Part shown: positions 1 through 64,000 of the stretch, piece by piece
How positions within the stretch are numbered: position 1 is the first letter of the stretch
How the letters are laid out: every line of letters starts with the position of its first letter
Assembly (NCBI GenBank): GCA_003242895.1
Contig: QKMY01000062.1
Coordinates: 1-64,000 of the forward strand
Reading direction: 5' to 3'
Length of the DNA stretch: 64,000 nucleotides
From: Candidatus Margulisiibacteriota bacterium
GTDB taxonomy: Bacteria; Margulisbacteria; Riflemargulisbacteria; GWF2-39-127
Translations under genes and position numbers: made by a program
Notes under the pieces: model-generated
Told to the model about the DNA's origin: nothing
Seen by the model: the letters and a program-made list of their open reading frames with translations, nothing else
Database searches by the model: none

Positions 1-112
1 ATTTTCTCACCAATTAGGTGATCCTTGTTTGACTCTATTTTTCAATATCACTACAATGTTTTTTTGAGTTGATATAGTTCTCTGTTTAGGAGTTGGGGTG
101 TGCTGATTAAAA

Positions 113-139
113 TTGATGCCCTTGCGTCTAAAATATGAT
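113..139 (+). promoter_or_regulatory. possible promoter of nadE
   Basis: TTGATG at 113-118 and TATGAT at 134-139, with a short 15-base spacer, lie just ahead of nadE. The rest of positions 1-184 shows no gene. The assignment rests only on similarity to sigma-70 boxes and is weak. Confidence 0.3.
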
Positions 140-184
140 ATTATTCCTAGTAAAATATCCAAATAAAACTAAAGAAAAACTATA

Positions 185-2209
185 ATGAGCATTGTCACTG
201 ATTGTCAAAATATGAAGATCGCTCTCGGGCAAATAAAAATTATTCCTAATAATGCAGAAAAAAATATCACGAGAATACTCGAGATGGTCAGACAAGCAAA
301 AGAACAAGAAGTCGACCTCATTGTTTTCCCCGAGATGGCAATAGGCGGATACATGCTTGGAGATGACTGGCTCAGGGACGATGTATGCGCGGACTTGATG
401 AAATATAATGAGTTAATTCGCAAGGAAAGCGAGAGTGGGATCGCAATAGCTTTCGGCAATATTTTTCTTGATGATAAAATAAATGAAAGAATCGGCGATC
501 CTGACGGATATCATCCGGATGAGGATGGAAGAGCAAGAAGATATAATGCAGTCTACGTTTATCAAAACGGCAACCCGGTTCCCCGGCAAAACGAACCGCT
601 CACCCAAAACACCCGGAAACCTATACTGCCACCGGGAATCACGATCAAAACGCTCCTCCCTAATTACCGGTTTTTTGATGACAAACGTTACTTCCATAGC
701 TTACTCGGAGTTGCCCAGGATTCTGGGACTGCTGTCGAGTCACTCATTCAACCATTTTTAATCAGTTTCAATGGCAACAAAATACCGATAGGGTTTATTC
801 TCTGTGAAGATATGTGGTGTCGGGAATACAGAAAAAACAACCAAACTATTAATCCGACAAAAATACTCATCGAAAACGGCGCGCGGGCAATCTTCAACCT
901 ATCCTCCTCACCATGGACCTTCGGGAAAAATAATGCGCGGGACAAAAGAGTAAAGCACCTTCAGGATAGTCTTAATAATCATAAAGTTCCTTTTTTCTAT
1001 GTTAACTGCACTGGGGCACAGAATAATGGGAAAAACATCATAACCTTCGATGGTGGAACAACAATCTATAACCAGCAAGGAGATCCTGTCATTTTAAGCA
1101 GAGCGCCTTACCAGGAAGAGCTTTTCGTGACAGCCATTCAAGACATTCAGAAAAAAACAGCGGTTACAAGGACCGAGAAACCGAAAATCGCTCAAAAGTT
1201 CGATGCCCTTATCGAAGGATTCAGGCACATAAAAGACAATATGGGGGCAAAAAGTGATCCGACTACTATTATCGGTTTAAGTGGTGGCATTGATAGTGCG
1301 GTTTCAGCTGCATTAGCTGTTATCGCCTTTGGCAAAGATAAAGTTATGGCTGTAAATATGCCAACAAAATATAATTCTTCAGAGACCAAAACTGCAGCAG
1401 CCCATACAGCCAAAAAGCTCGGCATTAATTATCAGGTCATCCCAATCGATGAGTTGGTTAACTTAAAAATAAAAATGCTCAACAAAACAGATCTGGACAG
1501 AACCGGCAAAATGTTATCAACGTTAAATGAAGAAAATATGCAATCCAAAATAAGAAATCAGATACTTTCTGATCTCTCAGCCAAATATGACGGGATATAC
1601 ACCTGTAACGGAAACAAAGTCGAAATCTCAACCGGCTACTATACTCTTGACGGCGACGGACGAGGCGCGATAGCTCCCTTGGGAGACCTGCTCAAGACAG
1701 AAGTATTTGAACTTGCATTACACATTAATCAACTGTTAGGAAAAGAAGTTATTCCTGAGAAGCTGATCCCCGACCAATACGGCCAATTTGGCAGTGATAA
1801 AATACAACCTTCAGCCGAGCTGAAACACACACAGATAGACCCCTTTAAATGGGTTTATCACGATGCAATCATTGAAAAGCTTACATTCTATTTCGCCAAA
1901 AATGCGGAAGATTTTTTAGAGTGGTATATAGCTGGATCTCTTGCCAAAAACCTTGGAATTGACCCGAAAGTTATTTCAGTTTACGAAGTGGACAAACCGG
2001 ATAATTTTATCAAAGACCTGGACTGGCTAATGAAGCTTATTCATAATAATCGCTATAAACGAGTACAGTCCGTACCAATTATTGTTACAAGTACCACAGC
2101 CTGGGGCTACGACAGAAGAGAAAGCCTGACGCCATTTACCCCAACACAACGGTATGAAGCTTTACGAATAAAGATACTTAAGGAAAATATACATTTTATT
2201 GAAAAATAA
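185..2209 (+). CDS. nadE: glutamine-dependent NAD+ synthetase
   Basis: Catalyses the last step of NAD biosynthesis: nicotinic acid adenine dinucleotide plus ATP and glutamine-derived ammonia gives NAD. The N-terminal half is a nitrilase-type glutaminase domain with the expected triad: Glu50 in FPEMAIGG, Lys155 in the KTLLPNYRFF stretch and Cys207 in LCEDMW. The C-terminal half is the synthetase, with the ATP P-loop SGGIDS at 366-371. Length of 674 residues is normal for the two-domain form. The start is uncertain: neither the ATG at 185 nor the ATG at 212 (giving MKIALGQ) has a clear ribosome site, and the family usually begins near the second. The 3' end overlaps the convergent bshC-like gene by 14 bases. 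It appears to be a single-gene unit. Confidence 0.95.
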   Translation: MSIVTDCQNMKIALGQIKIIPNNAEKNITRILEMVRQAKEQEVDLIVFPEMAIGGYMLGDDWLRDDVCADLMKYNELIRKESESGIAIAFGNIFLDDKINERIGDPDGYHPDEDGRARRYNAVYVYQNGNPVPRQNEPLTQNTRKPILPPGITIKTLLPNYRFFDDKRYFHSLLGVAQDSGTAVESLIQPFLISFNGNKIPIGFILCEDMWCREYRKNNQTINPTKILIENGARAIFNLSSSPWTFGKNNARDKRVKHLQDSLNNHKVPFFYVNCTGAQNNGKNIITFDGGTTIYNQQGDPVILSRAPYQEELFVTAIQDIQKKTAVTRTEKPKIAQKFDALIEGFRHIKDNMGAKSDPTTIIGLSGGIDSAVSAALAVIAFGKDKVMAVNMPTKYNSSETKTAAAHTAKKLGINYQVIPIDELVNLKIKMLNKTDLDRTGKMLSTLNEENMQSKIRNQILSDLSAKYDGIYTCNGNKVEISTGYYTLDGDGRGAIAPLGDLLKTEVFELALHINQLLGKEVIPEKLIPDQYGQFGSDKIQPSAELKHTQIDPFKWVYHDAIIEKLTFYFAKNAEDFLEWYIAGSLAKNLGIDPKVISVYEVDKPDNFIKDLDWLMKLIHNNRYKRVQSVPIIVTSTTAWGYDRRESLTPFTPTQRYEALRIKILKENIHFIEK

Positions 2210-3737
2210 AATAGGGAAACTTCCTAAAAAAATAGGTATCGATTGAGCTTTCCTCAATACTTTGTTCATAAGCCTGCTGTTTTTCGGTAAAGCTCTTATC
2301 AATAATTGATTTCATTTCGTTATCAACCGCATGAATCCCTTTCGCAAGCCCGGCACGCTCTTTTTTTGTTAATGTCCCCAATTGGAGCGTAGAAATATAC
2401 CCTTTCTTTTTAGAAAGCAAAGCACGCAATTTCTCATCATTTTCCATACCAAAAACTCCTGAATCCAAATAACGCTCGGTATGATAATAGTACTCCCTCA
2501 ACCTATGCAAAAATGCTTTCTTCTCTTCACACATATCGACTTCTTTGCGAAAAATGTAGCAATCAGCGCTGGCTTTCACAAACAGGGGCGGAGTAATATC
2601 AAAATACCTTCGTGAAAAACAATCTGTGAACTTATCATATTCTGCCCCGCCTAGTCCATGAATAAAAAGATCACTGCAAAACATTCGTAACAATAGCGTC
2701 GTAACAACAGCACGTGGAGCTATGAAATAATGTTCGGGGATAGCCTGGGCATAATACTGCGCGTTATCAACCTGCGCGATGAGCTCGTCACCGGAATAAA
2801 GATTAATCAATTGACCAAGCTTTCTTATATACAGCGGTTTTCGTTGTTTGCTTTTTTTATTAACGGCCCAGAACGGCAATTCAAACAGATCCTGAGAATA
2901 GCAAAGGTTTGGAAAGGGATTAATACAGTTTCCGATATGATGTTCTCTCCGGTATTTCTCCAAACATGAGTTAAATAAAGGAACAAATTTTTCTGCATCT
3001 TCTATTATATGTGAAAAAAATAATTGGCATTCGGGAAACTTGAGTATCGAAGATAAAGGGATGTCGTAGTAGTGAGGAGCTCCTTCACAATATCTCCGGA
3101 CCAGCGTGTTCGCCTCTGGAACAGCTACGCCGGCTAACGAGGTAATAACAGCTTCGATTTCTTGAAGCCGGCTTCTTTCCCGAACAAGCCCCAATTCAGC
3201 AAGAGATCCGTTTATTGCAGAAAACACCTTGATAAGCGTGTCTCTATCAAAGAGATGCTGGAACATAAGCAGCCTTCCAGGATGAGTCGCAATTGAACTC
3301 TCTTCTACCGTCAGATGAGTATTCGATCGAAAAGGGTAACCGAATTTACCGCCATCACCTGCATCGGTATCAATAATAACATTAATGCCGTAAGCTTGCC
3401 GTGCTTTGCTATATTGTTCCAAAATCGTATTCTTATAGAGGATACCGCAATGATAAATCACTGGCTGGTGTCCGGTCATTATTATGGGAACCGTATCAAT
3501 ACCGCCGGTTATATCTTTTTCAGATAAAATATCCTTATCATCAACATCCCGGACTAAGGTACTAAGATGCCTGGTATAGTCATAAGCTGTTGTTATTAAC
3601 TTTTGACGCAACGATTGTTTCTGGCTAGCGGTTAAGATGGACACAAACCCGGACATTGCTTCCCGGTTAGTTATTACCAACTGGTCCCAGGTACCTATAT
3701 CAGGATCACAGACTGTACGAAAACAGTTATCATGCAT
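2196..3737 (-). CDS. BshC-like protein (putative bacillithiol cysteine-adding enzyme, divergent)
   Basis: A protein of 513 residues. BshC adds cysteine to glucosaminyl-malate, the last step of bacillithiol synthesis. What is visible is a MTGHQPVIYH motif about 100 residues in, resembling the TGQQ nucleotide-binding signature of BshC, an aspartate-rich segment after it (VIIDTDAGDGGKFGYP), and a late HGLGGAEYD block. The identification leans heavily on the preceding bshB1 gene. The reading frame stays open up to 3893, but that would overlap bshB1 by more than 160 bases. The ATG at 3737 overlaps it by only 8 bases (ATGCATGA), a typical coupled start, so I chose it. The protein may instead be a related, uncharacterised ligase family. 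Confidence 0.55.
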   Translation of the reverse strand: MHDNCFRTVCDPDIGTWDQLVITNREAMSGFVSILTASQKQSLRQKLITTAYDYTRHLSTLVRDVDDKDILSEKDITGGIDTVPIIMTGHQPVIYHCGILYKNTILEQYSKARQAYGINVIIDTDAGDGGKFGYPFRSNTHLTVEESSIATHPGRLLMFQHLFDRDTLIKVFSAINGSLAELGLVRERSRLQEIEAVITSLAGVAVPEANTLVRRYCEGAPHYYDIPLSSILKFPECQLFFSHIIEDAEKFVPLFNSCLEKYRREHHIGNCINPFPNLCYSQDLFELPFWAVNKKSKQRKPLYIRKLGQLINLYSGDELIAQVDNAQYYAQAIPEHYFIAPRAVVTTLLLRMFCSDLFIHGLGGAEYDKFTDCFSRRYFDITPPLFVKASADCYIFRKEVDMCEEKKAFLHRLREYYYHTERYLDSGVFGMENDEKLRALLSKKKGYISTLQLGTLTKKERAGLAKGIHAVDNEMKSIIDKSFTEKQQAYEQSIEESSIDTYFFRKFPYFIFQ

Positions 3738-4422
3738 CAAAAAGGCTCCTGGCGGAAGAAAGCGCAATATTCTCCTGACAAACAAACGGCTCTCCATATT
3801 TCCTGCCGATCTGACGTCCCCAATAACCGTTTTCCTGACGGACATGATCAGCGACTGCAAGGTTTCTCTGGTTACTGACAAACTGAGATTCATATGAGGC
3901 CAGCACTTCTATCTTTTTATCAATATAATCTGAAATATCAAAAACAAAAGAGGGTTGCATTTTAATTCGCAGATGAGAAGAAAAGAAATAAAAAAGTTTT
4001 CCCGGATAATGCGGGGTAAACGGCATCTCCGTTTTAACAAATTTGGCATAGAACCGGGAAGCTTGCGCGAGCCTGGAAGCCTGAATATGATCTGGATGAC
4101 CATCTTCCCAATACGGTGCAAAAATGATTTTTGGTTTATATTCTCTCATGACCGTAGCCAACTTTTTCCGATTCTCTACAGTATCCATAATTTCACGATT
4201 AACCATATCTAAGGTAACCCGTTTCTCTACATGCATCATTTGTGCAGCTTTTGCAGCCTCTTTCATTCTGATATCATGGGTTCCAGCCGGCGTCGGTTCG
4301 CCGTCGGAGAGATCAACAAGGATTACGTTATACCCAGCGGCATTGAGTGCCAGGATTGTTCCTCCCATCCCAATCTCAATGTCATCAGGATGAGCTCCCA
4401 TTACCATCACATCTATTTCCAC
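3730..4422 (-). CDS. bshB1: bacillithiol biosynthesis deacetylase BshB1 (PIG-L/LmbE family)
   Basis: Zinc-dependent N-deacetylase that would convert GlcNAc-malate to GlcN-malate in bacillithiol synthesis. At 230 residues it has the usual PIG-L length. Zinc ligands are seen in GAHPDDIEIGMGG near the N terminus and in the later GHPDH motif. The DLSDGEPTPAGT segment is characteristic of BshB1 rather than of mycothiol MshB. It starts with GTG at 4422, supported by an AGGAGG ribosome site at 4431-4436. The 5' end overlaps the upstream glycosyltransferase gene and the 3' end overlaps the bshC-like gene, so the three are probably co-translated. No bshA-type GT4 glycosyltransferase is present in the window. 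Confidence 0.82.
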   Translation of the reverse strand: MEIDVMVMGAHPDDIEIGMGGTILALNAAGYNVILVDLSDGEPTPAGTHDIRMKEAAKAAQMMHVEKRVTLDMVNREIMDTVENRKKLATVMREYKPKIIFAPYWEDGHPDHIQASRLAQASRFYAKFVKTEMPFTPHYPGKLFYFFSSHLRIKMQPSFVFDISDYIDKKIEVLASYESQFVSNQRNLAVADHVRQENGYWGRQIGRKYGEPFVCQENIALSSARSLFDA

Positions 4423-5138
4423 TTTGCAACCTCCTCATGAATCACTTGTTTGTAATACTGTAATCTGCTGCCTGCGTCATCGAGTAGTTCACCAAAAGAC
4501 CTGTTAAGGTGAATATATATTCTTGCTACCGGTATTTCTTTGACTGTCAGTCCGGAATTATACGCTTGGATCCAAAATTGTAAAGGGAATCCATATCCTG
4601 TTTCCGTAAGAATAAGCCGTCTTAATGAATCTACGTTATAAGCCTTGAACCCGCAAAAAGCATCGGTAAGAGCATATGAACCAATCCGGAAAAGCAGTTC
4701 GGTCACAGTTTTATTAATAATATACCTATCTTCGGGGGGGGCATCATTAGTATCATACTCTGCCAGATACCGGCTACCGGAAACAATATCATATCCATCA
4801 AGCTGCTCAAAAAAATCCGGAATAAGCTTAGGTTCATGTTGCCAGTCACAATCTATAGTCACAAGGCTATCATATCCCTTTTCGGTAGCAAATTGGAATC
4901 CGTCAATCAATGACTGGCCATATCCCCGGTTTGTTGTATGGGAAATGACAAATAAGTCAGCAATAGGACACATCCGGACTAATTCCCGTGACCGATCCGT
5001 CGAACCATCATCAATAACAAGGATATCTCCATGATAATATCTTCTAATCTCTTGCAAAACAGAAAGGATTGTTTCCTCTTCGTTAAAAACAGGCAATACA
5101 ACCAATCTATTCTCTTCTTTATTAAAAAAAGCTGACAT
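4413..5138 (-). CDS. family 2 glycosyltransferase (dolichol-phosphate-mannose-synthase-like)
   Basis: A cytosolic or membrane-associated transferase of 241 residues that moves a sugar from a nucleotide sugar, often onto a polyprenyl phosphate. The GT-A fold is clear: VLPVFNEEETI near the N terminus, then the nucleotide-binding VIDDGSTDRSREL and the metal-binding TIDCDWQHEP. No C-terminal membrane segments are present. The frame runs up to 5183, but ATG at 5138 is preceded by AGGTGA at good spacing and avoids overlap with mutM. Its position between mutM and bshB1 does not fix its acceptor. BshA, the bacillithiol glycosyltransferase, belongs to GT4, so this protein is not BshA. Confidence 0.85.
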   Translation of the reverse strand: MSAFFNKEENRLVVLPVFNEEETILSVLQEIRRYYHGDILVIDDGSTDRSRELVRMCPIADLFVISHTTNRGYGQSLIDGFQFATEKGYDSLVTIDCDWQHEPKLIPDFFEQLDGYDIVSGSRYLAEYDTNDAPPEDRYIINKTVTELLFRIGSYALTDAFCGFKAYNVDSLRRLILTETGYGFPLQFWIQAYNSGLTVKEIPVARIYIHLNRSFGELLDDAGSRLQYYKQVIHEEVAKWK

Positions 5139-5163
5139 TTTACGATCACCTAATACTATCTTT

Positions 5164-6021
5164 CTATTTCTGGCAGAAACCACAATAAAAAGTCGAACGA
5201 TTATTCTGCCTTACTATGATTATTTCGCGTCCGCATTTTAGGCACTTTTGCGCTTGCCGTCCATAAACATTCAGTTTCGACTGAAAACTGCCTTTATCGC
5301 CGGAAACATCCCGGTAATCAGAAAAGGTCGTCCCCCTCGCCTTCACAGCGCGAGCCAAAACATCAGGAATCATACAAAAAAGATCTTCTATGTTTTTTGA
5401 AGAAAGTGTATTTATTGTCCGAAGGGGCGAAACACCTGTTTCAAAAAGAATTTCGGAAGCATAAATATTACCTATCCCCGCAATAAAATGCTGATCCAGC
5501 AAAAAAGATTTTATATTACGTTTTTTGGCCTTTGCCAAAAGCTGTGTAAACTTAGAAAACGAGTAATCTTTACCTAGAGGATCTACCCCCAGCTCCGCGA
5601 TATAGGGAATTGTATTCAATTGATCATCTTTCTTCACATAGACAACACTGAATTTTCTTACATCGGAGTAAGCAAGAATCCCAGAATTTTTCATGATAAA
5701 GACAATATGAGTGTGCCGAGTCAGTTGATCAAGCGCTGCTTCGTTTCCGGCTTTATTATCTTTATCAATAAAAAAATAGAATTTCCCGGTCATTTTCAAA
5801 TGCACAAGAAGGTGGTAATTATCACTCAGGACAATATCAATCATTTTGCCTAGGCGTTTCACATTGACAATCGTTTTATTGGTAAGCAGCCGCACGAAGT
5901 CACTGTCAGAAATATCGCGCAACACAAAGGGATCCGCTACGGTTACTTTGAGAAAAGTGTCTCCCTTTATTAAAGATGCAAGGTCATTTGTAATAGTTTC
6001 GACTTCAGGCAATTCCGGCAT
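5164..6021 (-). CDS. mutM: formamidopyrimidine-DNA glycosylase (Fpg)
   Basis: Base-excision repair enzyme that removes 8-oxoguanine and ring-opened purines and then nicks the strand by beta/delta elimination. The N terminus MPELPEVETI supplies the catalytic Pro2 and Glu3. HLKMTGKF contains the conserved beta-hairpin lysine. The C terminus carries a zinc finger, CLKCG then CGFCQK, with the DNA-contacting RSTFYC motif. Length of 285 residues is typical. It is the first gene of the operon with the glycosyltransferase, bshB1 and bshC-like genes. The predicted transcription start lies only a few bases before the ATG and no ribosome site is seen, so the mRNA may be leaderless. Confidence 0.97.
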   Translation of the reverse strand: MPELPEVETITNDLASLIKGDTFLKVTVADPFVLRDISDSDFVRLLTNKTIVNVKRLGKMIDIVLSDNYHLLVHLKMTGKFYFFIDKDNKAGNEAALDQLTRHTHIVFIMKNSGILAYSDVRKFSVVYVKKDDQLNTIPYIAELGVDPLGKDYSFSKFTQLLAKAKKRNIKSFLLDQHFIAGIGNIYASEILFETGVSPLRTINTLSSKNIEDLFCMIPDVLARAVKARGTTFSDYRDVSGDKGSFQSKLNVYGRQAQKCLKCGREIIIVRQNNRSTFYCGFCQK

Positions 6022-6029
6022 AATATGGT

Positions 6030-6058
6030 ATTATACCAGTTTCACGGATTGAAATGAA
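6030..6058 (-). promoter_or_regulatory. extended -10 promoter for mutM operon
   Basis: Read on the minus strand: TTCATT at 6058-6053, a 17-base spacer, then TGG-TATAAT with the hexamer at 6035-6030. The TGn extension compensates for a poor -35. The predicted start of transcription, near 6023, is almost on the mutM ATG at 6021. Confidence 0.6.
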
Positions 6059-6109
6059 GCTATCTGAAAAAATCCCAGAATTTCCGGGGCTCATCCAACT
6101 CAGATTTCT

Positions 6110-8428
6110 TTATATAATTTTAAAATGAGGGATATCAACCTGATACTCCCCTGTTTCAGCTGCGCTGGTAATACCGATTTCAAATTGTAATTTATTTACT
6201 TTTCCAATATCCTCATAGGTTATTTTAGGTTGACCATTCATATCCCAGCCATTTTTCACTTTTTTAAAATCACTTATAGGAACAACTGCTTTAGGATTTA
6301 CTCCCTTTGCCAGATTAATATCGTAACCATATTCAATTTCGTTAATTTTGATCCTTAGTTGCAACCGGCAAGCATCTTTATTATTCGTAATAGCATCAAA
6401 ATATATTTTATTATTAATCGAAGGCAACTTCAGGTCGAATCCGTTACCACCCAGATAATACCCAGAGACAACTCTGCCTTCCATCTTAATAAAGCTATCA
6501 TTGACGGTAAAGCTGAATTCGTTTTTAGGATTACCTTTCCAGCCGCGATCAATCCACTTTACTGTCCGAGAGTCCAAATTGGCACTCCCAGTTGAATTAT
6601 TAGTGACGGATGACGTGGACGGCGTATCCTTTTTTTTTGACTCAGTTATCGACTTAGGTTTGGCTATCGGCGAATTATCAGTAGTTGCGAAAACTGCTTG
6701 TGACAAGTCAAGCTCGCTATGGGAACTCGTTGTTAACAAGCTTAACAGAATAAGCGTCTGCTCATAATAATTAGAAAACCCGATAGCATTATTTTTAAGA
6801 GCAGCAAAAAGCCGTTGTATTTCGCCTTTATTGTCTACAGCCGCAGCCAGCGGCAAATACATTGCCGCATCAAGGCCTACTTTTGTATATCGGACATTAG
6901 CCCCTTTCGCTAAAACTTTTTTAGCGAAATTAATTACGTCGGTATTATCAATTTTATTACTCATTATATAATCAGCTATACGCCAAGGACTGCGAATACC
7001 ATCGTATTCCTGCTTTGAATTGTTAATAGGCTTTGCCTCAACAGTTGATTCATTTGTTACATTAAATTCGATATTAGCAGGGAATTCACCAGTATCAGCA
7101 AAAGCTTCTTGATAAAGTTTCAAACTGTCATTGGCAGCTTTTGTCCAGTAATTCGCATAGTCTTCTCCCATCTTACTCTTCTTTGCAAAACCGGCAATAT
7201 CAAGACAGGTAGCCGGACTAAGATAATCCGTAAAATGAAAAGCATCCCAATCTTCTGAAGGCCGCTGGACGCGAACACCCTGTTCATCCCGGAACAATGC
7301 TGCATTGCCAAAAGTAGCGCTATCAATTAACTCTTTGGCATAAGCTCCGTATCCCTTATCAACCCAAACATTAGCATCAACTAGTTTTTGTGCATTAATA
7401 AGCGAGCGGATCAGATCCATATCAGCATCTGAAGCAGAATTAGCTGTTTTTCCATACTCATCCGTATCTAATACAATTTTTCCTGATTCAAGCTTAACTT
7501 TCCACGCCGGGAATACACCAGTATTCCCAGACTCAACAGCCAGTACTGCCATATATTTGGTACCTTCGAGAAGCTTATCAAAATTTTCCTGATATTTCCT
7601 TGCCTGATTAGGATCTACCTCGGCCATCTTTGCGTTAATAAGCTGCCAATAAGATTGTCCTTCAGAAACTATCTTCCCTGATTGGCTGGGATCTTGAATA
7701 AATCCTTTGCCGTCAACTATAATTAAATATTGATTTTTATCGATCAACTGATCATATCTATCTGCAAAAAACCTAGAATCAGAGTTATTCTTGACAGGCT
7801 CAGGATCATCAGGGAGGATAGCGGATAAATCGTACAAGTCCCCGAGAGTTATTTGGCTATTATTAAAAATTAACCAGCCATCGCCACGTCGCAAGTTTTT
7901 GAGGTATTCGTAGTTGTCGCCTTCAACCAACGAATCGATAAATTTGTCAGCGTCCTCACCTAGTTTTCCTTTAGCCGACCGCAATTCTTCTTTAGATATT
8001 TCATCGTATCCGGAAAAAATCATTCCTTTTTTATGGTTTTCTTTATTCTTAAAATATTCTATTATTATTTCTAATGCAGCTTTACTTGGTAAAGCTTCTT
8101 TCACCTGGCTGAAACTGTCGAGATCTTTCATCGAAACTTGATCATCCTGTAGAAATAAGCTCTCTTTATAAAAATTCTTTACTATTTTATAGTTATTATT
8201 ATCAAGCATTTTTTTTAAAAACGCTTCGGCGCCTTTATTATTACCAGGATTGTTTTCATCAAGTTTTCCCGCTGCCGCTATCGCGTTAGCTGCCGCCAAC
8301 TCACCTTTTTCTCCCCCGGAAACATGCTTCGTATCAAGATTGCCTTTCTCCTCAGCCAAGTGATTATCCGGTTTTTTAAAATAATCAATTATTATAGAAA
8401 TCGGATTTTTTGAAATAATATTCGCCAC
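6110..8428 (-). CDS. glycoside hydrolase family 8 protein with N-terminal repeats and C-terminal beta domain
   Basis: Predicted inverting beta-glycanase (cellulase/chitosanase/xylanase group GH8). The catalytic region spans about residues 230-580 and carries three GH8 landmarks: SEGQSYW with candidate proton donor Glu256, SASDADMDL with Asp334/Asp336, and YDGIRSPWR with Asp476. Residues about 5-110 and 115-205 resemble each other (IIIDYFKKPDNH against IIIEYFKNKENH, followed by similar AKGKL and GDNYEYLKNL-type stretches), so the N terminus is probably a duplicated domain. A Ser/Thr-rich linker near 585-620 leads to a beta-rich, CBM-like tail to 772. No Sec signal peptide is seen. It starts with GTG behind GGGAGG. 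Substrate unknown; it could act on its own exopolysaccharide, as BcsZ does on cellulose, or it could be exported by a non-Sec route. Confidence 0.72.
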   Translation of the reverse strand: MANIISKNPISIIIDYFKKPDNHLAEEKGNLDTKHVSGGEKGELAAANAIAAAGKLDENNPGNNKGAEAFLKKMLDNNNYKIVKNFYKESLFLQDDQVSMKDLDSFSQVKEALPSKAALEIIIEYFKNKENHKKGMIFSGYDEISKEELRSAKGKLGEDADKFIDSLVEGDNYEYLKNLRRGDGWLIFNNSQITLGDLYDLSAILPDDPEPVKNNSDSRFFADRYDQLIDKNQYLIIVDGKGFIQDPSQSGKIVSEGQSYWQLINAKMAEVDPNQARKYQENFDKLLEGTKYMAVLAVESGNTGVFPAWKVKLESGKIVLDTDEYGKTANSASDADMDLIRSLINAQKLVDANVWVDKGYGAYAKELIDSATFGNAALFRDEQGVRVQRPSEDWDAFHFTDYLSPATCLDIAGFAKKSKMGEDYANYWTKAANDSLKLYQEAFADTGEFPANIEFNVTNESTVEAKPINNSKQEYDGIRSPWRIADYIMSNKIDNTDVINFAKKVLAKGANVRYTKVGLDAAMYLPLAAAVDNKGEIQRLFAALKNNAIGFSNYYEQTLILLSLLTTSSHSELDLSQAVFATTDNSPIAKPKSITESKKKDTPSTSSVTNNSTGSANLDSRTVKWIDRGWKGNPKNEFSFTVNDSFIKMEGRVVSGYYLGGNGFDLKLPSINNKIYFDAITNNKDACRLQLRIKINEIEYGYDINLAKGVNPKAVVPISDFKKVKNGWDMNGQPKITYEDIGKVNKLQFEIGITSAAETGEYQVDIPHFKII

Positions 8429-8818
8429 TGGACTTCCTCCCTCGTTATAGCAAGCTACTTGCAGCCTGCTTTGTGCAATTTCTTAGCGTCTATGTACGTC
8501 AACGGTACGCCACAAGAATTTATCGTATAATACTTCCCCGAATTCCCAGCCCACATACCCATAGATACTGTTTCATAAACTTATAATATTATATATATTT
8601 ACAAAAGCATAATTTATATAACCAATATAATCAGATATTAGGATAATGTCTAGCAATGATAACCATAAAACGACTAACTTCCTTCTCGTTTTTACCAAAA
8701 AAGCAATCTATCGTTATAGGAACTGGCCTGCGCTTGTATGATAGTGCAGCTATAATTTTTCAAAACAATAATTATCATGGATAATAGGGAATAGTTGCAA
8801 AAAGAAAAACTGCCGATA
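8429..8818. other. 390-base intergenic region, possible structured leader of the GH8 gene
   Basis: No convincing gene. On the minus strand, ahead of the GH8 start, there are two hairpins. One is imperfect at 8477-8520: AATT/GTAC-type arms around a CGTTGAC loop. A short one lies at 8450-8462 (GCAAG/CTTGC). The part from 8560 to 8818 is AT-rich and featureless. It matches no riboswitch class that I recognise. Confidence 0.4.
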
Positions 8819-9688
8819 CTATAAACCTCTAAAAAACTCAGGTTTTAACCTTGTCACGCCATCAATTGCGGCTTTGATAGCGGCGAGGAGCTTTTCTTTA
8901 TCTTGTGGGAACCGGCCTTCCAGAGGCACATAATTCGAGGCGTGATTACAACGGAAAATAGTCTGTTCCAGTTCAAGCAGTTCAACCATCCCGTAGGTCT
9001 CTTCCAGCAACTCTTTTGAGTTTAACAGTTCAAAATAGCCTTTTTTCGCCTGATCAAACAATCTGGTCCCTGGAACCAGCATAAGTGACAAGAAGTTCAA
9101 ATATCGTGGCTGCATTTTGTTGACTGCCTTTGCGGTGTCAATAACATGCTGTCGAGAATAGCGTTTCCCTCCCAAGCCAAGGAGGACAATCACTGATGAT
9201 TTGATGTGAGCTTGTGCTGCCCGGTTCACGGCTGTAATCATTTCTGCTACCGTTGATCGTTTATTACACATACTCAAGATCTCTTGATTCCCGCTCTCAA
9301 GACCAATATAGATCAGGCGCAATTTATGGTCATAGAGGGTTTGGAGTTCTTCATCTGTTCGGGAGCTGATATTGTAGCCGTTTGCGTAGCTTGAAATACG
9401 AGTAAGTTTAGGGAATGCCGCCCGCACTGCACTAAGAATCGGGAGTAATTTACTGTTATTAACGACCAATGCGTCACCATCCAGGAGAAAAACTTTTCGT
9501 ATATCAGGATCATACCCGGATTCTCGACAAATATCGTCCATTATTTCGTTCATCGGCTTGACTGTAAATGGTTTATTGCGATAGGCGCCGCAAAACGAGC
9601 ATGAATTGGCGGAACAGGACGTAGTCACTTGCAGCAAAAAACTATTAGCTTCCGCCGGTGGTCTGATTACCGGCTCGATTATCGGCAT
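8819..9688 (-). CDS. radical SAM protein of unknown function
   Basis: A 289-residue enzyme expected to cleave S-adenosylmethionine with a [4Fe-4S] cluster. The cluster motif is Cys25-x4-Cys30-x2-Cys33 (CSANSCSFC), the spacing found in a group of Elp3/oxygen-independent-coproporphyrinogen-oxidase-like proteins, rather than the usual Cx3Cx2C. LDGDAL and YIGLESGN are the later barrel strands that bind SAM. No extra cysteine-rich or B12 domain is present. It stands alone between intergenic regions, so context gives no substrate. The ribosome site before the ATG is weak (AGGTGA too far upstream). Confidence 0.85.
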   Translation of the reverse strand: MPIIEPVIRPPAEANSFLLQVTTSCSANSCSFCGAYRNKPFTVKPMNEIMDDICRESGYDPDIRKVFLLDGDALVVNNSKLLPILSAVRAAFPKLTRISSYANGYNISSRTDEELQTLYDHKLRLIYIGLESGNQEILSMCNKRSTVAEMITAVNRAAQAHIKSSVIVLLGLGGKRYSRQHVIDTAKAVNKMQPRYLNFLSLMLVPGTRLFDQAKKGYFELLNSKELLEETYGMVELLELEQTIFRCNHASNYVPLEGRFPQDKEKLLAAIKAAIDGVTRLKPEFFRGL

Positions 9689-9795
9689 GTTGTCTCATTC
9701 ACCTATGGTTAATTTTTGTAATATAAGTCTATACGTTACGTACCAAATAAGCAAGCAAGAAGGTAGTCCCTTGCATTAAAAGCATTCAATCTTAG

Positions 9796-10017
9796 TATGT
9801 AATTTTCTATACTTATAAACATCCCATCAAAGCAGTTATCGATGAAGCGCTCAAAGCTAAAGAGGAGGGAAAAGAACAAGTGATTCTCTTCTGCGCTTCA
9901 GGCCACGGACATTTTGATTTACCGGCCTACGCCGACTATCTCGCAAGGAACCTTGTTGACCATGAACATCCGGAACAGGCAATACAGAACGCACTAAACA
10001 AACTCCCAAACGTATAA
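9796..10017 (+). pseudogene. 3' remnant of a TrpB-like (tryptophan synthase beta) gene
   Basis: An open stretch without a start codon encodes about 73 residues ending in a stop. It includes [18 protein letters not shown] and then a glycine/histidine-rich [11 protein letters not shown] segment. These match the C terminus of the TrpB2 type of tryptophan synthase beta chain, where the equivalent region usually reads [10 protein letters not shown] and SGHG. The pyridoxal-phosphate lysine domain is absent: a stop lies at 9793-9795 and no upstream homologous frame is seen. This is therefore a gene fossil retaining its original terminator. Family recognition is from memory, not a search. Confidence 0.72.
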
Positions 10018-10026
10018 ACCATTAGC

Positions 10027-10060
10027 TATGAGGTGGCTACACGCCACCTCATATTTCTAT
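10027..10060 (+). terminator. rho-independent terminator
   Basis: Perfect 11-bp stem TATGAGGTGGC (10027-10037) with GCCACCTCATA (10043-10053), loop TACAC, followed by TTTCTATTT. It directly follows the trpB remnant and still insulates the next gene. Confidence 0.85.
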
Positions 10061-10125
10061 TTAAGAGAATAGCTCAAAAACTATTTACAATTCCAAAATT
10101 AATTTTTCGGGTAAAATGAAACATG

Positions 10126-10134
10126 TGTTATAAT
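10126..10134 (+). promoter_or_regulatory. extended -10 promoter
   Basis: TGT-TATAAT (hexamer at 10129-10134) about 50 bases before the phosphodiester glycosidase gene. No good -35 is seen, as is usual for extended -10 promoters. Confidence 0.5.
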
Positions 10135-10183
10135 ATATGCAATTTTTTAGCTTTCAAACCTATTTGTTTTTGGGATTTATTGT

Positions 10184-11140
10184 ATGATTTCTAAGTTCAT
10201 TAAAATTCTCGCGATTTTCATATCATCATTAACAGTCCTTCTTCTCTTTTTTGCTGCTTTTGCAATTAACAGCGATATGGATTTTTTTAGAGAGCTCAGG
10301 GAGCTCTATGTAGAGACCGCTATGACAACCTTGAACCATCAATACCTGGCAACCATGTTCATAGACAAAACCGAAATCGACAGGATCAGGCAAAAAAATA
10401 TTATAGTACCAATTGAAAAGACAGATGCCTCGAACATTAGCTTTGATTCGGAAACGAAAATGGATATAGAGCTTATAGATATCACAGAAAAAACTTACAA
10501 AGGAAAGCTCTTGATAATCCATGACCCTTCAAGGATAAAGTTGGCAGTTTCAAAAAACATTTTAAAAACCGGCGAAAAACTAAGCAATCTGATAGCTAGC
10601 GAAAACGCAATTGGAGGAATAAATGCCAGTGGATTCAGAGACCCGCAAGGGCGGGGGAAAGGCGGTCTGCCTATCGGAATTGTCATCAAGGACGGACAGG
10701 TAGTATTCAAAAGCCGGGCCTCAAGTTTTGATATTATAGGGTTCAATTATGACAACATCCTGGTATTGGGAAGATACAAAAGAGATGAGATAGCCAATCT
10801 TAATTTAAGAGACGCGGTGTCCTTTTCACCCTTCCTGATCGTGAATGGGCAAGAACAGATCAAGCCTGGCAACGGAGCTTACGGGCTACAACCCCGGACA
10901 GCCATCGGGCAAACTAAAAACGGTAGCGTACTCTTCCTCGTAATTGACGGAAGGCAAGTATCTAGCCTTGGGGCAACGCTAAGGACCGTACAGGATATTC
11001 TCCTGAAACACGGAGCTTATAATGCAGCTAATCTGGATGGCGGCTCATCGACGGTCATGTATTATGAGGGACATATGATGAATACCCCCTGCAGTAAATA
11101 TGGAGAAAGATTTTTACCAACAGCCTTCATTATTAAATAA
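10184..11140 (+). CDS. phosphodiester glycosidase (NAGPA/DUF2233 family), membrane-anchored
   Basis: The family hydrolyses N-acetylglucosamine-1-phosphodiester bonds; bacterial members act on exopolysaccharide, teichoic acid or spore peptidoglycan linkages. A single N-terminal membrane segment (about residues 5-28) suggests a periplasmic or external enzyme tethered to the inner membrane. The domain fills about 90-318 with the family blocks GGINASGF, PRTAIGQT, LFLVIDGR and the C-terminal NLDGGSSTVMYY. Length of 318 residues is typical. It stands alone with its own promoter. Its true substrate cannot be read from the sequence. Confidence 0.88.
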   Translation: MISKFIKILAIFISSLTVLLLFFAAFAINSDMDFFRELRELYVETAMTTLNHQYLATMFIDKTEIDRIRQKNIIVPIEKTDASNISFDSETKMDIELIDITEKTYKGKLLIIHDPSRIKLAVSKNILKTGEKLSNLIASENAIGGINASGFRDPQGRGKGGLPIGIVIKDGQVVFKSRASSFDIIGFNYDNILVLGRYKRDEIANLNLRDAVSFSPFLIVNGQEQIKPGNGAYGLQPRTAIGQTKNGSVLFLVIDGRQVSSLGATLRTVQDILLKHGAYNAANLDGGSSTVMYYEGHMMNTPCSKYGERFLPTAFIIK

Positions 11141-11295
11141 TACCCTTTTTTCTTAACAAGATTGATGACCCGTAAAAACAAACAAACTCCCCACAGGCAA
11201 CTTATTAATATACAGCAAAAAGTCTGAATAGGCTGCACCGGGGATCGCTTATCAGCATCGAATATTGTTCGCGAACTTGCCTCAATATAAGATAA

Positions 11296-12438
11296 TTAAA
11301 AAGAAAACTGCAAAGAAGAAAAGTAGAAACCGGAATATTGGCCGAACTCAGTAGTTCTGTCCCCGATAGACACGGTTCCTCCGGCTTGCAAATCCCAGTT
11401 AGCTGCCAGATTATTAAGAATGTTTGCATTAACAAACATACTATTATCAACCAGACTTGTCAGCAGACTAAAAGATATTCCCATTAAAGGAGTTATTTGT
11501 TTACTGATCGAGGTTCCAAGGTAATATCGTGCAAGCGGTTGCCAGAGGCCCACCGTGCTCGATCTCACCCTGGCAGGGAGCACTGGCTGGACAATACCAC
11601 CAACTACCCTCTTTCGATCAGATTCTCCTCCGCTATGGTAAATATATTCAACCAGCCCATACCAGCCTTCACCGAAAGAGCGATCGTAATTGATAATTAA
11701 ATCAACATTCGGGTCCGTCAAATATATCAGGGATTCAATCCTCATCACCCCATCATAAAGATTAATCGCACTATCCCCGCCAATAATTGCGCTGCTGGCA
11801 TTCTTGCCCACCATAAAAGCGACATCAATAGCCTTTACATTCGCCTGGTATTTCAAGGCATATCTGTTTAATTTCCAATCCCGGTCCAAAGACCCGATGA
11901 TCTGAAAAAAAGAAAATTCATTATTATAACCAAGAAAATTAATACCTTGAAATCCCGCACGCTCATTTTCGATAGACAAAGGGTTTGCCGGGTTAAAATA
12001 ATCCGTAGGACTATAAAAGGTTCCCCGTCCCAAGGCTACCCGCTGATGCCCGAGAGTAACAACATAAGGATCGTTGGCTACCATAGCAGAAAACCGATGG
12101 AACACCAGCCGGTCAAAAACAAGGCTACTGTCCACTACCGTTATAGCATTATTAACAGGAGCAGCTAACCGGGTTTTCTTAAAGGCATCGAATTCCTTTT
12201 TCCTCAGAAATGGCCCGATCACAGCTTCATTATCGACAATAACTTCAGCTGAAAGATATGGATTAATACTTTCTTTAATATCAAATCGTTGCCGATTAAG
12301 AGCAATATAATAACTTTTTGCTCTAGGGTTAGGGAACAGGGAAAAAATCGTTTTATTGTACCCTCCCAGAGCCAGAGCTTCAGAGGACAGCGGGATGAAC
12401 AGGAAAACAACCAACCAAACCAAGCAAAATACTTTCAA
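11296..12438 (-). CDS. outer-membrane beta-barrel protein of the LolCDE-like export operon
   Basis: A 380-residue exported protein not assigned to a named family. The first 22 or so residues form a Sec signal peptide ending near SSEALA. The rest is rich in alternating hydrophobic strands, with aromatic residues at strand ends, and the chain terminates in SSLQFSF, a classical outer-membrane insertion signal with a final Phe. Its start overlaps the stop of the ATPase gene by four bases (ATGA), so it is made together with the transporter. The likely role is the outer-membrane component or acceptor of the system, but this rests on context only. Confidence 0.75.
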   Translation of the reverse strand: MKVFCLVWLVVFLFIPLSSEALALGGYNKTIFSLFPNPRAKSYYIALNRQRFDIKESINPYLSAEVIVDNEAVIGPFLRKKEFDAFKKTRLAAPVNNAITVVDSSLVFDRLVFHRFSAMVANDPYVVTLGHQRVALGRGTFYSPTDYFNPANPLSIENERAGFQGINFLGYNNEFSFFQIIGSLDRDWKLNRYALKYQANVKAIDVAFMVGKNASSAIIGGDSAINLYDGVMRIESLIYLTDPNVDLIINYDRSFGEGWYGLVEYIYHSGGESDRKRVVGGIVQPVLPARVRSSTVGLWQPLARYYLGTSISKQITPLMGISFSLLTSLVDNSMFVNANILNNLAANWDLQAGGTVSIGDRTTEFGQYSGFYFSSLQFSF

Positions 12439-13121
12439 GACTTAACCTCATCTTTCACGATTATGCCATCTTTAAGCATGATTATTCTCCGGGCATAATC
12501 CATAACCATAGGATCATGCGTAGAAAAAATAAATGTAATATTTTTCTTCCGGTTCATATTCCTCATCAGTTCTAGTAATTGCCTTCCCGTCACTGAATCA
12601 AGATTAGCTGTAGGCTCATCTGCAAGAACAAGCTTCGGCTCTGAGACGATAGCTCTGGCAATAGCAACCCGTTGCTGCTGTCCGCCACTCATATCAGCAG
12701 GTCTGCGGTCACTGAAATCGCCGATACCGACTTCCTCTAATATTTGCTGTGCCCTTTGCCTTCTAACGCTTCCGCTTATTCCCTGAAGCAGCATCACATA
12801 CTCCACATTCTCAAGTGCAGTAAGCACAGGGATCAAGTTATATGACTGGAAAACAAATCCGACATGCATCAATCGAAAACGAGCTAAAAATTTCTCTTTC
12901 AACCCTGACAAGTTTATATTATCGAGAAAGACGCTTCCGCCAGTCGGGGTATCGAGTCCTCCGATAAGGTTAAGAAGTGTCGTTTTCCCTGATCCTGACG
13001 GTCCTACGAGGGCTGCGAACTCCCCTTGATGAACAGTAACGGAAACATTCTTAAGCGCTGTTGTCGGAACATGGGTCTCAGTATATATTTTGGTAAGCTC
13101 GGCAACCTCTACTAGCGCCAT
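12435..13121 (-). CDS. ABC transporter ATP-binding protein (LolD/MacB type)
   Basis: ATPase that would power the two FtsX-type permeases encoded just upstream. Walker A is GPSGSGKTT, the Q-loop lies in VFQSYNLIP, the ABC signature is MSGGQQQRVAIARA and Walker B is LVLADEPT. At 228 residues it has LolD length. I take ATG at 13121 (MALVEVAEL), which has AAGGGGA about eight bases upstream; an in-frame ATG at 13139 would put that site inside the gene. MacB/LolD ATPases drive mechanical transfer of lipoproteins or peptides across the periplasm rather than classical membrane transport. Confidence 0.93.
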   Translation of the reverse strand: MALVEVAELTKIYTETHVPTTALKNVSVTVHQGEFAALVGPSGSGKTTLLNLIGGLDTPTGGSVFLDNINLSGLKEKFLARFRLMHVGFVFQSYNLIPVLTALENVEYVMLLQGISGSVRRQRAQQILEEVGIGDFSDRRPADMSGGQQQRVAIARAIVSEPKLVLADEPTANLDSVTGRQLLELMRNMNRKKNITFIFSTHDPMVMDYARRIIMLKDGIIVKDEVKS

Positions 13122-13181
13122 ATATCTTTCCCCTTTCATAAATCAATCAACCTCTTCATTTACCTGTATATCCGTTACAAC

Positions 13182-14411
13182 TCATATAAACCGCATAGCT
13201 TCTGCCGGTTTTAAGCGAGAAGCTCTCCAAGCAGGATAAACCGCAGACAGAATACACGTCACCATTGTTACAACCACAGGAACAAAAAAGTCCAGAACAC
13301 CCAATTTCGGGTAGATTTTTACCGGCAGCCCGAACTCCTTCAGCCCACCGGAGAATACAGACAGGTCAATCCCGCTATACATAAGCACCCGTATCGTCAA
13401 ATAAGCAATGGCAATCCCGGATATAAGGCTAAAGATTCCAATAAAAGCTGCTTCCGTAATAATAAGAAAAAAAATAAACCCTTCACTTGTACCAATTGAT
13501 TTCAATATTCCATATTCTCGTATCCGTTCGTAGACTACGGCAAAAAAGATATTTAAAATCGCCATAGCTACCGCCAGAAAAATAATAATATAATAAATCC
13601 ACATAGAAGCTGCGAATATCTCCTGATAGCGAACAAGTATCGGGAACCTCTCCTTCCAATCATAGACCCTGACCAGCTCGGTTTTGGGGACTAGCTCAGC
13701 TATCTTGCGTTTCGTCGTTGAGAGTTGAGCTTCATCATGAAGAACAATAGCTACTTCGGTTATCGTACGTGTTTGCAATAATTCTTGTAACGGTTTAAGG
13801 AGAACAAAAGCGTTGCCCTGATCGAATTCAGGCATATCAGTAGAATAAATGCCGCCGATACGGTAAGCCGAACCAACAATATCGCCATTTGCTCCCTGAG
13901 CCATGAAAACAACTTTATCCCCTAGTGTAACACCTAGTTTTTCTGCTAATTTTTGACTTAACAATATTTTATTCTGATCTTTTTCCTGTAAATATTGCCC
14001 CGACTGAATATAATTCGAAACAATTGTAACCTGCTTTTCCCGGCCAGGATCAATCCCGGAAAGAACAATCCCGGCAGAGGAAACGGTGGAAGATACCAAT
14101 CCCTGCACCTGGAGTCTCATGGACACAGCTTTTACATTCCCTAACTGCCTAATTTTATTAACTACCCCATAGATGCTATCAGGCAAATGAAATTCTAATA
14201 ATTTCTGAGTAAGAAACTTGTTATGCTGAATGGATATCTGCCCCACATCGAGAAAAATCGCGTTCTCGACCATCTGCTCAATAATTCCTCTACTGAGAGA
14301 AAAAATAACAATGAGTCCCCATAATCCGATAGTTATTGTGGAAATTACAATAAGGGTTCGCACTTTCCTGCGCCAGAGATTACGCAAAGCAATTGTAAGG
14401 AGCACTATCAT
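13182..14411 (-). CDS. ABC transporter permease, FtsX/LolC-MacB family (second copy)
   Basis: Inner-membrane permease with the MacB topology: one membrane segment at residues 8-30, a large periplasmic domain of about 240 residues, then three C-terminal segments. The N-terminal IALRNLWRRKVRTLIVI and the C-terminal PAWRASRLKPAEAMRFI are family hallmarks. It pairs with the related gene immediately upstream to form a LolCE-like heterodimer. The ATG at 14411 has AGGTGA at suitable spacing, so I prefer it to the ATG at 14417, which would almost touch that site. Confidence 0.92.
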   Translation of the reverse strand: MIVLLTIALRNLWRRKVRTLIVISTITIGLWGLIVIFSLSRGIIEQMVENAIFLDVGQISIQHNKFLTQKLLEFHLPDSIYGVVNKIRQLGNVKAVSMRLQVQGLVSSTVSSAGIVLSGIDPGREKQVTIVSNYIQSGQYLQEKDQNKILLSQKLAEKLGVTLGDKVVFMAQGANGDIVGSAYRIGGIYSTDMPEFDQGNAFVLLKPLQELLQTRTITEVAIVLHDEAQLSTTKRKIAELVPKTELVRVYDWKERFPILVRYQEIFAASMWIYYIIIFLAVAMAILNIFFAVVYERIREYGILKSIGTSEGFIFFLIITEAAFIGIFSLISGIAIAYLTIRVLMYSGIDLSVFSGGLKEFGLPVKIYPKLGVLDFFVPVVVTMVTCILSAVYPAWRASRLKPAEAMRFI

Positions 14412-14502
14412 TTTCATTCACCTATCCGGGTTTACTTCCCAGTCCTGCTTTCGAAAAAAGGACAAAAGAACAAGAGTCCCCCCTGCAATGCAGCAATTAC
14501 TT

Positions 14503-15720
14503 TTAAGCAAATCTTAACGCCTTAACAATCGATAATCTACTTACCCGATACGCCGGTATAATTCCTGCTATGAGCGACACTATCAGAATGAATCCGGAAG
14601 AAAGGACAATATTAATCATGGTCAATTTGGTGGTAATATATGGACTTAGTCCATATTCTTCAAAAGCTTCTTCCAATCCGGAAATATGTATGGGAAAGAC
14701 CGAAAAATACCAGGACAGGGCTACACCCAGAACAACTCCGCCCACCATACCGAGAATGCCAAGCAATCCCGATTCGAGGATAATCATAAGCCGTATTTGA
14801 GCTGGAGAAGTACCAACAGCCCTAAGAATTCCGATCTCCCTCGTTCGCTCCAGAGTACTCATCAGGATTTCGTTCAGCAGACTTCCGGCAACAATAATTA
14901 AAAGGATAGCCAGAAAAAGATACCCTCCGGCGTTATCTATATTGATTGCCTGGATCAAACTCTTCAGGAGTTCCCGCCAGGTCATAACTTCCAGTTTATT
15001 GTTATGAATCCTGTTTATCACTTCGTTTTTTACAGTTTCAACGTTATCAGGAGAACCAAGCTTCACAACAATCTCGTGAACACCTTCAATCGCCAGAAGC
15101 TTCTGAGCTGCAACAAGGGGCATATAAACCTGAAAAGCATCCAGTTCCGGGATACCAGTCCGGTATATTCCCTTAACAATTGATTTTGCAGCGCTAACCG
15201 AGCCATAATAATCCTGAGTCAGTATTATTAATTCCCTTCCCAGAGTTAATCCCAGGTTCCTGGCCAACTGCTCGCCAATCACAACAGAATTAGTATCTCC
15301 GTCCGACAAATAGCTTCCGGAAATAATTCTGCGAGGAATTATAATAAATTCTTTATCCGGCTGAATTCCGATTATCTGCCCTCCCGTAGAGCTCCTGCCC
15401 GAAGAGAGCAATGCAAAAGCAACCGCTCGTTGAGTTATACTCCTAATTGCATCGATATACTTAATTTGATCTGTGAGCTGGCTTGGATTGTTAATGAGTT
15501 TATCCACCGCAGGATCTTCATAATGGCCAAAAGCACGTATCTGGATATGTCCGGTGCCAAGATTAATAGTAGAATCGATCATCTGCTGATGAGAAGAATC
15601 CTGGATAGCTACCATCAGTATTATCATTCCCAACCCAAAAACTATCGCGAGAATGTTGAGCAGTGACCGCCTGCGATGTCGCCATATATTTCGCCATACT
15701 AACTTCAAAAGCAGCCGCAT
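14503..15720 (-). CDS. ABC transporter permease, FtsX/LolC-MacB family (first copy)
   Basis: A 405-residue permease with the same plan as its neighbour: N-terminal VWRNIWRHRRRSLLNI leading into membrane segment 1, a periplasmic domain (about 45-270), then three segments and the closing PAYRVSRLSIVKALRFA. The two permeases are clearly diverged, implying an obligate heterodimer like LolC-LolE. It lies between the LolA-like gene and the second permease on the same strand, in the same operon. Confidence 0.92.
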   Translation of the reverse strand: MRLLLKLVWRNIWRHRRRSLLNILAIVFGLGMIILMVAIQDSSHQQMIDSTINLGTGHIQIRAFGHYEDPAVDKLINNPSQLTDQIKYIDAIRSITQRAVAFALLSSGRSSTGGQIIGIQPDKEFIIIPRRIISGSYLSDGDTNSVVIGEQLARNLGLTLGRELIILTQDYYGSVSAAKSIVKGIYRTGIPELDAFQVYMPLVAAQKLLAIEGVHEIVVKLGSPDNVETVKNEVINRIHNNKLEVMTWRELLKSLIQAINIDNAGGYLFLAILLIIVAGSLLNEILMSTLERTREIGILRAVGTSPAQIRLMIILESGLLGILGMVGGVVLGVALSWYFSVFPIHISGLEEAFEEYGLSPYITTKLTMINIVLSSGFILIVSLIAGIIPAYRVSRLSIVKALRFA

Positions 15721-15786
15721 ATAAGAAACCTCTGTTTTCTCATCGCTAATTGTTGCTAACCAATAAGGACCGATAATGCTATCTCT

Positions 15787-16524
15787 TTATTTGAGGGATT
15801 TAAGCGAAAACAATTCCGGGGGAAGAGGTATATCAACCTCAATTTTTGAAATCTCCATAATAGTCATTTCATTTTTACCCGTAGCCTTCATCGTCCATTT
15901 TCTTGGAAAATACCGGGAATCAATCTTCTTAATATTTTCGAAAACAAGCGTATTAACCAATGAACCCCGTTCATCGTAGAATTCCTCTTGTAATGGGACA
16001 AAAGTATCTTTCGCTATCCACGCTATTATTTTGCTCCAGACGACAGGAGCATTTGGTTTTGGGATAAGTTGTATTCGATATGAGTCGTATCCGGCAATTT
16101 TTTCTTCCCCCAGGAGCTCCTGTGAATAGTCACGTTCCAAATTACTTTCCCTTACCAGATCATCGTTGGTAAAATTACTTCCCATCCACGATTGCATCAT
16201 CATCGAGGGAGGTATCCTGATAGTTCTCTCTATACTCGGAAGATAGTTCCAGAGTTCTTTGTTAATCCGGAGATAGACTATTCCTTTATCTTTGGGAGGA
16301 GCCAGTATTTTTATCAGCGATCGGGTTGTCCCCTGATTCCAGTATTCCATACTGATGGTCCTGGTCCATTCAGGTTTTCTGATAGTCATCGTCATCACCG
16401 CATGGCTGCTCTTCCCGCGCCAGTTAGCTTCAACTTTGCCCATTATTTCTTTTGCGCTAAGTGCGAAAGCTTGATGACCAAATAATGTCAAAGAAGCCAG
16501 CAAAACAAACAATGTTTTTTGCAC
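15787..16524 (-). CDS. LolA-like outer-membrane lipoprotein-sorting protein
   Basis: A 245-residue periplasmic protein with a signal peptide of about 21 residues ending in AFA. The mature part matches the LolA-like family (PF17131 type): an unclosed beta-barrel with repeated strand pairs, including MTMTIRKPEWTRTISMEYWN and the LWNYLPSIERTIRIPPSMMMQSWMGSNFTNDDL region. Members are typically encoded beside FtsX-like permeases. It is the first gene of this operon, so the order is carrier, two permeases, ATPase, barrel. The cargo could be a lipoprotein or a lipid. Confidence 0.85.
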   Translation of the reverse strand: MQKTLFVLLASLTLFGHQAFALSAKEIMGKVEANWRGKSSHAVMTMTIRKPEWTRTISMEYWNQGTTRSLIKILAPPKDKGIVYLRINKELWNYLPSIERTIRIPPSMMMQSWMGSNFTNDDLVRESNLERDYSQELLGEEKIAGYDSYRIQLIPKPNAPVVWSKIIAWIAKDTFVPLQEEFYDERGSLVNTLVFENIKKIDSRYFPRKWTMKATGKNEMTIMEISKIEVDIPLPPELFSLKSLK

Positions 16525-16584
16525 ATAACACCTTCCTTATATTTACCCGCATTCTTCCCTATTTTCCGATAATAATCAAGGGAC

Positions 16585-16613
16585 AAAAAAAGAGGATTGA
16601 AAATTCAATCCTC
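16585..16613 (-). terminator. rho-independent terminator of the sigma/anti-sigma/Spy operon
   Basis: On the minus strand, GAGGATTGA and TCAATCCTC form a 9-bp stem around a four-base loop, followed at once by seven T residues (16591-16585). It sits about 30 bases after the Spy-like gene. Confidence 0.9.
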
Positions 16614-16645
16614 CTTCCTGGCATATAATCTAATATCTACTATTC

Positions 16646-17155
16646 CTATTTCCTATGTAGCATCTTTCGATCCTTCTTATTTCCTTCCCGGAACTGCTTA
16701 TCATAAACATTTCCACCAAGAAAATTCGAAAAAATCCTCAAATCGCGAAGTTTCTCGCGTTGTTCCGTGTTAAGCACTGTTAGGACTTCGAATAATTTAT
16801 CAACTCTCAATTCTTTCATCTGGATTTCGTTCTTTCCAGTTTCTCTTACAATCTCTTTAATTCTGGCTGCATTTGTATTTTTGTCCAGAAAAGCTTCTCG
16901 CATATTTATACGCTGTTCCTTTATCTTCATCTGTAGAGGGAGAGTCTCTTTCTCATACTTAATGCTAATCTTATCAATCTCAGCTAACTGATCTTTGGTA
17001 AGTTTTAATTCCGATGTCAAATGCTTGAACGGTCGATAATTCTGTTCGTCACCTGCTCTTTTTTTTCCTTGGCCTCCATCGTTCATTCCCCAAAAACTAT
17101 ATGACGCCGTCTGAAAAGCTACCAACACGAATATAACCACTAACATTTTTTTCAT
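16646..17155 (-). CDS. Spy/CpxP-like periplasmic protein
   Basis: A 169-residue exported protein; the signal peptide is about residues 1-20. The mature part is helical and charged and carries two LTxxQ-like motifs typical of Spy/CpxP proteins: LKLTKDQLAEI near residue 52 and LNTEQREKL near 128. Family members are ATP-independent periplasmic chaperones or stress and metal sensors. It is the last gene after an ECF sigma and its probable anti-sigma, so it is likely a target or modulator of that envelope-stress response. The basic tail (GNKKDRKMLHRK) is unusual. Confidence 0.82.
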   Translation of the reverse strand: MKKMLVVIFVLVAFQTASYSFWGMNDGGQGKKRAGDEQNYRPFKHLTSELKLTKDQLAEIDKISIKYEKETLPLQMKIKEQRINMREAFLDKNTNAARIKEIVRETGKNEIQMKELRVDKLFEVLTVLNTEQREKLRDLRIFSNFLGGNVYDKQFREGNKKDRKMLHRK

Positions 17156-17228
17156 TTCTTATCCTCCTGATTATTTACATCCCAACCTTAGCGCGCTTTA
17201 CCGGTCTCAATTAATTAAACAGCCAAAA

Positions 17229-17567
17229 TTACTCAATAGTTCCATCCAGAAAACTGGAATAAAAGTCCTGCTGCTCAGTTTGATTTTCATCATTATCAAT
17301 TACAGCCACAGAAGCCATAAAAGTATCAATCTTTGAGGAATTACCCGTATAGTCAGTTTTGTTAGTCGCTCCACTATAGAAAAACACTCCGAAAGCAAGA
17401 AACAGCATGGACATCGATGCCAGCAAAGGTTTTTGAAAAAAAAATGCTAATGGACGCTTCTGCTGTTCAACACGCTCCATAATCGACTCATATTGCTGCA
17501 CATAGTCGACAGGATAGTGAGTTTCTTTCATTTTAAGAAGCGCCTTATCAATATTAATCTCGTCCAT
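17229..17567 (-). CDS. probable anti-sigma factor (single membrane segment)
   Basis: A 112-residue protein with a cytoplasmic helical segment (about 1-42), one membrane helix (about 44-65, LLASMSMLFLAFGVFFYSG) and a short acidic periplasmic tail. Its 5' end overlaps the ECF sigma gene by 14 bases, the usual arrangement for a membrane anti-sigma factor. No zinc-binding HxxxCxxC motif is present, so it is not a ZAS-type anti-sigma. Function is inferred from topology and position, not from recognisable homology. Confidence 0.65.
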   Translation of the reverse strand: MDEINIDKALLKMKETHYPVDYVQQYESIMERVEQQKRPLAFFFQKPLLASMSMLFLAFGVFFYSGATNKTDYTGNSSKIDTFMASVAVIDNDENQTEQQDFYSSFLDGTIE

Positions 17568-18090
17568 TGCAGATCCCTTCCTTCTTCAGATATTCCCTTA
17601 TCTTTATTTTTGACCGGTTCAACATCGATTTAACTGTCCCGATATTCACATTCATAATTTCCGATATCTCTTCGTACGGCAAGCCTTCAATTTCTCGAAG
17701 GACTATCACAGCTCGTTGGTTCGCATTAAGCGGTTTTAATAGATAATCAACAGATTCTTCTTTCCCTCTCATCGTTGTTTCATTCGATGGCTGCTGATCC
17801 CGAAAAAACAATCTCTCATTAAACCCGATGACATCTTTTATCATCTGTACCCGTTTTTGCTTTTTAAAAAAATTAATGGACGTCGTTATAGCTATCTTAT
17901 AAAGCCAGGTTTTTAAATAGTTCTGCCCATTTTCTTTATAAGCCGGGAGATACCGGTGAATTTTTACAAATATTTCTTGAAAAGCTTCTTCTCTATCCCA
18001 CTTATTCTGAAAATATTTACTCGTAATATTCCAGATAAACTCTTTATGTTCACTATATATTTCGTTAAAATGTTTTTCCATTATACTCAA
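17554..18090 (-). CDS. ECF RNA polymerase sigma factor (RpoE-like)
   Basis: A 178-residue sigma-70 family protein with only regions 2 and 4. Region 2 includes NKWDREEAFQEIFVKIHRYLP and LKTWLYKIAITTSINF. Region 4 includes VLREIEGLPYEEISEIMNVNIGTVKSMLNRSKIKIREYL, a helix-turn-helix that reads the -35 element. The start may be TTG at 18090 or ATG at 18081 (MEKHFNEIY); neither has a strong ribosome site, and the ATG is the more likely. It is followed by the anti-sigma and Spy-like genes, so the three form an envelope-stress unit. Confidence 0.93.
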   Translation of the reverse strand: MSIMEKHFNEIYSEHKEFIWNITSKYFQNKWDREEAFQEIFVKIHRYLPAYKENGQNYLKTWLYKIAITTSINFFKKQKRVQMIKDVIGFNERLFFRDQQPSNETTMRGKEESVDYLLKPLNANQRAVIVLREIEGLPYEEISEIMNVNIGTVKSMLNRSKIKIREYLKKEGICNGRD

Positions 18091-18208
18091 TCATATGCAC
18101 TTGCAAATTTTGTATCTCTATTCTAATCCGCCCTGTCCAAATAGCCAATACCGTAAACGTTCCACCAAGGTCCATGGCTTATTCATTTAAACAGTTAATA
18201 AAATTAAA

Positions 18209-18215
18209 AAGTTCC
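18209..18215 (-). promoter_or_regulatory. possible ECF-type -35 box upstream of the sigma factor
   Basis: GGAACTT on the minus strand, about 120 bases before the sigma gene, matches the sigma-E style -35 element. A second GGAACGT lies at 18163-18157. No confident matching -10 was found for either, so autoregulation is only suggested. Confidence 0.3.
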
Positions 18216-18308
18216 CATACTTTTCAGCTAAGAAACTAAAATAGGCGGGTTTACACCACGTATAACTCCGGGAAGTATCTGCACCCCTGAACGTGAATTT
18301 TGAAAAAA

Positions 18309-18337
18309 TTGAAATAGTATTCTAGTATTGATATAAT
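18309..18337 (+). promoter_or_regulatory. strong sigma-70 promoter of the Cache gene
   Basis: TTGAAA (18309-18314), a 17-base spacer ending in TGA, then TATAAT (18332-18337): both boxes and an extended -10. Predicted start near 18344, giving a leader of about 118 bases. Confidence 0.75.
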
Positions 18338-18338
18338 T

Positions 18339-18378
18339 GTAAAATACGTAAAAAACCACGTAGATATAAGTATTTTAC
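18339..18378 (+). repeat. inverted repeat at the transcription start of the Cache gene
   Basis: Perfect 9-bp arms GTAAAATAC (18339-18347) and GTATTTTAC (18370-18378) with a 22-base interval, beginning two bases after the -10. It could be an operator or a hairpin at the 5' end of the mRNA. Confidence 0.55.
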
Positions 18379-18461
18379 TTTAGTTACTGGAGGTGATTTA
18401 GACTTAAAGGTTATACGGTTATTAGGTTAAACTAATAAATTCATTAAAAGGAGCATTTAAA

Positions 18462-19013
18462 ATGAAAAAACCTAGCTTGATTATTTCAATGTTATTTACG
18501 ATATCTATGATGTTTGTTGTATCTTTACCTATAATTGGTAATGCTGCTGAAGTAATAAGTCCTGAACTTGTTAAGAAGAAAGTTAATGAAGCTGTTAAAT
18601 TACTGGAGAAAAAGGGCCCGGCTGCTTATGCTGAGCTAAGAGACCTAAAAGGGAAATTTATTTTTGCCCAGGGAGAGGGTTATATTTGGGTTCAGTCATT
18701 TGAGGGTAAAATGGTTATGCATCCGTTAAAACCTGCACTAGAAGGCAAAGAACTTTTTGATATGAGAGATCCTGCTGGCAATGTTATATTTAAGGATTTT
18801 TATGAAATGGTAAATAAAAATGGCGAAGGCTGGGTCCCATATACTTGGCCAAAAAATGGGGAAAAAGCTGGCTCACCTAAAATCTCCTATTGTAAAATGG
18901 TCACTATGGATGGAGAAAAATTTTTAGTAGCTTCAGGTTTATACGATGTATCTCCGGCTCAAATAAGAAAGAAATTTCCTAAAGATAAAGTAATGGTCAG
19001 AAATAAAAAATAA
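18462..19013 (+). CDS. secreted single-Cache-domain protein
   Basis: A 183-residue periplasmic protein consisting of a signal peptide (about 1-28, ending GNAAE) and one Cache_2-type ligand-binding domain. Landmarks are the VKLLEKKGPAAYAELRD helix, the YIWVQSFEGKMVMHPLKPALEGKELFDMRDPAGN loop and the final KMVTMDGEKFLVASGLYD strand. Such free Cache proteins bind small carboxylates or similar ligands. It has no membrane or signalling domain of its own, but a chemoreceptor lies downstream on the same strand, so it may present a ligand to that receptor. It has a good ribosome site (AAAAGGAG). Confidence 0.82.
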   Translation: MKKPSLIISMLFTISMMFVVSLPIIGNAAEVISPELVKKKVNEAVKLLEKKGPAAYAELRDLKGKFIFAQGEGYIWVQSFEGKMVMHPLKPALEGKELFDMRDPAGNVIFKDFYEMVNKNGEGWVPYTWPKNGEKAGSPKISYCKMVTMDGEKFLVASGLYDVSPAQIRKKFPKDKVMVRNKK

Positions 19014-19067
19014 AATACGAGTACAGATATTTTTAATGGGCACTAAAAGCACTTGAGGAAATAGAAA

Positions 19068-19133
19068 AGCTCCCCCCAATTTTTATAAAAGTGATTACTA
19101 ACAATAGTCCTCTAATAAAAAATTGGGGGAGCT
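19068..19133. repeat. inverted repeat with 19-base arms
   Basis: Arms AGCTCCCCCCAATTTTTAT (19068-19086) and ATAAAAAATTGGGGGAGCT (19115-19133) differ only by one C/T run-length shift and are separated by 28 bases. No T-run follows, so it is a poor terminator. It could be a small non-autonomous element, an insertion-sequence end or a long-loop mRNA hairpin after the Cache gene. Confidence 0.7.
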
Positions 19134-19444
19134 CTAAATTCACTAAGTGATCTGGGGATTTCCAATAAAAAGAAAGCAAAAATTAATAATGAATAAACGA
19201 ATTGTTAATAAAGTTAGCTTGAATGGTTTAAATCTTGATTCTATTGAAACTATTAGAACTTAAGCATTGAAATGGCGACGGAAGAAAGCTCAAAAAAATT
19301 ATATTATAATCAATTTATTTTTTCATGTTAGATAACATATTTAATTATATTAGAGGTTATATTTTAGAATTGAGAAAAAAAAACGGCGGAACCCATTGAA
19401 GGTATTTGCAACTGGAAAATTTCTTATTTGATAATGATATTTTT

Positions 19445-19474
19445 TTGATATGCTTATACCTATCATGTTATTAT
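19445..19474 (+). promoter_or_regulatory. promoter of the chemoreceptor gene
   Basis: TTGATA (19445-19450), 18-base spacer ending TGT, TATTAT (19469-19474). The start is predicted near 19481, about 25 bases before the ATG. Confidence 0.55.
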
Positions 19475-19505
19475 AGCATTTCTATTAATAAAAAAGGGGA
19501 ATTAA

Positions 19506-21638
19506 ATGATTAACGATCTTAGCTTGAAGAATAAAGTAATGGGTGGTTTTGTTTCCATAGCATTAATATCTGTATTTATAAGCGTTGTGTTTTTGATAGG
19601 TACAAGTCAGTCTAATTTTCTTGTTAATACTTTTTTTAAACAGGACATGCCTATTGTTAATAGTCTTTGGAATATGAATTTAATACAAGCTAAAACGATG
19701 GAGGACATAAGCGCACTGCTTAATCCGATGAAGTCTATTGACTCACGAAAGCAAATAGACATAAACATATTAAATAATTTAACCCTTTTAAATAAAGAAA
19801 TAAAATCAATAGAACAATTTAATGTAATGAAAGCACATAATGAGTGGAATGCTTTTATTTTAGCGCAGAAAAATTGGAGTGAAAGTATTAAATCCTTGCT
19901 TGAAATTGAGCAAGAATATGAAAATTTGAATATTGAAAATCCATACCAGCAGGAAATTGATGTCCTTGTAATTGGCGTTGATCAGGGAACTCAAGCTGTT
20001 GATGCTGAAAAAGCCATCAAATTGTTAAAGAAAATGGATCAACTGGTAAAAAGTCAAATTGACAAAAATAATGAAGATTTTTATAAGTCATTGCAGATTA
20101 TTGTACAAAGTAATATTGAGAACGTAAAAAAATCTTCAAATAAAGTCATTCAAATGAATTCGATAGGAATGCTGGTAGCTTGTGTCGCAATATTTATTGC
20201 CATTTTATTTGCTGTTATTATAGCGCTTTACTTGTCTAAAGAAATGCGTAAACCTATAATATTAACAAATAATGTTTTAGTTGAAATTGCTAATGGTAAT
20301 TTCGTTGTCGAGATAAATAATGGTGTTGGTGAGAATGCTGGCGCTTTAAGGAAAATGACTGAGAAATTAAGAGAAACAATTCGTCACGTACTTAATTCAA
20401 CTACTGAAGTGCGTCAGGAATTTAAAAAACTGCAAATAGTGTCAAAAGACTCGATGAGTTCTGTTTCTCAAATTACTGTTGCAATAACGGATGTAGCGGC
20501 AGGATCATGTAAACAACTTAATGCTGTGAATAAAATCAAGAAGGAGCTAGATATCATAAAGCAAGAACTTCTGTTGGTATCTGGCGGAGCACAACGTCAG
20601 GTTGCAACAACTAAAACAACGGCAGAAACCATTAGTCAAAACGACATAGAAATAAGTAATATTGCGAAGGTAACAAGACAACAATCTGTTGACATTGAAA
20701 ACACAAAAAAAATAATCAATCAAATGAATAACGCAATTAATCAGGTTGCGGAGGATACATCGCATGTTGCTGCAAATTCCAACCAAACGGCTTCTGTTGC
20801 AAAAGAAGGTGAAATAATTGTATCTAATACTATTATTGCGATTGATAAAATTAAAGAAACAGTATTGCTAGCTGCGGAAAAAATTACTGAATTAGGGAAA
20901 AGTTCAGCACAGATTGAAAGCATCATAGAAGTTATTGATGATATAGCAGGGCAGACTAATTTATTAGCTTTAAATGCTGCAATCGAAGCTGCGCGTGCCG
21001 GTGAACATGGTAGAGGATTCTCAGTTGTTGCTGATGAAGTTCGTAAGCTTGCGGAAAGGTCAGGGAAAGCGACGAAAGAAATAGCCACTTTGATCAAACA
21101 AATACAGCGGGATACAAATACCGCAGTTGAGTCAATGGCAAATGGGACCACAGAAGTGCAAACAGGTGCTAACCTGGGCCATCAGGCAAATATAGCACTT
21201 AAGAAAATCATAGATGCTGTAAAGAATACCGTTATTCAGATCCAGAATATTTCTGCTGCTACTGAAGAAATGACGGCATCAAGCGAACAAGTTGTAAGTA
21301 CTATGAATAATCTTACCCACAACATCGAAATTAATAATAACTCGATGCAGGCTTTGACAAGTCGGTCAAAAGATGTTGTTAATGCGATATCTAATATACA
21401 ATCAATTTCCGAAGATAATTTTCAAGCAACTGAAAGTATCAAGCAGCGATTTACTGATACGGCAGTTAATATTAATGAAATTGCAAAAATTTCTGAAGAT
21501 AACTCAGCTTCAACTGAAGAGGTTTCTGGTTCAGCAGAAGAAGTCCTGGCAACAATTGAAACATTTTCAGGGAAAATTAGTGATCTAGAGCTTACAACCA
21601 GGACATTGGAAGATAAAGTCAGTGTTTTTACTATTTAG
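19506..21638 (+). CDS. methyl-accepting chemotaxis protein (four-helix-bundle sensor type)
   Basis: A 710-residue transmembrane chemoreceptor. Membrane segments lie at about 11-30 and 218-243, enclosing a periplasmic helical sensor of about 185 residues without a Cache fold. A HAMP domain follows (about 244-297), then the long cytoplasmic coiled coil. The signalling hairpin tip is intact near residue 480 ([21 protein letters not shown]) and contacts CheA and CheW. No C-terminal CheR/CheB-docking pentapeptide is seen. It is far from the che operon and is flanked by an inverted repeat and an IS fossil, so it may be an accessory receptor. The ribosome site AAGGGGA is well placed. Confidence 0.95.
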
Positions 21639-21658
21639 CAGCAATTGATAACTTCAGA

Positions 21659-21905
21659 TGCCAGTTTCGCACCCCATCCAGCAAATGACTTACTTAGAGT
21701 TAGATTTAAGGAAGTCATTTGCTAACGGAACATTTCCTAACAACTCATGCGGTCTTTCGTTATTATATATATTGATCCAGTGTTATGTTCTTTCTCTCAC
21801 CGCCGATAATCTTTTAAACACATACACAAGTAGCTCTTCGCCTATTATACTCTCTGATTTGTCCAAGTTGACGTTTCCGTTAACCAAATCATACAGCCTG
21901 GGTTA
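21659..21905 (-). pseudogene. truncated IS3-family insertion sequence (transposase C terminus)
   Basis: On the minus strand, 21782-21690 encodes HWINIYNNERPHELLGNVPL followed by about ten residues and a stop. The YNNERPHELLG block is the signature of the C-terminal end of IS3-type DDE transposases. The sequence beyond the stop ends at 21659 in TGCCAGTTTCGCACCCC, which has the 5'-TG and C-rich look of an IS3-family terminal repeat. Upstream in the same frame, after a stop at 21785-21783, lies another open piece (21905-21786, RLYDLVNGNVNLDKSES) that I do not recognise. The catalytic core is missing, so the element is dead. Confidence 0.72.
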
Positions 21906-21975
21906 AGCCAACAACTACCAAGCCGGCACAATCACATTTACCTAATATAACAATACTATGAATTAAATTATTTTT

Positions 21976-21984
21976 TGATATAAT
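21976..21984 (+). promoter_or_regulatory. extended -10 promoter of the gld operon
   Basis: TGA-TATAAT (hexamer at 21979-21984), about 65 bases before gldA. A second TATAAT at 22025-22030 is closer to the start codon but lacks the TGn extension. Confidence 0.45.
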
Positions 21985-22049
21985 CAATACTGGCATCATA
22001 GCTTATGCCAAAATAGTAAATGCATATAATATAGAAACAAGGAAAATGC

Positions 22050-23003
22050 ATGATACGTGTAGAAAATTTAACGAAAAATTATGGCAAGTCCAGAGGCGTC
22101 TCAGACATATCCTTCACTGTAAACAAAGGTGAAGTTGTTGGATTCCTTGGCCCTAACGGAGCCGGTAAAACAACCACAATGAAAATACTCACCGGATATT
22201 TTGCCCAAACACATGGAAAAGCTTACATTGCAGGAATTGACGTACTCAAAGATCCGCTGGGAGTAAAAAGGCAAACCGGATATTTGCCGGAAAACACACC
22301 TCTTTACCAAGACATGGGAGTCATCGAATACCTCAAGTTCATTGCACAACTACGCCAAATCCACCCTTCAAAAATCAGAGAACATCTGGCAAAAGTTATT
22401 GAAGATTGCGGTCTGAAAGAAGTTTTGCACAAAGATATTTACGAGCTGTCAAAAGGATACAGGCAAAGGGTTGGAATAGCTCAGGCGCTCATCCACGAAC
22501 CTGCAATCCTGATCCTCGACGAACCCACAAGCGGACTTGATCCGAGCCAGATAATAGATATCCGTAATCTAATAAAAAAACTAGGACAGGAAAAAACAAT
22601 CATCTTGAGTACGCACATACTCCCGGAAGTCTCAGCCACTTGCAACAGGATCATCATTATCAATAATGGCAAAATCGTAGCCTCCGGCACACCCAAAGAG
22701 TTATCGAAAAGCCAATCAAGTGGTACAATAATAAAGTTAACCTTTAAAGGAGATTTTCATTATTTCTCAAAATTACTCAAGAAAAAGTATGGTTATGACA
22801 TTGTCATTGAACAAAAAAAGTACAAATCCTCGGGCTGGCTTAGATTAACAATCCAATTATCGCAAGAGAGTGTTAATTCGGAGGAAATATTCTCTATAGT
22901 CGCCCAGAACAAGTGGCTGTTATCGGAATTAAAAGCGCAAGAGCTTACGCTCGAAGATATTTTTCTTAACATAACAACACAGGAGAACCAAGAGGTCCAA
23001 TGA
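22050..23003 (+). CDS. gldA: ABC transporter ATP-binding protein, GldA-like
   Basis: A 317-residue ATPase. Walker A is GPNGAGKTTTMK, the signature region is LSKGYRQRVGIAQAL (the KGYRQR form typical of the GldA/NatA/CcmA group), and Walker B is ILILDEPTSGLDP. A C-terminal regulatory extension of about 90 residues follows. Together with the next three genes it matches the GldA-GldF-GldG set first defined in Flavobacterium gliding and found widely in non-gliding bacteria. The stop overlaps the start of gldF by four bases (ATGA), indicating coupled translation. Confidence 0.9.
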   Translation: MIRVENLTKNYGKSRGVSDISFTVNKGEVVGFLGPNGAGKTTTMKILTGYFAQTHGKAYIAGIDVLKDPLGVKRQTGYLPENTPLYQDMGVIEYLKFIAQLRQIHPSKIREHLAKVIEDCGLKEVLHKDIYELSKGYRQRVGIAQALIHEPAILILDEPTSGLDPSQIIDIRNLIKKLGQEKTIILSTHILPEVSATCNRIIIINNGKIVASGTPKELSKSQSSGTIIKLTFKGDFHYFSKLLKKKYGYDIVIEQKKYKSSGWLRLTIQLSQESVNSEEIFSIVAQNKWLLSELKAQELTLEDIFLNITTQENQEVQ

Positions 23004-23716
23004 AAATAATCTGGATAATATTTAAAAAGGAATTCACCTCCTATTTCACATCTCCGATAGCCTACATTTACATCTCTATATTCACGCTGTTTACCGGATG
23101 GTTTTTCTTTCGCGGCTTCTTTTTATACGGACAAGCAACAATGCGGGAATTTTTCTCTCTGTTGCCCTGGATATTTTTATTTTTTATCCCGGCAGTAACA
23201 ATGAGGACCTGGTCAGAAGAAAAAAAAATGGATACGATCGAGATACTATTAACCTTACCAGTTAAGGATTACCAGGTAATCATGGGAAAATACTTTGCAA
23301 GCCTCCTGTTGGTAACGATAGCGATATTCTTAACACTTCCTCTTTATCTTGTCGTTTCACTGCTCGGCAGTCCGGACCATGGGGTTATTGTCTGCGGCTA
23401 TCTTGGCAGCGTCTTACTCGGTGCGGCGTATTTATCCATCGGGTCGTTTGTCTCCAGTCTCAGTGAAAACCAGATTGTTGCGTTTATTCTTGGCGTAACG
23501 TTATCCTTTATTCTTTTTATCTTAGGAGAGAACATCGTATTATATTCTTTACCATATTCGGTCTCAACAGTCCTTCACTATCTGGGTCTAGGGTCTCATT
23601 TCGAAAGCATCAGCCGGGGGGTCCTTGATAGCAGAGATATCGTTTATTATATCTCTATAATTTTCTTTTTTATTTATTTAAATATGCAGTCACTGGAAAA
23701 ACGTAAATGGCAATAA
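23000..23716 (+). CDS. gldF: ABC transporter permease, GldF-like
   Basis: A 238-residue inner-membrane protein with about six hydrophobic segments. Characteristic blocks are the N-terminal FKKEFTSYFTSPIAYIYISIF and FIPAVTMRTWSEEKKMDTIEILLTLPV, which are strongly conserved in GldF and ABC-2 type permeases. It overlaps gldG by ten bases and gldA by four. The substrate of GldAFG is not established in any organism that I can name. Confidence 0.9.
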   Translation: MKIIWIIFKKEFTSYFTSPIAYIYISIFTLFTGWFFFRGFFLYGQATMREFFSLLPWIFLFFIPAVTMRTWSEEKKMDTIEILLTLPVKDYQVIMGKYFASLLLVTIAIFLTLPLYLVVSLLGSPDHGVIVCGYLGSVLLGAAYLSIGSFVSSLSENQIVAFILGVTLSFILFILGENIVLYSLPYSVSTVLHYLGLGSHFESISRGVLDSRDIVYYISIIFFFIYLNMQSLEKRKWQ

Positions 23717-25272
23717 TACTTGATCGCCTAAAAAAATATAAACCATCTGTTACGACAATCATTTATTCAAAAATATTGTTAGTATCGACAATCCTTATCT
23801 TACTCAATGTTATCTCCTCAAAAATTTTCTTTCGCGCTGATCTGACAGAAAACAATATTTACACTATCTCAGCCTCAACAAAAAAAATTCTCACCAATCT
23901 TGATGACGTCATTTCGGTTAATGTTTATTTCTCTAAAGAATTGCCGGCTTCGTTTGTTAACTTAAAACGACAAGTCACGGATATAATGGAAGAATACAGG
24001 ATATGTTCGAACAACAAAATCAAATATCAATTTATCGATCCGGCAGAAGATCCGGAAACAACGTCCAAAGCGCAAAAAATCGGCATACCTGAAATACAGA
24101 TGAATGTCATCGAAAAAGACAAACGCGAAGTAAAGATGGGATATCTTGGTCTTGCGCTATTCTATGAAGACAAAACTGAAGTTATCCCGGTTATCCAGAA
24201 TACAGTCAATCTCGAGTATGATTTGACAAGCCTTATACTGAAAATAACCAGAAAAAGCAATTTTACCATCGCATATCTCAGCGGAAGCGGCGAACGAAAC
24301 CTGAGCAGCGAATATCGCCTTTTAAATGAAGGTCTATCTAAGCAATACAATATAAAGGAAGTAAGCATTGCAAAAGGACAACGTTTCCCCCAGAACGCCA
24401 TGGCCTTAATTGTGGCTGGCCCTGAAAACACCTCTGAAGAAGAAAAATACGCAATCGACCAGTTCATTATGCAAGGGAAAAAAGCAATTTTCCTTATTGA
24501 CACCCTTAGAATAGAAAACCTTAATGCAGCCACAAAAAATACAAATATTGCGGAACTGCTCGACAATTACGGAGTAAAAATAAAGACCAACCTTGTTCTC
24601 GACAAAAGCAATACAAGCGTAGCCTTCAACAGCGGATTCATAACCTTCTCCATCCCCTACCCGCTCTGGCCAAAGCTCATAAACAGCAATTTCGACAAAG
24701 AAAATCCAATTACATCCAGGCTTGATAGCATCGTTCTTCCCTGGGCAAGCTCCTTAATTGACAAAAAATCTCCGGGAATATCCTTCACTCCTTTACTATC
24801 CACAACGGAAAAAGCCTGGACCCAGGACAAAGATTTCGACCTGAACCCCCAACAGGAATTCCTCTACCAAAACACCGGCAAGCACACAATTGGAGCGATC
24901 CTCAAAGGCCGCTTCCACAGTTTTTACAAGAACAGGCCAGACGCAAAACAGCTTAGTCCTCAGACAAGTATTATTGTCGTCGGTGATTCCGACTTCTTAC
25001 TCGATGATATAGCCAGGAGATTTTCCGGCAACCTTAACTTTCTTATGAATGCAGTAGATTTTATTGCTATCGGAGATGACCTCATCTCAATAAGGGCAAA
25101 AAACATCAAAGATAAGCCGCTCAGTGACATTAACAACAAAATAAAAGTACTCATAAAATTTATTGCAACGTCAACCGGCACCCTCATTATAATGGTTGTC
25201 GGTTACTTCAGGTATAATTTGAGAAAAAAATTCAAACAGAGAATCTCATCTGAACAAAATTCAATCTCATAG
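23707..25272 (+). CDS. gldG: GldG-like ABC-associated protein
   Basis: A 521-residue protein with an N-terminal membrane segment (about 22-42), a large periplasmic domain of the ABC_transp_aux type, including VNVYFSKELPASF and YRFIDPAEDPET-like blocks, and one C-terminal membrane helix near 485-503. It is the third member of the GldAFG complex and is probably co-translated with gldF. The length agrees with the family. A role in moving a surface component is inferred. Confidence 0.88.
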   Translation: MAIILDRLKKYKPSVTTIIYSKILLVSTILILLNVISSKIFFRADLTENNIYTISASTKKILTNLDDVISVNVYFSKELPASFVNLKRQVTDIMEEYRICSNNKIKYQFIDPAEDPETTSKAQKIGIPEIQMNVIEKDKREVKMGYLGLALFYEDKTEVIPVIQNTVNLEYDLTSLILKITRKSNFTIAYLSGSGERNLSSEYRLLNEGLSKQYNIKEVSIAKGQRFPQNAMALIVAGPENTSEEEKYAIDQFIMQGKKAIFLIDTLRIENLNAATKNTNIAELLDNYGVKIKTNLVLDKSNTSVAFNSGFITFSIPYPLWPKLINSNFDKENPITSRLDSIVLPWASSLIDKKSPGISFTPLLSTTEKAWTQDKDFDLNPQQEFLYQNTGKHTIGAILKGRFHSFYKNRPDAKQLSPQTSIIVVGDSDFLLDDIARRFSGNLNFLMNAVDFIAIGDDLISIRAKNIKDKPLSDINNKIKVLIKFIATSTGTLIIMVVGYFRYNLRKKFKQRISSEQNSIS

Positions 25273-25344
25273 GAATATTTCGTTCGGGACAAAAGCTTCA
25301 TCGGAAAGTTTTTCTTAGTACTCTCGACAATATTCTCGATTGAT

Positions 25345-25396
25345 GGTACCTTTTGAATAATCAGCACTTTAATGTGTTAGCAACAAAAAAGGTACC
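25345..25396 (+). repeat. inverted repeat between gldG and the DUF4340 gene
   Basis: GGTACCTTTT (25345-25354) and AAAAGGTACC (25387-25396) form a perfect 10-bp stem with a 32-base loop that contains a smaller GCAC/GTGT pairing. It ends ten bases before the next start codon, so it may modulate expression of that gene rather than terminate transcription. Confidence 0.55.
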
Positions 25397-25406
25397 GTAG
25401 CCTAGC

Positions 25407-26315
25407 ATGAAAAAATACTATATTAAATTATTTCTCGCAATTATCGTTCTCGCAATTATTGCAATTATTGTATCAAAACCTCTTTATACATCGCGCAAAG
25501 CTGATACGGCATCGAACAGCCAATTAGAGATTAAGGCACAAGAAGAAATCAAAATACGAAAAGGCTCCACATCACTCTATCTCATCAAAGCAAAAGAACA
25601 CGTGTGGGAAACCAACGACGAAGATGCCTTAAAAATCAATATGACCATGCTTAATAAACTCATGAAAACAATTAACGGATTCAAGTATCATGAGATTATC
25701 TCAGAAAATCCTCAAAAATATGAATACTTTAACGTCACTGACGAAACTGCTTTTGTTTTCTGTACCTTCAAACATTCCCAATTAACCAGCAAGTTTTATA
25801 TTGGAAAACATAACCCGCAGTACAATTCAACATTCATAAGGAAAGAAAAACAGCCTCAAGTCTTTCAGGAAAATGGAGAACTGGCTGATTCATTCCAGCC
25901 TGAACGCCAACGATGGATCGAGAACACAATACCCCTAATTGATGAACCCTCGATAAACAGAATTACCATAAAATTCCCTGACAAGAAAATAGTATACGAA
26001 AAAACCACCAGCAACAACTGGCTGGCGGAAAACCACAAATCATATACGAAACAAGCAACTAAGCTACTCGAAACATTTCACAATTTAGTTGTAGAAAAAC
26101 AAGTTCCCAGGAAAGAAATAAAAAAAATGCTTCCGAAACACGAAACATATTCGATAGATTTCGGGCAGACCAATCAAAAAAGCACCACCTATATGATTTA
26201 TCTTCTTGATGATTATGGAGTTTACCTAAAAGACCAGAAAGAATCATATATATATAAGGTCGACAAGCAGGCTATTTACCCCATCAGTTCCTCCAATTAT
26301 TACGAGGGTCTATGA
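25407..26315 (+). CDS. DUF4340-type membrane-anchored periplasmic protein
   Basis: A 302-residue protein with one N-terminal membrane segment (about 5-25) followed by a lysine-rich periplasmic region. DUF4340 proteins typically follow gldA-gldF-gldG, and the repeating layout of beta strands around KIRKGSTSLYLIKAKEHVW and WLAENHKSYTKQATKLLETFHNLV fits that family. The ribosome site is poor and the start lies next to an inverted repeat. The function is unknown; it is probably an accessory part of the Gld ABC system. Confidence 0.7.
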   Translation: MKKYYIKLFLAIIVLAIIAIIVSKPLYTSRKADTASNSQLEIKAQEEIKIRKGSTSLYLIKAKEHVWETNDEDALKINMTMLNKLMKTINGFKYHEIISENPQKYEYFNVTDETAFVFCTFKHSQLTSKFYIGKHNPQYNSTFIRKEKQPQVFQENGELADSFQPERQRWIENTIPLIDEPSINRITIKFPDKKIVYEKTTSNNWLAENHKSYTKQATKLLETFHNLVVEKQVPRKEIKKMLPKHETYSIDFGQTNQKSTTYMIYLLDDYGVYLKDQKESYIYKVDKQAIYPISSSNYYEGL

Positions 26316-26561
26316 CAAATAATGAGAGCTTCATGGTAGCATTGTGATGCCCGGCAAAAAGTTATCCCGGGTAAAACACTCGTCCCCTAATTTCCTTTCA
26401 AAAGAAAATAAACTGATGCTTTTTCTTGACCGGTATATTATTACTATGTTACCCTATTATTAATCGTTGATTATTTCTTGCTGGAATATGCTGGGCCTCA
26501 ACAAGCTCCTGCTCGGCAAAAGTATAAAACATCCGCAATCAACAACAAAATGGTGGAATAA

Positions 26562-26753
26562 ATGTTAATTCTCGTTGGTTTATTATCGCTTATCGCTATA
26601 GGAATCGGAACAATGCTCATTAATCTCTCAGAAGGGGATAATACAGTAAGTATGGTCTCATTCTGGGTTGGCATATTAGTTGTCATCGGAAGTCTTTACT
26701 TTGTAGTCCTTACCCTCATAAACCCTTCTGTCATCACAGGAACTGCTCTTTAA
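26562..26753 (+). CDS. small two-helix membrane protein
   Basis: A 63-residue hydrophobic protein with two predicted membrane helices (about 2-20 and 30-52) joined by a short polar loop with SEGDN. GGTGGA lies seven bases before the ATG, which supports translation. No family is recognised. It sits alone between the Gld group and the MerR-DegV gene, and it could be a non-functional open frame. Confidence 0.5.
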   Translation: MLILVGLLSLIAIGIGTMLINLSEGDNTVSMVSFWVGILVVIGSLYFVVLTLINPSVITGTAL

Positions 26754-26881
26754 ATATTTTTTTGGCATTTTATTAACGTCAAATAATAATACGGTCCAAT
26801 TATTAACTATAATTTTTAATAAATTTAGGCTATACTTTATGCGAAAATACAATTGATTGATTTTGAAAGGATATGAAAACT

Positions 26882-27991
26882 ATGGATAATCGAAAATATT
26901 ATAAAATAAGTGAAATATCCGATATTCTTAAAATAACTACAAGAACTATACGCTATTACGAGCAGGAAGGACTCTTAAGCTCAGTAACCAGGACTCCTGG
27001 CGGGATGAGGCTTTTTACCGAAAAAGATGTTGAGTTAATTAAACAAATACGAGGTTTACAAAAAGATGAATTTCTCTCGTTAACACAGATAAAAGAACAA
27101 CTGACAAACGAATCCGTAGAGAATATAGATCAGGAAGAAAACATTGTCATCGTTACGGACAGCACAGCTTCTCTACCAAAAATGATAATCGATGACCTGA
27201 ACATCCGGATAATCCCACTTAATATCATACTCGATGGGAAAACGTATAAAGATGGGGTCGACATTAATGCTATCGATTTTTTTAATAAAGTGAACGGTAG
27301 TAATTACAAAGCAACGACGGCCCCGCCTTCGCAAGAGTCATTGGTTCAGCTCTACCAAAGTCTGGCAAAGTCCGGATACACAAAAATTTTATCAATTCAT
27401 ATCGCCAACCATTGGAGTGAGACCTTCGCTACCGCGCAGTCAGCGGCAAAGCAAGTCAGCAACGTTCACATCGAAGTGGTTGATTCATTTAACACAGGAT
27501 TGGGAATGGGACTTTTGGCCTATGTTGCAGCAAAGATGGCTAAAGAGAAAAAAAAATTTTCATATATAATCGCAGAAATTAAAGAAAAAAGAAAACGTTG
27601 CTGGCAAATCATGTACATCAATTCTCTTGATTATTTCATTCAGGGTGTAGATAAAACAACTATTCAAGGAGAGCTATTAAATACCTTACTGGATTACAAA
27701 CCCATTTTATTCTACAACCCGGAATACGGAAAATTCACTGTCACCGACCGCACGAATAATCCGGAAGAAGCGGTGACGAAACTGCTCAAATCCATCAAAG
27801 ATTACGAAAAAGAATACGGACGGATCTTCCGGTATGTAGGCATTACCCATAGTTATTTTTACCAGGAAGCATACGAACTTATGAAAAGGATTAAAGCTAC
27901 ATTTCCTTATGTAAACGTTATTATCGCTGAAGCATCGCCGATAATAAATACCTATGTTGGATTTTATTCAATGAGCATGAGTATATGTTAG
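26882..27991 (+). CDS. MerR-type DNA-binding domain fused to a DegV fatty-acid-binding domain
   Basis: About 369 residues. The first 75 are a MerR winged helix (KISEISDILKITTRTIRYYEQEG, then TPGGMRLFTEKDVELI). After a short acidic linker, from about residue 88 onward, is a DegV/FakB domain: VTDSTASLPK, the IIPLNIILDGKTYKDGVD block, TTAPPS and EVVDSFNTGLGMGLL. DegV/FakB proteins bind a single fatty acid. The usual SGT motif, whose serine contacts the carboxylate, reads SET here. The gene lies directly upstream of the fatty-acid operon, so a lipid-responsive regulator is a natural inference. ATG at 26873 also fits but would abut the AAAGGA site; 26882 has looser spacing, so the start is uncertain. 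Confidence 0.88.
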   Translation: MDNRKYYKISEISDILKITTRTIRYYEQEGLLSSVTRTPGGMRLFTEKDVELIKQIRGLQKDEFLSLTQIKEQLTNESVENIDQEENIVIVTDSTASLPKMIIDDLNIRIIPLNIILDGKTYKDGVDINAIDFFNKVNGSNYKATTAPPSQESLVQLYQSLAKSGYTKILSIHIANHWSETFATAQSAAKQVSNVHIEVVDSFNTGLGMGLLAYVAAKMAKEKKKFSYIIAEIKEKRKRCWQIMYINSLDYFIQGVDKTTIQGELLNTLLDYKPILFYNPEYGKFTVTDRTNNPEEAVTKLLKSIKDYEKEYGRIFRYVGITHSYFYQEAYELMKRIKATFPYVNVIIAEASPIINTYVGFYSMSMSIC

Positions 27992-28126
27992 CGGGTGTAA
28001 AATCAGAATCGGACTTTCACCGCGAACAAAAAATATCTTATCAATTTTTCTTTTTAGAGCTGCCGGACACGTCTGTCACGCTGAGAGCGTAGTTCATACG
28101 ATCAGCCCGGAGAATACTCAGCGTAT

Positions 28127-28210
28127 TCAGGTAACAATCCTGCCATCAACCAGGTGAACCTGGCGAGCCAGACTGGCAAAACCCTGATCATGGGTCACCA
28201 TACGTATTGA
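28127..28210 (-). pseudogene. C-terminal remnant of a MacB/LolD-type ABC ATPase
   Basis: On the minus strand a 27-codon open piece reads MVTHDQGFASLARQVHLVDG and then RIVT before a stop. This is the H-loop region and C terminus of a LolD/MacB-type ATPase. It is bounded upstream by a stop at 28213-28211 and no Walker A or signature motif is present, so it is a fossil. GC content is higher than in the surrounding DNA. Confidence 0.7.
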
Positions 28211-28219
28211 CTATTCATG

Positions 28220-28249
28220 TTGACAACTAACAAAAACGTACTATATAAT
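28220..28249 (+). promoter_or_regulatory. near-consensus promoter of the yceD-fab operon
   Basis: TTGACA (28220-28225), 18-base spacer, TATAAT (28244-28249): both hexamers are perfect. A GTTGACAAC palindrome covers the -35 box, and AAACG/CGTTT arms (28234-28238 and 28257-28261) flank the -10. Either could be an operator, which is speculative. MerR proteins usually favour promoters with longer spacers of 19-20 bases. Confidence 0.75.
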
Positions 28250-28269
28250 GCTTAGGCGTTTCAAGATCA

Positions 28270-28821
28270 ATGACAAAGAAGGCCACCCTAGTGAAAATTG
28301 ATTTATCTTCTATCCTCAAAGAGGTTGGAAGCAAACAGCATATTGAGATATCAGAGGCCATGGATTTTCATGATGAGCCTTTGGAGTTAACGAAACCGGT
28401 CAATGTCAACGCTGACATTACTAATACTGGAAAATCAATACTGCTTAAGGGAGTCGTTAGTACAGAAATCAAACTTGATTGCGGAAGATGCTTAAATAAA
28501 TATAATTTCCCGCTACATTTTCGAATAGAAGAGCAATACTGTAAAAACAGCAAAGACTATAAAGACATTACAGGTGAAATAGAGTTAACCGATGAAGACT
28601 TTGTCTATTTAATAGAAGAAGACAATACTATTGACCTTTATGAAATTATAAGGCAAAATATTATAGCACAGATACCAATAAAACCCCTTTGCAGCCTAGA
28701 TTGTATAGGAATACAAGTAATAACCGATACTAAAGAGGAAATAGATCCTCGGTTTGCAAAGCTGAAAGAGTTTAAAGAGCGTCATTTAAAAGATAAAAAT
28801 AATGAATGGAGGAATAATTAA
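28270..28821 (+). CDS. yceD: YceD/DUF177 family protein
   Basis: A 183-residue protein of the DUF177 family, almost always encoded just before rpmF and the plsX-fab genes, as here. Landmarks are the KLDCGRCLN and IKPLCSLDC cysteine pairs, typical of the family and probably a metal site. In several bacteria the gene affects 23S rRNA maturation, but the mechanism is not settled. It is the first gene of the fatty-acid operon and abuts rpmF without a gap. Confidence 0.9.
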   Translation: MTKKATLVKIDLSSILKEVGSKQHIEISEAMDFHDEPLELTKPVNVNADITNTGKSILLKGVVSTEIKLDCGRCLNKYNFPLHFRIEEQYCKNSKDYKDITGEIELTDEDFVYLIEEDNTIDLYEIIRQNIIAQIPIKPLCSLDCIGIQVITDTKEEIDPRFAKLKEFKERHLKDKNNEWRNN

Positions 28822-29013
28822 GTGGCAGTACCTAAACATCGACATTCTAATGCGAGAACAAGATCTCGTCGAGCACATTGGAAAATAACAATCCCGGAAT
28901 CTACAAAATGTCCGGCATGTAACGAAGTAATAAGACCATATACAGCTTGCTCTAATTGTGGACAATACAAAGGAAGACAAATTCTTACCACAAAAAGCAG
29001 TAAGGAGCAATAG
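28822..29013 (+). CDS. rpmF: 50S ribosomal protein L32
   Basis: A 63-residue ribosomal protein. The N terminus AVPKHRHSNARTRSRRAHWK is diagnostic. The zinc-ribbon form is present: CPAC then CSNCG. The start is GTG, immediately after the yceD stop (TAAGTG). The downstream plsX starts after 7 bases. The yceD-rpmF-plsX order is conserved across many phyla. Confidence 0.97.
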   Translation: MAVPKHRHSNARTRSRRAHWKITIPESTKCPACNEVIRPYTACSNCGQYKGRQILTTKSSKEQ

Positions 29014-29020
29014 CTAAATA

Positions 29021-30004
29021 ATGAGACTGGCTGTAGATGCGATGGGGGGAGACAATGCCCCAGCTGCAGTAGTTGAAGGGTCAGTTAAAGCAGCAAAAGC
29101 CTACAAGGTAGAAATTGTCCTTGTAGGGAGAAAAGATGACATCCAACATGAGCTAAACAAATACTCATACCCGAATGATTTAATTTCAATCCACCATGCT
29201 TCCGAAATTATTTTAATGGATGAAAGTCCTGTTGCTGCTATAAAACAAAAAAAGGACTCATCTATTAATGTAGCAATAAACCTGCTAAAAACCAAGCAAG
29301 TAGATGCCGTTATATCTTCCGGCAACACTGGCGCATATATGACAAGCGCTCTCCTGAATATCGGAAGGATACACGGAATCGAACGACCGGCTATCGCTAC
29401 ACTAATTCCCACTCATAATTCAAAAACCATGTTCCTCGACATGGGTGCCAATGTTGATTGTAAACCTAAACATCTCTACCAATTCTCACTTATGGGTAAT
29501 GTATTTGCAAAAGAAGTTTTAGGCATCGCCCACCCCAAAATAGCATTATTAAATATTGGAGAAGAAGAAGAAAAAGGCAATGAGCTTACATTTGCAACCT
29601 ACAAATTATTAAAAGCCTGTAAAGAGATAAACTTTATAGGGAATATCGAAGGAAAAGATGTTCTCACAGGCCGTGCTGACATAATCATTTGTGATGGCTT
29701 TGTCGGAAATATGCTGCTCAAGTTCGGAGAAGGATTGGGGCTCTATCTGGGTAACATTCTAAAGAAAGAAATCAAAAACAGCATTTTCGCAAAAATCGGC
29801 GCTGTATTCCTATATCCGTCATTACAGCGCATAAGAAAATTCATAGACTACGATGAATATGGAGGCGCCCTTCTTTTAGGCATTAACGGTATCTGCATTA
29901 AAGCCCACGGCAGAGCTAACGAAAAGGCATTCCAGAATGCTATAAAGGTAGCAATTGATTCAGTCGATCACAAAATAATTGATATTATCAAAAAGTCATA
30001 CTAA
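29021..30004 (+). CDS. plsX: phosphate acyltransferase PlsX
   Basis: A 327-residue peripheral membrane enzyme that turns acyl-ACP and phosphate into acyl-phosphate for PlsY, starting phospholipid synthesis. The N-terminal MRLAVDAMGGDNAP is the hallmark motif. SSGNTGAYMTSALLNIGRI and DGFVGNMLLKFGEGL are further conserved blocks. The operon links ribosome assembly (rpmF), phospholipid synthesis and FASII. Confidence 0.97.
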   Translation: MRLAVDAMGGDNAPAAVVEGSVKAAKAYKVEIVLVGRKDDIQHELNKYSYPNDLISIHHASEIILMDESPVAAIKQKKDSSINVAINLLKTKQVDAVISSGNTGAYMTSALLNIGRIHGIERPAIATLIPTHNSKTMFLDMGANVDCKPKHLYQFSLMGNVFAKEVLGIAHPKIALLNIGEEEEKGNELTFATYKLLKACKEINFIGNIEGKDVLTGRADIIICDGFVGNMLLKFGEGLGLYLGNILKKEIKNSIFAKIGAVFLYPSLQRIRKFIDYDEYGGALLLGINGICIKAHGRANEKAFQNAIKVAIDSVDHKIIDIIKKSY

Positions 30005-30023
30005 CCAGGAAGAAGGTTGAATA

Positions 30024-31025
30024 ATGGCAGAAAACAAAATCTCTGCAGGTATTATTGGTGTTGGCTCTTGTGTACCGCCAAAAGTTGTAACAAATGATGA
30101 CATTGCAAAGATGGGGCTCGAAACTTCCGATGAATGGATTCGTGCACGTACCGGTATCGGAGAAAGAAGGCTTGCTGACAACCTCAGCACATCTGACCTG
30201 GCCCTTCAGGCATCAATAAATGCACTAAAAAGCGCAAACAAAAGACCTGAAGAAATTGACCTTATAATTACTGCGACCTGTACTCCCGATCATCCGCTAT
30301 TTCCTTCCGTAGCCTGCATAATCCAAGATAAACTTGGGGCCAAAAACGCAGCTGCATTTGACCTGTCTGCTGCTTGTTCCGGATTTGTTTATGCGCTAGC
30401 CACCGCATCTCAATTTATTGAAGCCGGAAGTTTTAAAAACATTCTTGTCATTGGGGCTGATACTCTCGCAAAAAACGTCGATTGGACAGATCGTGGTACC
30501 TGTATATTATTCGGAGATGCCGCAGGAGCAGTAATCCTATCGGCCGTTCCTCACGGCGAAGGGATTCTTTCATGGACTTTGGGAGCACAAGGTTCAGGCG
30601 GCGATTTGCTTATTATTCCGAATGGGGGATCAAGAACTCCCCTTACTCCTGAAAATATTACAGAAAGAAATCACTATATTAAAATGGATGGAAGGGCGGT
30701 TTTTAAATTTGCTGTCTCCATCGTTATCGATTCTATCGAAAAGAGTCTGTCAAAAGCAGGGCTCTCAAAGAAAAATATCGATTACTTTATTCCTCATCAG
30801 GCGAACAAACGAATAATTGACTTTGCTGCCGAGCGGCTAGGCTTGTCCGAAGAAAAAGTCTGTGTTAATATCATGAATTACGGAAATACCTCATCAGCAT
30901 CTATACCTCTTGCTCTTGACGAAGCGGTTACTGCAGGAAAAGTAAAAAAAGGAGATTTGGTTGCCATTATGGGCTTTGGTGGGGGTCTGACTTGGGGATC
31001 TGCTATTTTCAGATGGATGGCATAA
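30024..31025 (+). CDS. fabH: 3-oxoacyl-ACP synthase III
   Basis: Initiates fatty-acid synthesis by condensing acetyl-CoA or another acyl-CoA with malonyl-ACP. It has 333 residues. The Cys-His-Asn triad is Cys118 in AFDLSAACSGFV, the His in FIPHQANKR (about 251) and the Asn in NYGNTSSAS (about 281). Branched or straight primer preference cannot be read from the sequence. A ribosome site (AGAAGG) precedes the ATG after an 18-base gap. Confidence 0.97.
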   Translation: MAENKISAGIIGVGSCVPPKVVTNDDIAKMGLETSDEWIRARTGIGERRLADNLSTSDLALQASINALKSANKRPEEIDLIITATCTPDHPLFPSVACIIQDKLGAKNAAAFDLSAACSGFVYALATASQFIEAGSFKNILVIGADTLAKNVDWTDRGTCILFGDAAGAVILSAVPHGEGILSWTLGAQGSGGDLLIIPNGGSRTPLTPENITERNHYIKMDGRAVFKFAVSIVIDSIEKSLSKAGLSKKNIDYFIPHQANKRIIDFAAERLGLSEEKVCVNIMNYGNTSSASIPLALDEAVTAGKVKKGDLVAIMGFGGGLTWGSAIFRWMA

Positions 31026-31128
31026 CAAGATAATAGGCACATCAAAAATATGCAACAGCCAAATACGAGTACGTTTTTTTTTAAGAAAAAAGAGAGATTC
31101 ATTAAATAAAAGGAAGGGGCATTATTAT

Positions 31129-32289
31129 ATGATGGATTATGGCTTAACTGAAGAACAAAAAATGATCAGAGATTTAGCAGCAAAAATTGCTAATGAGAGA
31201 GTACTCCCGGCAAGGGCAGAACTCGACGAAAATGGAGAATTTCCTTGGGAAATCATGAATTGCTGCGCAGAAGCAGGCTTATTCGGGATCTATATCCCAG
31301 AAGAGTACGGCGGTTTTGGTGCAGGAGCATTCGAGTCAATTCTTGCAATAGAAGAATTAAGCAAAGCATGTATCGGTGTATCGGTTTCTTATGCAGCTAG
31401 CGGATTGGGAAGTTATTCAATATTATTATTCGGGACCGAAGAACAAAAGAAAAAATATTTACCTGATATAGCAGCAGGGAAAAAACTAGCAGCATTCGGT
31501 CTTACCGAAGCAAACGCAGGAAGCGATGCCGGTGGCATTCAAACCACGGCAGTCCTTGATGGGAACGAATATGTTATCAATGGTACCAAACAATGGATCA
31601 CGAACGGCGGAGAAGCAGAAACTTACACCGTTGTTGCGATGACAAACAAAGCCAAAGGCGCCAGAGGAGCGAGCACCTTTATTATTGAAAAAGGCACACC
31701 AGGGTTTTCTTTCGGAAAAAAAGAAAACAAAATGGGTATAAGAACATCCGCAACTCGAGAACTCGTATTCGAAAACTGCAGAATTCCTAAAGAAAATATT
31801 CTAGGGAAAGAAGGTATGGGGTTTCTTATTGCAATGAAAACCTTAGATATGTCACGACCAGGTATCGGAGTTCAAGGTGTAGGGCTTGCTCAGGGTGCAC
31901 TTGATTTAGCTGTCCAATATGCCAGAGAGCGCGTTCAATTCGGCAAACCGATTATTGCAAACCAGGCCGTACAACATATGCTTGCAGATATGGCAATGCA
32001 GACTGAAGCAGCCAGAGCTCTCGTATATGCAACAACACGTTTTATGGACGCAGACAGCGGCAGCTATTCCAAAGAGTCAGCTATGAGCAAATGCTTTGCG
32101 GCTGATGTAGCGATGAAAGTTACTACCGATGCCGTTCAGATCCTTGGCGGGTATGGCTATATGAAAGAATATCCTGCTGAAAAGATGATGAGAGATGCAA
32201 AGATTCTTCAGATTTATGAAGGAACAAATCAGATTCAACGAAATGTAATAGCACAATGTCTAGTCAAAGAAGCAGCATCTAAAAAATAA
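31129..32289 (+). CDS. acyl-CoA dehydrogenase (short-chain/butyryl type)
   Basis: A 386-residue FAD enzyme that interconverts acyl- and enoyl-CoA. Signature blocks are GLTEANAGSDAGG (FAD/substrate), QWITNGG and the C-terminal QIYEGTNQIQRNVIA, in which Glu364 is the catalytic base typical of short- and medium-chain enzymes. etfB and etfA follow directly, so electrons go to or come from EtfAB. Its placement inside a fatty-acid synthesis operon is unusual. It could reduce enoyl groups, as Bcd-Etf does in butyrate formers, or carry out beta-oxidation. Confidence 0.93.
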   Translation: MMDYGLTEEQKMIRDLAAKIANERVLPARAELDENGEFPWEIMNCCAEAGLFGIYIPEEYGGFGAGAFESILAIEELSKACIGVSVSYAASGLGSYSILLFGTEEQKKKYLPDIAAGKKLAAFGLTEANAGSDAGGIQTTAVLDGNEYVINGTKQWITNGGEAETYTVVAMTNKAKGARGASTFIIEKGTPGFSFGKKENKMGIRTSATRELVFENCRIPKENILGKEGMGFLIAMKTLDMSRPGIGVQGVGLAQGALDLAVQYARERVQFGKPIIANQAVQHMLADMAMQTEAARALVYATTRFMDADSGSYSKESAMSKCFAADVAMKVTTDAVQILGGYGYMKEYPAEKMMRDAKILQIYEGTNQIQRNVIAQCLVKEAASKK

Positions 32290-32300
32290 ATTAATTTCAG

Positions 32301-32330
32301 GGGGCAAAATAATATTTGCCCCTTTCGTTA
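32301..32330 (+). terminator. hairpin between acd and etfB (attenuator-like)
   Basis: GGGGCAAA (32301-32308) and TTTGCCCC (32315-32322) form a perfect 8-bp stem with a six-base loop, followed by TTTCGTTATT. It may partially terminate transcription or stabilise mRNA ends, since the genes downstream appear to belong to the same operon. Confidence 0.6.
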
Positions 32331-32353
32331 TTCATAACGAGGAGGATATATTC

Positions 32354-33139
32354 GTGGATATTATTGTATGTATAAAACAAGTTCCTGATACAAGCGACGT
32401 TAAAATCAATCCTGAAACCAATACATTAATGAGAGAAGGGGTTCCCAGCATAACGAATCCATTCGATGAAAATGCAATTGAAGCTGCTCTGCATCTCAAA
32501 GAAAAAGTTGGAGGCAACGTAACTGTCGTCAGTATGGGCCCACCGCAAGTTGAAAGTGCTCTGAGAGACGCTATAGCTTTAGGGGTAGATAATACCGTAC
32601 TAATAAGCGATCGCGCGTTTGCAGGCGCAGACACTTGGGCTACATCGTATACCTTGGCGAAAGGCATAGAAACCCTTGGCAAATACGATTTAATAATCTT
32701 CGGCAAACAAGCAATTGATGGAGATACAGCACAGGTTGGACCGGGGGTGGCAGAATTTTTGAATATCCCGGTAGTTACCTACGTAAGAAAAATAGTTGAA
32801 GTTAAAGACAACATAATAACCGTTGAGCGAATGTTTGAAGATGGCTATGAAGTTATTGACATCAAACTTCCTTGTGCAATAACTGTACTTAAAGAAATTA
32901 ACACAATAAGAATGCCATCCCTCAAAGGAAAAATGAAGGCAAAAACTGCGGTTATCGACAAACTGTCTGCCCAGGATATTAATGCAGATCTCTCATTGTG
33001 CGGACTTAACGGATCACCAACGCAAGTAGTCAAAATATTTACGCCGCCGCCAAAAGGCAAAAGAGAAATGCTGTGCGGAGAAATCTCAGAAACAGTTTCA
33101 TGTTTATGCCAAAAACTTAAAGATCTGAAAGCTATTTAG
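32354..33139 (+). CDS. etfB: electron transfer flavoprotein beta subunit
   Basis: A 261-residue partner of EtfA, a flavin/AMP-binding electron carrier. The N terminus MDIIVCIKQVPDTSDVKINPETNTLMREGVPSI... and the central FGKQAIDGDTAQVGPGVAEFL block are diagnostic. It starts with GTG after a strong GAGGAGG site. It sits between the acyl-CoA dehydrogenase gene and etfA. Whether this Etf is bifurcating depends on a second FAD site that I cannot verify by eye. Confidence 0.95.
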   Translation: MDIIVCIKQVPDTSDVKINPETNTLMREGVPSITNPFDENAIEAALHLKEKVGGNVTVVSMGPPQVESALRDAIALGVDNTVLISDRAFAGADTWATSYTLAKGIETLGKYDLIIFGKQAIDGDTAQVGPGVAEFLNIPVVTYVRKIVEVKDNIITVERMFEDGYEVIDIKLPCAITVLKEINTIRMPSLKGKMKAKTAVIDKLSAQDINADLSLCGLNGSPTQVVKIFTPPPKGKREMLCGEISETVSCLCQKLKDLKAI

Positions 33140-33150
33140 GAGGACAAAAT

Positions 33151-34323
33151 ATGGGTATTTCAGTTAATGATAATTGTATAGGTTGCAGCCTTTGCGTTAG
33201 AGTCTGTCCTTTTGGTGCAATAGTTATCGAAGAAGAAAAGGCAATCATTGCTGACAATTGCACTCTTTGCGGCTCATGTGAATCAGTCTGCAAATTCAAG
33301 GCAATCACGATAGAACGAAATGAAATGACTGCCAAAGACCTTAATGAATATAAAGGAGTCTGGGTATTTGCCGAACAGCGCGAAGGAAAGCTGCAAGAAG
33401 TATCACTCGAACTACTTGGCGAAGGAAAAAAACTAGCCGCAGAATTAGGAGTTGAGCTTTCTGCCGTAATTTTTGGCGACAATGTTTCACAGGCAGCGAA
33501 AGAACTGATTGAATACGGAGCACAAAACGTTTATATGGCTGAGAATCCTCAATTAAAGAATTTTGCTGTAGAATCTTACACTGATGTTATGAGCGATCTC
33601 ATTAAAAAGTTTAAACCGGAAATAGTACTCGCAGGAGCAACCAGCGTCGGACGCGCATTTATTCCTCGAGTTGCAATCCGGGTTAAAACAGGACTCACAG
33701 CTGACTGTACAGAACTGGCAATTGACGAGAAAAAAAGATTACTTTTACAAACACGACCGGCATTTGGCGGCAATATTATGGCAACAATAATATGCCCGAA
33801 TCACAGACCGCAAATGGCAACAATTCGTCACAAAGTATTTAAAAAAGCAACGAAAGACAGCGCACATCAAGGAAAAATCGTGTCGTTCACACCAAATATA
33901 ACCAGCAACCTCGTTACGGTAAAAGAAGTCGTTTACGAAATGCAAAACAAAATTAACATTTCAGAAGCAGATATTATTGTTTCTGGAGGAAGAGGGATAG
34001 GTAAGCCGGAAGGATTTACACTTCTTGAGCAGCTTGCTAAGGTATTAAACGGAGCTATCGGGGCAAGCCGTGCCACAGTTGACGCCGGGTGGATACCTGC
34101 CTACCATCAAGTAGGCCAGACAGGGAAAACTGTTTGTCCGAAACTTTATATAGCCTGCGGAATATCAGGGGCAATTCAACATCTTGCCGGGATGCAGAGT
34201 TCTGACATTATTATCGCCATCAATAAAGATCCGGGCGCTCCGATATTTAACGTAGCTACATTCGGTATTGTTGGTGATCTCTACGAAATTATACCCGCGA
34301 TGCTAAAGGAGTTAAATAAATAA
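33151..34323 (+). CDS. etfA: electron transfer flavoprotein alpha subunit with N-terminal 2[4Fe-4S] ferredoxin domain
   Basis: A 390-residue EtfA. Residues 1-55 form a bacterial ferredoxin domain with two complete cluster motifs: Cys9/12/15/19 (CIGCSLCVRVCP) and Cys37/40/43/47 (CTLCGSCESVCK). The Etf body follows, with the FAD-binding C-terminal block GRGIGKPEG...GASRATVDAGWIPAYHQVGQTGKTVCP. Ferredoxin-fused EtfA proteins occur in anaerobes and allow direct exchange with low-potential carriers, which hints at an anaerobic life style. The fabD gene starts 2 bases after the stop. Confidence 0.95.
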   Translation: MGISVNDNCIGCSLCVRVCPFGAIVIEEEKAIIADNCTLCGSCESVCKFKAITIERNEMTAKDLNEYKGVWVFAEQREGKLQEVSLELLGEGKKLAAELGVELSAVIFGDNVSQAAKELIEYGAQNVYMAENPQLKNFAVESYTDVMSDLIKKFKPEIVLAGATSVGRAFIPRVAIRVKTGLTADCTELAIDEKKRLLLQTRPAFGGNIMATIICPNHRPQMATIRHKVFKKATKDSAHQGKIVSFTPNITSNLVTVKEVVYEMQNKINISEADIIVSGGRGIGKPEGFTLLEQLAKVLNGAIGASRATVDAGWIPAYHQVGQTGKTVCPKLYIACGISGAIQHLAGMQSSDIIIAINKDPGAPIFNVATFGIVGDLYEIIPAMLKELNK

Positions 34324-34324
34324 C

Positions 34325-35173
34325 ATGAAGACTGCTTTCGTTTTTCCAGGACAGGGATCTCAATTTGTAGGGATGGGAAAAGACCTTCCAAACCAGGAAA
34401 TTTTTGACCAGGCAAATAACGTTTTAGGATTTGATCTAAAACAACTATGCTTAAACGGTCCTGAAGATGCACTAAAGCTAACCCAGAATGCTCAGCCGGC
34501 AATTTTTACTGTAAGCTATATGCAATTCAAGCTACAAGAGGTGCAACCGGACATCGTAGCCGGACATAGTCTCGGTGAATATACCGCACTTTGCGCCGCA
34601 GGAGTGCTGGATTTTGAAACAGCGCTCACTCTCATACGTGTCCGTGGGCAACTTATGGAAAAAGCTGTTCCTGCTGGACAAGGAACGATGGCAGCCATAC
34701 TCGGAATGGATCAGGAATCGCTCAAAAAAGTCTGTGATTCGGTTGACGGCAAAGCACAAATTGCAAACTATAATTCCCCCGGACAAATTGTTATTTCGGG
34801 AACAACTGACGCTATAAAAAAGTGTTGTATTCTAATTTCTGACACTTATGGGAAAAAAGCAATTCCACTACCAGTAAGTGGCCCCTTTCATTCTCAATTA
34901 ATGAAGCCCGCTGCAGAACAATTTCGTGATTATCTAGATAAAGCTCCATTCAATGAACCAAAGATTCCGATTATCATGAACGTAACCGCCGATTATTTAA
35001 CATCCGCCAGCCTAACAAAAGAACTGTTGGTAAAGCAGCTATACTCATCCGTATTATGGCAGCAATCAATAGAAAAAATGCTTACGGCAGGAGTAGTAAC
35101 ATTCACAGAGATTGGTCCGGGCAAAGTTCTTTCCGGACTTATCAATAAAATCAAAAAGGAGTGGTCCAAATGA
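34325..35173 (+). CDS. fabD: malonyl-CoA:ACP transacylase
   Basis: Loads malonyl groups onto ACP for chain extension. It has 282 residues, slightly short for the family. FVFPGQGSQ at the N terminus, the nucleophile Ser82 in AGHSLGEYTALCA and the LPVSGPFHS histidine block are all intact. The stop overlaps the fabG start (ATGA). Confidence 0.97.
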   Translation: MKTAFVFPGQGSQFVGMGKDLPNQEIFDQANNVLGFDLKQLCLNGPEDALKLTQNAQPAIFTVSYMQFKLQEVQPDIVAGHSLGEYTALCAAGVLDFETALTLIRVRGQLMEKAVPAGQGTMAAILGMDQESLKKVCDSVDGKAQIANYNSPGQIVISGTTDAIKKCCILISDTYGKKAIPLPVSGPFHSQLMKPAAEQFRDYLDKAPFNEPKIPIIMNVTADYLTSASLTKELLVKQLYSSVLWQQSIEKMLTAGVVTFTEIGPGKVLSGLINKIKKEWSK

Positions 35174-35910
35174 ATTTAAAAGGTAAAGTTGCAGTTGTAA
35201 CAGGAAGTGGCCGTGGAATCGGGAAATCAATTGCGTTAAAACTGGCAAAAGCTGGAGCGGACGTAGTAATTAGTGATATTAACCTGGAAATTGCGCAAGC
35301 CACTGCTTCAGAAATCGAAAGCTTAGGCGTAAAAAGTATTGCTCTTAAATCAAATGTTGCCAATTCTGCCGATGTTGAAGAATTTTTCAAAGAAGTCTAT
35401 ACACAAATGGGAAAAGTTGATATATTAGTAAACAATGCTGGCATTACAAAAGATACTCTCATCATGAAAATGTCTGAAGATGAATGGGATGCAGTAATAA
35501 GCGTTAACCTAAAAGGTGTCTTTAACTGCACAAAAGCTGTTTACCGAAACATGATGAAGCAGAGATCAGGAAAAATCGTTAACATCGCATCAGTTGTGGG
35601 AATAACAGGGAACGCTGGACAGGCGAATTACTCCGCATCAAAAGCTGGAGTTATCGGTCTCACAAAAACAACCGCAAGAGAACTGGCATCTCGCGGGGTT
35701 AACGTAAACGCAGTAGCACCAGGTTTTATTGCTACAGATATGACAGATAAGTTATCTGATGAAGTTAAAGAAGCTGTAAATAAAAAAATCCCATTTGGTG
35801 AAATGGGTACACCAGAAGATATTGCTAATGCGGTATTGTTTTTAGCTTCTGAGGAGGCTAAATATATAACAGGACAAGTTCTTGTTGTAGATGGTGGCAT
35901 GGTAATGTAA
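35170..35910 (+). CDS. fabG: 3-oxoacyl-ACP reductase
   Basis: A 246-residue NADPH-dependent short-chain dehydrogenase that reduces beta-ketoacyl-ACP. The cofactor site is VTGSGRGIGKS, with NNAG after it. The catalytic Ser is in IVNIASVVG and the Tyr-Lys pair in YSASKAG. ATG at 35170 has AAGGAG eight bases upstream; a GTG three codons earlier is unlikely. Confidence 0.97.
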   Translation: MNLKGKVAVVTGSGRGIGKSIALKLAKAGADVVISDINLEIAQATASEIESLGVKSIALKSNVANSADVEEFFKEVYTQMGKVDILVNNAGITKDTLIMKMSEDEWDAVISVNLKGVFNCTKAVYRNMMKQRSGKIVNIASVVGITGNAGQANYSASKAGVIGLTKTTARELASRGVNVNAVAPGFIATDMTDKLSDEVKEAVNKKIPFGEMGTPEDIANAVLFLASEEAKYITGQVLVVDGGMVM

Positions 35911-35945
35911 TAGAATTTATAATATAGGTAATATAAAGGAGGTGA

Positions 35946-36194
<249 letters not shown>

Positions 36195-36216
36195 TAATTG
36201 TTTTATTAACGCTATA

Positions 36217-36244
36217 ACGCGGATTTATATTGATAAATCCGCGT
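36217..36244 (+). repeat. perfect 12-bp hairpin after acpP
   Basis: ACGCGGATTTAT and ATAAATCCGCGT with an ATTG tetraloop. Only a weak T-rich stretch follows, so it is either a partial terminator or an mRNA-stabilising element. It could help make ACP in excess over the later genes. Confidence 0.65.
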
Positions 36245-36273
36245 ATGTTGAGTTTGCATAAAAGGATCAATTC

Positions 36274-37224
36274 ATGAATTTACCTCAATTAAAAATTGGT
36301 AATCTTGTTGCTGCGATACCCATAATCCAAGGGGGAATGGCGGTAAGAATATCTACTGCACCATTAGCAGCTGCAGTAGCAAATGCCGGTGGTATCGGCG
36401 TAATCGGTGGCTCAGGAATGGGCATCGAAGAACTAAAAGACCAAATAAAAAAAGCCAAAGAACTTGCACCAAATGGAATAATCGGCGTAAACATTATGTT
36501 CGTCGCAAGAGAATTCTTTCAATTAGTTGAAGCTGCTATTAGTAGCGGAGTTGACTTGATTATTACCGGAGCAGGATTTTCGCGAGATGTTTTCAAATAT
36601 GGAGAGAAGTACAAAATTCCAATAGTATCAATTGTTTCTTCAGTAAAAACAGCCATACTTGCAGAAAAATGCGGTGCAGATGCAATTATTGTTGAAGGAA
36701 AAGAAGCTGGTGGACACTTAGGGACTGATAGACCAATGCGAGAAGTTCTTACAGAAGTTCTTGAAGTTATCAAAGGATTACCAGTAATAGCTGCCGGAGG
36801 GATTACGAATGGCACTGAAATTGCCGAGCTAATTAAAAAAGGCGCAGCAGGTGTGCAGATGGCCACACGTTTTGTACTTTCAAAAGAATGTGATGTTTCT
36901 GATAAATTCAAACAAATGTACCTTTCTGCAAATAAAGAAGACATCGTCGTTTTTCAAAGCCCTGTCGGATTACCTGGCAGAGCATTACGTAACAAATTCG
37001 TCTCAAAAGTCCTTGATGGATCGATTGAGTTTTTTAAATGTTCATACCAATGCATGAAAAAATGTTCTTTTAGATTTTGCATTATTGAATCACTTATAAA
37101 TGCACAGAAAGGTGACATCGATAATGCAATTATTTTCTCTGGTGAGAATGTCTGGAAAATGAAAGAAATCCTTCCAGTAAAAGATATATTTTCACGACTT
37201 GTAAAAGAAGCGGAAGCAAATTAG
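36274..37224 (+). CDS. fabK: FabK-like enoyl-ACP reductase II (nitronate monooxygenase superfamily)
   Basis: A 316-residue FMN TIM-barrel protein. IIQGGMAVRIS at the start, GGIGVIG, the IVEGKEAGGHLG phosphate region and GVQMATRFVLSKEC are family blocks. Location between acpP and fabF points to FabK (enoyl-ACP reduction) rather than nitronate oxidation. A cysteine-rich segment near 263-275 (CSYQCMKKCSFRFC) resembles that of FabK-like proteins in anaerobes. No fabI is seen in the window. Confidence 0.87.
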   Translation: MNLPQLKIGNLVAAIPIIQGGMAVRISTAPLAAAVANAGGIGVIGGSGMGIEELKDQIKKAKELAPNGIIGVNIMFVAREFFQLVEAAISSGVDLIITGAGFSRDVFKYGEKYKIPIVSIVSSVKTAILAEKCGADAIIVEGKEAGGHLGTDRPMREVLTEVLEVIKGLPVIAAGGITNGTEIAELIKKGAAGVQMATRFVLSKECDVSDKFKQMYLSANKEDIVVFQSPVGLPGRALRNKFVSKVLDGSIEFFKCSYQCMKKCSFRFCIIESLINAQKGDIDNAIIFSGENVWKMKEILPVKDIFSRLVKEAEAN

Positions 37225-37239
37225 AAGGGAACGGTTAGA

Positions 37240-38478
37240 ATGAAAAAAAGAGTAGTCATCACCGGACTAGGAACGGTAAACCCACTAGGAAATAACGTAA
37301 ACACATATTGGGAAAACTTATGTGCAGGCAAAAGCGGAATTGATTTTGTCACACGCTTCGATGCGAGTGATTACACAACCAAAGTTGCCGGAGAAGTAAA
37401 AGGCTTTAATCCTGAAGAATATCTGGAGAAAAAAGAAGCTCGCAGGATGTCAAGATTCATACAATTTGCAGTTGCAGCATCAAAACAGGCAGTTGCAGAC
37501 TCAAATTTAGACATCTCTAAAGATGCTGACAAAATCGGAGTTATTATCGGATCTGGCATCGGCGGCATAGAAGTACTTGAACAACAAGCATACGTTTTAA
37601 AGGATAAAGGCCCGAATAAATGTTCCCCTTTTATGGTTCCGATGATGATAGCAGATATGGCCGCAGGACAGGCTTCTATTTCGATCGGAGCAAAAGGCCC
37701 GAACTCATGCACTGTCACCGCATGTGCTTCAGGAACTTACTCAATCGGTGATTCATATAATCTTATTCAAGATGGCAAAGCGGTAGCGATGGTAACAGGT
37801 GGAGCAGAAGCTGCGATTACCCCGTTAGCATTTGCTGGATTTTGTGCTGCGAGAACAATGTCAACCGTAACAGAGAATCCGCAAACAGCCTCAAAACCAT
37901 TTGACCTCAATAGGGATGGATTTGTTATGGGTGAAGGCAGCGGCATGCTGGTGCTCGAAGAACTTGAGCATGCACTTGCTCGCGGAGCAAAGATTTATGC
38001 AGAGATCGTTGGGTACGGGTCTTCAGGAGATGCCTTCCATATAACTGCTCCGGCAGATGATGGAGAAGGCGCATCCCGTGCTATGAAAGAAGCCTTAATT
38101 GATGCCAATATAAAACCTGAAGTAATTGATTATATAAATGCACACGGGACATCCACAGAACTCAATGACAAATATGAAACAATGGCTATAAAAACTATTT
38201 TTGGAGCTCATGCAAAAAATGTCACAATTAGTTCTACAAAATCAATGACTGGACACCTTCTAGGTGCTGCAGGTGCCATTGAAGCAGTAGCGCTAGCCTT
38301 AGTTATACAGGATAACATAATACCTCCTACAACCAATTATTCTACACCTGATCCATTATGTGACCTCAACTACACTCCCAACCAAAAAGCGTCAAAAACG
38401 GTAACGTATGCGATGTCGAATTCCTTTGGATTTGGTGGACATAACGGGGTTATTATTTTTAAAAAATATAGTAAGTAA
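37240..38478 (+). CDS. fabF: 3-oxoacyl-ACP synthase II
   Basis: The main chain-elongating condensing enzyme; 412 residues, standard length. Catalytic Cys162 lies in [10 protein letters not shown], with His in NAHGTST and His in GHLLGAAG completing the triad. It overlaps rnhB by one base (TAATG). Confidence 0.97.
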
Positions 38479-39104
38479 TGGCACGACAGTCCGCTGTTAA
38501 TACAGCTATCGAGTACCAACTGAGAATCCAAGGCTATATCCAAGTAGCCGGAGTTGATGAAGCAGGTCGGGGTTCGATGGCTGGACCTGTTGTCGCAGCT
38601 GCTGTCATCTTACCTATTAACATTGACATCCCCCACCTCAATGACTCAAAACAGCTCAAACCGCAAAAACGCAATGTACTCTTCGATGAAATAAACAAAA
38701 AAGCAACAGCAATTGGAATAGGTATTGTCTGTCATAAACTGATAGACAAGCATAATATCCTGCAAGCAACTTTTATGGCGATGAAAAAGGCACTTGAAAG
38801 ACTGCCCTTTAAGCCAAACTATGTCATAGTAGATGGAAACCGCGCAATCCCTGACCTCACAATTAAACAGCAAGCTATTGTTGGTGGAGATGGACAGTCC
38901 GCCAGTATTGCCGCTGCTTCAATAATCGCAAAAGTGACCAGAGACAGGATCATGGACAACATGCATAACAGGTATCCTCAATATGATTTCTTGTCGAATA
39001 AAGGGTATGGAACAGCAGCCCATCAAGAAGTCATTTTCACCCAAGGATTATCTCCTATCCATAGAAAAAGCTTCCAGATCAAAAAACAGCTGAAGTTATT
39101 CTAA
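38478..39104 (+). CDS. rnhB: ribonuclease HII
   Basis: Removes ribonucleotides and RNA primers from DNA-RNA hybrids. It has 208 residues. The acidic active-site motif VDEAGRGSMAGPVVAAAV and the LNDSKQL motif are present, followed by VDGNRAIP and ASIIAKVTRDRIM. It is coupled to the fabF stop codon. The rnhB-yraN order is common. Confidence 0.96.
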   Translation: MARQSAVNTAIEYQLRIQGYIQVAGVDEAGRGSMAGPVVAAAVILPINIDIPHLNDSKQLKPQKRNVLFDEINKKATAIGIGIVCHKLIDKHNILQATFMAMKKALERLPFKPNYVIVDGNRAIPDLTIKQQAIVGGDGQSASIAAASIIAKVTRDRIMDNMHNRYPQYDFLSNKGYGTAAHQEVIFTQGLSPIHRKSFQIKKQLKLF

Positions 39105-39114
39105 AAAGGAAATA

Positions 39115-39459
39115 ATGCCAAATAACAATAAAACTATCGGGGATACGGGAGAACACTTGGCGATAGATTATCTTAAAAAAGAAGGAATCTCTATCGTAAC
39201 AACGAACTTTCATTCCCGTTATGGAGAAATTGATATCATAGCACTCGATAACGACACACTCTGTTTTATTGAAGTAAAAAATTATTCTCCGCGCAATTAT
39301 ATCTCGGTTTACCATGCGATATCAAAACAAAAAAAGCAGAAAATCATCAAAACTGCTCGATACTATCTTTTAAAAAACCAGGTTACTTGCCCTTGCCGGT
39401 TTGACGCGTTATTGATATCGGGAAAAGTGATAGAGTATATCAAAGGAGCCTTTTGTTGA
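39115..39459 (+). CDS. yraN: YraN family protein (UPF0102)
   Basis: A 114-residue endonuclease-like protein. The conserved GEIDIIALDNDTLCFIEVKNY stretch carries the D-ExK nuclease-type residues, although no cellular substrate is firmly known. It is the last gene of the long operon and faces the convergent protease gene 18 bases away, with no terminator visible between them. Confidence 0.92.
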   Translation: MPNNNKTIGDTGEHLAIDYLKKEGISIVTTNFHSRYGEIDIIALDNDTLCFIEVKNYSPRNYISVYHAISKQKKQKIIKTARYYLLKNQVTCPCRFDALLISGKVIEYIKGAFC

Positions 39460-39477
39460 TAAGCAGAGACACATAGA

Positions 39478-41880
39478 TTATCGCAATACTGAAATTTTTA
39501 CCTTATTTATGAGTTTTTTACCGTTACAAACTACTTTGATAACACCAAGGTAAACACCATTCTTAGCATAGGAGCCTGAATCGTCCCTACCGTCCCAGGT
39601 AAGTTCATAATAGAGGTCAGCGACAATCGGGAATCCCTGCCGTAGGCAACCTTGTCCAATTTTATTACCATTCAGATCAAAAACCGACATTTCAACACTA
39701 TCCGCTTGTTTCGTAAGTCGAAAGCCAACCCTCAGATAATCGGCTGTTTGATCTTTTGCAGGATTAAAAGGACTGGGATAAACCACCGCTTCAGAAGATT
39801 GGGCAGTAGGCCCGAGAAGGACTAAGTCATCTGATATACGTACCGCTCCGATCAGCGTTTGCGACAAGAGATTATTCTTGCCATCAATAGCTCCAACATA
39901 AATTGAATAGTGGCCGGCAGGCATGCTCAGCGGCAATAAAAACTGATAAAAACCACCTGAATGAGTTACCGTTCCGCTAGAAATACTCCCAGTAGCAACT
40001 ACCTGTCCCAGGCTATTGTTTATGGTTATAGACATATCCACAATAGAACTAATCTCAACAACTGTGAGCAACAAATACCTACCCGCACTCATAATCGAGG
40101 GATTTTTCATAGTCACTGCCGGTGGATCGATATCGTAGGTATAGACAGTCCGAACTGGTCCGGTTACAACATTTGCGGGATTCAAGTCACATACAACAAT
40201 AAAATAGTTAAGGGAGGTTTCTATATCAAGTGCCGGAACAATGGCTTGAAAAAGAGGACTACCAGCACTAACCCGGCTCATAACTTCCTGCTTATAAGTA
40301 TTCTCCGAAGCTGTTTTCCAAAACAATACAGTAGTTATATTTTCGGTCATTACAGGAGAAATATTGTCAACAATATTTGCTGTAATTATAATTGGGTTGA
40401 GAGGAAGGAAATACGTTACCGACGATTCTGTCACCGTAGGTTTAACTGTGTCGGCAGCAATAAGAGCTCTCACAGGATTGATCCGGCCATTTCCAAAATA
40501 TTTGTCCCAATGCGGAGTACCCAGGTCATCGGCCGTCTGTTCCATAATTGATCTAATCTGTGCTCCGGTAAGGTCCGGGTTCGTCTGCTTCATGAGCGCT
40601 GCCAATCCTGCGACAATCGGCGTAGCTTGTGAAGTCCCGCTCAAATGCATATACTTCGCATTATCTGCTACAACAGGTGTATCACTTCCAATATAGGGAG
40701 TATAACCATTTGTGCCATACAAATGGGTTAAAGCAGAGAATATTCGGCTTCCAGGAGCCACCAGGTCCAAAGAGCTTCCATAATTACTAAAATCAGCCCG
40801 CGTAATTAGGTCTTGATTAAGAGCACCGACTGAAATAACTGCCGGAACTGCAGAAGGATATTCATAGTCTGCGAGCTCACCATCTCCTCCATCATTTCCG
40901 GCTGCCGCAACTAAAACGATCCCGGCTGCAGACGCTTGGTTACAGGCATCTCTTATAACATTTTCTTCCTCACTCCAAAAAAAGCGGCTCCCGATACTCA
41001 TATTAATCACATCAGCATGATTACTAATAGCAAACTGAATTGCACTAACCAGCATATCAGAAGTGCCTCCGTTAACGACCCAGGTACCATATTCAACAAT
41101 AAGATCTGTGAACATCTTAATTGCCATAATCTTAGCATTAGTAGCTACCCCGACGCCTCCGATACCATTATTGCATACGGCAGCGATAATACCAGAAACA
41201 TGGGTACCGTGCCCATCATAATCCATCGGATCATAATCGTTATAATAAGGATCATACCCATGATTCCCTTCTCCATCGGCCCACATATTGGCAGCCAGAT
41301 CAGGATGGTTATAATCTACACCGGTGTCAATTACTGCAACTATCGGGGAACCCTGTGCTGAAGCGATATCCCAGGCTGCAGAGATATTTAGCCCGAACAG
41401 ATCATATTTATCAGTGAAATTAAAATAAGGATCGTTAGGGATTGGTACTGGCTGTGATGAAAGGTGAACATAATAATTTGGCTCAGCGAACTCTGTCAAA
41501 TTGGTCTTTTTTAGTTGCTCAACAACCTGGAGGACTGGGATCTCAGCATTAAAGGTTACCAGATAATATCTCTCGAAATGGCTTAAAATCTCAAGCAGCC
41601 GTAGCTTCGACTCAAAAGATTTATAGCTGGTTACTCGCATCGATTGAGTATTCTGTCGCTTAATTATCTTTTTGATGCCCACATGTTTGTCTTGCTTTAT
41701 AGCCATTTGACTAAGGTTCCCATCAAGTACATGCAGTAGTTGTTCCGGAGCGATGGCAGCCTGTTTTAGTTTTACAATAACCTCACCTTCCTTATAGGGA
41801 AGGTGAGGTTGAGTTGCCTGCGCAGTATAACAAAATAAAAGGGAATTAATTAAACATACAGCGATTAAACGGATAAGCAT
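39478..41880 (-). CDS. secreted subtilisin-like serine protease with C-terminal FlgD/T9SS-like tail
   Basis: An 800-residue exported S8 peptidase. The signal peptide is about 1-23, then a propeptide to about 145. The catalytic triad is Asp185 (VIDTGVDYNHPDL), His224 (DGHGTHVSG) and Ser417 (SGTSQATPIVAGLA). Beta-rich domains fill about 460-700. The last 90 residues, from YPSPFNPAKD to the end KISVLR, form a FlgD-Ig-like tail with WDGRDDSGSYAKNGVYL, very similar to the tails used as sorting signals by type IX secretion in Bacteroidota. Whether it acts as a secretion tag here is inference, strengthened by the SprA-like gene nearby. Confidence 0.93.
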   Translation of the reverse strand: MLIRLIAVCLINSLLFCYTAQATQPHLPYKEGEVIVKLKQAAIAPEQLLHVLDGNLSQMAIKQDKHVGIKKIIKRQNTQSMRVTSYKSFESKLRLLEILSHFERYYLVTFNAEIPVLQVVEQLKKTNLTEFAEPNYYVHLSSQPVPIPNDPYFNFTDKYDLFGLNISAAWDIASAQGSPIVAVIDTGVDYNHPDLAANMWADGEGNHGYDPYYNDYDPMDYDGHGTHVSGIIAAVCNNGIGGVGVATNAKIMAIKMFTDLIVEYGTWVVNGGTSDMLVSAIQFAISNHADVINMSIGSRFFWSEEENVIRDACNQASAAGIVLVAAAGNDGGDGELADYEYPSAVPAVISVGALNQDLITRADFSNYGSSLDLVAPGSRIFSALTHLYGTNGYTPYIGSDTPVVADNAKYMHLSGTSQATPIVAGLAALMKQTNPDLTGAQIRSIMEQTADDLGTPHWDKYFGNGRINPVRALIAADTVKPTVTESSVTYFLPLNPIIITANIVDNISPVMTENITTVLFWKTASENTYKQEVMSRVSAGSPLFQAIVPALDIETSLNYFIVVCDLNPANVVTGPVRTVYTYDIDPPAVTMKNPSIMSAGRYLLLTVVEISSIVDMSITINNSLGQVVATGSISSGTVTHSGGFYQFLLPLSMPAGHYSIYVGAIDGKNNLLSQTLIGAVRISDDLVLLGPTAQSSEAVVYPSPFNPAKDQTADYLRVGFRLTKQADSVEMSVFDLNGNKIGQGCLRQGFPIVADLYYELTWDGRDDSGSYAKNGVYLGVIKVVCNGKKLINKVKISVLR

Positions 41881-41904
41881 ACTCTAATTATATCATCCCT
41901 ATTA

Positions 41905-41933
41905 TCGACACTCAACTTTGTACATGGTATAAT
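41905..41933 (+). promoter_or_regulatory. promoter of the lactate/malate dehydrogenase gene
   Basis: TCGACA (41905-41910, five of six consensus), 17-base spacer ending in TGG, TATAAT (41928-41933). Predicted start near 41940, leader about 94 bases. Confidence 0.7.
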
Positions 41934-42033
41934 GTAAATTCAATAAATGTGCATAGAGAGTTATTAGGGATTGGTTGCTCTATGATAGCACTCTTTGTTA
42001 GCAATCAATACTAAAACGGAGGTACCTATAAGA

Positions 42034-42954
42034 ATGAAAGTAAGTATTGTAGGCTGTGGTCATTTTGGTAGTATCTTAGCATATACCCTGTTTTTAAGAA
42101 ATTTTCTGGATGAAATCACACTCATTGATGAAGACATTAACAAGGCAACGAGAACCGCTTACGATCTCAATCAAGCCTCTCCGATTGTCGGTTCAACAAA
42201 GGTATTTTCAGGTGGCTTCGAAAAGCTCATCGACGCGGATATCGTTGTCATAGCAGCAGGAATTAGAAGAAAAGAAGGAGATTCCCGCCTTGACTTATCA
42301 TATCAGAATTATCCTATTGTACAGGATATTACAGAAAAAATCGCCGAATACAACACGAAATGTATTCTCATAGTTGCTACTAATCCGGTAGATATTATGA
42401 CATATGTAGCGCTTAAAGTCTCCGGATTCCCAAAGGAACGAGTTATTGGACTGGGAACACTTAATGACATGATCAGAATGAGGTATTTTATAGCATCAAA
42501 GCTTCAACTCAACCCTCGGGATATTAATCTCATTATTATTGGGGAACATGGAGATTCCATGGTACCGTTATTTTCATCAGCTAATGTTGCCGGAATCCCC
42601 TTAAACAAAATAATAGGATTCGATGACCTCATAAAAAAAGAAGTTATAGAAAAAACCAGAAAAAGCGGAGAAAAAATAATTTCATTGGGAGGTTCTCCGT
42701 CATATGCTCCAGCCACTGCAGCAACCCTGCTCATAGAAAACATAGCTTTCAATTCAAAAAACATTGTTCCGGTTTCTACCTTTTCTTCAAATATCTATGA
42801 AATCGAGAACATTTGCCTTAGCTTGCCTGCAAGAGTTGGCAGCAAAGGAATTGAGGAAATATTAGTTCCGTCACTCAATGAAGACGAATTGACCCTATTG
42901 CATCATTCTTACGAAACATTGCAGAAAGAAATTGATAAGCTATTTAAAAATTAA
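42034..42954 (+). CDS. L-lactate/malate dehydrogenase family protein
   Basis: A 306-residue NAD-dependent 2-hydroxyacid dehydrogenase. The NAD loop is GCGHFG (7-12). Catalytic residues are Arg85, Asp145, Arg148 and His172 (GEHGDS). The substrate-discriminating position of the mobile loop is Arg79 (AGIRRKEGDSRLDL), where lactate dehydrogenases have Gln and malate dehydrogenases Arg. The surrounding RLDL is lactate-dehydrogenase-like. I therefore lean towards malate but cannot settle it. ATG at 42034 has ACGGAGGT upstream; the longer frame from 41995 starts before that site. The 3' end overlaps the convergent SprA-like gene by 11 bases. Confidence 0.88.
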   Translation: MKVSIVGCGHFGSILAYTLFLRNFLDEITLIDEDINKATRTAYDLNQASPIVGSTKVFSGGFEKLIDADIVVIAAGIRRKEGDSRLDLSYQNYPIVQDITEKIAEYNTKCILIVATNPVDIMTYVALKVSGFPKERVIGLGTLNDMIRMRYFIASKLQLNPRDINLIIIGEHGDSMVPLFSSANVAGIPLNKIIGFDDLIKKEVIEKTRKSGEKIISLGGSPSYAPATAATLLIENIAFNSKNIVPVSTFSSNIYEIENICLSLPARVGSKGIEEILVPSLNEDELTLLHHSYETLQKEIDKLFKN

Positions 42955-45900
42955 TAGCGACGTTTCCTAAAAGTGACCATAAGTAATAATTCTTACTGCT
43001 ATTATTCTGAATATAGTCCTTCGATTCTACCAGGATGGCAGAAAGGTTGATCTTGATATTATTAACGACTTCCTTAACCAGCAGTCCATTAATAGGCACA
43101 AGGATTTCCAAATCAATTTTCCCTTCCTGTTCAAGGTAATTTTGACGACTTATGACAGTGTCCTCCGTATTACCTCCGGTACTTATGTCCTTTTGTTGTT
43201 GAGCTTCATTCGTATTTGTTCCCCAGACCGTATTTCGTTTATAGGTTGCAGTTCCCTTAACATTGTTGATTTGAAACGGCACATAATCAAGCGTTAATAG
43301 CGACCGGAACCCCTTTACGGAAGGCTTCCCCTTCTCAGATATAAAATCGAAATAATGATTGTACCCAAGGGTCATTTTACCAATATTTACGCGGAACATC
43401 TGATATATGATTTTGTCGCACCCGATAATCGCTCCAGGAACAATAGAATATTTTTTATAGAACAAATTGTTAAATGTGGCAGGCATTTCCTGCCTGTTTT
43501 CTTCATATCGAGAGTAAATACCGGACATTTTAAAATCGACATTAGAAATCGCAGCCCACTGCAAACCGGTTAAATATTCCTCATTTTTCGTAGCTTTTCT
43601 TTTTGAAAAATCATTCAGGACCTCTCCAGAAGACAGATTCTCCGTAGTATTCCTATTTTCCCATTCCTTTCGGGAATTACCAGTCCAGGATGTTTCTAAG
43701 GTCAGATTCGTTATCAAAGGCATCAGCATATTCACTTTTTTTGTCTCATCGCTATTCCTCACCGTATCATTGGTCTTATCGGTTCTCTGCGTAATAATAA
43801 AATTATCAATTTTGTCATATAAATAGGAGGATTTAACAGTTCGAAAGGGAACTACATTATAGAGCATTTTCGTTCTAAAAGTATTGGATACACTCCGGCT
43901 TTGTTCAGTACTTTCGACAATTGATAGATTCTGAGAAGGATAGTACCGCTTATCAACTACAGTTTTTTCTTCAGAATTCTCAACCACATATGAAAGGTCC
44001 GAGTCTCCCAAAGTAAGCATATCCATGACAGAAATCCCGGTAAGCCCTGTCAGACCTATTTCCGGCAATTTAATATAAAGATCATTCTTCTGAGAAAATT
44101 TAGGTTTATCTGTAGTAACAGTGTTCGAGGTAGCGTATTTCAAGACCAGTTGATGCTCCTTATTAGATTCTTGAGCATAACTATTATTATATCGAATATT
44201 TGGCAGTGGGGTAAACAAATAGGAATAGCTAAAACCTTTACCGCTGCTATCTGTCATATTTGCCGAAGCATCCTGGACTATATAACTACGATAATGAGAT
44301 TTATTGTTGCTTTGAGAGATATTGTTCAGTGCAACCCAGCTAACAGGAGAAAAAGAAGATATATCATATTGATTTGAATTATAGTTGCGCAAAATATTCC
44401 CATTACTCTCTTCACTGTCAGAGCCTCTTCCATTATACCTGCACCTGAGCCCGTAAGGACTTAATTGTAGCGAATAAGTCCGGTTATTTGATATCTTCCC
44501 TTTCTGGCTGAGTGCCAGTCCATCCTGCTCCGAATGATCTTCCTGATACTGAGCTCTCAAATGTTTGAACATATCTATTTCCCATTGCGGGGTATAAATA
44601 ACCGAATAGCTGGTATCTTTCAGTTCATATTTATCTCTATTTGTAGAAACTGCTTCGCCTTGAACATTATAAGAAGAGATATAATCGACATTCGTTATCT
44701 TTATTTTCCCTTCGAGACTAATACTGCCAAACCAGCTTGACTGTAATGCTGTACCATAATACCTTCGCCTATCGGAACTCAAAGCTAAAGCACGACCTTC
44801 ATCACGAGCATATACTTTTGAAAAACCATACTCCGATTGCAAATTCACATTGTTCACCGGAATAAAGGTATTTTTTATTTCCCATACCTTCGTTGTATTT
44901 AATTGATTCTGATATTTATCCACATAGCCTGTTTCTTTTTCATTTTCTATATAAGCTATTTTAGTTGACAGGTACTCAGGACCAAAGGTAACTTTAATGC
45001 CTTTTTCAGCACTTCGATCATCTATTGTATGAGTATTCTCAGTAATAGCAGGAACAAGGAGTTTGTCCGTCACATCTGTAACCATATTGATATATCCATC
45101 CGCAAAAAGCCATGGCGCTGGAGAAAAAACTGCACCGTATTTATCTTCTCTGGTTACCCTATAAATTGGATCCCCTTGCAATTCTCCGGATTGCGTTTTG
45201 GTTTCTTTCTTATCGTAATACACGTCAGTACTGCTAAGGACCTTGTATTTAATATTGACTCTCCATTGGGTACTGCCGACGGGAACTTTCATAGTATTTG
45301 TACCGGCATACGGGGTAAAACTCTTATCTACCGAGCTATACTCACCGGTTAGCGATAACTTATCATCAGTGTAGGTAGTATCCAGCTGTGCTGCGACACC
45401 CTTGTCCACATTACGTTTCTTAGTTCCTGAAGCTGCTTGAGTGTAATAATCATAATAAATACGGTAATTATCCTGAGCGTTTGGCGCAAATCCAATAAAC
45501 TTAAGCTCTCCCTTAGCATAATTAATGTAATAATCCATACCTGGCTCCAGGCTTTTACGAACCCCATCTTTAGAAAACCATTCGGAACCTTTCACAATAT
45601 CGGGATGGGGTAGCTGATAGGTAGAATTATATTGTCCGGTCCCATTGATTGTAGCGCCCACGCTATTCGACTCGATTCCGCGCTCAAACTCTCTCGTACT
45701 ATATGCGGCATCTAAATTGACTCTTATTCGATCATCGAAATTCATATGTACATCGGTTGCAACAATATCGTGCTGGAAGAACCCCGGATCAGCAGCATCC
45801 CGGATCACATAACTATATTTTACCTCAAAAACATCGTCCTCACTAAGAGCATAACCGTACCATATACCATCCTCTGGAGATTGATATCTTTTGTAGATAA

Positions 45901-47800
45901 CAACACCTATCTGCCCACTATATCGCCCCAGATCATCTTGTTCATAGACGATCTCATAATCCTTACCATATTTTGAGAGGGCATCAAAAGAACCAGCACT
46001 TGGTTTATGCCGCAAACTAATCAATCCGCCATCAAGATCTCTATCGACTTTAATGTTATAGGGAACTGCCGAAACATATTTTTGAGCACTTTTATTGAGC
46101 GAAGTATACTCTGCAGGTTTACTATCTTTGTCATTTCCATAAAATGAATACGTCAGCGGCCCCTTAGGACGATAATATTGGTAAGAGAATTTAACACCTG
46201 CCTGGATAACATCAAGGCTTTGCAGATCGTTCGTAACCCCATTATTGTATGAGGCGACATCATAATTAACAGTTACAATTCCACTATCATAATTAATCGA
46301 TACGCCGCCTACGCTCAACTCTTTATCATTGACAAGGATTCGAAGTGATTCCTCTTTGATCGGCCAGTTATCAGCTTTATAAACAACCGTCCTGCCATAA
46401 CTGGCAGATGGCCGTCTGACTTCATTGTCTGCACCAACAGTAATAGTGCTTTCCTTTGATTTTGCTCGTTTTTGCAGATATGTCATTCCCCCGGAAAACC
46501 AATTATATTTGGGTTTCTTTTGCGCCGGCAGCTTCAAAGCATAGTAGACGTAATTGACCTCGACATTATCTTGCCCGCTAACAGGCCGGCGAAAAGTAAT
46601 TGCGCCTTTAGCATAATTGAAGAAATAATCTTCCTCTATCTTCAATTTATTTTTATTAAGAATAACGGACTCAGAGCCTTTGACTATCTCCTTATTTTTA
46701 AGTGGATAAGGACCGATGGTTCCGACTCCGGCAAACGTTTCCTTGCTCTCCCCGTGCTCATAATAAGAATACGATATCCTTATTTTATCGAATGGATCCC
46801 ATACTCTCGGAGGCACCTTAACAATCCCGTTCGCATAATCAAGCATATATTCCGCTGGAGCTAGTTTTCTTTCATTAAAATAAATGGTCTCGCTGTTTGT
46901 TAAAATATATTTATTTGCTAAAGTAAATGTGCCATTATCATAGTTAACCGCAGTATTGTTCGTTACATCATCGGTTTTTGATTCTATATCAAGAAATTCC
47001 TGGGTCTTAAGTTCGTTCCTTACCATATCGGTCTCTGCATCCATCATGAATGACATCCGGGCCGCTTTGAACTGCTGTCTATCAATACTAATAAAGTCTT
47101 CAACCGGATTAGTATAATCGTAGACAAACTTAATTACATCTTTAACGCTACGAGCATCTTCAAGCGTCACATTATAATTCATGTAATTAACAGTGTAATC
47201 TTTTCCTTCCTGTAATTTTTCATTGTTTATATAGACCTTTAACGATCCTTCAACAATAGGATTGTACCGCATCTTATAGACCTTGTTCACTCCGTCTCCA
47301 TTAACCAAAAAAATATCCGTATCACTACGCTCTTCCCCCACAGTCGCGAAAGCACTATACTTATCATCTTTACTTGTATACATGAACCCATTGATCTTCT
47401 TGTTGACGGTTGCAAAAGGACCGCCGACTATTTGCGGCTCAAAATCCCCAAAAGTAAATTCGTGGTTATAGAACTGGACAAATATGTTGTGCTTGCTGGG
47501 AAAATCAGATTCTTCTTCGATGTCATATCTTACATAGAGATTACTATCTAAACGTCCATCGATCTTAAGGTTAAGCCGTTCTTTCCAGTAAAGCGACCCT
47601 TCATAAAGGTCTGAAGGCAAAAGTTTATAATATGGGTGGTCCTGGATATGTTTACGGGCATCATTGTTAGCACGAACATACTTATTCCCTAGTTTCCATT
47701 CTTTTACACCGTCAATATTAGGTTTGAATTCCAGGGTATTACCATTACCGCTGGTAAAGCATAGGAATACCCATAAAAAGATAAACAATCTTCTTAGCAT
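42944..47800 (-). CDS. giant outer-membrane beta-barrel protein, SprA-like repeats
   Basis: A 1618-residue exported protein with a signal peptide (about 1-21) and C-terminal Phe after VAINF, typical of outer-membrane barrels. The first half carries at least five repeats of a 45-50-residue unit: GSE/GSL, a short hairpin, an L..G.DY..NY..G block and a final V.Y.YY strand (for example near 185, 303, 376 and 745). This unit is a feature of SprA, the type IX secretion translocon, and of related large surface proteins. The second half is strand-rich with many alternating aromatic residues, consistent with a very large barrel. SprA itself is about 2400 residues, so this is shorter and remote. Either a secretion pore or an adhesin would fit. 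Confidence 0.72.
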   Translation of the reverse strand: MLRRLFIFLWVFLCFTSGNGNTLEFKPNIDGVKEWKLGNKYVRANNDARKHIQDHPYYKLLPSDLYEGSLYWKERLNLKIDGRLDSNLYVRYDIEEESDFPSKHNIFVQFYNHEFTFGDFEPQIVGGPFATVNKKINGFMYTSKDDKYSAFATVGEERSDTDIFLVNGDGVNKVYKMRYNPIVEGSLKVYINNEKLQEGKDYTVNYMNYNVTLEDARSVKDVIKFVYDYTNPVEDFISIDRQQFKAARMSFMMDAETDMVRNELKTQEFLDIESKTDDVTNNTAVNYDNGTFTLANKYILTNSETIYFNERKLAPAEYMLDYANGIVKVPPRVWDPFDKIRISYSYYEHGESKETFAGVGTIGPYPLKNKEIVKGSESVILNKNKLKIEEDYFFNYAKGAITFRRPVSGQDNVEVNYVYYALKLPAQKKPKYNWFSGGMTYLQKRAKSKESTITVGADNEVRRPSASYGRTVVYKADNWPIKEESLRILVNDKELSVGGVSINYDSGIVTVNYDVASYNNGVTNDLQSLDVIQAGVKFSYQYYRPKGPLTYSFYGNDKDSKPAEYTSLNKSAQKYVSAVPYNIKVDRDLDGGLISLRHKPSAGSFDALSKYGKDYEIVYEQDDLGRYSGQIGVVIYKRYQSPEDGIWYGYALSEDDVFEVKYSYVIRDAADPGFFQHDIVATDVHMNFDDRIRVNLDAAYSTREFERGIESNSVGATINGTGQYNSTYQLPHPDIVKGSEWFSKDGVRKSLEPGMDYYINYAKGELKFIGFAPNAQDNYRIYYDYYTQAASGTKKRNVDKGVAAQLDTTYTDDKLSLTGEYSSVDKSFTPYAGTNTMKVPVGSTQWRVNIKYKVLSSTDVYYDKKETKTQSGELQGDPIYRVTREDKYGAVFSPAPWLFADGYINMVTDVTDKLLVPAITENTHTIDDRSAEKGIKVTFGPEYLSTKIAYIENEKETGYVDKYQNQLNTTKVWEIKNTFIPVNNVNLQSEYGFSKVYARDEGRALALSSDRRRYYGTALQSSWFGSISLEGKIKITNVDYISSYNVQGEAVSTNRDKYELKDTSYSVIYTPQWEIDMFKHLRAQYQEDHSEQDGLALSQKGKISNNRTYSLQLSPYGLRCRYNGRGSDSEESNGNILRNYNSNQYDISSFSPVSWVALNNISQSNNKSHYRSYIVQDASANMTDSSGKGFSYSYLFTPLPNIRYNNSYAQESNKEHQLVLKYATSNTVTTDKPKFSQKNDLYIKLPEIGLTGLTGISVMDMLTLGDSDLSYVVENSEEKTVVDKRYYPSQNLSIVESTEQSRSVSNTFRTKMLYNVVPFRTVKSSYLYDKIDNFIITQRTDKTNDTVRNSDETKKVNMLMPLITNLTLETSWTGNSRKEWENRNTTENLSSGEVLNDFSKRKATKNEEYLTGLQWAAISNVDFKMSGIYSRYEENRQEMPATFNNLFYKKYSIVPGAIIGCDKIIYQMFRVNIGKMTLGYNHYFDFISEKGKPSVKGFRSLLTLDYVPFQINNVKGTATYKRNTVWGTNTNEAQQQKDISTGGNTEDTVISRQNYLEQEGKIDLEILVPINGLLVKEVVNNIKINLSAILVESKDYIQNNSSKNYYLWSLLGNVAINF

Positions 47801-48081
47801 GCAACTAACCCTTATTTACATTCTACAAATCGGTTATTTATTGTTTCATGGTTAGTAACAGCGATCTGTTTGATTATAGAGGAATACCCGATTACCCAGG
47901 CTTTTACCATGCAACAATTTATTATCATTGTATCATTTAATCGTATTCATGCAAAATAACGTATATATTCCGATAATTAATAGATACCAATTGAACAATA
48001 AAAACAGCCGCCTTAAAACGACCAATTAACCCAGATAATTCTTTTCAGGTTTCCACTAAGCAGCTATAAAATAGAAAAGAA

Positions 48082-49200
48082 TCAGGGAAGGAAAGCCTCA
48101 AAGACTTCATTCGCAAGAAGTAATCCGTTATCTGACAGACATAATACATCGGCGTCAGTGATAACTAATTTCTTATTTACCAGTTCAGAAATTACTTTTT
48201 CATAGTGCTGCATAATATTGACACCAAATCGAGAGGACAGGTCATTCAGGAAAATCCCTTTTCGTTTTCTCAGCCCCATAAATATGGCTTCTGCAATTTG
48301 AGTATATTCATCAAGAATCTCCTCTTCTTTCTGATGCAAAGGAGATACCGATAAATAATCATTAATATCCTCAGTATTCGTATACCGGGCACCGGCAATC
48401 ATCGAGGTAGCGCCCGCTCCTATCCCCAAAAAATCATAGTAATCCCAATAGGCAAGATTATGCCGGCACTCTTTTCCCGGCCTCGCGAAATTAGAGATCT
48501 CGTAGTGTTGTAACCCTAACTTGGGCAAAGTATCAATAATATACTCATAGAACTCGGCATCGATTTCTTCATCAGGAAGGGTAAAACAGTTATGATTCAA
48601 AGCCTCATACATAGGTGTGCCCGGATCGAGGTGCAAATTATAGGTAGAGATATGATCAACCGGCAAATCCTTCACAACACACAATGACTGTGAGAGCTGG
48701 TCTTTGGTTTGATTCGGGAGCGCAAAAATAAGATCAATGTTGATATTTGAAAACCCAGCTGCAGCACAATCAGTTACAGTTCTTATTGCTTCATTCCGGC
48801 TATGGATCCTGCCAAGGAGTGACAGCTCGCTGTCCAGAAAACTTTGGACACCGATACTAACCCGGTTAATGCCAACTTCAAAAAAATGTTTGATTTTCGA
48901 ATAATCAACGGTCCCAGGATTAACTTCGATCGTTATTTCAGGGTTAGAAAGTCGAAAGTTTTCTTTTAGGCATAAGAGTATCCGTTCTAATAATTTTGCG
49001 CTGATAAGAGACGGCGTACCCCCGCCCAAGTAAATAGTTTTTATGGTGTTTCTAGAAAACTGTTGGGAAAGAGCTTTTATCTCCCGCTTCAAGGCAAAAC
49101 TATATTCTTCCATCAGATCTTGCTGATTTTCCAAAGAATAAAAGCTACAATAACCGCACTTCTTCACGCAAAAGGGGAAATGAATATAAATGGATTCCAT
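48082..49200 (-). CDS. hemW: HemW-like radical SAM heme chaperone
   Basis: HemW binds heme and delivers it to respiratory proteins; it is related to coproporphyrinogen III dehydrogenase HemN but lacks that activity. The N-terminal IYIHFPFCVKKCGYCSFYS carries the CxxxCxxC cluster site, with the IYLGGGTPSL and SIGVQSFLDSELSLLGRIHS blocks after it. HemW proteins usually begin at this Met, giving 372 residues. A longer frame starts at 49257, right after lepA, but adds an atypical N terminus. Neither start has a clear ribosome site. The hemW-lepA pair is widespread. Confidence 0.9.
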   Translation of the reverse strand: MESIYIHFPFCVKKCGYCSFYSLENQQDLMEEYSFALKREIKALSQQFSRNTIKTIYLGGGTPSLISAKLLERILLCLKENFRLSNPEITIEVNPGTVDYSKIKHFFEVGINRVSIGVQSFLDSELSLLGRIHSRNEAIRTVTDCAAAGFSNINIDLIFALPNQTKDQLSQSLCVVKDLPVDHISTYNLHLDPGTPMYEALNHNCFTLPDEEIDAEFYEYIIDTLPKLGLQHYEISNFARPGKECRHNLAYWDYYDFLGIGAGATSMIAGARYTNTEDINDYLSVSPLHQKEEEILDEYTQIAEAIFMGLRKRKGIFLNDLSSRFGVNIMQHYEKVISELVNKKLVITDADVLCLSDNGLLLANEVFEAFLP

Positions 49201-49259
49201 AATGGATTTGTTACATAATTCTACGCTAATTCTATCTTCGGTTCGTTTTGACCACATAA

Positions 49260-51065
49260 TTACTTATTAATTTGAAGGATGGCAAAAAAAGCTTCCTGGG
49301 GAACCTCAACAGTACCTATATTCTTCATTCGCTTCTTGCCTTCTTTTTGTTTCTCCAATAACTTCCTTTTTCGGGAAATATCTCCGCCGTAACATTTAGC
49401 TAAGACATTTTTTCTTATAGCCTTGACAGTTTCTCGAGCAATAATCTTATTTCCGACTGCAGCTTGGATAGGAATCTCGAACATCTGCCGCGGAATAATC
49501 TCTTTTAATTTTTTGGTAAGCTCCCTACCCTTATAATATGCGCTACTTTCATGGATAATGGTAGAAAGAGCATCAACAACCTCATTATTGAGCATCACAT
49601 CCAATTTAACGAGATCAGCTTCTTTGTAATCACCGACTTCGTAATCAAAGGAAGCATACCCACGAGAAATTGATTTGAGCCGATCATAAAAATCGGTTAT
49701 TATTTCATTAAGAGGCAAATCATAATGAAGGACCACTCTTGTCGCGGTTAAATATTCCATATTAGTCAAGTGCCCTCTGCGTTGCTGAGCTAATTCCATA
49801 ACCGATCCGACATAATCATTCGGCAAAATTATAGTTGATTTAACATAGGGTTCTTCAATATGCTCAATTTCAGTTGGCTCCGGCAGATTGATCGGATTAT
49901 CGACTAAAACAATATCCCCGTTAGTTTTAATAACTTTGTAGACAACACTTGGCGCTGTTGCGATAATAGTTAAGTTGAATTCACGTTCTAAGCGCTCTTG
50001 CACAATTTCCAGATGGAGTAATCCAAGAAATCCGCAACGAAACCCAAACCCGAGCGCTTTTGAGGTCTCTGGTTCAAAGTGAAGGGCCGCATCATTCAGT
50101 TGGAGTTTTTCGATTGCATCTTTTAGGAGTCCGTAGTCTTCGCCAACTATCGGATAAAAACCGCAAAACACCATGGACTTCGCTTCACGATAGCCTTGCA
50201 AAGCCTCATTTGCCGGATTATTCTTACAGGTAATCGTATCTCCGACCCTAGCATGCCGCACATCTCTGATACCCGCAACGATGTAACCGACCTCTCCAGC
50301 CTTAAGACTGGAAGAAGGCGTCATATAAGGAGTGAAGACCCCAACCTCAATAACCTCGTATTCATAACCGGTCCTCATCATTTTTATAATATCTTTAGGC
50401 GATATAGAACCTTCAAAAATTCTGCAGTAAATAATAACCCCCTTGTAAGGGTCATAAAGCGAATCAAAAATAAGTGCTTTGGTCGGTTCTGCAACCAGAT
50501 TCTTTGGAGGGGCTATCCGATCAACAATTGCTTGAAGGATATCCGTGATCCCTGTGCCTTCTTTGGCACTGCATAAAACAGCTTCTTCCGGATCAATCCC
50601 AAGGATATCGACAAGCTCACCGATTACTTTATTAGGATCGGCATTAGGCAAGTCTATCTTATTAATAACCGGAATAAGGGTCAAATCGTGTTCCATAGCT
50701 AAATAGGTATTCGCAAGCGTTTGAGCTTCTATTCCCTGGGCAGCATCGACAACTAGCAAAGCACCTTCACAAGCAGCAAGAGACCGGGACACTTCATAAG
50801 AAAAATCGACGTGTCCAGGAGTATCAATAAGATTTAATACGTATTGCTCGCCATCTTTAGCTGTGAAAAGTATCCTGGCGGCTTGGAGCTTAATGGTAAT
50901 TCCACGTTCCTGCTCCAGGTCCATCATATCAAGCACTTGCTTTTTCATTGACCGCTGAGGAATAGTATTTGTTACCTCCAGGAACCGGTCAGCAAGGGTT
51001 GATTTCCCATGATCAATGTGCGCGATTATAGAGAAGTTTCTTATTTTTAAATTATTATAATCCAT
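49260..51065 (-). CDS. lepA: elongation factor 4 (LepA)
   Basis: A 601-residue translational GTPase that back-translocates or remodels stalled ribosomes. G1 is [10 protein letters not shown]3 is DTPGHVDF and G4 is NKIDLP, all intact. The C-terminal LepA-specific domain is present with the final [21 protein letters not shown]. Length and domain order match the family. It is followed immediately by hemW in the same transcription unit. Confidence 0.98.
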
Positions 51066-51146
51066 AGGACGTTATTGTATCATATGGCTTGTGTTTAAGA
51101 AACAATAAGATTGCTTAAAACTCAATAAACTTAAGATAATATATTC

Positions 51147-51521
51147 TCATTTTAAAAATTTCCCGAGGACTGATTTAATCCGCTCGTGGGAAAACGGTTT
51201 AATAATATAGTCATTAGCGCCACATTTAAGTGCATCCATCACTATCTGCTGACTTCCTAAGGTTGTCACTACAATAATGGGAATGCTTTTTTTTGTTTTT
51301 CGAAATTCTTTTATAAACTCGATGCCACCCAAAACAGGCATGTTCAGGTCGGTAAAAATGATATCGATTTCGTTATTCGAAGCTATCTTAAGGGCTTCCC
51401 GCCCGTCATTAGCTTCCCAAAAAACATTAAATGAATACCCTGAAGATTTAATTAGTCGCTGGACCACCATACGTAAGGATCTTGAGTCATCAACTAAAAG
51501 CGCATTATAATTACGTTCCAT
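51147..51521 (-). CDS. cheY: CheY-like response regulator, copy 2
   Basis: A receiver domain alone, 124 residues. Acidic pocket Asp11/Asp12 (VDDSRS), phospho-Asp58 (FTDLNMPV), Thr in VVTTLGS and Lys in IIKPFS. ATG at 51521 has AGGGGA at better spacing than the ATG two codons upstream. It closely resembles the adjacent receiver gene, so the pair arose by duplication, and it is the last gene of the che operon. One copy may act as a phosphate sink. Confidence 0.93.
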   Translation of the reverse strand: MERNYNALLVDDSRSLRMVVQRLIKSSGYSFNVFWEANDGREALKIASNNEIDIIFTDLNMPVLGGIEFIKEFRKTKKSIPIIVVTTLGSQQIVMDALKCGANDYIIKPFSHERIKSVLGKFLK

Positions 51522-51548
51522 ATTCATATCCCCTAATTCTAGGTTTTA

Positions 51549-51923
51549 TTATTTCAAAAACTTATCGAGTACATCTTTAATTTTGTCAGCAGAAAATGGT
51601 TTCTTAATATAGCCTTTTGCACCGAATTTGATTGCAGTAATAACAGTCTCCTGGCTTGCATCAGTTGATACGACAATTGTCGGGATATCGTATTCCCGCA
51701 TTTTCATTACCTTAACCAAATTAATACCGTCCATCTCCGGCATATTTATGTCAGTTAAAACCATATTGACTTCATTGTCTTTTAATAAGTCGAGAGCTTC
51801 TTTTCCATTACCTGCTTCATAGATATTCGAGAAAAGATAATCAGTGGATTCAAGCAACTTCCTTATTACCATCCGTAGCGACCTCGAATCATCTACGACG
51901 AGTATAGAATATGATTTAACCAT
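51549..51923 (-). CDS. cheY: CheY-like response regulator, copy 1
   Basis: Receiver domain of 124 residues with Asp11/Asp12 (VDDSRS), phospho-Asp58 (LTDINMPEMDG), VVSTDA and the KKPFS lysine. In-frame ATG at 51923 follows GGGAGA. It overlaps the 3' end of cheX, the phosphatase likely to act on it. The output target is not in the window, as no flagellar or pilus genes are present. Confidence 0.93.
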   Translation of the reverse strand: MVKSYSILVVDDSRSLRMVIRKLLESTDYLFSNIYEAGNGKEALDLLKDNEVNMVLTDINMPEMDGINLVKVMKMREYDIPTIVVSTDASQETVITAIKFGAKGYIKKPFSADKIKDVLDKFLK

Positions 51924-52395
51924 CAATATCTCCCATCTTTAAGGCCAAAATCATTTTTAAAGGATGCTTCCCTATCCTAAATGAAAATGGGTATGTCGTT
52001 CTAGGCATTGTCAGAATCTGGCTCTGAGCATTGGTATCAACAAAAATCGAAGGGATGGTAATATCGAACTTCTTTTGCTTATCAAAATTAAAAAGCACAT
52101 TTCCGCAAACCATATTTATTATCTCTTTAGTAGTATCATGAACTAACTCATCATCCAAATCCTCAGCATTCATACTGAGGAAACTTGCCGACAATTCATA
52201 ACAAAGCTGTTTTCCCAGTACAATCCAAAAAGTTCCATCATATTTTCCTTTAAAGCTGATAGTCACCACAACTTCAAAGTTAAACATTATATCTTCATCA
52301 ACCGGAGTTAATGTTTTGTAAAACATTTTTTCTATCACTTCAGATGCTGAAACCGCAATCAAATCATGTAATTTACTATATTTATGTTCATTCAT
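51916..52395 (-). CDS. cheX: CheX/CheC-family CheY-P phosphatase
   Basis: A 159-residue chemotaxis phosphatase that resets CheY-P. The active-site ExxN motif is seen in TTKEIINMVCGNVLFNF. The helical N-terminal part and PSIFVDTNAQ region fit CheX. It overlaps cheY copy 1 by eight bases, supporting a coupled pair. About 60 bases upstream, the minus-strand leader has a CCGCA-GGAGG-TGCGG hairpin. Confidence 0.87.
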   Translation of the reverse strand: MNEHKYSKLHDLIAVSASEVIEKMFYKTLTPVDEDIMFNFEVVVTISFKGKYDGTFWIVLGKQLCYELSASFLSMNAEDLDDELVHDTTKEIINMVCGNVLFNFDKQKKFDITIPSIFVDTNAQSQILTMPRTTYPFSFRIGKHPLKMILALKMGDIDG

Positions 52396-52560
52396 TATTC
52401 CACTCCTCTTTTTAGACTATGTATTCATTTATACCTAACCCAATCAGGTTCCCGCACCTCCTGCGGAAATAAATCTTTCCCCATTCAAAATATTTATTAG
52501 CTTAAGTTAAAAGATCTATACTTTATTATTGTAATAAAAAACCGGTTCATTCATCAAGAA

Positions 52561-53646
<1,086 letters not shown>

Positions 53647-53689
53647 CTAAGGCAATAAACCAACCATTATTAACAAATCTATCGAAATC

Positions 53690-54541
53690 CTAAGTAGGAT
53701 CTACCATCAGTCCCCGCAATTCCAACAATTCAGTAGAAACCTGATACATAAGTGTGTCCATCTGATCTTCAGTAAGTTTTAATTTAGCCATGGCGTTTTC
53801 AGAGACAGCGTAATTAAGACCATCACAGCCGCAGCCCCAGCCTCCGAGCAGTGAAAGGATATCTGAAACATGAACTATTTCCGGCACAGATACCTGCGCG
53901 GAAATAGTATCGAGTTTATGATGCAATCGAACTGCCTCGACTATAACTTCCGGCAATTTCCAGGATTCCAGCAATAAAGCGCCTACTTCCGCATGATCAA
54001 TGCCGAGTATCTTTTTTTCGGCAGCTTCAAATGAAATACCTTCGTTGTAAACACATGCCATAATCGGATCGATATCAACCGCAACAAACATCCCCAGAAC
54101 GATTTTTCCAATATCATGGATTAAAGCTGCAGTATAAGCATAATCAGGAACTTTCAGATGCAAGATATTAGCAAGTTTATTTGTTCCGATAGCTGTAGCT
54201 AGTAAATGTTCCAGTAACTTTCCCGGTGCCAAATCATATCCGCCTATCGTGTTCCACATCATCGGAGAGACAGAGGACATAATAATTATCTTATAGATCG
54301 TATTTACCCCGAGTCTCATGACAGCGTTTTTAACCGTGGTAATTGACCTTGTACTTCCAAAATAGCTGGAATTTGCCATTCGTAAAAAATTAGCGGTAAG
54401 TCCGGGATCACATTCAATTTTCTTTGATAACTCTTGAATGTCAATGTTGGGATTTTGCGCCATATGAACAATATCAACAGCTACTGTAGGAATCGATGGA
54501 ATCATAAGGATTTTAGCTATAATTTCTTTTCTTTTATTCAT
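53690..54541 (-). CDS. HDOD domain protein
   Basis: A 283-residue protein made up almost entirely of an HDOD domain: IPSIPTVAVDIVHMAQNP, LRMANSSYFGSTRSITTVKNAVMRLG and the metal-less HDIGKIVLG helix. HDOD proteins act in signal-transduction assemblies and several are linked to motility and c-di-GMP. Here it lies between cheD and cheB and its start overlaps the cheD stop (ATGA), so it is part of the chemotaxis system. Confidence 0.9.
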   Translation of the reverse strand: MNKRKEIIAKILMIPSIPTVAVDIVHMAQNPNIDIQELSKKIECDPGLTANFLRMANSSYFGSTRSITTVKNAVMRLGVNTIYKIIIMSSVSPMMWNTIGGYDLAPGKLLEHLLATAIGTNKLANILHLKVPDYAYTAALIHDIGKIVLGMFVAVDIDPIMACVYNEGISFEAAEKKILGIDHAEVGALLLESWKLPEVIVEAVRLHHKLDTISAQVSVPEIVHVSDILSLLGGWGCGCDGLNYAVSENAMAKLKLTEDQMDTLMYQVSTELLELRGLMVDPT

Positions 54542-55041
54542 AGAAACGTTTCCTTCCCACTACTGCGAACCACAGTCTTGCCATCAGCAATATAGAGAGA
54601 CACTGTACGGGAAACAGTTCCCTTTACATCTTCGGAAACTATGAAAATACTGTTTTTTTGAAGGATCTTTTGAGCTATTTCGTAATTGCGGTCCCCAATG
54701 TTAAATAGTTTTTTCTCATCTAAAATTGATGCCGCACCAGCAATTTTAGCAACAATATTTTTGCGTTTTGCGCCCATATTAAACAACTCTTGAAGAAGCA
54801 ACACTATCCCCGTATCAGCAAACATACCTGGCATTTTTTGGGCCTTAACGTAATCGATCTTCGAGAGCGGGAGCATACTGTGTACCATACCTCCAACACG
54901 TGCAACAGGATCATATAGCATCAGGCCAATACAGGACCCTAAAGAGTACGTTATGAGCACCTCATCTATTTTGCCTGAGACCTTCAGGTCGCCAATATCT
55001 ACGATTACTTGGTTCATATAATACTCGATCTCTATTCGCAT
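54538..55041 (-). CDS. cheD: chemoreceptor glutamine deamidase CheD
   Basis: A 167-residue CheD. The Cys-His-Thr catalytic set is seen in YSLGSCIGLMLYD, GGMVHSMLP and FADTGIVLL. CheD matures receptors by deamidating specific glutamines and can stimulate CheX/CheC phosphatases, fitting the presence of cheX in the operon. Its stop overlaps the HDOD start. Confidence 0.95.
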   Translation of the reverse strand: MRIEIEYYMNQVIVDIGDLKVSGKIDEVLITYSLGSCIGLMLYDPVARVGGMVHSMLPLSKIDYVKAQKMPGMFADTGIVLLLQELFNMGAKRKNIVAKIAGAASILDEKKLFNIGDRNYEIAQKILQKNSIFIVSEDVKGTVSRTVSLYIADGKTVVRSSGKETFL

Positions 55042-55068
55042 TAAATCAAAAGAATAGACTTCAGTCGG

Positions 55069-55872
55069 CTAATCTTTTACATAGATTGAAGGTAACACAA
55101 GCTTAAAATCAGTGGACAACCCAATAAGGCTCTCCGCATGGCCGATCATAAGATATCCGCCTGGCTTCAACAATCGATATATCTCACGAATAAGTGCAGT
55201 TCTAACAATATTATCAAAATAAATCATAACATTCCGGCAAAACACGACATCAAAAGGTCCTTTCATAGGAAACGGAGGAGATGACAGGTTAAGTCGCTTA
55301 AAAACAACAAGGTCCTTTACATTCTTCTTCACTCTATAAAAAGTCTCTTTATTTGTTTTAGAACAATCAAAGTATCGGTCCACTAATGGTTGCCGTATCA
55401 CATTAACTTTTTCTTTATTATAAATACCCTCATCGCATTTATCCAAAACCCGGGTAGAAATGTCCGTTGCTAATATTTTTATATCAATCGAAGGATCTTT
55501 TATCATTTCTAATAAAGTTATTGCCAAAGAATAAGGTTCTTCACCTGTCGAACTTGCTGATGACCAAAACCGGAACGATTTTTTACCTTGAGCAATCCAT
55601 TTCGGAATTAGTGTTTCGATGTAATCGAAATGCGTTGGTTCCCTGAAAAAGCTGGTAACATTCGTCGAGATAGCATCCAGAAGATGAATAATTTCATCAC
55701 CTTTATTGTCATCAATAATATATTGGAGATATACTTTACCATCATCGATTTCCAAAAAGCGCATTCTCTTGGCGATTCGTGCGGACACTAACGATTCTTT
55801 TCCCTCACCCAAGGTAATACCGCTCTTATCGTAAATAATTTTGCGAAATTTATTAAAAGTATCCCTATCCAT
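55069..55872 (-). CDS. cheR: chemotaxis protein methyltransferase
   Basis: A 267-residue SAM-dependent enzyme that methylates receptor glutamates. N-terminal helical domain followed by the SAM pocket SSASSTGEEPYSLA, the ILATDISTRVLD acidic loop and the FDVVFCRNVMIYF motif. The C-terminal GHAESL and short tail are normal. No receptor-tethering pentapeptide was seen in either chemoreceptor. Confidence 0.96.
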   Translation of the reverse strand: MDRDTFNKFRKIIYDKSGITLGEGKESLVSARIAKRMRFLEIDDGKVYLQYIIDDNKGDEIIHLLDAISTNVTSFFREPTHFDYIETLIPKWIAQGKKSFRFWSSASSTGEEPYSLAITLLEMIKDPSIDIKILATDISTRVLDKCDEGIYNKEKVNVIRQPLVDRYFDCSKTNKETFYRVKKNVKDLVVFKRLNLSSPPFPMKGPFDVVFCRNVMIYFDNIVRTALIREIYRLLKPGGYLMIGHAESLIGLSTDFKLVLPSIYVKD

Positions 55873-55930
55873 AATTCTTTCTCAAACCTTTTTTTACTTG
55901 CATTCCACAGTGCTCACAGTGAAAAAAAAC

Positions 55931-56446
55931 TCAAAAGCCAGAACTTACCGTCATTAGCTCATCGGCAGACAGCACCTTATCAATATCAAGCAGCATAACA
56001 ACTCTTTGGCCTACTTTGCCAACACCAAGAATGAACTCGGTATTTACATTAGTCCCAAAAACCGGAGTATCTTCAATCTGATCCGGTGAAATATCTAGAA
56101 CTTCCAACACTTTGTCGACAATAATCCCCATAACTATCATACCTCTTTCGGCATAGATTTGAACAACAATAATACACGTTCGCTCGTTGTAATTATTGAA
56201 ATCCATCCCGAATTTTAGCCGGATATCAACAACAGGAATAATTTTCCCCCTGAGATTGATTACGCCCTTAACAAAATCCGGCATTTTAGGCACATGGGTA
56301 ATATTCATTAAACCGATTATTTCATGTACTTTTAGTATCTCCAAACCATACTCTTCTTCGGCTAGCTGAAAAGTCAAATACTTTTCAGTAATCCCTGCCC
56401 TTAAGGCTATTGCTGTATCATTTCCTTGAGTCTTAATTGCATTCAT
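55931..56446 (-). CDS. cheW: chemotaxis coupling protein CheW
   Basis: A 171-residue SH3-like adaptor that joins CheA to the chemoreceptors. Conserved blocks are LTFQLAEEEYGLEILKVHEI, VPKMPDFVKGVINLRGKIIPVVDIR and IVVMGI-type strands. The start at 56446 has a near-perfect AAGGAGGTG site; an upstream in-frame codon at 56503 is not needed. Confidence 0.96.
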   Translation of the reverse strand: MNAIKTQGNDTAIALRAGITEKYLTFQLAEEEYGLEILKVHEIIGLMNITHVPKMPDFVKGVINLRGKIIPVVDIRLKFGMDFNNYNERTCIIVVQIYAERGMIVMGIIVDKVLEVLDISPDQIEDTPVFGTNVNTEFILGVGKVGQRVVMLLDIDKVLSADELMTVSSGF

Positions 56447-56529
56447 TTCTTGCACCTCCTTGTTTACATCCAATAAAATCAACCAAATTATTCTGGGCAC
56501 CACACTATAATAATAACCATTGAACCTAT

Positions 56530-58629
56530 CTACCGAACATCTTCTCTCCCTTCAGCTAGCTTTACCAAGCCTGAGATATCCAGAATAAGTCCAACATTAC
56601 CATCCGGCATAATAGTACAGCCTGATATCCCCGGGATATTTTTCATTGCTTCTCCCAGATTCTTAATTACCACCTGTTGTTGCCCTAATAACTCGTCGAT
56701 AACCAATCCGATCTGATGTCCCTCATTTTCAACGACAACAATAATTGATTGAGACAATATCTGCTCGGCAGTCTCAATATTATATAATTTATTTATCCTG
56801 AAAACAGGAATAAGCCTATCCTTGAGAGAAATCACTTCACCCTTGTTCACAACTGTAGAAATAATATCTTCATCTGGCCTAATCGATCTAATAATGGAAA
56901 GAGAAGGAATAATATACCTCTCCTTACCGACACGAACAAACATACCTTCGATAATTGCAAGAGTGAGCGGTAATTTCATAACAAAAAGACTCCCTTTCCC
57001 GGGAATCGAAGAAATATCGACCTGCCCATGCAACATTTCGATATTCTTTTTTACTACATCCATACCAACGCCTCTGCCAGAAACATCCGTAACCGTCTTA
57101 GCCGTTGAAAAACCAGGTTCAAAAACAAGATTGAATATCTCCCAATCGGCAAGGACTTGACCTTCCCGGATAATCCCCCGCTCCTGAGCTTTTGCAAGTA
57201 TGGTTTCTTTATCTAATCCACGTCCATCATCTTGAATCTCAACATAGATACACCCACCCTTATGATAAGCTCTTAATTGAATTAATCCCTTAGGAGGCTT
57301 GTCTGCACTAAGACGCTCTTCGCAGGAACCCTCAATGCCATGATCAAGAGCATTACGAAGCATATGGACCAAAGGATCATGTATTTTATCGACAATTGAT
57401 TTATCTAATTCAATATCTTCTCCATGCATCTCAAAATCAATTTCTTTACCGATTTTTTTGGACAGATCGCGAACTAGTCTGGCCATCTTCTGAAACATTG
57501 TCTTAAGGGGTATCATCCGAAGCGACATTCCAGTTTCATGTAATTCGCGAGTTATTTTATCCAATTGGCTTAGATAACGAATAAAGTGAGCAGAAGATAT
57601 CTCTTTTACCTCCTGGCATTGGCTTACCATTGATTCAGCAATGACAAGTTCTCCAATCATATCAACTAACCTGTCAAGCCGCTCGGCATCAATTTTTATA
57701 GCTTCTCGAAACGAATTGTTATTATTATTTTGAATATTATTTGTTGAAATATTTTGTTTAACTTCAGGGAGAGTACCCGCTTCTAAGACAGTGATTTCCT
57801 TCTTATTCGGACTTGTTTTTTTCGTTTCCCTTTTTCCTGACACCGCCGACTTAATCTTATCAATCAAGACTAAAACAGCGTTCCCCGTAGAAACTGTGGT
57901 CCCGGAGGAAATAAATTTAGTAAAGTTTTCTATGAGTTCCTTCATTAAATCTGCGATTTCAAAGGTTAAATCGACAAGATCTCCGACTAAAATAATTTTG
58001 CCTTTTCTTACCATATCGAGCAAATTTTCAGCTTCATGAGAAAGAGATCTGATCTCGTCCAATTCAAGAAACCCGGCAACACCTTTTATTGTGTGGAACG
58101 CTCGAAAAACTGCGTTAATAGCATCTTCATTTGCTGGGTCCTTTTCTAAAATCAATAATTGATTATTAACATCATGAACATGTTCCAGCGCCTCAATTAC
58201 AAAATCCCCCAGAAGGTCAAGATCTCCTTTAAGACTATTGGGTTCTCTTCCTGATTCGACGCCAACTTGTTTACTTGGCTCCACTTGTTTGACAGGAAGT
58301 TCTTTTTCATCGATAGCAAGTTCAGGGGGAAATACAATTTCAGTGACTGTGCGCCCGTTACAAATAACTTCCTGAATTACCATTACAGTTTTGCCAATAA
58401 CATCAAATGAAGCAGAAACATCAGAAACATTCTCAAGCATTATGTCTCCAATAATCTTAGTAAGTTCGACGGCAGCAGCCGAAATCAACGAAAAATCCCC
58501 TGACGCTGTCAATTCCGCAATTTCTTCAAGTCTTGTATGAAGGTCCGCTAAAGCTTGCAAGTCAGCATAATCTGCTAAAACAAGGGCTTCAGCTAAACCT
58601 TCTACTTTCTCCTTGATATTGTCTGTCAC
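56530..58629 (-). CDS. cheA: chemotaxis histidine kinase CheA with long N-terminal extension
   Basis: A 699-residue kinase. The phospho-accepting His179 lies in AFHTIKGVAGF, whereas in most CheA it is near residue 48. The first 145 or so residues are therefore an added helical segment with no His site that I can recognise. After it come the dimerisation region, the ATP-binding HATPase with the LVHMLRNALDHGIE N-box, DDGRGLD and GRGVGMDVVKKN, and the CheW-like C-terminal domain. It starts with GTG after GAGGAGG. It is the first gene of the che operon. Confidence 0.96.
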   Translation of the reverse strand: MTDNIKEKVEGLAEALVLADYADLQALADLHTRLEEIAELTASGDFSLISAAAVELTKIIGDIMLENVSDVSASFDVIGKTVMVIQEVICNGRTVTEIVFPPELAIDEKELPVKQVEPSKQVGVESGREPNSLKGDLDLLGDFVIEALEHVHDVNNQLLILEKDPANEDAINAVFRAFHTIKGVAGFLELDEIRSLSHEAENLLDMVRKGKIILVGDLVDLTFEIADLMKELIENFTKFISSGTTVSTGNAVLVLIDKIKSAVSGKRETKKTSPNKKEITVLEAGTLPEVKQNISTNNIQNNNNNSFREAIKIDAERLDRLVDMIGELVIAESMVSQCQEVKEISSAHFIRYLSQLDKITRELHETGMSLRMIPLKTMFQKMARLVRDLSKKIGKEIDFEMHGEDIELDKSIVDKIHDPLVHMLRNALDHGIEGSCEERLSADKPPKGLIQLRAYHKGGCIYVEIQDDGRGLDKETILAKAQERGIIREGQVLADWEIFNLVFEPGFSTAKTVTDVSGRGVGMDVVKKNIEMLHGQVDISSIPGKGSLFVMKLPLTLAIIEGMFVRVGKERYIIPSLSIIRSIRPDEDIISTVVNKGEVISLKDRLIPVFRINKLYNIETAEQILSQSIIVVVENEGHQIGLVIDELLGQQQVVIKNLGEAMKNIPGISGCTIMPDGNVGLILDISGLVKLAEGREDVR

Positions 58630-59105
58630 AGCGACTCCTCCTCAATACGGACATAACTCCCCTGATCACAAGACTATATAATCAGAAGGAGAAAACAATT
58701 TATTCTTGAAACAGCGCATATGAATTATGCATTTTTGCAAAAACACTTTTATAATTTACTTTTATTATATATTTTATAAAACCTTAAAGTCAATTTTCTC
58801 AACAATTAACGGCTTTTATGCTTGTTTAAAAAATATTAAATATAATACATTATACAAGTCAAAAAACTTAGCCGCAGAGTAATTTGATAAGCCGGAAAAA
58901 CAAATATACTTATCAGCAATACATGCAATATTGTCGCTATTGATTATTGACCCGCCGGCTAAGCGATTGGTTGTTAATTGCAATAGAAATTGCCGCATCC
59001 CTAAAACAGCAAAAAAACTATACTTGAAAATAACACCCAGGACAAAGGGAAGGCCATGTTAACTCGTTACCTAACGCAACACGATTCGAGCAAAACGCAA
59101 ATCCA
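58630..59105. other. 476-base region between cheA and the Cache chemoreceptor
   Basis: Holds the cheA promoter and leader (58630-58793). The segment 58800-59105 shows only weak complementary stretches (GCCGG near 58890 with CCGGC near 58955) and no supported gene. A 60-codon frame at 58816-58998 on the minus strand has no ribosome site and no recognisable product. Confidence 0.5.
58764..58793 (-). promoter_or_regulatory. promoter of the che operon
   Basis: On the minus strand TTGACT (58793-58788), 18-base spacer, TATAAT (58769-58764). Predicted start near 58757, leader about 128 bases. The chemoreceptor gene upstream has the same -35/-10/spacer pattern. Confidence 0.65.
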
Positions 59106-61250
59106 TTAAAATTCCGAGAAATCATCATCATCGAGAGGTATTACTTTCTCTGCAAGTTTCAGCCTCTTATTAATTTGGGGGGGTTCCTTTTCATATGAGG
59201 AATCTTTGATATCAGGACGACGCAGCTCATTTTTTTTTGGAAGAGGGTTGGTTAAATCAGAGATCCCGGCATCCTGTGAGTCTGATTGCCCATAGATCAT
59301 TACATTTAATCCTTTTACCATATCATTAAGCTCTTTTGCCTGACCCAAAAGCTTACTGCTTGCTAATGCAGTCTCCTCTGCGCCAAAAGCATTTGTTTGC
59401 GTAACCTTATTCATTTGGGCAACTGCCATATTCACCTGGGCCACGCCTCTTGACTGTTCTTCGCTGGCCTCAGTAACCTCTCCGATCAAATCAGTTACCT
59501 TTGCAATCCCGTCTATTATTTTAGTCAATATATCTGCGACTTCTCCAGTCTCTGTCACCCCAGCTACAGCGTGCTTCTGAGAACCTTCAATGAGAGCAGC
59601 CGTCGTTTTGGCGGCTTCTGCGCTACGCTGGGCAAGATTCCTTACTTCTCCGGCTACCACGGCGAATCCTTTGCCGGCGTCTCCGGCCCTGGCTGCTTCA
59701 ACTGCGGCATTCAGTGCCAGCAGATTCGTTTGAAATGCAATCTCGTCGATTGTCTTAACTATCTTTGCCATTTCGTCAGAAGAAGATTTTATGTTATAAA
59801 TTGCATCACTCATATTTATCATAGCGTTCATACTCTTATCTGCAGCATTTCGGACTTCGTTTATCATTGTATTAGATTGTTTTGCATTATCAGCGTTCTG
59901 GGTAACCATGGATGCCATTTCTTCCAAGGACGAGGATATCTGTTCCAAACTGGAGGCCTGCATATTGGCACCATCTGCCATCTGTTGACTAGAGGTCGCA
60001 ACCTGCTCTGATACCGAAGAAACGTGCTTTGAACCTGAGCTTATGCGATTTGCAATATAAGCGATCTGACCAACGAGGCTTCGTGATACAAACAGCCAGA
60101 TAAAAAAAGCAAGAACTGAAGCAATGAATGATATAACCGCAATTATTAAAAAATTCTTTTTTCCGGTTGAAGAAATAAGATTAACAGAAGAATACATCTC
60201 TTCATCATAGGTACCGGCACCAATAATCCAATCCCATTGTTTATAATAAACGAAACGAACGGTCTTCATTCGAGCCTCTTTTTCATCTATGCCTTTCCAG
60301 GGATAATGAGATTCTCCGATTTCATCGATACCTAATTTTTTAGCACGGGTAATTATATCTTGAATGAAAAATTTCCCCTCCGTATCTTTTTCATCCCAGA
60401 TAAGTTCCCCATCACGTTTGCCATCTTTTGATACAAGATAATTTCCTTTGGAATCCAGGACATATACATATCCGGACTGCCCTATTTTTATTTTCGTAAT
60501 TTGTTCGCGGATATTAGTTAAAGCATCTTCTTTCATTCCGACGTAAAGCATTCCAATGACTTTATTATCAGCATTAAAAAGAGGATCATAGGCAGTAATA
60601 CACCAAGAATCCACAACAAATGCCCGCCCTACGAAACGCTGCCCGTTTAGGATTGCCGCTAATACGGGATTAGGACTGCCATCCGGGTTTTTAAAGGGAA
60701 TATAAGTTCCGATAGCCCTCGTTCCTTCTTTTGTAATAACATTAGTCGCAATCCGAAGCATGTCTCCGTCTTCATTCATCCTTTGAAATACAGTACAGGC
60801 ACCTCCAATGAGCTCCTGTACCTTATCAACTACTAGAGTTTCTTGTCCTTTATCGGCATTCTGCCCAAACCATTTTTTTCCAACCAGCACTTTGGGAAGG
60901 TCAAGTTTCGTCAAATCATGATTAAATTGATTTTTTGCTTCCCACGTGATATTTTCAGAAGCGCTAAATACCCCACCTTCCCGGCTTAAGATATCTTTCG
61001 CAACATTCAAGGAATTATTCATACTATTTTCAATTAATTTTTGTGAAATATCGCACATCAGATATACATCTTTCACCGCATTGTCTAGCGTTATATAAGC
61101 TAATTTCCGGCTTTCCTGAGTTGCTATCGTTATTACTTTCTTATTTTGACTATAGACAACACCACCGATAATAAGCAAAGGTGTTATTGTCAAAAATATT
61201 CCGATGAGTAATAATTTTTTTTGAAGGGTTAATTTAACTTTATCTGACAT
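59106..61250 (-). CDS. methyl-accepting chemotaxis protein with Cache sensor
   Basis: A 714-residue chemoreceptor. Membrane segment 1 is about 12-32. The periplasmic Cache_3/Cache_2 fusion-type sensor fills about 40-360 and includes [22 protein letters not shown] and [18 protein letters not shown]. Membrane segment 2 is about 368-390. No clear HAMP is seen before the cytoplasmic coiled coil. The signalling tip [21 protein letters not shown] is intact. ATG at 61250 follows AAGGAGC; the frame extends further upstream without a better start. It is adjacent to the che operon and has its own promoter. Confidence 0.95.
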
Positions 61251-61395
61251 ATACAGCTCCTTCTTACTTAAACAGGATATAAAATCAATCAATAAAAAAC
61301 AAAACGCATTAGATATTCAAAATATTAGAGTAAATCAAATAAACATAGATTTAAAGGTTACATTGAGATAAATAATAAAGACAACTATATTTTTG

Positions 61396-61425
61396 ATTAT
61401 AATATTTAAATAAAGAGTAAGTCAA
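61396..61425 (-). promoter_or_regulatory. promoter of the Cache chemoreceptor gene
   Basis: On the minus strand TTGACT (61425-61420), 18-base spacer, TATAAT (61401-61396). Start near 61389, leader about 140 bases. It is the twin of the cheA promoter. Confidence 0.65.
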
Positions 61426-61457
61426 ATAGTGAGAACTTGACAAAAAAAATTGTAAGC

Positions 61458-62516
61458 TCAGGATATAAACATTGCATCCCCAAAACTAAAAAACCTATAG
61501 TTTTCTGCTTTGGCGATAGTATAAGCATTTAAGATGGATTTCCTGTTATAAAACGCAGAGACAAGAAGCAATAGCGATGAACCGGGAAGATGAAAATTAG
61601 TCACAATTCCATCAACTACCTTAAACTGATATCCGGGATAAATAAAAATAGAGGTTTTTCCTGATAACGGCGTTATCTCTCCAGTAATCATTTCGTCAGC
61701 GATTGTCTCAAGAACCCTAACGGAAGTTGTACCAACAGCAATAACCCTGTGTCCGGAAGCTTTCGCTTGATTAATAGCTTGTATTGCTGAGGAGGTAATT
61801 TCATAATACTCTTCATGCATGATATGGTCGGTTATCACTTCTGCTTTGACCGGCAAAAAAGTACCTAACCCAACATGGAGCGTCACATCAACTACGGTTA
61901 TGCCTTTTTTCGCAATTTCTCCCAGTAATTTTTCAGTAAAATGCAGGCCGGCGGTCGGAGCCGCAGATGATCCTCGCTTCGAAGCAAATACCGTTTGATA
62001 CCGTTCTTTCAATTCACAAGGAGAAAGCCGGGTGCTCTGTAAATTAATGTATGGGGGAAGCGGAACATTTCCGATAGCATCAATGATTTCCCAGAAATCA
62101 CCCTGATACCGAAATTTTACAAGCCGTTTTCCTTCTTCACAAAAACCAATAATCTCAGCCGCCAGGCTATTAGAAAAAAATACTATGTCGCCTAATTTCA
62201 GGCGTTTTGCCGGGCGACAGATTACCTCCCAGATATCTTGTCCTTTCTCTGACAACAACAAAAACTCAATCTTAGCGCCAGTCTCTTTCCGGCCAAAGAT
62301 CCTTGCAGGAAATACACTCGTGTTGTTTCGCACAAGAACATCCCCGGGATTAAGATAATGAACAAGATCGTGAAAAAGTCCATGATTGATTGTGTTATGT
62401 TGTTTATCCAGCACCATTAATCGGGAATTATCTCGTTTTTGCGCCGGACTTTGGGCAATATACCGCTCTTCGAGCTGATACTCGTACGATGACAACTGAA
62501 AGTTTTCATCATGCAT
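61458..62516 (-). CDS. queA: S-adenosylmethionine:tRNA ribosyltransferase-isomerase
   Basis: Adds the cyclopentene ring, from SAM, to 7-aminomethyl-7-deazaguanine in tRNA, producing epoxyqueuosine. The N terminus YEYQLEERYIAQSPAQKRDNS, VRNNTSVFPARIFG and the AAPTAGLHFTEKLL block are family hallmarks. The open frame continues to 62741, but that would overlap queH by over 200 bases. ATG at 62516 overlaps it by eight (ATGCATGA) and gives 352 residues, the normal size. Confidence 0.96.
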   Translation of the reverse strand: MHDENFQLSSYEYQLEERYIAQSPAQKRDNSRLMVLDKQHNTINHGLFHDLVHYLNPGDVLVRNNTSVFPARIFGRKETGAKIEFLLLSEKGQDIWEVICRPAKRLKLGDIVFFSNSLAAEIIGFCEEGKRLVKFRYQGDFWEIIDAIGNVPLPPYINLQSTRLSPCELKERYQTVFASKRGSSAAPTAGLHFTEKLLGEIAKKGITVVDVTLHVGLGTFLPVKAEVITDHIMHEEYYEITSSAIQAINQAKASGHRVIAVGTTSVRVLETIADEMITGEITPLSGKTSIFIYPGYQFKVVDGIVTNFHLPGSSLLLLVSAFYNRKSILNAYTIAKAENYRFFSFGDAMFIS

Positions 62517-63114
62517 TATTTGATCCATCCTCAATCTTTTGTAATATCCGAGTAACCTGTTTGATACTCCCCTTCTGTTTTTTTTCAGCAGAAAATCTCT
62601 CATATTCCGAAAAAATACATCCGCAATACTGTTGTCGATAAAGTTTCTGTTTAATAGCATTCTTCTTCCCATTATGAAACAGAGAACGAAAATCATGATA
62701 GAAAAAATCGACGGAATATTTCTTGGCAGCCTCCTGTCCAAGACGAATAATCAAATCATGGTTCTGATAAGGGCTTACCAGCAACGTGGTTGAAAACGAA
62801 GAGTATCCTTCTTTGCGTGCCTGATCGGCAGTTGCCTCAAGCCTTCTTTTATAGCATTGCTCACACCGGGAAAGACCAAATGAATTGTGACCAATAACTG
62901 ACTCGATATCATAGGTGCCATCAATATAAAAACCGAGTCTTTTTTTTTCCATAAAGGATTCAAAACTTTTTAACCGCAATTCAAACTCAACGTAGGGATG
63001 AATATATGGGTTGAAGAAATAGAAAGCTCCGGACAGAAATGGCTGGTCCTCTACCCAGTCAATTATTATACTGGAACAAGGGGCACAGCAGGCATGGAAC
63101 AAAATTTTCTTCAT
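62509..63114 (-). CDS. queH: epoxyqueuosine reductase QueH
   Basis: Reduces epoxyqueuosine to queuosine in tRNA, doing the job of QueG in species lacking it. It has 201 residues. Four cysteine groups needed for the Fe-S and metal centre are present: Cys9/10/13 (HACCAPC), Cys84/87 (RCEQCYKRR) and the late QQYCGCIFSEYE pair. It is directly coupled to queA, which makes its substrate, and overlaps the RNase J stop by four bases. Confidence 0.95.
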   Translation of the reverse strand: MKKILFHACCAPCSSIIIDWVEDQPFLSGAFYFFNPYIHPYVEFELRLKSFESFMEKKRLGFYIDGTYDIESVIGHNSFGLSRCEQCYKRRLEATADQARKEGYSSFSTTLLVSPYQNHDLIIRLGQEAAKKYSVDFFYHDFRSLFHNGKKNAIKQKLYRQQYCGCIFSEYERFSAEKKQKGSIKQVTRILQKIEDGSNNA

Positions 63115-64000
63115 ATTTCCAAAATGCTGGGAACAATTAAAGGCCGGCGCTTTGTCTGCGTATAAACATACTCGGAGAGATCTTTCATCAAGGTTTTCTT
63201 CAGACTTTTCTTCTCATATTCAGGTTCTGCCGAATTATAATCTGCGATGATCTCTTCAATCTTCTGTATTATGTCCGCCCTTAGTTCTGGAGCTTCTTTC
63301 ATATAGATAAACCCTCTTGTATGCAACTTCACCTCAGACAACAGTTGGCTGGTATCTTTCCTGAGTGCAAACGAAGTTATTAGAATACCATCTCGTGAAA
63401 GCAGCTTTCGGTCCGCCTGAACTATATTATACGGTTCATCTTCAGCAAGTCCGTCAATGAGAACAGCTTCACCCGGAACGTGATCAACAACTTTACCTTC
63501 ATTATCAGAAAAAGCCAGAACATCTCCGTTTTCCAGAACAAAAATATTATTCCTTGGGATTCCAACGCTGTCGGCCAATTCTGCGTGGGCAACGAGATGT
63601 CGGTATTCACCATGGATCGGAATAAAAAACTTCGGACGGACCAGATTTATTAACAATCGAAGCTCTTCCTGGCAAGCATGCCCACTTACATGAACTTCAA
63701 AGTCCTGTTCATAGATAACTTGAGCCCCTCTGCGAAATATATTATTAATAACCTTATTAACCCCTTTTTCATTCCCGGGAATAGGAGTACCGGACAGTAC
63801 CACACAATCATTTTCATTGATACTGATACCTTTATAATCTTCCCTGCTCATTCGAGCGATAACACTCATGGATTCTCCCTGACTGCCCGTCGTAATAATA
63901 AGAGTTCTTTCAGGAGGAATACTTTGCAATTGATGCAGAGAAATCAGGGTATCATCTTGATAATGAAGATATCCGTTTTCGTGTGCTTTTAATGTAACTT
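63111..64000 (-). CDS. rnj: ribonuclease J (C-terminal part; runs off the window)
   Basis: Partial: about 296 codons are visible and the gene continues past position 64000. RNase J is a metallo-beta-lactamase/beta-CASP enzyme with 5'-exonuclease and endonuclease activity in mRNA decay and rRNA processing. Visible are beta-CASP motifs TTGSQGES, SGTPIPGNE and VHVSGHA, then PKFFIPIHGEYRHL (HGEYRHL motif) and the C-terminal domain ending RRPLIVPSILEI. The N-terminal HxHxDH nuclease motif lies outside the window. It overlaps queH by four bases. Confidence 0.93.
   Translation of the reverse strand, partial: VTLKAHENGYLHYQDDTLISLHQLQSIPPERTLIITTGSQGESMSVIARMSREDYKGISINENDCVVLSGTPIPGNEKGVNKVINNIFRRGAQVIYEQDFEVHVSGHACQEELRLLINLVRPKFFIPIHGEYRHLVAHAELADSVGIPRNNIFVLENGDVLAFSDNEGKVVDHVPGEAVLIDGLAEDEPYNIVQADRKLLSRDGILITSFALRKDTSQLLSEVKLHTRGFIYMKEAPELRADIIQKIEEIIADYNSAEPEYEKKSLKKTLMKDLSEYVYTQTKRRPLIVPSILEI

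Follow-up and report, generated by a model that had tools for sequence, protein, structure and literature searches.

A MerR-DegV fusion protein of Margulisbacteria: a candidate one-component regulator encoded beside a fatty-acid synthesis operon

Introduction

DegV (FakB) proteins elsewhere are carriers that hold one fatty acid for the kinase FakA. The long dimerization helix of MerR-family regulators such as CueR and BmrR is missing from the HspR/GlnR-type relatives, which have a short MerR helix-turn-helix (HTH). In FakB, Arg173 is required for catalysis and Arg205 contacts both FakA and the membrane (PMC9136124, PMC8892158). Both arginines are completely conserved in FakB, and Thr62 and Ser95 of FakB1 hold the carboxylate of the fatty acid (PMC8892158). 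Known MerR regulators use palindromes within 19-20 bp spacers (PMC9909328, PMC8113463).

The window, by which we mean the whole 64,000-nucleotide stretch of DNA analysed here, comes from a 3.35 Mb Margulisbacteria genome (G000) and encodes a protein in which a MerR HTH is joined to a DegV domain. Like Staphylococcus aureus FakB1 (5uto/6mh9) and Bacillus subtilis DegV (3fys), this protein has a complete DegV fold with the equivalents of Thr62 and Ser95; unlike them it carries a fused HTH, has replaced Arg173, Arg205 and His270, and is without a matching FakA. With the MerR family it shares the MerR_1 winged helix and a conserved pattern of DNA-contact residues, but the long dimerization helix is missing, DegV would be the sensor, and no palindromic operator of the 19-20 bp type was found. 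Control of fatty-acid synthesis (FASII) in response to lipid, as proposed here, is a likeness to FapR, FabT and FabR/FadR, whose DNA-binding and sensor folds are different; no FapR match was found in the G000 genome.

Results

The gene and its predicted structure

Open reading frame analysis, Pfam and NCBIfam matches, homologues and an AlphaFold2 model together define a MerR-DegV gene of 372 codons at 26873-27991 on the forward strand, which is also the strand of its domains and residues, of the yceD-fab promoter and of the yceD-fab operon given below. Residues 10-78 (26900-27106) form the MerR winged HTH (PF13411 MerR_1, 2.6e-18, and the model) and residues 91-371 (27143-27985) the FakB-like DegV domain (PF02645, 8.2e-55), which matches profile positions 2-277 of 280 and NCBIfam TIGR00762 at 2.1e-59. 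Both domains are thus full length by Pfam and NCBIfam, in agreement with the preliminary description of a MerR domain joined to a complete DegV domain. The end coordinate given there, 28270, is the start of yceD, which lies 278 bp past the MerR-DegV stop codon; the MerR-DegV gene itself stops at 27991.

Seven residues of the HTH are invariant (T22, R24, T25, R27, R40, G43 and R46). In the model, which was built on 15 homologues with a mean pLDDT of 88.2, the HTH is followed by a helix (70-80), a low-confidence linker (81-86) and a DegV strand beginning at 91, and no long MerR dimerization helix was found after the HTH. The DegV part is predicted to adopt the FakB fold (best Foldseek E 2.0e-25, to 4x9x). 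Its closest superpositions are to chains 6mh9_A, 7sg3_A and 6nm1_A (rmsd 2.6-2.8 A, versus mostly 3.5-4.5 A elsewhere), which according to their authors are mutants captured in an open form (PMC8892158). Because model confidence within the DegV domain is lowest in the lid, we give this superposition no weight.

The putative fatty-acid site

Alignment to FakB1 places Thr149 (27317-27319) at Thr62 and Ser182 at Ser95, so that the first two members of the carboxylate network Thr62-Ser95-His270 (PMC8892158) are retained, while the third is replaced by Tyr361 (27953-27955). Glu183, encoded with Ser182 at 27416-27421, stands in place of the glycine (Gly96) of the S-G-T/S motif, and the motif does read SET (Ser182-Glu183-Thr184), as had been described. 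The tunnel residue Ala158 is replaced by Gln. Given the changes of His270 to Tyr, Gly96 to Glu and Ala158 to Gln, lipid binding may be altered or lost. The Thr62 and Ser95 equivalents are kept in the window's protein and in most MerR-DegV members; the predicted fold and these two residues suggest that the protein may sense a fatty acid.

The residues that FakB uses with its enzyme partner (PMC9136124, PMC8892158) have fared differently. Asp260 (27650-27652) replaces Arg173, whose equivalent is kept among MerR-DegV members only in genome G032, and Asn295 (27755-27757) replaces Arg205, whose equivalent has been lost from all members except that of G043. With these residues gone, the DegV domain probably has a sensor role.

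The kinase partner

Dak2, the kinase domain of FakA, is absent from 54 relatives; among 55 Margulisbacteria genomes, G000 alone has a match. There, a FakA-like gene with Dak2 and FakA_M domains (L002:432-1370, contig C60) overlaps the start of a downstream degV. No FakA_C domain, which docks FakB, was found in its product, and the adjoining degV is a fragment that has lost an internal part and is interrupted by a stop. The two genes, spanning L002:432-1790, have the appearance of a kinase-carrier pair in decay. Apart from MerR-DegV, the genome encodes no intact DegV. The loss of Arg173 and Arg205 and the near-absence of FakA from the phylum indicate that the window's DegV domain is most likely no longer a substrate carrier for a fatty-acid kinase.

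Distribution of the fusion

A family profile search identified 20 full-length MerR-DegV proteins in 74 Margulisbacteria genomes; a contig scan with a single protein as query gave no match. In about 12 further homologues the HTH can still be recognised but the DegV part is highly divergent. The fusion is missing from about half of the phylum's genomes, whereas plsX is present in almost all of them and in most cases belongs to its usual operon. No full-length match was found in the plasmids or phages searched, nor at 1e-60 in 201 Chloroflexota genomes in a search run without a positive control. Two DegV-only matches outside the phylum (L062 and L063, the latter from Chloroflexota) are standalone DegV proteins. 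Among the matches listed in the GTDB genome scan, the fusion is likely restricted to Margulisbacteria. No description of this architecture was found in the open-access literature searched. MerR-DegV is a genuine and conserved architecture, and to the extent of these searches one without prior description.

Mean identity across 19 members is 49.5% in the HTH, far above the 30.3% of DegV, which marks DNA binding as the conserved part. In L052, L053, L056, L057 and others, the DegV half has decayed almost past recognition with the HTH intact. That several lineages keep the HTH with a decayed DegV suggests that some of these proteins can do without the lipid site. The phylum also has a second DegV-containing family (L195:3805-5568, L176:402-2000, L198:2819-4333 and L200:2329-3969), about 500-590 residues long, with an N-terminal half lacking a Pfam match, a diverged DegV end and no Dak2.

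Genomic neighbours and phylogeny

Downstream of the window's gene lies yceD-rpmF-plsX-fabH-acd-etfB-etfA-fabD-fabG-acpP (28270-36194), assigned from open reading frames, homology and a YceD match, a possible target of the regulator. The acd-etfBA genes (31129-34323) between fabH and fabD, which encode an acyl-CoA dehydrogenase and EtfB/EtfA, had gone unmentioned in the preliminary description; acd follows fabH in many relatives as well.

The preliminary description had proposed control of the fab genes and had named a neighbour analysis without any fab association as one result that would refute it. An association does exist, but as that of a minority (2/20), being present in the window and in G032 and absent from the other 18 full-length members. 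Eleven of the 20 are in or beside rpsB-tsf-dgt-trx / lrp-aspC-purE-cvpA genes, six, all from genomes in the same class as the window, are flanked by fliE-tldD-pmbA-lptC on one side and TPR genes on the other, and one stands alone. G032 belongs to a different family from the window's genome. There, some 35 bases separate the end of the MerR-DegV gene from yceD, and rpmF and plsX follow up to the contig end; contig C118 of the same genome begins inside plsX and continues with fabH-fabD-fabG-fabF, so the contig break falls within plsX.

Of all members, these two FASII-linked proteins score highest for DegV (188 and 187 bits), and their DegV domains are the least derived. A tree that used two standalone DegV proteins as outgroup resolved the rpsB-tsf group (100/99) and the tldD group (100/100) as one clade each. 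The two FASII-linked proteins fall closest to standalone DegV, with weak support: the G000 protein branches nearest the outgroup (85/86), that of G032 is a long branch, and grouping of the two has support of only 44/2. A location beside fab in the ancestor is the simplest reading, though not a secure one.

Promoters and candidate operators

The perfect TTGACA-18-TATAAT promoter reported ahead of the yceD-plsX-fab genes is present at 28220-28249, where a promoter scan found it to be the only 12/12 match in 26600-28400. The fab promoters of three class relatives, in which MerR-DegV lies elsewhere, have similar near-consensus sigma70 hexamers, and beyond these no motif shared by the three is apparent by eye. 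The 18 bp spacer is shorter than the 19-20 bp usual where MerR proteins activate a promoter, and no inverted repeat with arms of at least 5 bp was found in 28195-28269.

The string GTTGACAAC, earlier put forward as a binding site over the -35, is the -35 hexamer itself with a chance flank. It occurs once in the window, versus 0.28 expected, and at least once in 24 of 100 shuffled windows, and was rejected as an operator candidate.

Upstream of the MerR-DegV gene, a dyad search gave a weak candidate operator not assigned to a strand, TAATAAT-8-ATTATTA (22 bp, 26784-26805), beside a TATAAT (26808-26813); it is no better than shuffles (172/500). A TAACGT(C/T)AA-like element is found upstream of MerR-DegV both in class relatives (L043-L048) and in the window (26770-26800). 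In four cases another copy with ACG follows 30 bp further on, and in several the element runs into the 3' part of the gene before it. The spacer at 27992-28210 has no Rfam family, unusual fold or terminator, and its sequence is unique in the genome; at 47% GC, versus 39% for the window, it is perhaps a gene remnant.

Discussion

The fusion joins a MerR HTH to a DegV domain, is conserved across 20 members and has lost its kinase and docking residues in a phylum nearly devoid of FakA. Our best explanation, for which we see the case and the doubts as evenly balanced, is that MerR-DegV is a one-component regulator of Margulisbacteria, in which a protein that once carried fatty acids has been put to use as a sensor. 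We infer ligand binding, allostery and a DNA target as follows. A MerR-type DNA-binding domain is joined to a FakB/DegV domain that has probably ceased to work with a fatty-acid kinase. Most likely, the DegV tunnel would be occupied by a fatty acid or a related amphiphile whose head group Thr149 and Ser182 would hold, and a lid that moves in response to the ligand would alter binding of the winged helix to DNA.

In G000 and G032 the likeliest target is the FASII operon next to the gene, and its control by ligand-sensitive repression is a possibility we place a little short of an even chance, as it is suggested by adjacency in two genomes. Any action on fab would more likely be repression than activation in the style of MerR. 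Members from other lineages must have a different target or reach it in trans. The earlier proposal of a lipid-sensing protein that controls FASII directly therefore holds in part: the 20 members, the constraint on the HTH and the lost kinase and docking residues argue for a one-component DegV regulator, but a fab linkage in 2/20 and the lack of a MerR-type operator speak against the direct link to FASII.

Credible, if somewhat improbable, is that the protein regulates its own gene or distant genes, with the adjacency to fab incidental and the yceD-fab operon expressed constitutively from its own strong promoter. This would fit the 18 of 20 relatives encoded elsewhere, the consensus fab promoter and its near-consensus counterparts in class relatives with MerR-DegV elsewhere, the weak dyad ahead of the gene and the TAACGT(C/T)AA-type element that is conserved ahead of it in class relatives. 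However, the same adjacency recurs in G032, from a different family, and we estimate the probability of such a recurrence under random placement at well below 1%.

It is unlikely that DegV is instead a ligand-free scaffold or dimerization module, or a binder of something other than lipid, standing in for the missing MerR coiled coil. The replaced His270, Arg173 and Gly96, the Gln at tunnel position 158, the decay of DegV in several lineages where the HTH stays and the lack of a dimerization helix in the model would all suit such a module; the Thr62 and Ser95 equivalents kept in the window's protein and most members, and the whole FakB fold predicted, argue against it. That MerR-DegV is still a FakB with an additional HTH, supplying fatty acids to the FakA-like protein of contig C60 whose own degV is broken, would fit the fact that no other DegV of the genome is intact, but is very improbable given Asp at catalytic Arg173, Asn at docking Arg205, a FakA-like protein without FakA_C and relatives that retain the fusion without any FakA.

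A rather doubtful but more specific scenario is that, in the ancestor of Margulisbacteria, a FakB located next to the FASII operon acquired a MerR HTH by fusion and served as a one-component lipid sensor for FASII after the kinase was lost, with two later lineages relocating the gene while its lipid site drifted. If this were true, MerR-DegV would represent a new class of FASII regulator. A DegV domain fused to a DNA-binding domain and conserved in an almost kinase-free phylum would show that a lipid-binding fold has been reused as a transcription sensor, and MerR-DegV would be a first candidate for how Margulisbacteria adjust membrane lipid synthesis.
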